Virus record (IMG/VR): IMGVR_UViG_3300043015_001985
Coordinates: 1-36,778 of that record
DNA length: 36,778 nucleotides
Source: a virus
Strand: one strand, 5' to 3'
Shown in pieces: positions 1 to 36,778 of the stretch. Made by a program: the position numbers and the translations under genes. The notes beneath the pieces were generated by a model. It was not told where the DNA came from. It was given only the letters and a program-made list of their open reading frames with translations, and ran no database searches. The first letter of the stretch is position 1; the number at the start of each line of letters is the position of its first letter.

Positions 1-122
1 CCTGCTCTTAATGCTGACGCGATGGCTGGTGTCGTTCGTCGATACAAGGATCATGATGGTGTGAAGATCTGTGCTTACATTCGAGTCGTTGAACTTAATG
101 AAGACTTATGTACAATCGAGAC
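1..122. repeat. Left copy of the terminal overlap repeat
   Basis: These 122 bases recur at the right end with one difference: g at 21 against a at 36677. The repeat lies inside an open reading frame that continues in frame across the joint, and the difference is silent (Ala GCG/GCA). This is what an assembly of a circular or circularly permuted genome produces. A true short direct terminal repeat cannot be excluded. Confidence 0.9.
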
Positions 123-414
123 CAGAAGACGTGATGAATTGGAGTTTGACTTTGTTCACACGTGGACATTTACAAAAGAGGATGCTCAAGCTCGTGGACT
201 ATTGAATCAACGTGCATGGAAGACAATGAGAAAGTCAATGCTCCACAAGCGTTGTCTCACTGCTTTATTACGTGCCATCTATCCCGAGATCATTGGTCAA
301 GCTTACTCACCTGATGAACTTGCTGAGAACATGATCAAGGATGAGAAGCTGAGAGATGAGATCATGTTTGCAAGTGCAGAGGGAACAAGACCACCACAAG
401 AAGCAAACGTATAA
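1..414 (+). CDS. Conserved phage protein, possible RecT-like ssDNA-annealing recombinase (C-terminal part; N-terminus at 36504-36778)
   Basis: This is the C-terminal 137 residues of a 188-aa protein whose start is at 36504; the frame is continuous across the circular junction. Visible features are a SGKPALNADAMAGVVRR segment at the join, a Trp-rich strand (HTWTF), a WKTMRKSMLHKR helix and a YSPDEL segment near the end. This series of motifs resembles a widespread phage family often annotated as RecT-like recombinases, recalled from memory and not from a search. No partner exonuclease is visible. The gene ends the rightward early block (HTH regulator, two unknown genes, this gene), which fits a role in recombination or replication. 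An internal ATG at 22 is not a start. The family assignment is uncertain. Confidence 0.6.
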   Translation, partial: PALNADAMAGVVRRYKDHDGVKICAYIRVVELNEDLCTIETRRRDELEFDFVHTWTFTKEDAQARGLLNQRAWKTMRKSMLHKRCLTALLRAIYPEIIGQAYSPDELAENMIKDEKLRDEIMFASAEGTRPPQEANV

Positions 415-447
415 ATAAGAAAGCCCCCTCGAGGAGTGCGAGGAGGC
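410..447 (-). terminator. Putative terminator of the long leftward operon
   Basis: A hairpin at 423-447 has arms GCCCCCTCG and CGAGGAGGC, one C-A mismatch and a 7-nt loop. In the leftward direction it is followed by TTTCTTATTT, a usable U-rich tail. It lies 98 bp beyond the RNR stop, the last leftward gene, and directly abuts the stop of the rightward gene ending at 414. It may stop both transcripts, but no U tract follows it on the + strand. Confidence 0.55.
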
Positions 448-471
448 TACTGTCAGACCACGAGTATATTT

Positions 472-537
472 AACAATCATAATCAATGTTCATGGGGAAA
501 ACATATGATCCCCCTTATAATAAGCTCCCCCCCTTGA
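472..537 (+). other. Orphan copy of the early-gene leader motif with a 10-codon ORF
   Basis: The sequence AACAATCATAATCA followed by CATGGGGAAAACATATG closely resembles the leader and SD region before the genes starting at 36504, 35678 and 35522. The ATG at 505 opens only a 10-codon frame that stops at 535-537. It looks like the remnant of an early gene lost between the recombinase-like gene and the RNR, or a leader peptide. No other gene is seen in 415-544. Confidence 0.35.
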
Positions 538-544
538 ATGTCAA

Positions 545-2563
545 TTAAAATCTCACTTCACATTGACCAGCAGAGCAAGCCGGATCAAGAACAGGATTCT
601 CACCCTCTCCCCCAACAAAGAGATTGACATCACTCCAATCAATGGATGCAAGATCATTCCAAAGCTTCTCAGAGTCATCTCCCTCAACTACTGTTTGATA
701 TGGGGCCATCTCATACTTGTGATCAGCAACATACCCAAGGAGAGCAACTCCTCTTAATGCTTCTCTATTGGTCCATATGAATGAAGCAACATCATCCCAT
801 TCATCTTCCTTGACTGTACAAGTATTACTTACATTGTGAGTCAATCCCTCAACTCTTGTCTGAGCTGAACCAGGTGCAATCCAATTCTCATATACAAGCT
901 TGACTCTCTCAAGGTGATCAAGTGCTTTTGATGTTTCACGTGAAACACTTCCAACAGGAGCCGAGCAAGCGAATGAGATGATCCCTGTATTGTCATCATA
1001 GTCATGACATGCTTGAGGCACCTTGATCAAAAGCTCTTCCCATATGGGATTGACCTTTGAGATTCTCATTCTTCTGATGTACTTCTTGGCGTGATGTGGA
1101 TGGATGCCTGAAGAGATACCACCTGCAACAGTTGAAGTGTTGCCACTTGGTTTGATGCAGGTCGTTCTTGATGCTGAGTTGATTCTGATCAGATCTGCAA
1201 CTCGACGATTCTCTTGATTGACAATCTCTGCACCTTGTCTCAATACGTCCGGACGAAATGACAATTCATTCTCACACATGCCAGTCATACTCACACCAAT
1301 GAGAGCTTCTCTTTCGAGGATGGATTGAGTTGGGAATGCCAAGTATCCAGTCTTAGTGTAGGAGGCTTGAAGAGTTCCGATGAATGAGGCTGCCTTGCAA
1401 GCTTCAAAGAATTGTCCCATTGTTTTATTTTTTGCCATGTTGATCTCTGTCAAGTTACAACCTTGCCATCCAGAGATGTATGTATATGATCCACTCTTCT
1501 CATACATCTCTTTCATCTCAAGCATATCAATCGTAATCTCATTTACGATGTCACCATGAGAGTCACGAACCAAGGTTCCAAGCAAACCAATCTCTGCGCA
1601 TGGATTCGTCCCATGTTCATGACTCTTAAAGAATGCCACACCAGGTTCCCCCCATTCCTTGGCAGCATGAACGATATCATTGACAATCGTTTGTTGTTCT
1701 TGACCATCGAGCTTTATTCCTGCTGAGATGTTTGCATAAGCTCTCTCAGGATGAGTCCTCCACCATTCACCTTGTTTTGCTGTGACCATCTCATGATCAT
1801 CTTGATCGAAGATAGCTATTGATGCAGATCGACGAACACCACCACTCAACACGGCCTCGCTCAAGTACATGACAAGATCAAAGCAGTCAATAGGATGGAA
1901 GCGTTGATCACGTGAAACCATTTCTCTCAATCGTTTGCGAATCTTTTCAAGTGCAATCTTCAAGGGTTCATGACCTGGTGAACGTCCTCCGGATGAGATG
2001 ATTGATCCTTTTGCTCTGATCATCGAGTAATCAAACTCAAGCTCTTTGTCATGTTCAATGTTGTAATACGATCCAAGTGAATATGATTCAACGAGTTGCC
2101 AAGCCGCATTCGCCCATCCCTCAATTGAGTCTGCAATCGGCCAATGTTTAACCGGTCTTTTTTGCCAATGTTTCTCACTGATGAGAGGAGGGAGTTTGTC
2201 AGTATGTTGTCGACGTATTGAGAAGCCTGTACCACATCCACTCAAAAGCAACCAGAAGACCTCACCAAAGAATCGAAGACGGTCACAAGTTGAGAAAGTA
2301 CAATTAAACATCCTCATGTTATTTCGTTCAATGGGACGGCCTCCAAACTGCATTGATCTTTGACTTGGAAAGACACGTTTCTCTCTCACCATATCGAAAG
2401 CCCAACGAATATCATCTGAGATATCAGTGAGGTTTCTTTCAAACTTTTTCAAGTGCATTGCTTCAACTCGATTAACAGCTTCCTCCCATGTTTCACGGCC
2501 TGTCTCTGTTGGCTTTGCGTATTGTGCAGCAAAGCTCACACGCCCCAAGATTTCATTTTGCAT
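545..2563 (-). CDS. nrdJ: Class II (adenosylcobalamin-dependent) ribonucleoside-triphosphate reductase, monomeric type
   Basis: The 672-aa product reduces ribonucleotides to deoxyribonucleotides with a B12-derived radical. Key residues match the Lactobacillus leichmannii-type enzyme. NPCAEI places the thiyl-radical Cys at 322 and the catalytic Glu at 324. The disulfide-pair cysteines are probably C88 (MFNC) and C369 (GWQGCN). The C-terminal shuttle pair C663-X4-C668 (CSAGQC) is intact. At 672 aa it is slightly shorter than the roughly 740-aa prototype. The start at 2563 (MQNEIL) is chosen because AAAGGAGAAACA directly precedes it; an upstream in-frame start at 2590 has no such site. It is the last gene of the leftward block, far from the other nucleotide genes, and may have its own promoter. 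No activase or second subunit is needed for this class. Confidence 0.96.
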   Translation of the reverse strand: MQNEILGRVSFAAQYAKPTETGRETWEEAVNRVEAMHLKKFERNLTDISDDIRWAFDMVREKRVFPSQRSMQFGGRPIERNNMRMFNCTFSTCDRLRFFGEVFWLLLSGCGTGFSIRRQHTDKLPPLISEKHWQKRPVKHWPIADSIEGWANAAWQLVESYSLGSYYNIEHDKELEFDYSMIRAKGSIISSGGRSPGHEPLKIALEKIRKRLREMVSRDQRFHPIDCFDLVMYLSEAVLSGGVRRSASIAIFDQDDHEMVTAKQGEWWRTHPERAYANISAGIKLDGQEQQTIVNDIVHAAKEWGEPGVAFFKSHEHGTNPCAEIGLLGTLVRDSHGDIVNEITIDMLEMKEMYEKSGSYTYISGWQGCNLTEINMAKNKTMGQFFEACKAASFIGTLQASYTKTGYLAFPTQSILEREALIGVSMTGMCENELSFRPDVLRQGAEIVNQENRRVADLIRINSASRTTCIKPSGNTSTVAGGISSGIHPHHAKKYIRRMRISKVNPIWEELLIKVPQACHDYDDNTGIISFACSAPVGSVSRETSKALDHLERVKLVYENWIAPGSAQTRVEGLTHNVSNTCTVKEDEWDDVASFIWTNREALRGVALLGYVADHKYEMAPYQTVVEGDDSEKLWNDLASIDWSDVNLFVGGEGENPVLDPACSAGQCEVRF

Positions 2564-2594
2564 TGTTTCTCCTTTTATAATTGGATTCAATCAG

Positions 2595-2621
2595 ATTATA
2601 AAAGAAACAAGCGAGATTCAA
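2595..2621 (-). promoter_or_regulatory. Possible sigma70-type promoter for the RNR gene
   Basis: Reading leftward, a perfect TATAAT lies at 2600-2595, 32 bp before the RNR start. The best -35 is TTGAAT at 2621-2616, giving a short 15-bp spacer; with a 17-bp spacer the hexamer would be the poorer AATTGA. The -10 is convincing and the -35 is not. Confidence 0.35.
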
Positions 2622-2869
2622 TTGTTAGTTAAATTCTTTACTGAGGTATCGATTCGAGTGAGTGTCACTTTGATGTCATCGAGTTGCTCTTGAATCTTAT
2701 CAAAGCGAGATTCAGTTGACCTTGATTGCTGTTCTAGTGTGTTTACTTTTTGTTTTAGTTGACCAAAGTCCTCGGCTGATTTAAGTTTGTCTTTCAAAAA
2801 AGACATATACGCAAGCACGACACCCGCGATTGAAATAAAAGATGCGATTGTACTTGCACTTAATTCCAT
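2618..2869 (-). CDS. Small membrane-anchored coiled-coil protein (lysis or spanin-like candidate)
   Basis: The 83-aa product has an N-terminal hydrophobic segment (about residues 5-24, IASFISIAGVVLAYMSF) followed by a charged heptad-rich helix to the end. This one-helix-plus-coiled-coil design is shared by inner-membrane spanins and by XhlA-like holin accessory proteins, although XhlA carries its membrane segment at the other end. A similar protein is encoded at 3707-3982, so the phage has two of them. The start at 2869 has CTGGAGAA upstream, within the palindrome shared with the divergent gene at 2892. The position next to other membrane proteins and downstream of the endolysin supports a role in lysis. 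The function is inferred from architecture only. Confidence 0.7.
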   Translation of the reverse strand: MELSASTIASFISIAGVVLAYMSFLKDKLKSAEDFGQLKQKVNTLEQQSRSTESRFDKIQEQLDDIKVTLTRIDTSVKNLTNN

Positions 2870-2876
2870 GATGATT

Positions 2877-2885
2877 CTCCAGGAG
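2877..2885. promoter_or_regulatory. Palindromic CTCCAGGAG serving as ribosome binding site for two divergent genes
   Basis: The nine-base palindrome reads GGAG on both strands. Leftward it sits 8 nt before the ATG at 2869, and rightward 6 nt before the ATG at 2892. Only 22 bp separate the two start codons, so neither promoter fits between them. Confidence 0.6.
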
Positions 2886-2891
2886 CAAAAG

Positions 2892-3224
2892 ATGAATTAT
2901 AAATATATCGTATCACTTATATCAAATAAAAGCATTATAGCAATATTGAGCTTGATGATCGTTGTTTCATATCTTGCATATCAAAAAGGATTGCAACATG
3001 GATTCATTCCAAAGGAAAAGCTTTGCATGACTGAGATCGTGACAGTTGATCAATGCAATAATGACTTGATTCAGTTGCAAAAAGAACATACCAAGAGCTT
3101 AATTCAATGCAATACAAATTGTCAGATTGACACATGCAAGCCGATATGCACCAAGCAGACAACCAAGGCTCTTGACAATTATAAAAAACTTACAAAAGAG
3201 TTGAAATGTGGTGACTTGAAATGA
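2892..3224 (+). CDS. Cysteine-rich protein with N-terminal membrane anchor, opposite-strand cassette gene 1
   Basis: The product has 110 residues. Residues about 15-33 form a transmembrane helix (SIIAILSLMIVVSYLAY), preceded by lysines that favour a cytoplasmic N-terminus. The rest is a soluble, probably periplasmic part with seven cysteines, including the cluster NCQIDTCKPIC, in a helical context. The family is not recognised. The start at 2892 has AGGAG six bases upstream; an earlier in-frame alternative start at 2787 has no such site. The gene overlaps the next one by ATGA, so the two are translationally coupled. It is read against the surrounding leftward late genes. Possible roles are an inner-membrane spanin, a superinfection-exclusion protein or another moron product. 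Confidence 0.72.
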   Translation: MNYKYIVSLISNKSIIAILSLMIVVSYLAYQKGLQHGFIPKEKLCMTEIVTVDQCNNDLIQLQKEHTKSLIQCNTNCQIDTCKPICTKQTTKALDNYKKLTKELKCGDLK

Positions 3225-3643
3225 TGCCTCTCCTTGTACCCATGATGTTTCTTGCCACATTAACACAGATTCAAATCAGCCCAACTCAACTCATTCAAGG
3301 AATCGTGATCAAGGAAGATAGTATCATTGATCAAGATTACATTGCTCTATATCCTGACAAGTGGGTCCTGGTCAAAGGATTGATTGAGTCAGCTGATGGA
3401 GAGTGTAAGAGCATCATCACGGATGCAGTTGAGTTGTGTCAACATCAACTTGAGGGATGCCATGAGACATGCAACAACATACCCGATCATCAAAAGAATC
3501 TGATCAAAGTATTGAAGCAAAAAGTTGAAGATCAAAAGCTTGACATCAAAGCGATCGAAGATCATGAGAGATTTTGGAGATACACTGCAATCATTGCCGG
3601 ATCTGTCGCTTTGTCTGCATCAACTTACATATTGATAAAGTAA
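3221..3643 (+). CDS. Protein with N-terminal signal/anchor and C-terminal membrane helix, opposite-strand cassette gene 2
   Basis: The 140-aa product begins with a hydrophobic stretch (MPLLVPMMFLATLT) that may be a signal or anchor. A middle part has four cysteines (GEC, ELC, EGC, ETC) and a helical charged segment, and the end is a transmembrane helix (TAIIAGSVALSASTYILI). Two hydrophobic ends around a periplasmic rod recall unimolecular spanins, but there is no lipobox cysteine. The ATG overlaps the stop of the preceding gene (ATGA). The stop codon lies in the loop of a 9-bp inverted repeat. Together with its partner it forms a two-gene rightward cassette inside the leftward operon. The family is not recognised. 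Confidence 0.7.
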   Translation: MMPLLVPMMFLATLTQIQISPTQLIQGIVIKEDSIIDQDYIALYPDKWVLVKGLIESADGECKSIITDAVELCQHQLEGCHETCNNIPDHQKNLIKVLKQKVEDQKLDIKAIEDHERFWRYTAIIAGSVALSASTYILIK

Positions 3644-3717
3644 GAGATCAGCTTTATCAAAGCAAGCCCCACCATCCCACCAATCAACATCAAGCAAGCA
3701 ATCTCCTCATTTCTCAT
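3625..3717 (-). CDS. Small 30-aa single-helix membrane protein
   Basis: A 30-codon frame opens with MRNEEIACLMLIGG and consists almost entirely of one hydrophobic helix, ending in a lysine and aromatic residues. The ATG is preceded by GGAGGGTAAAC, one of the strongest ribosome sites in the window with a good spacing, and overlaps the end of the upstream gene by 11 bp. Its 3' end overlaps the convergent gene ending at 3643 by 19 bp. A small holin, antiholin or membrane regulator is plausible from size, topology and position. It may instead be chance, since short hydrophobic frames arise easily. Confidence 0.5.
   Translation of the reverse strand: MRNEEIACLMLIGGMVGLALIKLISYFINM
3632..3660. other. 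Perfect 9-bp inverted repeat at a convergent gene junction
   Basis: TTGATAAAG at 3632-3640 and CTTTATCAA at 3652-3660 flank an 11-nt loop that contains the stop codon of the rightward gene. The stem is AT-rich and has no U tract on either side. It could slow or end transcription weakly in both directions, or be chance. Confidence 0.35.
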
Positions 3718-3982
3718 GTTTACCCTCCAATTGAGCAACCTTTAATTTTAAAGCATTGAGATCTTCCCAAATCTTGACACGTCCATCTCTGCAATTTTGA
3801 GAACACGTATCAAGACGAGTATCAAGTGATTCGAGCTTCTTCTCTTGCTGATCGTTGAGTTGATCAGACTTGGAGATATCGAGCCTCAAATTTCCAATCA
3901 TGTTGGAGACGTACCAAATTACACCGATCACAGTGCCAAACAAACCAAGAATTTGAAACATCACATTGATATCAATTGTCAT
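3707..3982 (-). CDS. Small membrane-anchored coiled-coil protein, second copy type
   Basis: The product has 91 residues: an N-terminal membrane helix (about residues 7-25, MFQILGLFGTVIGVIWYV), then a charged heptad-patterned helix with a TCSQNC pair near the middle. It resembles the 83-aa protein at 2618-2869 in design but not closely in sequence. The start at 3982 (MTIDIN) is taken because GGAGAGG lies just upstream and the ATG shares one base with the stop of the preceding gene (TAATG). An earlier TTG at 4000 is less likely. A role in lysis or membrane anchoring is inferred from architecture and neighbours. Confidence 0.72.
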   Translation of the reverse strand: MTIDINVMFQILGLFGTVIGVIWYVSNMIGNLRLDISKSDQLNDQQEKKLESLDTRLDTCSQNCRDGRVKIWEDLNALKLKVAQLEGKHEK

Positions 3983-4344
3983 TAAGTCGCACCTCTCCAA
4001 TAAATTGGAACAATGTCACCTATCACTTTTGGAACTGGAACAATTTGGGGCATCAAATAACCGTGAAGATCGTTGCTGTTTGTTGTTGGTTGTACACCAT
4101 CATTATTGATTGTCAAATATGAGAATGTACCATCCCAATCACTTGCAAGTTTTGCCTCAGTATATCCTCCTCCCATATGTATTTGAGCATACATCAATGA
4201 TGTTTCTTCATCAGTATAAGACTCAATAACAACACCCACAAGAATGGAATCAGCTGCATTGTCATGAGCAATAACAGATGACCCGCTTTTTTTCACAACT
4301 GTTCCACTTGGGATTAATGTTGAAGTTTGAAAAGTACAAAACAT
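3982..4344 (-). CDS. Small beta-rich structural or fibre-associated protein
   Basis: The 120-aa product has no membrane segment and alternates short hydrophobic strands with glycine and serine turns (SGTVVKKSG, ILVGVVIES, GDIVPIYW). The opening pattern, an initial value followed by VGVV and an exposed loop, resembles the small phage beta-barrel proteins such as the one at 23684-24067, which may indicate a similar fold. The start at 4344 has AAAGGAG seven bases upstream. It follows two fibre-related genes, so it is probably part of the adhesion apparatus or a chaperone for it. No family is recognised. Confidence 0.65.
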   Translation of the reverse strand: MFCTFQTSTLIPSGTVVKKSGSSVIAHDNAADSILVGVVIESYTDEETSLMYAQIHMGGGYTEAKLASDWDGTFSYLTINNDGVQPTTNSNDLHGYLMPQIVPVPKVIGDIVPIYWRGAT

Positions 4345-4355
4345 AAAATACTCCT

Positions 4356-5006
4356 TTAAATTTTATAAGCAATCATTGCTTGTGAGGTGGTATAACTCGC
4401 ACCAATTGTTTGATTTCCCGCATTAGAAACAATACGAGGCCACACGCGTTGATTTAATGCACTTGATTTAACTACAGCGTAAAAGTTGCGAGATGGTGAG
4501 TTATTATAACAGTATGCTTTATTTCCGATCACTTCCGCAGTCCCCACATTACCTTGCTGATATTGAAAAACAGAGTTACCTGCTGATGATGTCCACTTCG
4601 GAGTACTGTAATACTCACAAAAGTATGTACCTACATCTACAACAATTTGAGCGTGCATTCTAGATCCCCCTCCTCCATAAGTCACACCCTCGCCGCCCTG
4701 TGCGGTGGACTCAATACCTAATTCAGTATTATAAATTGTGCCGCTTCTATTATCTATATATTGAGTAAAATACCCATAACTTGTGACACTTTGAGACCCA
4801 CCAAGATTAGTATTGCATACAAAGAAATACTCTTGCAACGGATCGGGGGGAGTAGGTGAGGCACCAAACTCATATTGATTTGAAGCATTCCCAACAATTG
4901 TCTCACCTGTTGAGGGAGTATCACCCACAACACTTGACACACTCATTGCAATATCACCCGTGGAAGTTGGATTTTGTGAATTTACTGTGATTTCATTATG
5001 ACTCAT
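4356..5006 (-). CDS. Tail fibre-associated or receptor-binding protein, paralogue A
   Basis: The product has 216 residues, rich in Ser, Thr, Gly and Asn, with a beta-structured C-terminal domain ending in TSQAMIAYKI. Its first residues, MSHNEITVNSQNP, match the start of the upstream gene product (MSHNKITVASQSP), and both then continue with a D(V/T)..TPSTGE/T segment before diverging. This suggests a shared attachment module carrying different receptor-facing domains. The start at 5006 lies one base after the stop of the upstream gene and has only a weak ribosome site, so translation is probably coupled. A role at the tail tip or fibre is inferred from composition and position. Confidence 0.65.
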   Translation of the reverse strand: MSHNEITVNSQNPTSTGDIAMSVSSVVGDTPSTGETIVGNASNQYEFGASPTPPDPLQEYFFVCNTNLGGSQSVTSYGYFTQYIDNRSGTIYNTELGIESTAQGGEGVTYGGGGSRMHAQIVVDVGTYFCEYYSTPKWTSSAGNSVFQYQQGNVGTAEVIGNKAYCYNNSPSRNFYAVVKSSALNQRVWPRIVSNAGNQTIGASYTTSQAMIAYKI

Positions 5007-5007
5007 T

Positions 5008-5628
5008 TCAACCCACTTTCATGATATAAAGATGACCATATAAAGCTTGATTTGTGCTTGTTGTTGAGTTGGCATTTGCTACAGTTGCAATGTTTAAATA
5101 AACAGTTGTTGAAGAGGCCAATGTGAACATGCAAGTTGCTTCATAGGGATATTTACCACCCGAAGCAACAGAATCATAACTCGCACCAGCGGCACCGTCC
5201 ATCGAAGATCCATTATAAAAACGATAAGTCATATTAGGGCTTGAAGTTGATGTAAAGTCACCAATGCAAGTACCTCTCAGATAATACGTTCCACTTGGAA
5301 GAGTCACGGACTCATACCAATTTGTTTCACCACTTAACAGATTTAATGTTGCTGATGTAATTGAGTTGTATGGATTTGTAGAATAAAAACAAATTTCATC
5401 ATTGGCAACCAATGTCCTTGGATAAGCATCAGAGCCACCCTCACCAATAAAGATACATTGCACACTTACACTAGCAGTGCTCACACTCGCGAAATTCGTG
5501 CCATTGTATTCGAGAAAAGTTCCTGTTGATGGAGTACCAGTGACATCACTCAAGTCAGAGAGATTCACGCTTACATTTCCATTTGCATCAGGACTCTGAC
5601 TTGCAACTGTGATTTTATTATGACTCAT
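5008..5628 (-). CDS. Tail fibre-associated or receptor-binding protein, paralogue B
   Basis: The 206-aa product has an N-terminal module shared with the downstream gene (MSHNKITVASQSP, then NGNVSVNLSDLSDVTGTPSTG), which is typical of phage appendage proteins. A beta-rich domain full of Ser, Thr and Tyr follows and ends in LYIMKVG. The start at 5628 is supported by GGGAGGTGATCTG immediately upstream, nearly a perfect match to the 16S tail, and by a TGATG overlap with the fibre gene. The earlier TTG at 5643 is rejected. The divergence of the C-terminal half from its paralogue is the pattern expected for host-range determinants. Confidence 0.68.
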   Translation of the reverse strand: MSHNKITVASQSPDANGNVSVNLSDLSDVTGTPSTGTFLEYNGTNFASVSTASVSVQCIFIGEGGSDAYPRTLVANDEICFYSTNPYNSITSATLNLLSGETNWYESVTLPSGTYYLRGTCIGDFTSTSSPNMTYRFYNGSSMDGAAGASYDSVASGGKYPYEATCMFTLASSTTVYLNIATVANANSTTSTNQALYGHLYIMKVG

Positions 5629-8198
5629 CAGATCACCTCCCAATTCGATGATCCATCACTCACAAGAGTGACAGCTTGGTTTTGTACTGTGAGAGTGTAT
5701 GTGGTTGAGCCATCAATCGTCTCAGACAAGTTACCATCAAGAGTCAATGTATTGCCAGCTGTCTTCAACTTCACTCGAATCTCAGTGCCAGCAGTCACAC
5801 CACTCAAAGCCGGAAGATTGATTGTGATCACTCCTCCGGATGTGTCTGCTGAGTAATGAGTTGAGGCAGCCCCTGAGACAGGTGAGGATGCTGATGTGAT
5901 TGCTGTGTATGTGAATCCACCACCACCACCAGACGCGGCTTGAGCTTCCCATTGTGAGTTTGTGTTTGAGTATGTCAACACATATCCATCAATGCCAGCT
6001 CCGGCCGTGTAACTTACATCACTGAGATCGTTTGCAGTTGCTGCCGCGATTCGTGCATCAGCTCTCGCATTCGTGAAGTATTGATTCGTTGCTCCCTCAG
6101 ACAGATCATCTGTGTCCTTGGTAGCAAGCTGAGTATCAAATCGAGCATTCGTATAATAAAGGTTTGTTGCTCCCTCAGTAATGTCATCTGTATCAAGATT
6201 GTTATTGAATGATGAAAGATTGATGGAACTCAAAGCCGTTGATACAGCTTGATTTGAGCCATTGCCGAGGAAGATTTTATCAGTGTCAAGATTTGGAGTT
6301 GCGTTTGTACGACCTGCACCACCGATCTTGTAAATGCCACTATTCCCAACGGCATCAACTTTCACAACTCGACCAATATTTTGGAGCAAGTTTGATTCAC
6401 CTGTTGGGGCTGTGTTTGTGACTGCTCCTGCTGTGGTTGCACTGATGAAGAGTGTATCACCAACTGAGAAAGATCCTGTATTGATTCCCTCAAGATTACC
6501 GAATGTGACAATCTGAACTTCAGCATTGAGAGAGGCAGAGGCATAACACACGCCATACGCTGGCATCGTTGACGCATTGTTTGATTGTGCTTTACTTACA
6601 ACAGGAACACCACCACTCACGCCCGAGATGTAAACGACTTCACCTTTGGAAAGAGCGACACCAGCTTTTGCTTTGAATCTCACTGCACCATTGAGGTCAC
6701 CATGTGTTGTCACAAAGCGATTTGTTTCACTTCCGATTGTGCGCGTCTGATCACCATCAGCAAGGAGATCACCACCCATTGTCACTTGAGCAACCGAGAT
6801 GTTTGTGGTTGTGGTTGCACCTTGATCCGTAACTTGTTGAAGTGTACCAACTGCACCACCACTCTCAGCTTGAGCCTCCCAATTGCCAGAAGTGTTATTA
6901 TACTTCATGACATATCCATCAATACCAGCTCCGGCCGTATAGCTCACATCACTGAGATCGTTTGCAGTTGCTGCCGCGATTCGTGCATCAGCTCTTGCAT
7001 TCGTGAAGTATTGATTTGTCGCTCCCTCAGATAGATCATCCGTGTCCTTGGTAGCAAGCTGAGTATCAAATCGAGCATTTGTATAATAAAGGTTTGTTGC
7101 TCCCTCAGACAGATCATCCGTGTCCTTGGTTGCAAGCTCTGCCGTGAATCGAGGACTTGTAAAATATAAATTACTTGTTCCCTCAGTAATGTCATCAGAG
7201 TCAAGAACAACGGCACCAGTCTGAGTATTGACACTTGTCACTGGTGCACCTGCTGCAACTTGAGCCTCCCAATTGCCTGATGTATTATTATATGTCATCA
7301 CATAGCCATCAATACCAGCTCCGGCAGTGTAACTCACATCACTGAGATCGTTTGCAGTTGCTGCCGCGATTCGTGCATCAGCTCTCGCATCCGTGAAGTA
7401 TTGATTCGTTGTACCCTCAGACAGATCATCCGTGTCCTTGGTAGCAAGTTGAGTGTCGAATCGAGCATTTGTATAATAAAGATTCGTTGCTCCCTCAGAT
7501 AGATCATCCGTGTCCTTGGTAGCAAGTTGAGTGTCGAATCGAGCATTTGTATAATAAAGATTCGTTGCTCCCTCAGATAGATCATCCGTGTCTTTGGTTG
7601 CAAGCTCTGCCGTGAATCGAGGACTTGTGAAATATAAATTACTTGTTCCCTCAGTGATGTCATCAGAGTCAAGAACAACAGCACCAACTTGAGTATTGAC
7701 ACTTGTCACAGCTCCTGCCGCTTCTGCTTGAGCTTCCCAATTGCCAGAGGTGTTATTATACTTCATGACATAGCCATCAATACCAGCTCCGGCAGTATAA
7801 CTCACATCACTTAAATCGTTTGCAGTTGCTGCCGCGATTCGTGCGTCAGCTCTTGCATTCGTGAAATATGCGTTTGTTCCCCCCTCAGCAATATCATCAG
7901 TATCAAGAACGACAACACCGGTTTGAGTATTGACTGAGGCCACTGCATCAGTATTGTCAATCACATCAAACATTGCTGAGGTAATGGGATTTGAAGCATC
8001 TTGATTGAAGACGATATGATCACTTACATTTAAAGTCACACCCGCCAAAGATCCAGCAACTGATACAATGTAAAAGTCACCTTTTTTTGCTGATGTTAAA
8101 ACAGGTGTATTTGTTGCTGCATCATATGATCCTTTATAAACAAGACCACCTGTGACAGCTCCACCGGTACCGCGAAAAGATTCAAATTTAATAGCCAT
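5628..8198 (-). CDS. Tail fibre protein with tandem repeats
   Basis: The 856-aa product is the main fibre. It contains ten copies of a DD(I/L)xEGxxNxYxTxxR unit. Several are 26 residues long (for example TDDLSEGATNLYYTNARFDT), and four are fused to a longer NDLSDVSYTAGAGIDGYV block. These units are widespread in phage fibres and form extended shafts. A middle domain (about residues 470-620, with VALSKGEVVYISGVSGG) and a C-terminal beta-structured head (ITINLPALSG to the end) are separate. The start at 8198 (MAIKFESF) has CGAGGTTAATC upstream. It follows a small partner gene by two bases. Repeat number is likely to vary among relatives by slippage. Confidence 0.9.
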   Translation of the reverse strand: MAIKFESFRGTGGAVTGGLVYKGSYDAATNTPVLTSAKKGDFYIVSVAGSLAGVTLNVSDHIVFNQDASNPITSAMFDVIDNTDAVASVNTQTGVVVLDTDDIAEGGTNAYFTNARADARIAAATANDLSDVSYTAGAGIDGYVMKYNNTSGNWEAQAEAAGAVTSVNTQVGAVVLDSDDITEGTSNLYFTSPRFTAELATKDTDDLSEGATNLYYTNARFDTQLATKDTDDLSEGATNLYYTNARFDTQLATKDTDDLSEGTTNQYFTDARADARIAAATANDLSDVSYTAGAGIDGYVMTYNNTSGNWEAQVAAGAPVTSVNTQTGAVVLDSDDITEGTSNLYFTSPRFTAELATKDTDDLSEGATNLYYTNARFDTQLATKDTDDLSEGATNQYFTNARADARIAAATANDLSDVSYTAGAGIDGYVMKYNNTSGNWEAQAESGGAVGTLQQVTDQGATTTTNISVAQVTMGGDLLADGDQTRTIGSETNRFVTTHGDLNGAVRFKAKAGVALSKGEVVYISGVSGGVPVVSKAQSNNASTMPAYGVCYASASLNAEVQIVTFGNLEGINTGSFSVGDTLFISATTAGAVTNTAPTGESNLLQNIGRVVKVDAVGNSGIYKIGGAGRTNATPNLDTDKIFLGNGSNQAVSTALSSINLSSFNNNLDTDDITEGATNLYYTNARFDTQLATKDTDDLSEGATNQYFTNARADARIAAATANDLSDVSYTAGAGIDGYVLTYSNTNSQWEAQAASGGGGGFTYTAITSASSPVSGAASTHYSADTSGGVITINLPALSGVTAGTEIRVKLKTAGNTLTLDGNLSETIDGSTTYTLTVQNQAVTLVSDGSSNWEVI
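5981..7870 (-). repeat. Internal repeats of the fibre gene
   Basis: A 78-bp unit is present in a perfect tandem pair at about 7428-7505 and 7506-7583, and in diverged copies elsewhere. A block of about 100 bp encoding AGAGIDGYV and the segment before it occurs near 5981, 6911, 7301 and 7769. All copies keep the reading frame, so the repeats are coding and not intergenic. Confidence 0.85.
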
Positions 8199-8200
8199 GA

Positions 8201-8590
8201 TTAACCTCGATTGAATCCACAGTAAATCACAAATGAGTCAGCTGAATCAGCTTTCTTATATGCGATGCTTGTGATGTTGGAAGATGCAAGGGCTTGACTA
8301 TCAACTGAATAAGATGACAGTAATGGAATGACTCCATCAGTATTGGTGACACCATCACCAGCACCGGCAGCAGCTCGAAGCTTTACATAAGAGACGCTTG
8401 TTGTGTTTGATGATACGGCTCCAAGATAAGCGAACTTAAGGGAGGCATCTATCTGACTCCCTGTCGTTGGATCATAAAAGTCATCTGATGACAATGAATG
8501 CCAATCTGTGTCACTGATACCACTTGCATTGTATGCACCAATGATTTGGCCTGCTGAGATAGGATTTTGAACTGATAATTTACTGCTCAT
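8201..8590 (-). CDS. Small structural protein next to the fibre
   Basis: The 129-aa product begins MSSKLSVQNPISAGQ and has a beta-rich, Ser/Thr/Ala-rich body (SVSYVKLRAAAG) ending DSFVIYCGFNRG. It has no transmembrane helix. The start at 8590 overlaps the holin gene by 11 bp; earlier alternative starts inside the holin gene are rejected. The ribosome site is weak (AGAGAA). Its place between holin and fibre, and its composition, suggest a fibre-associated or tail-tip protein. No family is recognised. Confidence 0.62.
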   Translation of the reverse strand: MSSKLSVQNPISAGQIIGAYNASGISDTDWHSLSSDDFYDPTTGSQIDASLKFAYLGAVSSNTTSVSYVKLRAAAGAGDGVTNTDGVIPLLSSYSVDSQALASSNITSIAYKKADSADSFVIYCGFNRG

Positions 8591-8774
8591 TTGTTTTATT
8601 CTCTTTCTTTTTTGCTGCGACATTTGCACCTGCATAAACAAGATACAAGGTGTCAATTAGTCCGAGGACTTCAGTTGATGCTTTGTTGAATGCTGACAAG
8701 GTGCAGACTGCTCCGAGTGTTACAAGAAAAGTGAAAGACTTTCGTCCTCCGAATGCTTTGATCATCTTATTCAT
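8580..8774 (-). CDS. Putative holin
   Basis: The product is about 64 residues with two hydrophobic segments: SFTFLVTLGAVCTLSAF (about 13-29) and VLGLIDTLYLVYAGANVAA (about 37-55). A very basic, polar tail (KKKENKTNEQ) follows. Two helices, small size, a charged C-terminus and a YAGANVA motif are typical of class II holins. The start at 8774 stands six bases after GGAG; the ATG at 8777 and GTG at 8786 are alternatives. It begins inside the end of the endolysin gene, the usual lysis cassette arrangement. Confidence 0.75.
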   Translation of the reverse strand: MNKMIKAFGGRKSFTFLVTLGAVCTLSAFNKASTEVLGLIDTLYLVYAGANVAAKKKENKTNEQ

Positions 8775-9444
8775 CATAGTCTCCACTTGCTAATCTGTAA
8801 ATATGAGCGACATCAAAGATGCTCCTTTGACGTTTGATGACTCCCTCTCTCCAATCTCCATCTGGACCCTCACCTTTTGCATTCCCCTCGATGGTGTCAA
8901 AGTTTCCATCCTCATCAGGTACACTCAAGGCAAGAGTGATATGATTGCCATATGATGGAGATTTATCGCTTGATGTATACACAACAACGATGTCACCAAT
9001 TGCAATCTCCTCAACCTTTCGAGCTGTTCCCCCCCAATTATTCCAAAGACGATAACAAGAGGGGAATATCTTTTGACGAATCTTGAAGTTAGCTTTTGTA
9101 TAACACCATGAAGCGAAAGCACCACACCAAGCAAATTGACCATTCTTTGTATAATTGTCTTCCCAAGTCCAACCAAGGCCATCAGTTGACTTGATGTATA
9201 AGTTGATTCTTGAGGAGTCACCACCGAGACCAGGTTCAGTCACATTCATATTCCATTCAGACTCTGCACGATCAATCACTTGTTTCACGTGTTCATTGGG
9301 TTGAATCGTACTATCAAAAGATCTCTCAACATACTCCATAGGACTGAGATCAATTTGCAAGTGACTTATATCACGTTTTAATCGTCTGACTTTGTCTTCA
9401 AGCTGTGAGACTTGTTTTGTAAGATCTGCTTTTGTGAGCTTCAT
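8767..9444 (-). CDS. Cysteine peptidase/amidase endolysin (CHAP or NlpC/P60-like)
   Basis: The 225-aa product has a short N-terminal coiled coil (about 1-32) and then a peptidase domain. Visible active-site candidates are C107 in AWCGAFASWC, H168 in YGNHITLAL and N188 (or E186) in TIEGNA; GDIVVVY before the histidine is typical of this fold. It would cut peptidoglycan, either for lysis or as a tail-borne lysin. The immediately following holin gene favours lysis; the preceding tail-tip gene and the coiled coil leave the tail option open. The start at 9444 has CAGGAG and overlaps the upstream stop (ATGA). Confidence 0.82.
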   Translation of the reverse strand: MKLTKADLTKQVSQLEDKVRRLKRDISHLQIDLSPMEYVERSFDSTIQPNEHVKQVIDRAESEWNMNVTEPGLGGDSSRINLYIKSTDGLGWTWEDNYTKNGQFAWCGAFASWCYTKANFKIRQKIFPSCYRLWNNWGGTARKVEEIAIGDIVVVYTSSDKSPSYGNHITLALSVPDEDGNFDTIEGNAKGEGPDGDWREGVIKRQRSIFDVAHIYRLASGDYDE

Positions 9445-12400
9445 GAATACTCCTGTGCGTCGTCTGAGGTTCCAAGTACACCGGCAGCAGTTGCGAGATA
9501 AGCATCTTGCTTGTGGTCTGCTGATGCACTTGAGTAGGAAGTTGGTTCAATAGTTCCGAGTGTTGGGATTCCGTGTGCTGCTGTGAATGTGACTGTTGAT
9601 CCAACGATTGATTGAATCGTCAACCCTGTTGTTGAGACATCCTCTGCTCCAAATGGGAGGAAGTCAACCACATCACCAGCTTTAAAGAATGCCGTGTCAT
9701 CATCACTATATGTATTTGTGGAGACTGTGATCTCAGTTGCTGAATTGATAAATGTGACTTTCATAGTTGAGTTCCAATTGAATGGGATGATCCCTGTTCT
9801 GACAATCTCTAAATCACAACCCTCACTCATGAGTTCTTGATTGATTGATTTTATCATTCCAATCTTATTGGTGACACCATAGTCATCACCTAAGTCTTTG
9901 AGATGAGGAGATGAACATTTGACATATGATCCAACCTCAAGAAAGATTGATTTACCTGTGCCAATTGAACCGGTCCACAATCTCATAGGATCAGATAAGA
10001 CATTGAAAACACGTGAGGCAATTGGCAAGAAATAATTGAAAGCATCACCAGATCCGGAACCGACATCAAGAGACTTGAGGCCATAAAGTTCAATGCTGAT
10101 CTTGCTTTTCTCTCCACCATAGCGATTGATTGATTCTTGATTATTATAAATCACATGTTCGAGGAATTCGTTTTGATCATTGTCCCATTCATATTTGATC
10201 TCGACTTGAGTGACAATGTCTTCATAGATTGACCAAGTTGGAGGAGGATCAGTCAACCAATCACCCTCATTGATAATTGCTGAGACAAAGTCCTCAGACT
10301 CAACACCAACGGACTCAAGTGTAATCTTAGGTACACCCGACGCATTTCTCTTCATGATCAAAATACAACCAATTGACTTGAGGAGTGAATCAAAGAAATC
10401 ACGAGGATTGAAGTCATCAACAGAGAAACCACGGCTCAACCACTCGATTTGTCTTGATCCATTGTTGAGAAATGAATTCACATCAATGTTGTCTTCATGG
10501 ATGGAGAGACCAAAGCCAAGATCATCATATGATCCATTATTCCCACCTCCACCACTTTGTAAGATCTTCAACATGATCTCACCTGGTGAGACAAAGTATT
10601 CAGTCACACCTCTTTTAACAATCGTTCTCTCTTGTCCGTTCCAATCTCCGAAGTGACCTTGATCCACATTCTCTCTGAATGGTCTCAAGTGAATCATGAC
10701 ACCTGTTGAGAGTGCCTCCTCATGAGTTGCTTGAAAGTATAGTGTCTTGTTTCTCTGCTCAAAGTAATCGAATGTCTCAACTTGAATCCCATAATATACA
10801 CCGGCAGTTGCTGACGTTGGAAGATTCAAAGAGCTTTCGCAAAGGATGCCCGGCTCATTGGCTTGCTTGTAAGCTGGTGAGATATTGACATCAATGAATG
10901 AGGACGTTGATCTTTGATTTGGGAATTCGATTGTCTTGACTTTGGTGCTGTTCCCTGCATAGTTTGGTTTGGTTCCATCATTCCACCAATCAAGAGGATA
11001 AAAGACTCGTCTTTGATTTGGGAATGGAGATCTTGATTCGTTTGTTGCTGTTCCCCAATAAGCATATCTATAATTGGAGCTTGAACGATACCACGCTGAT
11101 GAATACCAAAGATGAATACGTCCCTCATGTGGGGTCCAACCACGATGATCAGAGAGAGTCACTCCTCGGACTTGATTGCCACGTATCTTGAATGTAGAGA
11201 ATGCACCACTTACACCGTTGTGATCTGTGATAGTATCAAGAGAATCATTGATGATCTCTGGCCAATTCTCAAGACTATCACTTGCCAACTTGAATCTCTT
11301 GATCTCTCCTCGATTCTCAATCTTAGCATTGTATTGAAGACTCCCATTGATAGCAGCGATTAAAGTTGCTTGATCTGTCGCTCCTGTGATTGAGTGATCA
11401 ATCGTGATTCTTGGATTGCCTGAGACCGTGGACAAAGTCTCAGGATAGATCTTATGCTCTTGAGTACTGATGATCATGGGATAACGAGGATGACAAAGAG
11501 TTGCTTGATCATCTTGTCCATTCGAGAGACTTGCATCATAAATGTCTTGAAGTGCATATGATGGAAAAGAGACATCAACATCTGTCTTTGTGCTGTCGAC
11601 TGCATTCTGTTGAGCATTTGTTAATTGAAGTAAATAGTCATTGGCAAAAGCAGACCCATACTCAAACACATTTGATTTGTTCTTGAAAAAGTAGTGACGA
11701 TCTTGAAGCAGGAATGAGGATGAACCTTTTTGATCACTGAGTTCAGTGTCAAGCAAAGCAGTCAAAGGAATGATTGAGAGATTGATTGTGTCTTCGTTTT
11801 CAGCATAAGGAGAGGACTCAATGAATCCGTTAATGATGCAAGTATAGTCTCCAACATTACCATCAGAATCCTGATGAGCAATAAAGAGCTTGACTCGTCT
11901 TCCTCGAAAGATTGTGATCTTGTCTTCAACAAAGGGGATGGATGATGTTTGAGTATTGATTCTATGTGATTGATATTGACTGCCACCAACACCACGATCA
12001 GCCAACTTCATTGTGGTTGATGTGAAAGCAGTGACACGAAAAGTCTCTGCTCCTACGTGCATCAATCGAGGGATTGATAATGATGATAGATCTGTGTCAA
12101 GATTGATGATTTGTGGAAGTGGATCAAAGGTGATATCGGTCTCAAGGTTTGCTCTGCTGACATTAGCTGATCGTTTACCAATTCGACCAAAGACAACACC
12201 GGGATCACTCGCAAGACCATTCTTTAATATGGATAATTCAAGAGATACTGATCCATATTCAGCGGCCCCTCCATTGGGATCAATCGAACTATTGAAAGCA
12301 CCAACGGCAACGATCGCTTGACTATCCTCATAAGCGATACCACTTGCCACGTCTGAATCTAAATTAGTACTTGATGGAGGTATGATTGAATGATAGCGAT

Positions 12401-12461
12401 ATTGTAGTCCAGCAATCTGAACAGCAAAGACTCTTTTCCCTTGATCCTTGGATATGCTCAT
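9441..12461 (-). CDS. Large tail tip/hub protein
   Basis: The product has 1006 residues. The N-terminal third has short beta-rich segments (VFAVQIAGLQYRYHS and a FGRIGKRSANVSR region). The middle includes INGFIESSPYAENEDTINLSI and several aromatic loops, and the C-terminus a DVVDFLPFGAED strand pair. Size, position after the tape measure and small tail proteins, and position before the lysin and fibre suit the central tip/hub protein of a siphovirus tail. No classical lambda J motif is recognised, so the assignment rests mainly on gene order. The start at 12461 overlaps the upstream stop (ATGA) and has only a distant AAGG, so translation is probably coupled. Confidence 0.7.
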   Translation of the reverse strand: MSISKDQGKRVFAVQIAGLQYRYHSIIPPSSTNLDSDVASGIAYEDSQAIVAVGAFNSSIDPNGGAAEYGSVSLELSILKNGLASDPGVVFGRIGKRSANVSRANLETDITFDPLPQIINLDTDLSSLSIPRLMHVGAETFRVTAFTSTTMKLADRGVGGSQYQSHRINTQTSSIPFVEDKITIFRGRRVKLFIAHQDSDGNVGDYTCIINGFIESSPYAENEDTINLSIIPLTALLDTELSDQKGSSSFLLQDRHYFFKNKSNVFEYGSAFANDYLLQLTNAQQNAVDSTKTDVDVSFPSYALQDIYDASLSNGQDDQATLCHPRYPMIISTQEHKIYPETLSTVSGNPRITIDHSITGATDQATLIAAINGSLQYNAKIENRGEIKRFKLASDSLENWPEIINDSLDTITDHNGVSGAFSTFKIRGNQVRGVTLSDHRGWTPHEGRIHLWYSSAWYRSSSNYRYAYWGTATNESRSPFPNQRRVFYPLDWWNDGTKPNYAGNSTKVKTIEFPNQRSTSSFIDVNISPAYKQANEPGILCESSLNLPTSATAGVYYGIQVETFDYFEQRNKTLYFQATHEEALSTGVMIHLRPFRENVDQGHFGDWNGQERTIVKRGVTEYFVSPGEIMLKILQSGGGGNNGSYDDLGFGLSIHEDNIDVNSFLNNGSRQIEWLSRGFSVDDFNPRDFFDSLLKSIGCILIMKRNASGVPKITLESVGVESEDFVSAIINEGDWLTDPPPTWSIYEDIVTQVEIKYEWDNDQNEFLEHVIYNNQESINRYGGEKSKISIELYGLKSLDVGSGSGDAFNYFLPIASRVFNVLSDPMRLWTGSIGTGKSIFLEVGSYVKCSSPHLKDLGDDYGVTNKIGMIKSINQELMSEGCDLEIVRTGIIPFNWNSTMKVTFINSATEITVSTNTYSDDDTAFFKAGDVVDFLPFGAEDVSTTGLTIQSIVGSTVTFTAAHGIPTLGTIEPTSYSSASADHKQDAYLATAAGVLGTSDDAQEYS

Positions 12462-13162
12462 GTTCTGTCTGCCTTATATAGGTCAAAGGTTGAAAACGCT
12501 TTCAGCTTGCAATGAGTACAAGAGATATTAAAAACCATACGCTCTCCTCTTGCCTGGTATGCTCCTACTGTATTAGGGATATACAATGGTCGAGGAGCTT
12601 CCGGACTTGTGTTTGTTGGGATTGCTGGTGGTATGATGTAACCGGAATCAGCAACAAAGCCCAAAGCGATTTGAGTTGATGTCTCTGACGAGAGAGCAAT
12701 ACTATCACCAAGATTAAATCTGATTCCATAGTCCACAACTGCAACTTGTGTGTATCCGGAACCTGAGTCCTTTAACAAGCCAATCTCAATATCAATCACA
12801 GGAGAGTAAGCTGATGATCCTCCATCCTGTGAGGTTGTTCCTGTTTCGTATTGGATGACAACAGCCAACCAATCAGAGACAAGTCTTGTTGCAGAGATGA
12901 GCTTGTGAGATTCAACATATCCTTTTGTGACTCTTCCTTGACTTGGTGTGATCTTGCTGTTCATGTAATCATTACCAAAGGGAGTCAAGGCCAACGAATA
13001 AGTTGATCTCATAATTGGATAGTTTACTCGATTAAGGAGCTTGACATAATTCAATTGATTGAGTGCGTTTGACATGGATGAGACAGCAGATCCATACAAT
13101 ACCGATCCATTGTTGCAAGCTGTTTTCTCAGGTAACAAACCAAAGGCAGTTGACACCAACAT
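12458..13162 (-). CDS. Minor tail protein
   Basis: The 234-aa product begins MLVSTAFGLLPEKTACN and is beta-rich with many Ser, Thr and Tyr. The C-terminal part contains an SCTHCKLKAF segment with a CxxC pair, which may bind a metal. No family is recognised. It belongs to the run of three medium-sized proteins between tape measure and hub, where distal-tail proteins are usual. The start at 13162 has GGAG eight bases upstream, two bases after the stop of the preceding gene. Confidence 0.65.
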   Translation of the reverse strand: MLVSTAFGLLPEKTACNNGSVLYGSAVSSMSNALNQLNYVKLLNRVNYPIMRSTYSLALTPFGNDYMNSKITPSQGRVTKGYVESHKLISATRLVSDWLAVVIQYETGTTSQDGGSSAYSPVIDIEIGLLKDSGSGYTQVAVVDYGIRFNLGDSIALSSETSTQIALGFVADSGYIIPPAIPTNTSPEAPRPLYIPNTVGAYQARGERMVFNISCTHCKLKAFSTFDLYKADRT

Positions 13163-13164
13163 GT

Positions 13165-14292
13165 TTAAACTCCAATCAAGGTCAATCCAATAATAGTGTT
13201 TCTTGTCCTTGTTCCTCCTGTGATTGCGGGAGGATATCTATTCGCTCTTAAGTTCGATAGTGAGACAAGGTTTGTTCTGTTCTCTTCTGTATCGTCAAAC
13301 GTGGCTTGATAATATGGGAGACGAGTATCACCAACAACAGAGAGTTGACCATTGTCAATCTCAAGATCGAAGATGGTCCAGCCAACTGTCGTGTCACTTG
13401 CTTGATTGATGCTCAGTGATTGACCAAAGAATGTGAAGTCAATGTCTCCAATTGCTCTAACATGCAACTCCAGCTTATCAAAATTCAAGTTTTCAAATCC
13501 GGATGGTAACATTGGATAAGCGATCAATGTATCAATGTCACCATACCCAATGTATATTTGACTTCTCGTTGCTTCCGTGACAGCTGGAAACAGAGTGGAT
13601 GATGTATCATATACACCGGACCAGGAGAGCAATGATCGGAATCGTTTTCTAACTTCATTGATATTGTCAATCATATGATGAGCAAAGCGAGAAGTGAAAG
13701 CGTTGTTTGCCGTTGCTCTGTTTGCTCCGAATGGATTGACAAATGTTCCTGTATCATATTGATTCTTTTGTCCCCCACCAATGGGAGAAGTAATTCTTTG
13801 GAAGTATGCCATGACTGAGAAGATCTCAACCTCTGCTCCCGAGTTAGCTTGAACTTCCATTGTTATCGTTGCATAGTAATGAGTGCCACTGCTTGGAAAA
13901 GTCACATTGATGTCATCATTTGCAAATCCGTTGGTAGTGGATGCAAGACTCAAGGTTGAGATGAATGTGCTTCCATTGATGTCCACTGTGAATTTGACGT
14001 TACATCCTGTGACTGTTCCATGAGTACGATAATTGATAATGAACTCAAGATCATCATGCTCCAAGGATACAAGAGGGACTCTCCATTCTGCCATCTCAAC
14101 ATATGAGCTTGAATCAGTGATGAAACAACGATCAGCAAAAGCTTGTGAGAGTATGTTCTCACAATTGCCGGTTGCAAAAGCAAAGTTGAATCCATTGACC
14201 ATTCTCTCAGGAGTCTCAAATGTGACTTGTCTTCCGGCAACGGTTGAGGCTGGATCTGCCAAGATTGTGGTTGCATCGTAACTATTACTCAT
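13165..14292 (-). CDS. Minor/distal tail protein
   Basis: The product has 375 residues and shows mixed beta-rich segments and an aromatic-rich middle (SGTHYYATITMEV, MAYFQRITSP). It has no transmembrane or enzymatic motifs. The frame starts at 14292, inside the last codons of the previous gene (8-bp overlap), so it is probably translated by coupling. The position as the second gene after the tape measure is consistent with a distal tail or baseplate component. No family is recognised. Confidence 0.62.
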   Translation of the reverse strand: MSNSYDATTILADPASTVAGRQVTFETPERMVNGFNFAFATGNCENILSQAFADRCFITDSSSYVEMAEWRVPLVSLEHDDLEFIINYRTHGTVTGCNVKFTVDINGSTFISTLSLASTTNGFANDDINVTFPSSGTHYYATITMEVQANSGAEVEIFSVMAYFQRITSPIGGGQKNQYDTGTFVNPFGANRATANNAFTSRFAHHMIDNINEVRKRFRSLLSWSGVYDTSSTLFPAVTEATRSQIYIGYGDIDTLIAYPMLPSGFENLNFDKLELHVRAIGDIDFTFFGQSLSINQASDTTVGWTIFDLEIDNGQLSVVGDTRLPYYQATFDDTEENRTNLVSLSNLRANRYPPAITGGTRTRNTIIGLTLIGV

Positions 14293-15496
14293 TGAGATGC
14301 TCGATTCTCATGTTGACAGGCACACGTCTTCTCATGTTGTTAGGAAACATCAAATTGTATTCGTTGCTCTTCATTGATCCACGAATACGCCCCTCAAATC
14401 CATTGCGTGAACTTGTATAGACCAAGTCATGAGCTGGTTGATCTGCATTTGCATCAGCTGTGATCAATGATCGTCTTGAGTCTCCCCATACTTGATAAAA
14501 GTTTACTCTCTCACCTTGGGAACACAAGGGAACAAAGTTATGAATGAAGTGTTGATATAGGTCTACTTGATCAAGCCGAGCATCCAAATCAAAGCCCAAG
14601 ACGTTATCGCGATATGTGCCAATATAATTAGAAGTATATCCACCACCGATCTTCCTCCTTGATTGAGCAACGTTCTCAACGCTGATATGATTTTGTTGAT
14701 ATGGCCTTGATGGTACAAGTACACCAGAGCAAGGATTATCAGCAGTTAAGACAGTGTATCCATTGACTGTTGTTGTTGTTTCGTTTCCTGTGAATCCAAG
14801 GAAGTTTCTTAAAGTTTTATCACTTGCATTCCATGTCCAAGCTGACAAGCCCAAAGATGAATTGACAACATGACCATCATTGTTGACATACCATCGAGAG
14901 TCTCCACTTGTCGCGGCAACGTCAGCAGCTTCAAGAGAATTGGATCCATCATCAATGTCAGCATTCCCACGGACACGACATGCCACAATAAGATCTTGGG
15001 CACTACCTGAGAAATTGAATGTGAATGTGTTTGATCCTCCGGATGTTTGCTCGATGGTATAAGAGAAAGATATGATCTCACCTCTCAACCAATCACTTGG
15101 AGCCGTTGCCGCGTTTGCGAGTGTAGGACCAAGGATGGAGGCACCACTCGAATTGACAAAGGTTGTTCCAATACCAAAGACATCAGTCAAGCCAGTCAAC
15201 CCGGATGATGAATTGAATTTGATTCTGAATGCAATGTCACAAGATACTTCGAGCTTGTCATCTGCATCAATGCCAATGTGCCAATCGGTTCCAAAGTTTG
15301 AGCTAGTCAAACACTGAGCAGACAAGTCAAGACCTGTGGCCATTCCTCGACCATTCAACATACTTATTGCATCTTCATAGGAGGAAGACCAAGTCACATC
15401 AATGTTGGTCGCTCCTCGTGTTCCGGCTCTTGTTGGGAAGCTCGACATATCAAGACCGGTCAAAAGTGCAAAGTTGGGAGATGGTGACGGATTCAT
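14285..15496 (-). CDS. Minor/distal tail protein directly after the tape measure
   Basis: The 403-aa product starts MNPSPSPNFALLTG and has several beta-rich segments (IDVTWSSSYEDAI, TFTFNFSGSAQDLIVACR) and a basic C-terminal end (MRRRVPVNMRIEHLNE). It lacks recognisable catalytic motifs. The start at 15496 is supported by AAGGAGGATGTC and an ATGA overlap with the tape-measure stop. In siphoviruses the gene at this place commonly encodes the distal tail protein that links tube and tip; that is an inference from order only. Confidence 0.65.
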   Translation of the reverse strand: MNPSPSPNFALLTGLDMSSFPTRAGTRGATNIDVTWSSSYEDAISMLNGRGMATGLDLSAQCLTSSNFGTDWHIGIDADDKLEVSCDIAFRIKFNSSSGLTGLTDVFGIGTTFVNSSGASILGPTLANAATAPSDWLRGEIISFSYTIEQTSGGSNTFTFNFSGSAQDLIVACRVRGNADIDDGSNSLEAADVAATSGDSRWYVNNDGHVVNSSLGLSAWTWNASDKTLRNFLGFTGNETTTTVNGYTVLTADNPCSGVLVPSRPYQQNHISVENVAQSRRKIGGGYTSNYIGTYRDNVLGFDLDARLDQVDLYQHFIHNFVPLCSQGERVNFYQVWGDSRRSLITADANADQPAHDLVYTSSRNGFEGRIRGSMKSNEYNLMFPNNMRRRVPVNMRIEHLNE

Positions 15497-17589
15497 GACA
15501 TCCTCCTTGATCCTCGTCGATTGCGAGACATTGTTCTCATGATGCGATCTGCAAAGGCTTCCTCTGCTGCTCTCTTGGTATCATACACAACAGCACCGGA
15601 AAAGTTAATATTAAATACTTGAGTTGATGCCGTTGCCTCTTCTCTTTGAGGAGCTTGACCAACTGTTTGGGGTGATCCACTTGGAGAAACACCACCACCA
15701 CCACCAACGGCAACCCCTCCTCCTCCTCCTCCCATGGATGATCCTGTGACTCCCGCGACAGTTGCCGCACTTGCAAAGATACCAGCTGCTTTAAAGAATC
15801 CTGGTGCGGCTGCGGCTGTCAATGGGTTTGACAATGCGGCAAATCCTTTAGCTGTGTTCATCAAGGCTTCAACTGCTGCTTGTTGTGACAAGGCCATGAG
15901 TAAAGCACCAACTGACTCCTTGAATGATTCACCAAAGAATAAAGCACCAACGGCAGCCTCAGCAAATCCACGACCCATTTGACCGAAGAATCCATTGACC
16001 GCTTTCATTGCTTCCTTGGATTCACTGAGAATCAAGTTCATTCTCTCAATACCATATCGTCTTTGAAGTTCTGTGATCTGTTCCTGGTTGCCTTTTGCTT
16101 GCTCAAACTGTTGTTGATACTTGAAAGTCAACATTTCTGTTTCACGTTGAAGATCATTCTCTATTTGTTGAATATTGAATTCACGAGTTGAGAGAGCAAA
16201 TTCTTGACGTCTTTGAGCTTCTTGTTGCTCAATCCTTGTCTTTTTCGCTTCCTCTGCCTTGGTGATTGCATTGAGTTGATTATAATAAGTAAGGACTGCA
16301 ATTTGTTGTTGATTCTGATTGTCTTTGGCAAGTTTCAAAGAGGTATCATATTGATGAGTGATAAGTTGTATTTGCTTTTGTACTGAATCCTCTTGATTCT
16401 GTATTTTAAGTTGTTCAATCCTTGCCTCTTCAATAAAGATTCTTTGAGCTTCTTGCTCACGTCTTTGAGCCTCTGCCTTTTCTCGATCTCTTCTTTGTCG
16501 TGCTGCCTCCATGCTTCGTCTTGCACGTTCTTGTCTTTTCTTTTCCGCTTCTTTCTCAATCTTTTCAATCTTCTTGACTGTTTGCTGATTGACAAGTGTT
16601 CTCTGATCAAGTGCTTGAATCTCTGCTTCAATAGCTTTATTTTGTGCTTGAAGTGCTTTTTGATTCTCTTCGTTTTCTTTGGCATATATCAAAGCCAGCT
16701 GAGCACGTCTCTCAATCTCAATCTTTGCAAGTTGAGCAGACTCCTCAGATAGTTTGTTTTCATGCTCGATGATCTTGAGTGACTTTAGTCTCTCAATGTT
16801 CTCTTTGACCTTAGCAGACAAGAACTCAGCAGAACTCTCTTCAAGCTCTTTATATTTCTTGGCTTGCTCCTCAAGATCTTTTGATACTTGCTTTTGTAAA
16901 GGCTCTAAAACCTTGAGTTGTTTTTCAACTTCCTTTTGAGCCTTATTAAAAGCTTTTTGAGCTTCATCTTGTTTATTTGCGAGGTTGATGACTTCACGTG
17001 CATTCTGAGCAGTGATCTCAATATTCTCACCTCTTGCTTTTTTCAGTTGTTGCTCAGCTTCAAATTGTTTTTGAAAAGCTTTTGTCAACTTCTCTTGTGC
17101 AAACTGTAATTTTTCTTTTGCAAACTGTGACTCAAGAATTCCAAGAGATAACTTTTGAAGTTCATCACCAAGAGGTAAAACACCTTTTTCACTGAGAGCT
17201 TCAAGCTTGCTTTGCAAGTCACCAGCTGCGGCAGCCATTGCACTAGAATTCTCCTCAGCTTCTTGAGCTGCACCAGAGATCAACTTGAATGTTTCATAAA
17301 GACCAAAGCCAGCAGTCACAACCATCCCAATGGGACCAAGTAAAGCAGTGAATCCCATGACACCACTTTGAGAAGCTTGACTCATGCTTCCCTTGAGATC
17401 ACCAAAAGCATCGACAAGACCAAAGACAGATTCACCTATTGACCCTAGGCCCTCACCTAGTTTCTCATTGGTTGACCCCATGTTTTCAGCAAGCTTTTTT
17501 CCTGCCTCCCCAATGGAGCCGAGACCATCTTTAATATCTTTGGTCCCTGTCAGCTCGACATCAATCTCTATTGTGCCACCATTAGCCAT
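15493..17589 (-). CDS. Tail tape measure protein
   Basis: The 698-aa product sets tail length and is threaded inside the tube. An N-terminal glycine-rich helical part (GLGSIGE repeats) is followed by a hydrophobic segment (about 75-110, GFTALLGPIGMVVTAGFGLYE). A long Gln/Glu/Lys-rich coiled coil covers about 130-500, and a second hydrophobic Ala-rich region about 545-620. A glycine run and a basic tail ending RRGSRRMS close the protein. Its length implies a fairly short tail by the usual ratio. The start at 17589 has AAAGGAGG upstream and overlaps the frameshifted chaperone stop by 8 bp. Hydrophobic frames on the opposite strand here are coiled-coil shadows. Confidence 0.93.
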   Translation of the reverse strand: MANGGTIEIDVELTGTKDIKDGLGSIGEAGKKLAENMGSTNEKLGEGLGSIGESVFGLVDAFGDLKGSMSQASQSGVMGFTALLGPIGMVVTAGFGLYETFKLISGAAQEAEENSSAMAAAAGDLQSKLEALSEKGVLPLGDELQKLSLGILESQFAKEKLQFAQEKLTKAFQKQFEAEQQLKKARGENIEITAQNAREVINLANKQDEAQKAFNKAQKEVEKQLKVLEPLQKQVSKDLEEQAKKYKELEESSAEFLSAKVKENIERLKSLKIIEHENKLSEESAQLAKIEIERRAQLALIYAKENEENQKALQAQNKAIEAEIQALDQRTLVNQQTVKKIEKIEKEAEKKRQERARRSMEAARQRRDREKAEAQRREQEAQRIFIEEARIEQLKIQNQEDSVQKQIQLITHQYDTSLKLAKDNQNQQQIAVLTYYNQLNAITKAEEAKKTRIEQQEAQRRQEFALSTREFNIQQIENDLQRETEMLTFKYQQQFEQAKGNQEQITELQRRYGIERMNLILSESKEAMKAVNGFFGQMGRGFAEAAVGALFFGESFKESVGALLMALSQQAAVEALMNTAKGFAALSNPLTAAAAPGFFKAAGIFASAATVAGVTGSSMGGGGGGVAVGGGGGVSPSGSPQTVGQAPQREEATASTQVFNINFSGAVVYDTKRAAEEAFADRIMRTMSRNRRGSRRMS

Positions 17590-18007
17590 GAGAAGCCTCC
17601 TTTATGCTTTGCTCGTGTTGACGTGCAATCATTTGAGTGTGATTATATTCTATTATCTCAAGACTTTCAATGATTGCACAAGTAGGATAAGGATATATGT
17701 CATCCATCTTGATCAATCCTGTCTTGATTCGATTGTAGTTTGTGATGATGGATGCCACTCGATTCATGTCTGCAATCGGACATGATCTGATCTTTAAATC
17801 AGAGTATGCTTCTCCAGAGTTGGGAGCAATCCGATAAGCTGGCATAAACAATCCAAGCTCATCCTTTTGAGCCTGTGGCAATCCTTGCTTGAATGATCCA
17901 CCACAATTCCCACGCTTTCTCCTCAGCTCTTTATTCTCTCGACATTGTGAGCAGTCCCAGCCTCTCCCTTTACTAAAAGGAATCCACACGGAAGAGGCAA
18001 GAGCTAT
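17582..18007 (-). CDS. T part of the tail assembly chaperone, expressed by -1 frameshift as a G-T fusion
   Basis: The frame is open without a start codon from the slippery site to a stop at 17582 and adds 141 residues to the 170-aa G protein, giving about 311 aa. It contains a WDCSQC motif and a later CGG, possibly a metal site, in a basic segment, then a helical region. In lambda, the G-T fusion binds tape measure and tube proteins during tail assembly and is absent from the virion. A GTG at 17989 could serve as an independent start but has no good ribosome site. The next gene is the tape measure, exactly the expected order. Confidence 0.85.
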   Translation of the reverse strand: MALASSVWIPFSKGRGWDCSQCRENKELRRKRGNCGGSFKQGLPQAQKDELGLFMPAYRIAPNSGEAYSDLKIRSCPIADMNRVASIITNYNRIKTGLIKMDDIYPYPTCAIIESLEIIEYNHTQMIARQHEQSIKEASHG

Positions 18008-18013
18008 TTTCCC
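17960..18013 (-). promoter_or_regulatory. Programmed -1 ribosomal frameshift signal
   Basis: Leftward, the heptamer G-GGA-AAA (18013-18007) is read just before the TAG stop at 18006-18004. It is a perfect X-XXY-YYZ slippery site and close to lambda's GGGAAAG. After an 8-nt spacer a stem forms between GCCTCTTCC (17998-17990) and GGGAGAGGC (17968-17960), nine pairs with one G-U. A small inner hairpin (CCTTT/AAAGG) can form in the loop. Slipping back one base enters the open T frame with codons for IALASSVW. Confidence 0.88.
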
Positions 18014-18516
18014 TCGTCACCAACCAATGAAGCTCTCTGAATATGCAAGACTAATTCTGTGATTGTTGCCACTCTGATTCCATCAGGACGAATCTTTTGG
18101 ATGGTGTCAACTGTCGAGGGTTCCCCATCAATTGAAACAAGTGATTCACGAATCATTTCAATGTATACTCTTGAGATGTATGCTTCATAATCAGCATAGG
18201 CCTCACGCTCATCAATTGGGAGATTGTGATGCCATCTTGCTTTCTCTCTAATATCGTTGGGAGCTTCAACCCAAAGCAATCGACCAAGCTCACTGCGAGA
18301 ATATGCACCGGCTCTAATCTCTGCTTGCTCACGTTCCGAGGGTCCCAATGGTTTGAGAGTGAATACGGTTGCAGACTTCCCCACATCTTCAAGGAAACTC
18401 ATGTCTCCTGTATTCAGATATTGTCCACGTTGTTCATCATTGCAAGTGACTGAAAGGTCAGCAGTGACGACAACGTCAAATGTTGATTCTGTTGAAGTGA
18501 GGAAGTTGATTGCCAT
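18004..18516 (-). CDS. Tail assembly chaperone G
   Basis: The 170-aa acidic product begins MAINFLTSTESTFDVV and contains a helical segment (LGPSEREQAEIRAG) typical of siphovirus tail chaperones. It ends DEGK at the slippery heptamer, so most ribosomes make this short form and a minority continue into T. It sits between the tube gene and the tape measure, the conserved place for this gene pair. The start at 18516 has AGGA seven to eight bases upstream and follows the tube stop by one base. Sequence identity to known G proteins was not tested; the frameshift signal and order carry the call. Confidence 0.85.
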   Translation of the reverse strand: MAINFLTSTESTFDVVVTADLSVTCNDEQRGQYLNTGDMSFLEDVGKSATVFTLKPLGPSEREQAEIRAGAYSRSELGRLLWVEAPNDIREKARWHHNLPIDEREAYADYEAYISRVYIEMIRESLVSIDGEPSTVDTIQKIRPDGIRVATITELVLHIQRASLVGDEGK

Positions 18517-18517
18517 G

Positions 18518-19816
18518 TTATAGTCCTAATGAGATTCTGAATGGTGAGCATCCGGCATTTGACTCATAAGCTGCACCACCATCAACATCACCAGCATAAC
18601 GAGATTGATTGTATACCAATGTTTGACGAACGATGTCATTGCCACTCACGTCATACTTGGATGGATCATCAGCAAGTTGAGCAGCCGGAATCATGATTGC
18701 ACAACCCTCGCCATCTGCTGAGGGTCCTGTACCTACTAACACCTGACGAACAGTTCTGTTGAAATAATCATTTGCAATTGTTGTATTTACTGTTGACAAG
18801 GTCAAAGTTAATTCAACATTCACATCAGTGATCTCCATGTCAGACATTGCAAGGATTGACTCTGAGTGCCCCAATGGTGTGAGTGTATTTGTCACAGTCA
18901 AAGAGAAGTCCTCACAATCAACAGCAATTCGTCCAACGGCGTCGGCTGTGGTTGCGTTTGTCAATGAAGATGGAGAAGCATCAGAGATCACAACATAGGA
19001 GTTCCTAAAGAAAGGAGGAGCACCTGCGTTGTAAGTTGGCTCGATTGGTCCCACTGCACTTGAATGATCATCTTGGATGAGTGCTGCTTGATAAGTGAAG
19101 TCACCCATCAAACGGCCATTATCAAGACTGATTGCAAGACTCTCAAGAACGCAACCATAAGCATATGATCTAAAGTTCACACCATCAACACGGAAAGTCA
19201 ATGAGTGAGTTCGTGTACCTGTTTGAGTACGTGATCCGGGGTACCATGTTTGAGTCCCTCGTAAAGTTGGAGTCCCTGTGAATCCACTTGAGAAAGCTGG
19301 TGAGACTGTGATGTCAGTTCCACTCACTTCAGTGATTGCAGAGTACTCAACTGCACCATTGATAATACTTGATAATAAAGTTCCAACATCTGTGGCACTG
19401 AATCCCGCACCAACAAAATTGTTGACATCTGTCACGCTTGAAGCTGTGACTGATGCAACTGCACCGATTTGAGTTTTGAATCCAGCTCCAAGCAAGTATC
19501 CAAGATAATTTGCAGAGTAGTCACTTGGTGAGCTTCCGATTGTTGTCAGATCAACTCTCAAGTTGACTTGACCTGTTCTACGACGAACACGATTCCCACC
19601 ACTCCAAACAGTGTCCGGCTCTGGTGGTACAAGATACGATCCGTCTCTTGCATCGTTTCTCTCACTTGCTACAACGTCCCCATAAATCAAAATAGGTTCA
19701 CGTTCACAAGGAATCGAGATATAACTTGCGGCAGGCACTGGTAAGTTGGTTGATGGTGACAATGAACCGAATAAGGATTCAACTGCAACTCCTAAGCTTC
19801 TATGTGTAACACTCAT
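18518..19816 (-). CDS. Major tail tube protein
   Basis: The 432-aa product is beta-rich with an N-terminal segment MSVTHRSLGVAVE and regions such as THSLTFRVDG and ITDVNVELTLTLS, in keeping with the tail-tube fold. It is longer than many tube proteins; the stretch around VTASSVTDVNNFVGAGF (about 145-200) looks like an inserted beta-domain. The start at 19816 is chosen because GGAGG stands at good distance; an upstream start within the previous gene would add a spurious hydrophobic leader. The order (terminator before it, chaperone and tape measure after) supports the tube assignment. Confidence 0.8.
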   Translation of the reverse strand: MSVTHRSLGVAVESLFGSLSPSTNLPVPAASYISIPCEREPILIYGDVVASERNDARDGSYLVPPEPDTVWSGGNRVRRRTGQVNLRVDLTTIGSSPSDYSANYLGYLLGAGFKTQIGAVASVTASSVTDVNNFVGAGFSATDVGTLLSSIINGAVEYSAITEVSGTDITVSPAFSSGFTGTPTLRGTQTWYPGSRTQTGTRTHSLTFRVDGVNFRSYAYGCVLESLAISLDNGRLMGDFTYQAALIQDDHSSAVGPIEPTYNAGAPPFFRNSYVVISDASPSSLTNATTADAVGRIAVDCEDFSLTVTNTLTPLGHSESILAMSDMEITDVNVELTLTLSTVNTTIANDYFNRTVRQVLVGTGPSADGEGCAIMIPAAQLADDPSKYDVSGNDIVRQTLVYNQSRYAGDVDGGAAYESNAGCSPFRISLGL

Positions 19817-19817
19817 A

Positions 19818-20282
19818 TTAAGCCTCCAAATAAAGTAAGTCGAAAGGAACAACAAGCAAGTGACCAAGAATCTCACCAACATCATCAGTGATGAGTTCAG
19901 CTCTCGATTCCAATGGTATCACTGAGATGATCCCGGTTGTATTAAAATCATATTGAGGACCCTTGATTGTATCAATCAATTTACCGGCATCCTCATTCAT
20001 CATGCGAATCTTGAAGCCCTCCTCTTTGGGAATGGCATATCGCACATGTGTCTCGATGGTGACACGCTTTCGACCACTGAGGCCAGCGCTGCCGTCATCC
20101 ATCGCAAGAGTCACGATCTCAAGAGTAAATTGTCTTTGACTCTGAAATCTTGTGTTTAGTGGAGAGACAAGGCCGGAGCCGTCATCAATGCAGATAAAAC
20201 CATGATGAGAGTCAGTCTTTGGATCAATTGCCTCAATCATTGTCTTGAGCTTGCTCAATGCTTGGAAGATTCCTCTGCTCAT
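19818..20282 (-). CDS. Tail terminator/completion-like protein
   Basis: The product has 154 residues with an N-terminal amphipathic helix (SRGIFQALSKLKTMIEAI), a central beta part (QRQFTLEIVTLAMDDG) and a beta-rich end (LLVVPFDLLYLEA). This layout and its place between the neck protein and the tube protein match lambda U-like tail terminators, which cap the tube and join it to the head. The start at 20282 has AGGGAGAAATAC and overlaps the upstream stop (ATGA). The assignment is mostly by size and position. Confidence 0.65.
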   Translation of the reverse strand: MSRGIFQALSKLKTMIEAIDPKTDSHHGFICIDDGSGLVSPLNTRFQSQRQFTLEIVTLAMDDGSAGLSGRKRVTIETHVRYAIPKEEGFKIRMMNEDAGKLIDTIKGPQYDFNTTGIISVIPLESRAELITDDVGEILGHLLVVPFDLLYLEA

Positions 20283-20800
20283 GTATTTCTCCCTAGTTTC
20301 TTGGATATGTCAAAAGCAACGGCATTCACAAGCGTATCAATCTCATTGTCAGTCAATCCGATATATGGACGAACCTTGTGAACTTCATAACCATAATGTC
20401 TCACATGTTTGGTCAAGCCAATTCTGAAACGAGTTTCAGTTGCTTCAAGTACTACAAGATTATTCATCAATTGACCACTTAATACAAGATCAACTTCAGC
20501 AGTTTGACCCTGTCCTCCTCGACGCTTCCTTGAATCTTCCTTGTATTGTCGATATCCACCAGCATAATAAATCGACTTGCCGGTCCTTGACAACCTGGTG
20601 CCTCCCTTGGGTTTGAGTCGTGCACCACGAAAGGAAACATACAAAGGATTTGTTGAGTACTTTTTGAACTTCTTACCTTTTGAGCTGACACCTTTCATGG
20701 TGCGACGCTTGACAGTTGCAACGGTATTCGATGCAAGTGCCTTGGTATCCTTTGCCGTCCAAATATCACGAGGAAGATTGAGCTTGACCTTGACTGTCAT
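20279..20800 (-). CDS. Neck/head-tail joining protein (HK97 gp10-like candidate)
   Basis: The 173-aa product is strongly basic in its first two thirds (KKFKKYS, YKEDSRKRRGG). It has a DLVLSGQLMNNLVV segment typical of the HK97 gp10 and lambda Z neck families, followed by a beta-rich C-terminus. Basic character suits contact with DNA or with the tail top. The start at 20800 has GAGG upstream and shares one base with the previous stop (TAATG). The family assignment is plausible, not certain. Confidence 0.62.
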   Translation of the reverse strand: MTVKVKLNLPRDIWTAKDTKALASNTVATVKRRTMKGVSSKGKKFKKYSTNPLYVSFRGARLKPKGGTRLSRTGKSIYYAGGYRQYKEDSRKRRGGQGQTAEVDLVLSGQLMNNLVVLEATETRFRIGLTKHVRHYGYEVHKVRPYIGLTDNEIDTLVNAVAFDISKKLGRNT

Positions 20801-21753
20801 TAGTGCCTCATCGATCTCGTTGGTGTGAAGCTTTGATCATATTCAGTCTTGTTGTAAGTTCTCCATGATGCACGAAAGTCTGTGGCCTTGCCACCGTTCT
20901 TTTCAAGGTCAAGTTCACCGTCATCGATGACACCATCACCATCAAGATCCAAATCAACTGATCTGAGTGCAAGGTCCATCAACTCAATGCAACGAGCTCT
21001 CATTGCATCAGCTGCATCAAGTTGAAGATTCATCTCATAGATTCGAGCAGCTGTGCAGTAAGCATGACAAAGCTCGAAAGCCTCAGCATTAAAGATCTCA
21101 TCCTCTGTCACGTTGGAAGATCCAAGACGATCCCTGAGCATCAATGAAAGCTCATCAAGAGAAGCTTTGATCTGTGATGCAAAGTCAGCTTGACGACGTG
21201 GTATCATGTCAGCAAGTGGAGCGAAACGATTCACAAAAGCATCATGGTCAAGACCAGTGTCAAAAGGTCGTGGAGTAACCTTGATCACTCCTTTGTCCAA
21301 GTTGGATAAATTGTTTTGTCCAAGATCTGAAGTGTATGAAACTAAGTATTGAAATGTTCCACTTGTCGCAGTGACATTGGCTGATGATGCTGTCACATAC
21401 CACATTGCAAACTCAATGGTTGCACTTGTGGAAAGGTCTATCTCACGTGGTAAAGGATCGGCAAGGATCGCAGTTGTGCCAACAATACGGACGATCTTGA
21501 TTGAGTACCAAGCATCTCCATCCGTCCTCAAGAATGCAAACGCTTGATCTCTCTCAAGAGAGTCAGAGCTTGCAATCGTCAAGGTCCTGCGATCATTGCC
21601 AATTGCAGAAACAGTGATGTTTGCTCTTGATTGATTCAAGTTGCTTGTCACATCACTTGACACTTTGAAAGTGATTGAAGGTGTCCCACTTATAGGAGCA
21701 GGAGCGTTCCACTCAAACATATGATCTTGACCGGTGATTGCTTTTCTTATCAT
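20800..21753 (-). CDS. Head-tail connector/adaptor-like protein carrying an EF-hand loop
   Basis: The 317-aa product has a beta-rich N-terminal half (about 1-160) and a helical C-terminal half (about 170-265) that resembles head completion adaptors. Residues 269-280 (DLDGDGVIDDGE) are a complete 12-residue EF-hand loop, with acidic residues at positions 1, 3, 5, 9 and 12 and Gly at 6. Calcium may therefore stabilise the neck. The fusion of a beta domain with the helical adaptor is unusual. The start at 21753 has AGGAGCAAAGAG upstream and overlaps the upstream stop (ATGA). Confidence 0.65.
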   Translation of the reverse strand: MIRKAITGQDHMFEWNAPAPISGTPSITFKVSSDVTSNLNQSRANITVSAIGNDRRTLTIASSDSLERDQAFAFLRTDGDAWYSIKIVRIVGTTAILADPLPREIDLSTSATIEFAMWYVTASSANVTATSGTFQYLVSYTSDLGQNNLSNLDKGVIKVTPRPFDTGLDHDAFVNRFAPLADMIPRRQADFASQIKASLDELSLMLRDRLGSSNVTEDEIFNAEAFELCHAYCTAARIYEMNLQLDAADAMRARCIELMDLALRSVDLDLDGDGVIDDGELDLEKNGGKATDFRASWRTYNKTEYDQSFTPTRSMRH

Positions 21754-22655
21754 CTCTTTGCTCCTGCATTTGCTTTTGATATGTCTGTTGTCTTTGCTCT
21801 GTCGAGACCTGCGGCTTTGATGAATCCTTCAGATACAGGACTCCACGAGTGCCGGCAGTTATACCCACCACCAGCAGTCTTGACCGGTAGACCTTGTTTG
21901 TTGTTGAGCTTCTTCATTTGCGATTCACTCACAACCTTGTCAACCAATGGACGACAAAAGTCACGTGTCACTCCGTCAATGGGGCCGGTGTACAGATAGA
22001 ACCTGAGACCAGCTTCCTCAGCAATGGCAGCAGTCACACTCCTTCCAAACATGGAAAGCTTTGTGTTGACTTCTGTCAACTGACGGCCTGCTGCTGATTG
22101 CATCTTCTGAGAGAGTGAGGAGATGGCCTGTGTCATGGGTACGTCAATCGACATCGCAACAAGCGACTCTCTGACACCACTTGCGACATTGGGGATGATG
22201 ACATCATCAAACAGAGTCTCAACAGCTGAGGTCTGCATGATGTCAAGTTGTTGTTGAATTGGAGTCAACCCGAGGTCAGGTTGCACAATCCTTGTTGTTC
22301 TTTCGACGGCTTGAGAGATGAGGTCTGCTTGCTCGATGAATTCATCAATAGCAACATCAAACCCACCTCGAATTATGAAATCAATCAACTGTTCTCTAGG
22401 TAGAGAAAGGATTGTCAATGGGTCACTTGCTTGGACTGCCGTCTCAAGTGTTTTTAGAAATCGAGTTCTTGATTTATCAAGGACTGATTTCATTGCCTTC
22501 TCGGCTTTGATCTGAGTTTTGAGCTCATTGATCTTTGCTTTGGTGATACGTGCGACATCACCCGACTGATTCTTGAGTTGATTCTCAAGATCTTTGATTG
22601 CTAATTCATCAGCATCTTGCTCGGCAAGAAGTGTCACTTCGTGATTGTCGCACAT
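21750..22655 (-). CDS. MuF-like minor head protein
   Basis: The product has 301 residues. An N-terminal coiled coil (about 10-75) precedes a helical middle. The C-terminal part has the conserved pattern of the phage Mu F / SPP1 gp7 family: YTGPIDGVTRDFC, then GGGYNCRHSWSPVS with Cys and His positions that may bind a metal. Such proteins sit at the portal and are injected or stabilise it. It is usually encoded directly after the portal, but here it follows the major capsid gene. The start at 22655 has AGGG five bases upstream. Confidence 0.8.
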   Translation of the reverse strand: MCDNHEVTLLAEQDADELAIKDLENQLKNQSGDVARITKAKINELKTQIKAEKAMKSVLDKSRTRFLKTLETAVQASDPLTILSLPREQLIDFIIRGGFDVAIDEFIEQADLISQAVERTTRIVQPDLGLTPIQQQLDIMQTSAVETLFDDVIIPNVASGVRESLVAMSIDVPMTQAISSLSQKMQSAAGRQLTEVNTKLSMFGRSVTAAIAEEAGLRFYLYTGPIDGVTRDFCRPLVDKVVSESQMKKLNNKQGLPVKTAGGGYNCRHSWSPVSEGFIKAAGLDRAKTTDISKANAGAKR

Positions 22656-22662
22656 GTCAACC

Positions 22663-23673
22663 CTATGCTAAGCAGTCAGTAAGGATGTATCCAAGAGTTG
22701 AATCAATCGCTTTGAACTGTTGAACTTCTTCGGCGTATACATAGCGACGAGTCGCGTCAAGGCTGTCATATTGACCTGCTTGCATTCCACCGAATTCGAA
22801 GTTAAGAGCTGCAACAGGCATTCCCTTCACGTTACCACTCTTTTGTACAATCGCGTCAGCACCTTTCATGATACCGCAGAAGATTGTCTCAGTGTTCCAA
22901 ATTTGTGCCTCAGATGAAGTCGCACCAGGTACAGCAGTCTCACGACGTGCTTCACCAACGTAGATGTTTGGAATGCCAAGAATGTTACGTAAAACTTCTT
23001 TAGTTGCTTCTTCTGTCAAGATACGATTGCCACTTGCGAAAGCACCTGCACCACTCACGTCACCAGCATAACCGCGAACTTCAGGGTTACGAGCTAATGA
23101 ACGGAATACACCACGACCAAAGATCAAGGTGTCTGCATTGATACCATGAGCAGCAGCAAAGACAAGATCTTTTAGTTTGTCAAGACCTGTCAATGCGTCA
23201 GTGCCTGCTGCGTCAACTTTGCCACCCATAACGTTGGTACATGTATCATTTGAGAATGAAGCTGTATCAAAGATTAAGTTTGCAGCACGTTGCTCTTTTG
23301 CAAGCATCATGGCACGACGTACTTTACGAACGATACGAGCTTCTTCACCACCAGGATATTGACTATCGATGATGTCTTCCATTGCAATCGAATCTTGTGC
23401 AGAATAGATCTTTGCTTTGAAAGTCAAGTTAGTACGATCAAAAGAACCAATGTTCGCACGACCTGCACCAGGAGCGCGCTCAAGGTCAAGACCAACACCT
23501 GCACCCATGAAGTTACGACTATTCTCAAGAAGGAATGTACCACTTCTCTCAGGAATGCGAACATTCTCAAAGATTTGGTTTGCAATGAGTTGACTGTCTG
23601 AAGGTACAACCTCAGACACAAGGGATGTTAAGATCTCGTCTACTGGATGAATAACACTATATGAACTTGCCAT
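22663..23673 (-). CDS. Major capsid protein
   Basis: The 336-aa product begins MASSYSVIHPVDEILTS and has mixed helices and strands, including IYSAQDSIAMEDIID, the helix VRRAMMLAKEQRAANLIFD, and a C-terminal ALNFEFGGMQ-type strand. The layout is consistent with the HK97 fold as seen in Mu-like head modules. It follows a protease/scaffold gene and a small decoration gene, the normal order. The start at 23673 has AAGGAG upstream, a strong site fitting high expression. The call rests on size, context and general resemblance, not on a database match. Confidence 0.8.
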   Translation of the reverse strand: MASSYSVIHPVDEILTSLVSEVVPSDSQLIANQIFENVRIPERSGTFLLENSRNFMGAGVGLDLERAPGAGRANIGSFDRTNLTFKAKIYSAQDSIAMEDIIDSQYPGGEEARIVRKVRRAMMLAKEQRAANLIFDTASFSNDTCTNVMGGKVDAAGTDALTGLDKLKDLVFAAAHGINADTLIFGRGVFRSLARNPEVRGYAGDVSGAGAFASGNRILTEEATKEVLRNILGIPNIYVGEARRETAVPGATSSEAQIWNTETIFCGIMKGADAIVQKSGNVKGMPVAALNFEFGGMQAGQYDSLDATRRYVYAEEVQQFKAIDSTLGYILTDCLA

Positions 23674-23683
23674 GATTTACTCC

Positions 23684-24067
23684 TTAAGCGTGAATAACTG
23701 TCGGACCAACGAACAAGACAAGAATCTGATCTCCGTCGGCTGCACCTGTTTGATTGATATTTGGAATCATACGAGCAACAGGATATTTTGCTGCTCCTGT
23801 TGCGGTCACTTTGCCTGCTGTTGTTGCTGACAAACGTGGTTCAGTCTCAGGAGAAAGAGCACCACCCGCAATAACACGAGTTAGACCAAAAGTGACAACG
23901 TCAACAGCTTCACCAGCTGAGGCCGCACGTTGAGCAACACCAACACAAGCAACGTCACCGCCTGCGGTTGTCACTGCAACTTTTCCATTTGCATCGATGC
24001 TTACAAGAGCGAATTCAGTGATTGCACTTGCAGCGATAAAACTTTGTATAATTTGTGTGTCAGCCAT
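23684..24067 (-). CDS. Capsid decoration protein (DUF2190-like beta barrel)
   Basis: The 127-aa product is rich in Ala, Gly, Val and Thr with the repeated pattern ALVSIDANGKVAVTTAGG, VGVAQRAASAGEAVDVVTFG and ILVLFVGP. This matches the small beta-barrel decoration/head-stabilising proteins encoded directly before or after capsid genes. It probably coats the capsid surface. The start at 24067 has GGAGG nine bases upstream. A similar barrel-like pattern occurs in the middle of the fibre protein (VALSKGEVVYISG). Confidence 0.75.
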   Translation of the reverse strand: MADTQIIQSFIAASAITEFALVSIDANGKVAVTTAGGDVACVGVAQRAASAGEAVDVVTFGLTRVIAGGALSPETEPRLSATTAGKVTATGAAKYPVARMIPNINQTGAADGDQILVLFVGPTVIHA

Positions 24068-24072
24068 GATGG

Positions 24073-24729
24073 TTATCCTCCAAATGCTTGACGGTAGAAG
24101 TCTGGGTTTGATTCTCTGAATAAACTGAGTGCCTCACTGTAGTTGATTGATTTCTCTTCAGCTAAAGCACGAACTTTTTGATCAAGTGATTTCTTACTGA
24201 TCTCTTGACCACTTGCACCATGACCAACCTCCTCAAGAGGTACACTTGAGTTTGACTGACGCTCTGAGAACATTTGCCAAAACTCAGGTTGAAGGTCTTT
24301 AATGTTCCAAGCTTTTGAAGCAACATCTTGTTCAGCAGGAGAGATCTTACCTTCACGAAGTAAGGAGCTCACAGCTTCATCACATTTGATTTTGTTGTTT
24401 TCAGCTTCAAGCTTTTTGACTGACTCGCGAAGAGCAACGACTTCATTTAATAATGATACGTCTTGAGTGAAAGTCTCAGAGAGCTTTTGTTTCTTCTCTT
24501 CTTCATCTTCCATCATCTTTTGCTTCTCTTCATCATAATGCTCTTTTTTCTCTTCAGCATCATCATGTTCAGCCATCTTCTCTTTGTCATCGTGCTCAGC
24601 CATTTTCTCTTCTTCAGTCAATGACGAATCTTTATCATCCATCATCTCTCTGATCTTGGCTTCAAGCTCTTTGACCATTGCATCCTTGGCTTCCAAGGCT
24701 ACTTTCAATTCGTTGATTTGATCTTCCAT
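24073..24729 (-). CDS. Nested scaffold protein from an in-frame internal start
   Basis: Within the protease gene, GAGGAG (24741-24736) stands six bases before ATG 24729 (and three before ATG 24732), exactly where the protease domain ends. Translation there would give a 218-aa acidic coiled-coil protein, MEDQINELKVALEA onward, without the protease. This is the arrangement of lambda C/Nu3 and Mu I/Z, in which the shorter product is the abundant scaffold. The DNA sequence supports the internal site; its use is an inference. Confidence 0.68.
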   Translation of the reverse strand: MEDQINELKVALEAKDAMVKELEAKIREMMDDKDSSLTEEEKMAEHDDKEKMAEHDDAEEKKEHYDEEKQKMMEDEEEKKQKLSETFTQDVSLLNEVVALRESVKKLEAENNKIKCDEAVSSLLREGKISPAEQDVASKAWNIKDLQPEFWQMFSERQSNSSVPLEEVGHGASGQEISKKSLDQKVRALAEEKSINYSEALSLFRESNPDFYRQAFGG

Positions 24730-26031
24730 CATTGACTCCTCTGATAAGGTGATACGATCAATTTTGTTATGGGACTGTGCTGGTCTTGGTGTGAGAGTGA
24801 TTGCAAGTAGTTGAGCATCGCCAACCTTGTCACCACCATCACGAGAAAAGATCTCTCCATGGATATACTCAGGAGACGACCACAGGACTCCACCAGCATT
24901 TTTGACAACCTCCATCCCTCGCTCGTTATAAGCAGGAATTGCGTAGAGGCCATCGTCTCTCATTTCAAGATCAATTATCATTCCAAGTGCAGAGCCTGAC
25001 TCGGGAGGAGCCGGAGTGCCACCTTGAAACGGAGACGTTGCATGTTGCCAATCAATAATGACAGGATCATGCTCACGTCTTTCTTTGAATACTCGGACAA
25101 GCTCAGAGATGAGATTTTGATCAATCTCTTTTCCGATTGCATCTCCACTCATACGAGAAGAGACTTGACCCAAGGATAAAGTTTTAAATGGTTTGCCAAT
25201 GGTCAATCCCTCCGGGACCTCATAAGCATTTGACTCTGAGAGTTGGATTGCTTCTCCATATGCTCTCAATGTTGTTTTATTATCTGCTGCATTCATTTGT
25301 TTGACGACCTTTCGAGCAAAAGCAAAGCCAGCGTCACCACCCCAACCATCCCAAGCTTGACGGCCTTTGCCATACTCGTCCCACGTTGAGCCTTGTTTAT
25401 CGACTTCGTGGCGTGTGAAGTATGCAAGCATTCGTCTCACTGTCTCGGGAGATAGTTCGCGACCATTGGCAAGATCACGAGCACGAGCCAAACCAACGGA
25501 GGTCATGCCTCTTTGGCTTGGTGGTTTCTCTGCTCTTTTCTTGAGTGCTCTTGCTGCTGCTGTCTGTGCACCTTGAGGAGGTTTAAATGATATGTGTGAA
25601 TATTTCTTGGGAGCAAGTGCGACGGCTTCACTCTTTGCCTCACTCTTTTGAGGATGGCCTTTGGGAAGCAAGTCGAGATCAGTGTTGTATGCTTTCTTTC
25701 TCTCACCTGTTCCGACAAGTTTGAGAAAAGCTTTAACACGAGCTAAGGCCCATTGTTCACGACTGCTCACATTGGGACGGTGAGAGACTGAGAATGCACC
25801 GGCCCCACGTCGATAAACAGCTTTCAACATACCAAGATCCACCCTCTTGGATGGAGACTTGTATTTGTCATTGTGTTTGTTGCGAAGATTGACGAGTGCT
25901 TTTTCTGTCTTGTCACTGATTTTGATTGATCCACGCGAACCACTCGCAGAACCCTCGGGATTCTTTTTTGATCCTTTGATTCTGTCCTTTGGTGGTGCTG
26001 GTGTTTGTGCCTGTGTTCTTTTCTTAGCCAT
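24073..26031 (-). CDS. Capsid maturation protease fused to DUF5824-like domain and scaffold
   Basis: The 652-aa product has several parts. Residues about 37-120 carry a KAVYRRGAGAF and QWALARVKAFL pattern seen in a small phage domain (DUF5824-like). Residues 165-245 contain GLARARDLANGRELSPE and AWDGWGGDAGF, another phage-associated segment. Residues 283-425 resemble the Mu I protease, with DWQH at 327-330 and WSSPEY. From 434 on is an acidic coiled-coil scaffold with KMAEHDD repeats. It would cut and direct procapsid assembly. A strong internal start at 24729 permits a separate scaffold. The start at 26031 overlaps the portal end by 8 bp. Confidence 0.85.
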   Translation of the reverse strand: MAKKRTQAQTPAPPKDRIKGSKKNPEGSASGSRGSIKISDKTEKALVNLRNKHNDKYKSPSKRVDLGMLKAVYRRGAGAFSVSHRPNVSSREQWALARVKAFLKLVGTGERKKAYNTDLDLLPKGHPQKSEAKSEAVALAPKKYSHISFKPPQGAQTAAARALKKRAEKPPSQRGMTSVGLARARDLANGRELSPETVRRMLAYFTRHEVDKQGSTWDEYGKGRQAWDGWGGDAGFAFARKVVKQMNAADNKTTLRAYGEAIQLSESNAYEVPEGLTIGKPFKTLSLGQVSSRMSGDAIGKEIDQNLISELVRVFKERREHDPVIIDWQHATSPFQGGTPAPPESGSALGMIIDLEMRDDGLYAIPAYNERGMEVVKNAGGVLWSSPEYIHGEIFSRDGGDKVGDAQLLAITLTPRPAQSHNKIDRITLSEESMMEDQINELKVALEAKDAMVKELEAKIREMMDDKDSSLTEEEKMAEHDDKEKMAEHDDAEEKKEHYDEEKQKMMEDEEEKKQKLSETFTQDVSLLNEVVALRESVKKLEAENNKIKCDEAVSSLLREGKISPAEQDVASKAWNIKDLQPEFWQMFSERQSNSSVPLEEVGHGASGQEISKKSLDQKVRALAEEKSINYSEALSLFRESNPDFYRQAFGG

Positions 26032-27430
26032 TGCGTCTTCTCGCTTTGATGAGTTGCTCTGCTAATAATGCAGATCCACCACTTTGAGAAGATGATGCAG
26101 CTCTCTCAATTGCTGTCCTTTGTGCATCCTCCGGAAGATCACCAGCTCCAAGTCTTTCACGAATCGCTCTCTCAAGTTCATCGTCTGGAGTCAATAGTCC
26201 AAATTGAACAAGTGGTCCAAGCATGCCGAGACTGTTTGCGAGATCATCCGTGTCGAGACCAGCATGAGTCAACCGTGGAAGCTTGGAAGCCTCAACGGCT
26301 CCATAGTTGAATCTGATCAATCGTCCTATGGTTCCACCACCACGACGACCGGGACCACTGACTTGAGCTGCCACAACATCACATAAATTGATTGCGGCTC
26401 GACGAAATACTGAGAGATGAACTTCTCCCACTGATCTTGACCCTGTGTCACTTATTCCGAGGTTAGCGAATTGAGCAAGAAAAGCTTGACTGATTTGATT
26501 GTCACATTCCTTGATAATATCGAGAGGACCTTGAGCGTAGAGGTTTGGAGCTGCTGCATATGAATCAAACTTCACAGCACCATTCTCAACGAGATAAGAT
26601 TGCTCAGCAGAAAGGAACGCTTGAGCTTGTGCCTCAGCATCATTGATCATTGCGTCAATGTCACCATCAGTCAAACCGAGTGCCTCAGCTTGTGAACGAT
26701 CAACAATGACTTTGGGAGTTGGTACAGCCCAACGATCTAACCCCACACACATGAGATTTGATACACGTTGTTTTGTTCTCCACCACCACCAAACAGGACG
26801 AAGCATGCCAACTCCCTCGAAGTTGGATCCTGTTCTATTGAGAGTGAGGAGGAGAAGCTTGTTGGATGGAATAGGTTTGGGAGTCTTGCCAACACCAACA
26901 ACGGTTTGAAGTATTCCATCGAGATGCTGACCATCACGACTCAACCATTCATTGTGCGCACTTGGCTCTCGGTCTGCATAATAATCAAGGAAGACTTTTG
27001 TTCGTCCCTCTGAATCGAGACCTACTTTGTAAATCTCCTCAGCATAACGATATCCAATTGTGACATACTCGAATAGATATCCGAGTTGCTCTTCCCAACT
27101 GATTGACATCTGCCCGGCATATCCATCGAAGCCATATGCCTCATTTGCGAATCGTGCCAGCTCCTCAGCTTGAGGATCATTCTCAACACCAGCCTCAAAT
27201 CTCCATGTTGCAGAGAGCAAGGTTTGTCTGAGCATATGCCAAGAACGACGAACAACAGGATCAGTCCTGAGCATCTCCTCAGCAGCACGAACCCACGAGA
27301 GACCGGTGAGGCTTGTGTTCTGTTCATAGCCTGAGATGGTACCACCGGACAGTTGAGTTCCTGTGATACCCATGGTTTTAAACCTTGGATACTTGGCTCT
27401 TAAATGCCTTGGTGTCTCATCATCTTTCAT
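26024..27430 (-). CDS. Portal protein (Mu gp29/DUF935-like)
   Basis: The 468-aa product forms the dodecameric channel for DNA packaging. Features typical of the Mu gp29 family include the N-terminal segment RTDPVVRRSWHMLRQTLLSA, then YAEEIYKV, and the central LLLLTLNRTGSNFEGVGMLR with the WWWWR run. The C-terminal helical part ends in ALLAEQLIKARRRNG. The start at 27430 (MKDDETPRH) is the first ATG after AAGGG; a GTG at 27457 is less likely. A sigma70-like promoter lies just upstream (27467-27495), so portal is probably the first gene of a separate head transcript. Confidence 0.88.
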   Translation of the reverse strand: MKDDETPRHLRAKYPRFKTMGITGTQLSGGTISGYEQNTSLTGLSWVRAAEEMLRTDPVVRRSWHMLRQTLLSATWRFEAGVENDPQAEELARFANEAYGFDGYAGQMSISWEEQLGYLFEYVTIGYRYAEEIYKVGLDSEGRTKVFLDYYADREPSAHNEWLSRDGQHLDGILQTVVGVGKTPKPIPSNKLLLLTLNRTGSNFEGVGMLRPVWWWWRTKQRVSNLMCVGLDRWAVPTPKVIVDRSQAEALGLTDGDIDAMINDAEAQAQAFLSAEQSYLVENGAVKFDSYAAAPNLYAQGPLDIIKECDNQISQAFLAQFANLGISDTGSRSVGEVHLSVFRRAAINLCDVVAAQVSGPGRRGGGTIGRLIRFNYGAVEASKLPRLTHAGLDTDDLANSLGMLGPLVQFGLLTPDDELERAIRERLGAGDLPEDAQRTAIERAASSSQSGGSALLAEQLIKARRRNG

Positions 27431-27466
27431 TATGATACCCTTGGTGATGTTGATCACTTTGGGTAT

Positions 27467-27495
27467 ATTATCATTTTGATACCACTATTTGTCAA
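27467..27495 (-). promoter_or_regulatory. Sigma70-type promoter before the portal gene
   Basis: Leftward, a perfect TTGACA (27495-27490) is followed by a 17-bp spacer and GATAAT (27472-27467), with transcription expected to start near 27460, 30 bp before the portal ATG. The -35 overlaps the stop codon of the 53-aa gene. The flanking sequence contains GGTATCAAAATGA, repeated as GGTATCATAATGA at the start of the portal gene, and a GGTAT/ATACC inverted repeat, a possible operator. Confidence 0.72.
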
Positions 27496-27653
27496 ATATT
27501 ATCTTTTTGATATTGTTCCTCCAAGAGTGATTTGACAATCTCCATGAATAGTTTGACTGACTCTTCAAACTCATGAGGAGGGAATCCTTGACTTGGTTCA
27601 ATGATCATTTTGTAAGTCAGATCAAGGATGACTTTTTTCTTTGTTTCATTCAT
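27492..27653 (-). CDS. 53-aa protein coupled to the sigma factor
   Basis: The product has 53 residues, mostly helical, starts MNETKKKVILDLTYKM and ends EEQYQKDNI; it has no membrane segment. Its ATG overlaps the sigma stop by ATGA, so the two are translationally coupled, and its stop overlaps the -35 box of the portal promoter. Small proteins coupled to a sigma factor sometimes bind and regulate it, but nothing in the sequence proves that here. The ribosome site is weak (AAGAGAA), as expected for coupling. No family is recognised. Confidence 0.68.
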   Translation of the reverse strand: MNETKKKVILDLTYKMIIEPSQGFPPHEFEESVKLFMEIVKSLLEEQYQKDNI

Positions 27654-28102
27654 TTGTATTCTCTTAATAGATCTCTCATGTATCTCGACTTGGAAAAGAC
27701 TGTATTCTTATTGATGCCTGTGATCTTGCTGATATCTTCAGCAGTGTACCCAACGGCTTGAAGTTTCAATATCTCTTTATGTCTACACATCTTGATCAAT
27801 TGCCTGCAATATACAAAGTCAGTTGAATCATGAGACTCTTGTGGTTTGTACTTGTCTCCATAAGTCATCAAAGCTCGCTCCTTGATCCCCTCTCTGCGTA
27901 CATTGTTCAAGTGGATCCTCTTCATGACAACCTTGATCCATCCACGAAAGTTTTTCTCTTTGTAATATGACTTATGATCCATGATCCTCACATATGTATC
28001 TTGCATCAAGTCAAGTGCATCGTCAGGATCTTTTGTGAATTCGAGAGCGACAGCATACATGTATTTGCTTTTATAAAGCTTCATTAACTCTTGGTTGATC
28101 AT
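27650..28102 (-). CDS. ECF-like RNA polymerase sigma factor
   Basis: The 150-aa product has the two domains of a group IV sigma factor. Region 2 is seen at about 20-75 (DPDDALDLMQDTYVRI, then FRGWIKVVMKRIHLNNVRR), and region 4 at about 108-148 (LKLQAVGYTAEDISKITGIN and the TVFSKSRYMRDLL recognition helix). It may direct host polymerase to phage late promoters. It lies directly after the large terminase (TAAATG junction) and before the 53-aa gene and the portal promoter. Which promoter it uses cannot be read from the sequence. It could also be a non-sigma HTH regulator, but the two-domain match is good. Confidence 0.82.
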   Translation of the reverse strand: MINQELMKLYKSKYMYAVALEFTKDPDDALDLMQDTYVRIMDHKSYYKEKNFRGWIKVVMKRIHLNNVRREGIKERALMTYGDKYKPQESHDSTDFVYCRQLIKMCRHKEILKLQAVGYTAEDISKITGINKNTVFSKSRYMRDLLREYK

Positions 28103-29464
28103 TTAAAACTCTACTTTTCTTGAAGAGCCAACTCTGACCTTTCGATTAGGTTTGCTCTTTGGTTGATAGTTGCGGGATGACTCTGTCCAATGATGGAAGA
28201 TACAATCATATCTCAGAGCATCAAGAGGATCCTCGCGTCCATCTTTCTTTGGTTGTTCTTTGTTATCCCAAGCATATGAGAGAAGAGCTTTTCTGATTGA
28301 GTTGCCACTTGCTCTCTCTCCTTTGTCCCATACTTCACGAGTGATCAAGTACTTTCCAGAGTTGAAAGCACGCTTCAATCTTTGCACTCCATTGAGTACG
28401 TCAATCCTCACCGGGTCCGTTGTCGACCTCATTGGCAATCCTATTCCTCCATCGTCGGGATGCTTGCGAATCATACGAAAAGCTGAGAGTCCTGTATGAT
28501 CTGATCTTGCTTTTCCGGCCTTGTCTGCCACACCTGTGTCAAGCCATACTCGTGAAGATGGTGCCATTGACATCAAGGCACGAGGCCACGCAAAAGCAAG
28601 AATCATCTGACTGAGCTGCTCGATTGTCACTTCCTTGGGATTGAATTCATGGATAATGATTGAGGCTTCTCTCACCTCATCATATACGATGACCAACACA
28701 CTTGGCTTCCGGAAGCCCCAGTCAATCGCTATTCGTCCTGTCATGGATGGATCATACTTGAAGTCATCAATGATATGTTTCTCATGATCAAACTCAGAAT
28801 ACACCAAACCACTTGGAGGCTTTGGTTTATTCATGACCATGGCCTCACGTTCATCAGGAGGGAGGAGCTTTGTTGCTTCAAACCACTCCTCACTCAAGTT
28901 GTCTTGATTGACATATGATGAATAAAACAAAGGTTGATACTCTGCTTTCTCTGCCATCTTGCACCACCAAGCATCAATGACAGGAAGCCCAACGAGGATC
29001 ATGATTGGACTTGGTCCACTTCTCAAACGACCAAGAGCCTTGTGAGCAACCTCGGAAGTCAAGGTCTGACATTCATCGATCATGCAGACACCACTCGTTA
29101 CGTTGAGACCCTCGAGAGGATTGTGAGTTGCTTCTCTTGTACCAGGTCGATAATACGAGCGACACCAAACAGTTGATCCATTCTCAGTGTCTGTCCACAA
29201 TTTATTCGTGTGATTGTATGTCCATCCAAGAGGAGCAAGCCACTTCTCCATTTCCGGCATGAGGACCGAGTTATATCTTGGGGTTGTGTCAGTCACCATC
29301 AAAGATGACATGCCCGGCCTCATCTTGGAGACGAGCAACATGGAGAAGACAAGTGCTGAGGTCTTACCACTTCCCCATCCACAACGAGCCGCAATGATCT
29401 TGTCTCTTTGTCCGATTCGTTTGATGATCTCTGTTTGTAGCTCATTGGGGTTGATGTCAATCAT
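28103..29464 (-). CDS. terL: Terminase large subunit
   Basis: The 453-aa product is the packaging motor and headful nuclease. Residues 28-35 (CGWGSGKT) form the Walker A motif and GVCMIDE (125-131) the Walker B motif with the catalytic Glu. The nuclease domain shows AIDWG (D248), VWLDTG (D309) and EDPLDALRYD (D412/D415) as metal ligands. The start at 29464 overlaps the GHKL stop (ATGA) and has no close ribosome site, so it is translated by coupling to that gene. The circular assembly of the contig fits headful packaging. Confidence 0.95.
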   Translation of the reverse strand: MIDINPNELQTEIIKRIGQRDKIIAARCGWGSGKTSALVFSMLLVSKMRPGMSSLMVTDTTPRYNSVLMPEMEKWLAPLGWTYNHTNKLWTDTENGSTVWCRSYYRPGTREATHNPLEGLNVTSGVCMIDECQTLTSEVAHKALGRLRSGPSPIMILVGLPVIDAWWCKMAEKAEYQPLFYSSYVNQDNLSEEWFEATKLLPPDEREAMVMNKPKPPSGLVYSEFDHEKHIIDDFKYDPSMTGRIAIDWGFRKPSVLVIVYDEVREASIIIHEFNPKEVTIEQLSQMILAFAWPRALMSMAPSSRVWLDTGVADKAGKARSDHTGLSAFRMIRKHPDDGGIGLPMRSTTDPVRIDVLNGVQRLKRAFNSGKYLITREVWDKGERASGNSIRKALLSYAWDNKEQPKKDGREDPLDALRYDCIFHHWTESSRNYQPKSKPNRKVRVGSSRKVEF

Positions 29465-31395
29465 TTCTTTGGTTTCAATCCTTTGGTGGAGAGTGCTTGT
29501 TGTACTTTGGTGTAAAGGTTGTATCCAAGCAATGATCCCATGAGTTCATCCTTGGTCACTTGGCTATCGACTTTCAATTGAGGATAACGCTTGACGAATG
29601 CCATCTTATGAGCATGAGCAACCTTGATATCAAGAGTAACAACTTGTTGAATCTCATCCTGGATTATTTTACGTCGCTTGTCACCTCCCTTGTAATAACT
29701 TACAAAGTAAGCTTCCATTTGCTTGAATAGGTCATGTGATGGATCTGCCCAAATCGTTGTCCCACTATTCGAGACCTCGGATGTCAATGGATATGAGAAT
29801 CCATTGAAGCCGAGATATCGACAATCATCTTCTCCGGTTGCAGATTCCCAAATGACTGAGGCCATCAAGTCTCTTTTCTTCTTCTCTTGCATGCTTGCCT
29901 TGTTCAACTTGTCAAGCTTCTCTTTCATCTTCTTGCTGATCTTGGGAGTCTTTGGATCTGATCCAGTGCTGTCACCTTTCTCGGCTTTGATTGGAAGTTG
30001 CAACTGATCTTGTCCATCCTTGTCATATGCAAGTTGATCCTCAAGTTCACGAGTCACTTTGAGCTTGAATAAAAACTTGTACTTATTGAAGATCTCCTCA
30101 TCTGAATGCTTGAAGTTCATTTTCTTTTTCAGTGCATTGTCAATCAAGTCAGATACTTCTTGAGGCATATTATCAATAAAGAATTCTCTCACTTCTTTGA
30201 GGTCAAGGACCTTGGTCTCTTGATCCTTGTTGCCATCTTCCATCATGAGAGTATCACGGCCCTCATTGGGGAACACTCCATAGTTTGTCTTTGGATCATA
30301 CTCAGGAGGGACAACGATGATCTTGACTTGACTCATGACTTCATCTGCAATGATTCCCCATTGTCTTGATGCACGTTTGCCGGTCTCAAGATTGTATAAT
30401 TCATTCTTGTATTTTACTGCAATGAATCCATTGTTATATGAAGTTATATCGAATCTTTTATTTATTGCTTCATATTTTATTGTTTGATTAACTTTTGTGA
30501 TAGGTTCTTTGCTGATATAAGTAATAATTTTAAATTCATTAAAATCAAGCGTTTGAATCTTTTTAAAGCCAAGATGTAAAGATTCATAATCAAACCCATG
30601 AGAGACCTTATAACGGAACTTACCTTTATGATAATGAGCCGACGATATAATTGTACTTAAATCATAAAATCTTTTATTGATATAGTAGTTATATGCTGAA
30701 TCATTTAATAGTTTACCACGAGCATCCTTGCACCAAGTTGAATCATGCTGATGCATTCCACAAAAATATACAATTGTTCCTTGATCCTCAATGATATTGT
30801 ATCTTCTTTTCTCAGCATTCCACCACTTGACTCCCTCGAATCCTCCCTCATCTTCATAGGTTGCTTCAAGCTCTTTCAATGATACGACTTGCTTATAAAC
30901 AAACTCATACTCTCCATCATCTTGTCTTTCATATACAGGTATATGACGAACTCCAAATTGTTTGGCTTTCTTGTTGTAACACAACCAAATCATATTTCCG
31001 TCTTTTGACTCTTTGGTCCATGAGATAAACACAAGACCATAATGATTGAAGCTTGATGCCGTTGCTTTGATACCAATACCAAAGTTATCATGATGACCTC
31101 CGGATACCTTGGATGATGAATTGTATTTATTGATGTATTGCAAGAGTTCTTTTGCATTCATACCGCAACCATTATCAACGATTGACAATCTTTTGACTCC
31201 ACCTGGCAAGGAGGCATGATCTTTCATTGCAAGTGGACAAGGCTCAACTCGGACACGTGTTGCACCGGCCTCGATTGCGTTTTGAATTGCTTCTCTCAAG
31301 AATTGCATAGGTGCGACTTGTCGACCAAAGCGAATCATTGTTGATGATGGTGAATCATCTTTGATTGGTGTGAATTGACTTCTTTTCATATTCAT
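29461..31395 (-). CDS. GHKL/HATPase-type ATP-binding protein between the terminase genes
   Basis: The 644-aa product has the Bergerat ATP-binding fold of gyrase B, Hsp90, MutL and MORC. The N box is at 35-42 (EAIQNAIE), G1 at 74-78 (DNGCG), G2 at 105-110 (FGIGIK) and a GT motif at 206-207. A second domain ends with PPEYDPKT and GVFPNEGRD (about 363-381), similar to the S5-like transducer part. The C-terminal 250 residues are charged and helical, without a recognised topoisomerase, kinase or nuclease motif. The start at 31395 has AAGGAAATATC. Related ATP-binding proteins occur in other phages, but their role is not established. It could aid packaging, remodel DNA or proteins, or block host defence. 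Confidence 0.85.
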   Translation of the reverse strand: MNMKRSQFTPIKDDSPSSTMIRFGRQVAPMQFLREAIQNAIEAGATRVRVEPCPLAMKDHASLPGGVKRLSIVDNGCGMNAKELLQYINKYNSSSKVSGGHHDNFGIGIKATASSFNHYGLVFISWTKESKDGNMIWLCYNKKAKQFGVRHIPVYERQDDGEYEFVYKQVVSLKELEATYEDEGGFEGVKWWNAEKRRYNIIEDQGTIVYFCGMHQHDSTWCKDARGKLLNDSAYNYYINKRFYDLSTIISSAHYHKGKFRYKVSHGFDYESLHLGFKKIQTLDFNEFKIITYISKEPITKVNQTIKYEAINKRFDITSYNNGFIAVKYKNELYNLETGKRASRQWGIIADEVMSQVKIIVVPPEYDPKTNYGVFPNEGRDTLMMEDGNKDQETKVLDLKEVREFFIDNMPQEVSDLIDNALKKKMNFKHSDEEIFNKYKFLFKLKVTRELEDQLAYDKDGQDQLQLPIKAEKGDSTGSDPKTPKISKKMKEKLDKLNKASMQEKKKRDLMASVIWESATGEDDCRYLGFNGFSYPLTSEVSNSGTTIWADPSHDLFKQMEAYFVSYYKGGDKRRKIIQDEIQQVVTLDIKVAHAHKMAFVKRYPQLKVDSQVTKDELMGSLLGYNLYTKVQQALSTKGLKPKK

Positions 31396-31444
31396 GATAT
31401 TTCCTTTTGTATTACATTTAACTAGGGCGAGTGGATGTATAGAT

Positions 31445-31488
31445 AGCACTGATCAGTCTTCCTTTTGCTGGTCAGTGCTTTCTTTTTT
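31445..31488 (+). terminator. Rightward-oriented intrinsic terminator-like hairpin at the small terminase end
   Basis: On the + strand AGCACTGATCAGT (31445-31457) pairs with GCTGGTCAGTGCT (31467-31479), thirteen pairs with two G-U wobbles and a 9-nt loop, followed by TTTCTTTTTT. This is a good intrinsic terminator, but in the direction opposite to all genes here. In the leftward RNA the same stem has two mismatches and no U tract. It may stop antisense transcripts or affect the terS/GHKL junction. Confidence 0.45.
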
Positions 31489-31923
31489 GATGATGTGATT
31501 GAGCATACCTGCCACGACATCGACACCAGTTTGTTTTGTGACGTTGACATCAAGCTCTCTCTTTTGTCCCCATCGTTGAGGATAGCGTCTTTCGAGGATC
31601 CAGGCAGCGGCCCTCCAATCTCCATATTGAGTAATCTGATCAAGGAGATTCGCTTCCACGTCTGACTCGGTTGCATTGACGAACTCTTTGAATTCAGGGA
31701 TCTCTTCCATCCAACGATAATATGTTCTCTTGTTGATATTGGCAGCTTGACAAGATGCTTCGATAGTACATCCTTTTCTCAAGTATGTGCAGATCACCAT
31801 CGCAACATCCTCAGAGTATTTGTATCTCTCACGCGTGTGCGATGACTGCGTGACATTCGTGACATTATCTTGATGAGACATGGCTTCTCTCTTTCCAAAT
31901 TCAGTCAAAAGCTTTGTATCCAT
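31453..31923 (-). CDS. terS: Terminase small subunit
   Basis: The product has about 156 residues. After a loose N-terminal part, residues from about 40 on show a helix-turn-helix pattern (AMVICTYLRKGCTIEASCQAA, then KRTYYRWMEEIPEF), and a WRAAAWILERRYPQRWG segment typical of small terminases that recognise packaging DNA. The start at 31923 follows the SSB stop by four bases, suggesting coupling; the ATG at 31881 with AGAGAGAA upstream is a reasonable alternative. A tandem 9-bp repeat lies near the N-terminus (31849-31866). The GHKL gene separates it from the large subunit, which is unusual. Confidence 0.83.
   Translation of the reverse strand: MDTKLLTEFGKREAMSHQDNVTNVTQSSHTRERYKYSEDVAMVICTYLRKGCTIEASCQAANINKRTYYRWMEEIPEFKEFVNATESDVEANLLDQITQYGDWRAAAWILERRYPQRWGQKRELDVNVTKQTGVDVVAGMLNHIIKKESTDQQKED
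31849..31866. repeat. Tandem 9-bp repeat in the small terminase gene
   Basis: CGTGACATT is present twice in tandem. It encodes NVTNVT in the small terminase. Packaging sites often lie within or near terS, so this is a possible pac element, but the evidence is only the repeat and its place. Confidence 0.3.
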
Positions 31924-31927
31924 TGTA

Positions 31928-32413
31928 TCAATCTTTCGTGAATGTATCACTTGGATATTTTTTCCAAGGTGAGTTGATTGGATGATTTTGAGCCGGTAGA
32001 GTCTCCCACTTGTAATCACTCTCAGCAGGATTCTCAGTCTTATCCCAAGTCCATGGATCAAGAACTTCAACCTGTGGCTTTGGCTTTGGTTGAGTCTTTC
32101 GCTCTGGTCGAGTATGGAATTCAACACTTCTCATAAGTACAGACCAATCATATTTCGTCTCACCATTGTGATCATATGATCTGCACTCCATTTCTCCATG
32201 AACTGAGATCTTGCATCCTTTTGTCAATCCCTTGATACAACGATCAGCCAATTCACCAAAGCATACTACTTTGAACCATGTTGTATTCTCTTGACCATTA
32301 TAATGTTTTGTGACTGCTACATTGAGCTTGCACATTGCTTTCCCTGATTGTGTTTGCTTGGCTTCCGGATCGCGTCCAAGATGGCCACAGATATGAATAT
32401 GATTGTATCCCAT
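31928..32413 (-). CDS. ssb: Single-stranded DNA-binding protein
   Basis: The 161-aa product starts MGYNHIHICGHLGRDPEAK, the normal opening of bacterial-type SSB. It has the OB-fold pattern KLNVAVTKHY, TTWFKVVCFGELAD, GCKISVHGEMECRSY and a following proline/lysine-rich linker. The C-terminus ends DTFTKD and lacks the acidic DDDIPF-like tip that host SSBs use to bind partners. The start at 32413 has GAGGATTAAC upstream and lies one base after the previous stop. It covers ssDNA during replication or recombination, together with the early-region proteins. Confidence 0.92.
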   Translation of the reverse strand: MGYNHIHICGHLGRDPEAKQTQSGKAMCKLNVAVTKHYNGQENTTWFKVVCFGELADRCIKGLTKGCKISVHGEMECRSYDHNGETKYDWSVLMRSVEFHTRPERKTQPKPKPQVEVLDPWTWDKTENPAESDYKWETLPAQNHPINSPWKKYPSDTFTKD

Positions 32414-32414
32414 G

Positions 32415-32663
32415 TTAATCCTCGATTCTGTCTTTGAGATAGTCTCTTTGATAAGAGAGTTGATTTTGTTGTTCTTGAAGACGAGTGATTCTCTCATCCA
32501 AGATCTTGATTTTGTCAGCGACTTCAATTGAATCATTGTTCTTTTTATGATCCTCAATCATTTGACGTATGACTTCACTGATTGAAAGTCTTTGCTGGTA
32601 TGCAAGGTATCGAAGATAATCATTTAAATTATCATCAACTTGAAAGGTAATAGTTGTTTTCAT
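32415..32663 (-). CDS. Ribbon-helix-helix (CopG/Arc-like) regulator
   Basis: The 82-aa product begins MKTTITFQVDDNLNDYLRYLA and continues SISEVIRQMIEDH, the beta-strand and two helices of an RHH DNA-binding domain. It then has a coiled coil (about 48-80) that could extend the dimer. It is the first gene of the long leftward block and borders the divergent 81-bp region before thyX, so it may autoregulate both promoters. The start at 32663 has AAAGGAGGAACA, a perfect ribosome site. Which operator it binds is not known. Confidence 0.75.
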   Translation of the reverse strand: MKTTITFQVDDNLNDYLRYLAYQQRLSISEVIRQMIEDHKKNNDSIEVADKIKILDERITRLQEQQNQLSYQRDYLKDRIED

Positions 32664-32744
32664 TGTTCCTCCTTTGTGTTAACATCTCATCTATTGTCTA
32701 TTAAGTCAATAAATATTTATGTTATTATCTAAAGAGGTACTTTA
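32664..32744. promoter_or_regulatory. Divergent control region between the leftward operon and thyX
   Basis: These 81 bp are AT-rich and must hold promoters for both directions. A loose rightward candidate is TTGTCT with an 18-bp spacer and TATGTT. Leftward, TTGACT is visible without a good -10. An imperfect inverted repeat ATTGTC-TATTAA-GTCAAT is the best operator candidate. Confidence 0.4.
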
Positions 32745-33404
32745 ATGAAAGAAAACAAGATGGATGGACTTGGGTTTGTGGATCTGATTGATCAGATGGG
32801 GGATTCACTCTCGATTGTAAATGCTGCTCGTGTCAGCTTTGGCAAACGTCACACCGGTGCATTGAGACAACAAGATCGAAAGCTCATCAAATACTTATGG
32901 AATCACAAACACACATCTCCATTCCGACACGTGACATTCACATTCCACATCAAAGCTCCGATCTTTGTTTTGAGACAATGGCAAAAGCATCAAGTAGGAT
33001 CAACATTCAATGAGATTAGTGGAAGATATGTTCGATTTGATTATGAGATGTATCAACCTCACCAATGGAGAGAGTCTGCTGAGAATGTCAAGCAAGGATC
33101 CGGAGGACCATTGATGAATCAGAGTGAACCTGCTGATCTTTACAAGTGGGCTGTTCAACATCAATATTTCATATACAATCAATTGCTTGAGATGGGTGTG
33201 TGTCGTGAGCAAGCTCGTCTCGTGCTTCCATTGTCAACATTCTCAGAATGCTATTGGACCTGCTCTTTACAGGCACTCATCCACTTCTTAAGGTTGAGAC
33301 TTGCAAAGGATGCACAAGCTGAGATCACTTATTACGCTGAGGCCATCAAGTCAATTCTTGAGAGAGATGATGACATGAGATTCGTCCTTGAGGTTTGCTT
33401 ATGA
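32745..33404 (+). CDS. thyX: Flavin-dependent thymidylate synthase
   Basis: The 219-aa product converts dUMP to dTMP with FAD, NADPH and methylene-tetrahydrofolate. Characteristic segments are the N-terminal ARVSFGK, then HTSPFRH, and the signature around NEISGRY. The usual RHR triad is replaced by K81-H82-Q83, with one extra residue before S92; I recall similar K/R-H-Q variants in phage ThyX, so activity is likely. The start at 32745 has GAGGT eight bases upstream. It is coupled by ATGA to dCMP deaminase, which makes its substrate. The RNR in the late block completes the pathway. Confidence 0.93.
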   Translation: MKENKMDGLGFVDLIDQMGDSLSIVNAARVSFGKRHTGALRQQDRKLIKYLWNHKHTSPFRHVTFTFHIKAPIFVLRQWQKHQVGSTFNEISGRYVRFDYEMYQPHQWRESAENVKQGSGGPLMNQSEPADLYKWAVQHQYFIYNQLLEMGVCREQARLVLPLSTFSECYWTCSLQALIHFLRLRLAKDAQAEITYYAEAIKSILERDDDMRFVLEVCL

Positions 33405-33844
33405 AGTGGTCAGAGCATTGGATGAAACATGCTGTACTCATTGCATCAATGTCACCTTGTCCACGTGGTCAAGTAGGAGCATTCATCATTGATGAGAATA
33501 ACAATCCAATCTCAGCCGGCTTTAATGGTCCTCCTCGAAAGTCAGAATCCAATCTTTGTGGAAGTGGGAACCGTTGCTTGAGAAATTGTCAATCAATCGA
33601 GTCAGGTACAAGAACGGAAGTTGGATGTCATCATGCTGAGCAGAATGCAATCTCGAACGCTGCTCGAAAAGGAGTGAGGCTTGAGGGAGCTTGGATGGTT
33701 GTCTCAGTGCCTCCTTGTTTGGCCTGTGCTAAGTTGATTCATCATGCTGGCATCAAACGAGTTCATGTTTTAGATTGCGAATACTCTCAAGATGGTGTAA
33801 ATTATCTTTCATTCAACGGGGTGGATGTGTTTTTTTCAAACTGA
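33401..33844 (+). CDS. dCMP deaminase
   Basis: The 147-aa product turns dCMP into dUMP for ThyX. The zinc site is visible as H78-A79-E80 (with E80 the proton shuttle) and C106-X2-C109 in PPCLAC. The insertion CGSGNRCLRNC before the active site resembles the second metal or allosteric region of phage dCMP deaminases. Length is normal for the family. The start at 33401 overlaps the thyX stop (ATGA) and has GAGGT upstream; the TTG at 33395 is rejected. The two genes form a dedicated thymidylate pair. The 50 bp after it contain only a weak hairpin. Confidence 0.93.
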   Translation: MKWSEHWMKHAVLIASMSPCPRGQVGAFIIDENNNPISAGFNGPPRKSESNLCGSGNRCLRNCQSIESGTRTEVGCHHAEQNAISNAARKGVRLEGAWMVVSVPPCLACAKLIHHAGIKRVHVLDCEYSQDGVNYLSFNGVDVFFSN

Positions 33845-33894
33845 AATATATGATGATGAGTGCAGTTTTTCATCTTGCACATCACCCCCTTGAA

Positions 33895-34797
33895 TCATTG
33901 TCCCCATACAGATTGTTTGTTCAATGGCTTTCTTCTGTCTGGTCCTGTAATCTGAATCGGATGCTGAAACATCTCTTGAAGTCTTGAGAGTGCAGCATAA
34001 TTGTCTTCAAATAATGTTTCTTTGAGTGCAATTGGAAAGATGTTTGTTGTGATGATGACCGCCATTCGTCCCGCTTTCCATCTCTCATAGATTGATCCAA
34101 TCAACTCAATGGTAGTATTACGAAACCAATCAGAGTATTTCTTGACACCTCCACCAAGGCCACCAAACTCATCGAGTAATAAAACATCAACATCATGCAA
34201 GAAATAGTCGAGATGACTTGATCCTGTCTTCTTTGCCCACGACTTTTTCTCTGCTTCAAATGCTCGATAGTGATGAGCATACTTGACTTTGAATCCATCT
34301 GCTACCTTGTGTTTTGCAATGATATATAATAGTGATGATTTGCCATTGCCGGGTTGACCATACATCATGAATGATGGTGGTGAGGTTTGACCATCCCAAT
34401 TCATGATCTCATAAAAAGCTCCTTGTTGATTTGGACTGTCAAACTCATATGATGAAATACAAGCGTTGAGAGCATCGTTGGGAAGTCCAGCACGAAGCAA
34501 ACGATTGAGAGCTTTTCTGAGCTTTCCACAATTGCGACATAAGATTGCATTTGGATGAATGCCATCTCTCACATACTCATATCCCTCAACACATGAATTG
34601 CAAAGAGGATCGTTGATTGCAAGTGAACGATTACGACCTGCACGAATCAAACCATTGAGGTGAAAGTAATCAGCATCAAAGTTTGTCCAGTCATGATGTT
34701 CAGGAGGCTCCGGTTTTGTTCGTCCTTGATCCTCAAGGATTGCTTTGAATGAATGTAGTAATACTTTTAGTTGTTCACTGTCTCCAAGTCTTTTCAT
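33895..34797 (-). CDS. DnaC/IstB-like AAA+ helicase loader with zinc finger
   Basis: The product has 300 residues. The N-terminal part has four cysteines, C66-X2-C69 and C87-X2-C90, probably a zinc finger. The AAA+ domain has Walker A GQPGNGKSS (147-155), Walker B VLLLDE (205-210), sensor-1 TTN (250-252) and an arginine finger candidate R272. It would load the host replicative helicase at the phage origin, as lambda P and DnaC do. The phage has no helicase of its own. The start at 34797 has GGAGATAATT and overlaps the region after the initiator stop by TAATTATG. Gene order initiator-loader parallels lambda O-P. Confidence 0.9.
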   Translation of the reverse strand: MKRLGDSEQLKVLLHSFKAILEDQGRTKPEPPEHHDWTNFDADYFHLNGLIRAGRNRSLAINDPLCNSCVEGYEYVRDGIHPNAILCRNCGKLRKALNRLLRAGLPNDALNACISSYEFDSPNQQGAFYEIMNWDGQTSPPSFMMYGQPGNGKSSLLYIIAKHKVADGFKVKYAHHYRAFEAEKKSWAKKTGSSHLDYFLHDVDVLLLDEFGGLGGGVKKYSDWFRNTTIELIGSIYERWKAGRMAVIITTNIFPIALKETLFEDNYAALSRLQEMFQHPIQITGPDRRKPLNKQSVWGQ

Positions 34798-34799
34798 AA

Positions 34800-35522
34800 T
34801 TATCTCCATGTTCTTTTGATTGGTTTGGTTGAATCGTAAATGTCAAAGTCTTCTCTGATCTCTTTCTTTTCAAAAGTATCTCTGACTCGTCGGATTGCAA
34901 ATACATTGTGATCTTGCTTTGAAATATCATCTTTGTTCCAACGTCGCTCCATCTCAAGTCTCCTATGCTTTGCACTGAGAACATGAAAAGGAACCTTGCC
35001 TCGTTCATCGACCATATAAGAAAGACTTTCAAAAGGTTGTGATGAAGTATGTTCAAGAGCTTCTTGTTTGCTCACCATCTCAAGATCATCTTTATTGATA
35101 TTTATTGTATTATTATTGTTCTTATTGATATGAGTGTCATTTTGACATTCACTAGATGTCATTTTGTCACTGTCCACAATGTCATTTTGACATTCACTAG
35201 ATGTCATTTTGTCACTGTCATTTTGACACTGTGTCATTTTGACACTCCCTTTTTTTAAAGTTAATGTTTTGAGATCAACATCAATGATTGTCTCGCTAGG
35301 TTTTGAATTAACTTTGATCCATCCAAGATTCTTTAATCGTTGAATGATTCTGTGTAGTGTTCTGAGATTCACATCATACTTCTTACTTATGTATAATAAT
35401 CTGACTGATCCTCTCCAGGTAGACCAATCAACATTCTTGAGAATGCAGATCATCACAAACTTGTCAGCTGGCTTGACTCCTCTTGCTTGCATGACAAGTG
35501 ATTGCACTTCGAACTCATTCAT
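34800..35522 (-). CDS. Replication initiator with winged-helix domain, containing the origin repeats
   Basis: The 240-aa product has an N-terminal winged helix-turn-helix (about 15-85; VMICILKNVDWSTWRG, VNLRTLHRIIQRLKNLGW). A repetitive linker (SDKMTSSECQND twice, then NKNNNNTININ) follows, and then a charged helical C-terminus. As in lambda O, the linker is encoded by the iteron array, so the odd amino-acid repeats reflect DNA function. The C-terminal part may contact the helicase loader made by the next gene. The start at 35522 follows GGAGAAAACA in the shared leader motif. It is transcribed from a strong promoter at 35557-35585 that carries an iteron-like operator. Confidence 0.82.
   Translation of the reverse strand: MNEFEVQSLVMQARGVKPADKFVMICILKNVDWSTWRGSVRLLYISKKYDVNLRTLHRIIQRLKNLGWIKVNSKPSETIIDVDLKTLTLKKGSVKMTQCQNDSDKMTSSECQNDIVDSDKMTSSECQNDTHINKNNNNTININKDDLEMVSKQEALEHTSSQPFESLSYMVDERGKVPFHVLSAKHRRLEMERRWNKDDISKQDHNVFAIRRVRDTFEKKEIREDFDIYDSTKPIKRTWR
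35091..35244. other. Putative replication origin: six iterons and AT-rich tract
   Basis: The 13-mer TGTCATTTTG(A/T)CA occurs six times, with its 12-bp core (GTCA...CA) starting at 35136, 35158, 35181, 35203, 35217 and 35233. A 39-bp direct repeat (35136-35174, 35181-35219) carries the first four. Each A-type copy is itself an inverted repeat of TGTCA/TGACA. Directly beside it (35091-35134) is an AT-rich stretch with repeated TTATTGATAT, a likely unwinding element. The array lies in the initiator gene, as in lambda. Confidence 0.78.
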
Positions 35523-35544
35523 TGTTTTCTCCATGATTGTTGGT
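35523..35544 (-). promoter_or_regulatory. Shared early leader motif before the initiator
   Basis: The leader ACAATCATGGAGA directly before the initiator start also precedes the HTH gene at 35678 (ACAATCATGGAGA) and, with an inserted AATCAT, the gene at 36504. It contains the SD GGAG. The identical context suggests selection beyond simple ribosome binding. Confidence 0.55.
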
Positions 35545-35556
35545 TTGCATGATTCT

Positions 35557-35585
35557 CTTATATATACGAGTTGACCTTTTGTCAA
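35557..35585 (-). promoter_or_regulatory. Leftward promoter for the initiator and loader
   Basis: Leftward TTGACA (35585-35580), a 17-bp spacer and TATAAG (35562-35557) make a near-consensus sigma70 promoter. Transcription would start near 35550, 28 bp before the initiator ATG. Its -35 lies inside the iteron-like palindrome. Confidence 0.78.
35571..35585. promoter_or_regulatory. Operator-like palindrome TTGAC-CTTTT-GTCAA
   Basis: This 15-bp inverted repeat overlaps the -35 boxes of both divergent promoters. Its core TGACCTTTTGTCA differs from the iteron TGTCATTTTGTCA at only two of thirteen positions. The simplest reading is that the initiator binds here and represses its own and the divergent promoter; the small HTH protein is an alternative ligand. 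Confidence 0.62.
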
Positions 35586-35608
35586 TTTAATTTAACTTTT
35601 TTTATAAT
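35579..35608 (+). promoter_or_regulatory. Rightward promoter for the HTH/early genes
   Basis: TTGTCA (35579-35584), an 18-bp spacer and a perfect TATAAT (35603-35608) form a good sigma70 promoter. It is divergent from the initiator promoter and shares the palindrome with it. Confidence 0.65.
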
Positions 35609-35613
35609 TTTAT

Positions 35614-35642
35614 TTGACATTGCTTTTTTTCTCATGTAAGAA
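35614..35642 (+). promoter_or_regulatory. Possible second rightward promoter
   Basis: A perfect TTGACA (35614-35619) is followed after 17 bp by the weak -10 TAAGAA (35637-35642). It could act in tandem with the upstream promoter or be only an extra operator half site. Confidence 0.3.
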
Positions 35643-35677
35643 ACTTCATATCAACACAAAACAATCATGGAGACAAC

Positions 35678-35893
35678 ATGAGCAGACTCAAGAAAACAGT
35701 TAAAGCAGCACTCGCCAAAGAGGGATACACGGTTGCCGATCTTGCTCGACGTATGGAAATACATCAATCAAGTCTTTCAAAATATTTAAGAGGAGACATG
35801 AGAATGGATACTGCTTTGAGAATTGCTAGATCATTGGCAGACATGACAGGCTATCATCTCACTCTCAACGACTTTAGAAAGGACGAGCAATGA
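35678..35893 (+). CDS. Xre/Cro-like helix-turn-helix regulator
   Basis: The 71-aa product starts MSRLKKTVKAALAKEG and has a standard HTH_3 motif (TVADLARRMEIHQSSLSKYLRG, helices 2 and 3 at about 17-38). No extra domain is present, so it is Cro-sized. It is the first rightward gene after the divergent promoter region and probably represses one or both promoters. The start at 35678 is set by the shared leader ACAATCATGGAGACAACATG. It overlaps the next gene by ATGA. No integrase accompanies it, so it may regulate lytic timing instead of lysogeny. Confidence 0.85.
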   Translation: MSRLKKTVKAALAKEGYTVADLARRMEIHQSSLSKYLRGDMRMDTALRIARSLADMTGYHLTLNDFRKDEQ

Positions 35894-36108
35894 GATTCTC
35901 ATTCATTGATACATTCGAGAACCCAACAACAGGAGAGATCTTTGAGATCAGTCAGATCTTGGAATGTGATGAGAATCACGATGGAGATCCAAGTCGTGAC
36001 ACAACAACATTCTCATATGTTCTCTCAGGTAATCACGCCACAGAGATCGAAGTGTTTCACTTTGAACTCATCCAACTCATTAACAATCAAAATCTATTGG
36101 AGCTTTAA
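35890..36108 (+). CDS. Small acidic early protein of unknown function
   Basis: The 72-aa product begins MRFSFIDTFENPTTGEIFEI, has an acidic stretch (ECDENHDGDPSRD) and ends in a helix. The N-terminal pattern of strands and the acidic loop give no recognisable family. Translation is coupled to the HTH gene (ATGA) and supported by AAGGACGAGC. The overlapping +1 frame (from 35906) is a shadow except for the next gene's region. A role in host takeover or regulation is possible from the early position only. Confidence 0.65.
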   Translation: MRFSFIDTFENPTTGEIFEISQILECDENHDGDPSRDTTTFSYVLSGNHATEIEVFHFELIQLINNQNLLEL

Positions 36109-36109
36109 T

Positions 36110-36478
36110 ATGTTGTATTTTATCGCCTTACTTTTAATTATTGTCATCATCATGCTTTGGAAAGAGGATGCACCAATTGAGATCAGCAAGTATTCAAAAG
36201 TAATAAATCATGATATTGCTCGATCTATATTTGAGGCCATGTCTCGCATTGAGATGAGAGAAGATGAAGACATTCAAGTATTGATCAATCAAGGCAAGAT
36301 CACAAAAGCAATGATTGAGAAAGCAGCAGATCAAATTCTATTTGAGGGAGGAGAGTTTCCAGCTGAGGAACTGTCTCTCGATGGTCGTGACTTTGCAAAG
36401 CTTGTCACTTTGTATGATCAATACATTCGATCAGCAAGCAAGCAAGAAGTCACTTACTTACTCAATACTTTATTTTAA
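36110..36478 (+). CDS. Early membrane-anchored protein of unknown function
   Basis: The 122-aa product begins MLYFIALLLIIVIIMLW, an N-terminal transmembrane helix, followed by an acidic, helical soluble domain (EAMSRIEMREDEDIQVLINQ, AADQILFEGGEFPAEELS) with no known motif. The start at 36110 is chosen because GGAGCTTTAAT precedes it and the previous stop is one base away; an upstream frame extension is not used. It may act at the membrane early in infection, for instance in exclusion of other phages. That is inference from topology and timing. Confidence 0.65.
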   Translation: MLYFIALLLIIVIIMLWKEDAPIEISKYSKVINHDIARSIFEAMSRIEMREDEDIQVLINQGKITKAMIEKAADQILFEGGEFPAEELSLDGRDFAKLVTLYDQYIRSASKQEVTYLLNTLF

Positions 36479-36503
36479 AACAATCATAATCATGGAGAAA
36501 CTT

Positions 36504-36778
36504 ATGTTAAATCAAGACACAATCAACCTCATTCAAAATCTTTCAAAAGGTCCCAAAGACTTTGATGATAATATGAAAGCAGTCCTTACCTTTGGTCATC
36601 TCTTTGAGAATAATGTTGCTGTCACCTTGGCAAATACATATGTGATCAGTGGCAAGCCTGCTCTTAATGCTGACGCAATGGCTGGTGTCGTTCGTCGATA
36701 CAAGGATCATGATGGTGTGAAGATCTGTGCTTACATTCGAGTCGTTGAACTTAATGAAGACTTATGTACAATCGAGAC
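36504..36778 (+). CDS. Conserved phage protein, possible RecT-like recombinase (N-terminal part)
   Basis: The gene starts at 36504 with MLNQDTINLIQNLSKGP, behind the leader ACAATCATAATCATGGAGAAACTT, and runs off the window end. On the circular genome it continues at position 1 and stops at 414, giving 188 residues. The N-terminal part is helical (VLTFGHLFENNVAVTLANTY) and leads into the conserved SGKPALNADA segment. It is the last gene of the rightward early block. See the entry at 1-414 for the C-terminal motifs and the reasons for the tentative family. Confidence 0.6.
   Translation, partial: MLNQDTINLIQNLSKGPKDFDDNMKAVLTFGHLFENNVAVTLANTYVISGKPALNADAMAGVVRRYKDHDGVKICAYIRVVELNEDLCTIE
36657..36778. 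repeat. Right copy of the terminal overlap repeat
   Basis: It equals bases 1-122 except for a at 36677 (g at 21), a silent third-position change in an Ala codon. The subtraction gives a genome length of 36,656 bp. Reads or clones differing at this site would be natural variation or a sequencing error. Confidence 0.9.

Follow-up and report, generated by a model that had tools for sequence, protein, structure and literature searches.

Iterons inside the initiator gene of a marine bacterial virus probably form a theta-type replication origin

The 36,778-bp stretch of viral DNA analysed here in full (hereafter the window) carries a short repeat inside the gene for a putative replication initiator, which raises the question of whether the virus starts to copy its genome within the gene for its own initiator. 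The answer, given with high confidence, is that the linker-coding part of this gene contains a theta-type phage origin, as the O gene of phage lambda contains ori and as is the case for RepA_N plasmids. Phage lambda and some plasmids already provide examples of this layout, to which the window adds a new, well-documented one in a marine bacterial virus; for an uncultured phage group, the locus supplies a probable origin at a known position, together with a loader and an initiator that can be named.

The iteron array (35135..35244, no strand assigned) consists of six copies of TGTCATTTTGWCA, which read TGWCAAAATGACA on the coding strand of the gene. As a previous reading of the DNA from its letters alone (the sequence-only reading) had claimed, all six are exact copies of TGTCATTTTG(A/T)CA, starting at 35135, 35157, 35180, 35202, 35216 and 35232 on the plus strand with start-to-start distances of 22, 23, 22, 14 and 16 bp; no further exact copy of TGTCATTTTGWCA occurs elsewhere in the 36,778-bp record. 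The interval then given for the array, 35091–35244, was right for 35135–35244 but had merged in an AT-rich tract at 35091–35134. Read along the coding strand, the 13-mer comes close to a perfect palindrome (TGTCA-AAA-TGACA). An exact 45-bp duplication that preserves the reading frame makes up part of the array; its 40-nt copies, which start at 35135 and 35180, match at every position (100% identity), and this duplication accounts for the alternation of 22 and 23 bp. The spacings of 14 and 16 bp do not correspond to whole helical turns, which counts against an origin.

The copies switch between phase 2 of the initiator gene, where they encode V/D-K-M-T, and phase 0, where they encode C-Q-N-D, while the combined spacings (22 + 23 = 45 bp and 14 + 16 = 30 bp) hold pairs of sites in frame. 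Since one DNA repeat is read in two frames, it is the DNA, and not the protein, that repeats. Given the peptide and the codon usage of the phage, the chance that all six copies would use the same codons is about 10^-6.2. Over the 18 unique genes of the family described below, 53 of the 109 sites lie in phase 0, none in phase 1 and 56 in phase 2; a phase 1 reading of CAAAATGA would give a TGA stop. The linker peptide would then be whatever the iteron DNA encodes in two stop-free frames, and this two-frame use supports the previous suggestion that the repeat in the protein linker arises as a by-product of the repetition in the DNA.

The initiator gene (34800..35522, minus strand) encodes about 240 amino acids from an ATG behind GGAGA, a start picked by inspection. 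The full minus-strand open reading frame extends over 34800–35585, with 35522 as the probable start, and includes all six iterons, in agreement with the placement of the array inside the coding sequence by the sequence-only reading. The protein is made up of an N-terminal winged helix-turn-helix (wHTH) domain, the proposed reader of the iterons (35247..35516, minus strand), a disordered linker encoded by the iterons and a helical C-terminal domain, the proposed contact for the loader (34803..35093, minus strand). This division derives from an AlphaFold2 model, with residues counted from the TTG at 35585, in which the wHTH is ordered at 24–113, the linker has pLDDT values below 50 at 110–164 and helices follow at 165–217; the predicted disordered linker coincides exactly with the iteron-encoded part. 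The wHTH assignment also draws on a profile match to the lambda-O family. The model is moderate in quality (mean pLDDT of 54.5, about 80 for the wHTH), and its matches in a PDB fold search were generic wHTH proteins, centromere-binding ones among them, none at E <= 0.001. A tblastn search of cultured phages with the initiator and the loader gave no match.

Directly adjoining the array is the AT-rich tract (35085..35134, no strand assigned, 82% AT), which is the proposed unwinding element. It is A-rich on the coding strand of the initiator, ranks within the top 0.3% for AT content among windows of 50 bp and is one of the five 60-bp windows with the lowest stability in the genome. GC skew, also put forward for this region in the sequence-only reading, mainly reflects coding bias and gives no signal at 35.1 kb. 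Downstream, overlapping the end of the initiator gene by about 10 bp, the next gene encodes a protein with two CxxC pairs (33895..34809, minus strand), which had rightly been taken for a DnaC-like loader: it matches phrog_50 (E = 8.6e-22) and, above the cut-off, Pfam PF01695 and PF00004 (IstB/AAA). With its invariant Walker A motif, GxxGNGKS, the protein belongs by sequence criteria to the DnaC-like AAA+ family of helicase loaders.

A search of IMG/VR with the wHTH alone returned 25 loci, corresponding to 18 unique genes including that of the window. All 18 hold 3–8 semi-palindromic sites, the centre of which is kept as CAAAATG or CAAATTG while the arms vary: TGTCA..TGACA in the window type, GGACAAAATGACC in L014 and L079, TAGACAAAATGTCTA in L085, GGTCAAAATGACC in L081 and L084, TGTATCAAAATGATACA in L088–L090 and AGTGACAAAATGTCACT in L093 and L097. 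In Mantel tests the iterons correlated with the wHTH (r = 0.32, p = 0.007; 0.24, p = 0.03 in the partial test on the C-terminal domain), the C-terminal domain given the wHTH had a value of −0.02 against the iterons, and the C-terminal domain correlated with the loader at r = 0.91 (p = 0.0001). These values indicate that arm sequence follows the type of the wHTH, not that of the C-terminal domain or loader, and that C-terminal type follows loader type. The modest p value for wHTH and iterons is partly due to the convergence of unrelated wHTH types on similar arms.

Individual relatives display this exchange in both directions. The window and L009 have the wHTH and iterons in common and differ in C-terminus and loader, and L009 and L014 have the C-terminus and loader in common and differ in wHTH and iterons. 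The loader of L088 equals that of the window in protein sequence, its wHTH and iterons are of another type, and its DNA homology to the window restarts at 35130, 5 bp beyond the array. The first wHTH type is found with C-terminus A (the window and L078) and B (L009), the second likewise with A (L079) and B (L014), and the third with A (L088) and another type (L089 and L090), combinations that appear close to factorial. At the level of sequence, these pairings show that wHTH and iterons have been exchanged as one unit, apart from the C-terminal domain and loader. The relatives (18 close genes and 50 linked through the loader) thus amount to a natural swap experiment, which would assign the reading of DNA to the wHTH and contact with the loader to the C-terminal domain. 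A candidate recognition code of a single residue, in which the x of TLxR would be paired with the base beside the core, fits eight iteron types; a further scan aimed at this code gave the same genes again and no independent set. A split layout is found in three other phage contigs, L019 (5005–5470), L032 (11883–12417) and L040 (2833–3300), where a stand-alone wHTH reading frame of 120–139 aa is followed directly 3′ by GTGTCAAAATGRCAC, repeated every 20–22 bp in a very similar array that is non-coding. Iteron-like CTGTCAAAATG was also observed in L033 (1689–1790), as opposed pairs within the 3′ portion of a gene in which no wHTH is evident.

A search with the loader alone returned 80 loci, with 50 unique initiator genes upstream; this sample overlaps the wHTH-selected one, the nearest relatives being present in both. 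At least four clustered 11-mer repeats occur in the linker region of 48 of the 50 initiators, and of the two others L250 is truncated. Adjacent loader-length DNA, which has a mode of two clustered repeats, served as the control in place of a synonymous-codon shuffle, a null that is too conservative because the linker codons are already homogenised. The iterons are very varied (GTGACAGAAAGTCAC, GATACGACAGAATTGGTCA, CTAGCTCATAGTGAGCTA and others), and 33 of the 50 arrays span more than one reading frame. As 48 of the 50 genes contain an array despite this variety, conservation of the array's position extends much further than that of its sequence. Loss of the repeat from a retained initiator, which the sequence-only reading had named as evidence against an origin, was looked for in both samples; with arrays in 18 of 18 and 48 of 50 genes, the in-gene iteron origin stands and is strongly supported by comparison. 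The comparative evidence for it is unusually clean.

The closest parallels are found in phage lambda and in the RepA_N replicons. In lambda O/ori/P, as here, an initiator with an N-terminal wHTH has palindromic iterons with an A-rich centre in its linker-coding DNA, and the order is wHTH, iterons, A-rich tract and helicase loader. The lambda iterons, TCCCTCAAAACGAGGGA, are read in three frames (QNEG, SPKTRD and YPSKQG) and have arms and a centre unlike those of the window, and the partner is lambda P instead of an AAA+ DnaC-like loader, although in lambdoids such as mEpX1 a DnaC-like loader also follows the O gene. It is documented that lambdoid O proteins bind iterons and that the iterons are needed, and the number of iterons differs between the relatives of lambda, such as phi80, the P22-like MG40 and the Stx phages (PMC7466680). 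The wHTH of the window aligned with 12 lambda-O-type proteins in a profile–profile comparison (probability 79, E = 1.7e-5), so that the previous description of the locus as lambda logic built from unrelated-looking parts was too strong. The window protein has no match to PF04492 (Phage_rep_O) at E <= 0.1, and three of 16 relatives match it weakly (best 0.0018).

In the RepA_N plasmids pSK41 and pTZ2162 and in RepA of the Vibrio cholerae PLE, as in the window, semi-palindromic iterons around a poly-A centre lie inside rep and the N-terminal domain is swapped together with the origin; the window differs in that its replicon belongs to a phage and includes a loader gene of its own. The RepA_N N-terminal wHTH binds semi-palindromic iterons that converge on a poly-A tract, and is exchanged against a conserved or host-specific C-terminal domain (PMC5703833, PMC7145576, PMC8263062). 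The Rep boxes of pSK41 are central in rep, where the peptide of the linker can be dispensed with (PMC5703833); in PLE, the N-terminal domain and its origin covary and are exchanged together (PMC7145576, PMC8263062). Neither the window protein nor any of 16 relatives matches PF06970 at E <= 0.1, and the hhalign value of 1e-7 against RepA_N proteins is inflated, the alignment reaching into the iteron-encoded linker. PF13730 (HTH_36), the type of the phage-like N-terminal domain of pPR9 Rep (PMC5703833), weakly matches 13 of 16 family members (best 7e-6) and does not match the window protein at E 0.1. The initiator is therefore, as far as profiles tell, distantly similar to lambda-O proteins in its wHTH and not a member of PF04492 or PF06970. 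Several relatives match O-like PHROGs; for phrog_428 the E-value goes from 2.2e-7 with the linker to 0.014 with the linker masked, so the iterons, through the linker that they encode, contribute to the PHROG score. Peptides of iteron origin (CQND, KMT) can thus inflate matches between distant initiators by some five orders of magnitude, as judged from the phrog_428 E-value.

Other functions for the repeats were weighed against an origin. They might be operators in a transcription switch governed by the Cro/C1-type HTH protein encoded at 35678–35893, whose gene is transcribed divergently from that of the initiator; palindromic repeats are frequent among phage operators, and a weak iteron copy with two mismatches lies at 35572, in the intergenic region. 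Nevertheless, L078 and L079 have almost the same HTH protein and different iterons, L014 and L088 have the HTH protein in common and differ in their iterons, L009 has an unrelated reading frame in its place and unchanged iterons, and the array is located at least 280 bp inside the neighbouring gene, which together make a regulatory role very improbable. That selection acts on the protein, with its repetitive linker SDKMTSSECQND, and that the DNA repeat is the by-product, is harder still to credit: the 45-bp unit is in frame and does yield a protein repeat, but the two frames of the same DNA give different peptides, and 33 of the 50 loader-selected arrays span more than one frame; in relatives the DNA sites stay while the peptide changes, arrays persist as non-coding DNA in the split loci, and the linker is predicted to be disordered.

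An array bound by the wHTH could instead act in copy control, incompatibility or partition, with replication starting elsewhere. In 2014, Schumacher and co-workers reportedly found that RepA_N wHTH tetramers bridge iteron DNA, and such bridging suggests handcuffing; the formation of tetramers by the RepA_N N-terminal domain is described in PMC5703833, and centromere-binding proteins are among the fold matches, as mentioned above. This role is nonetheless judged quite unlikely, because the low-stability tract directly adjoins the array, the helicase loader is the next gene in an order that matches lambda, the genome has no second array and none of the neighbouring genes was noted to be ParA-like.

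If the array is an origin, as preferred here, wHTH dimers of the initiator would bind the six semi-palindromic iterons, with their TGTCA/TGACA arms around an A-tract, through a putatively specific recognition of TGTCAAAATGACA. The resulting nucleoprotein complex would open the adjoining AT-rich tract, and the C-terminal domain would hand the DnaC-like loader and the host replicative helicase to the single strand. More tentatively, wHTH and in-gene iterons may form one specificity cassette that recombines against a constant C-terminal domain and loader in these marine phages, perhaps under selection to change origin type, whether through incompatibility or to escape origin-directed nucleases such as ICP1 Odn. 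Were this the case, reading the recognition helix against the iteron arms could yield a natural protein–DNA recognition code.

Pattern searches had raised CAAAAYG as a universal core for lambda O, RepA_N and the family of the window, and this was rejected on protein-selected samples. The lambda-O relatives differ in their centre (phi80 CCCGAAAACGGG, PhiR30 TTACCYGAATCAGGTAA, mEpX1 TGTCTC...), at least three clustered copies occur in one of 15 RepA_N loci and one of 30 phrog_428 loci, and the loader-selected relatives use many other iterons. The RepA_N genes L044, L051 and L074 do carry the core, which is absent from most RepA_N loci sampled. Pattern matches in genome contigs include unrelated arrays, such as those of Alicyclobacillus with a 41-bp period: in L042–L063 (Alicyclobacillus sp. 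ALC3), L046, L059 and L060, chromosomal arrays of this period contain GTGTCAAAATGACAC or ATGTCAAAATGACAA, with many repeats within one genome.

Some features of the record lie outside the replication locus or only border on it. The initiator, the divergent HTH gene and a RecT-like gene share one leader, ATCATGGAGA, ahead of their starts (35523–35541, 35660–35678 and 36489–36498), with 16 matches at one mismatch or fewer against seven expected. The ends of the record, 1–122 and 36657–36778, overlap by 122 bp with one mismatch, and the contig is therefore probably a complete, circularly mapped genome; the overlap cuts through the RecT-like gene, and the record is not flagged as complete. A nucleotide-metabolism set, listed jointly with a GHKL-ATPase protein at 545–2590, 32745–33404, 33395–33844 and 29461–31449, includes a ribonucleotide reductase with a weak match to the B12-dependent (class II) type, ThyX and dCMP deaminase, and the GHKL-ATPase protein, of 662 aa, sits between the terminase genes.
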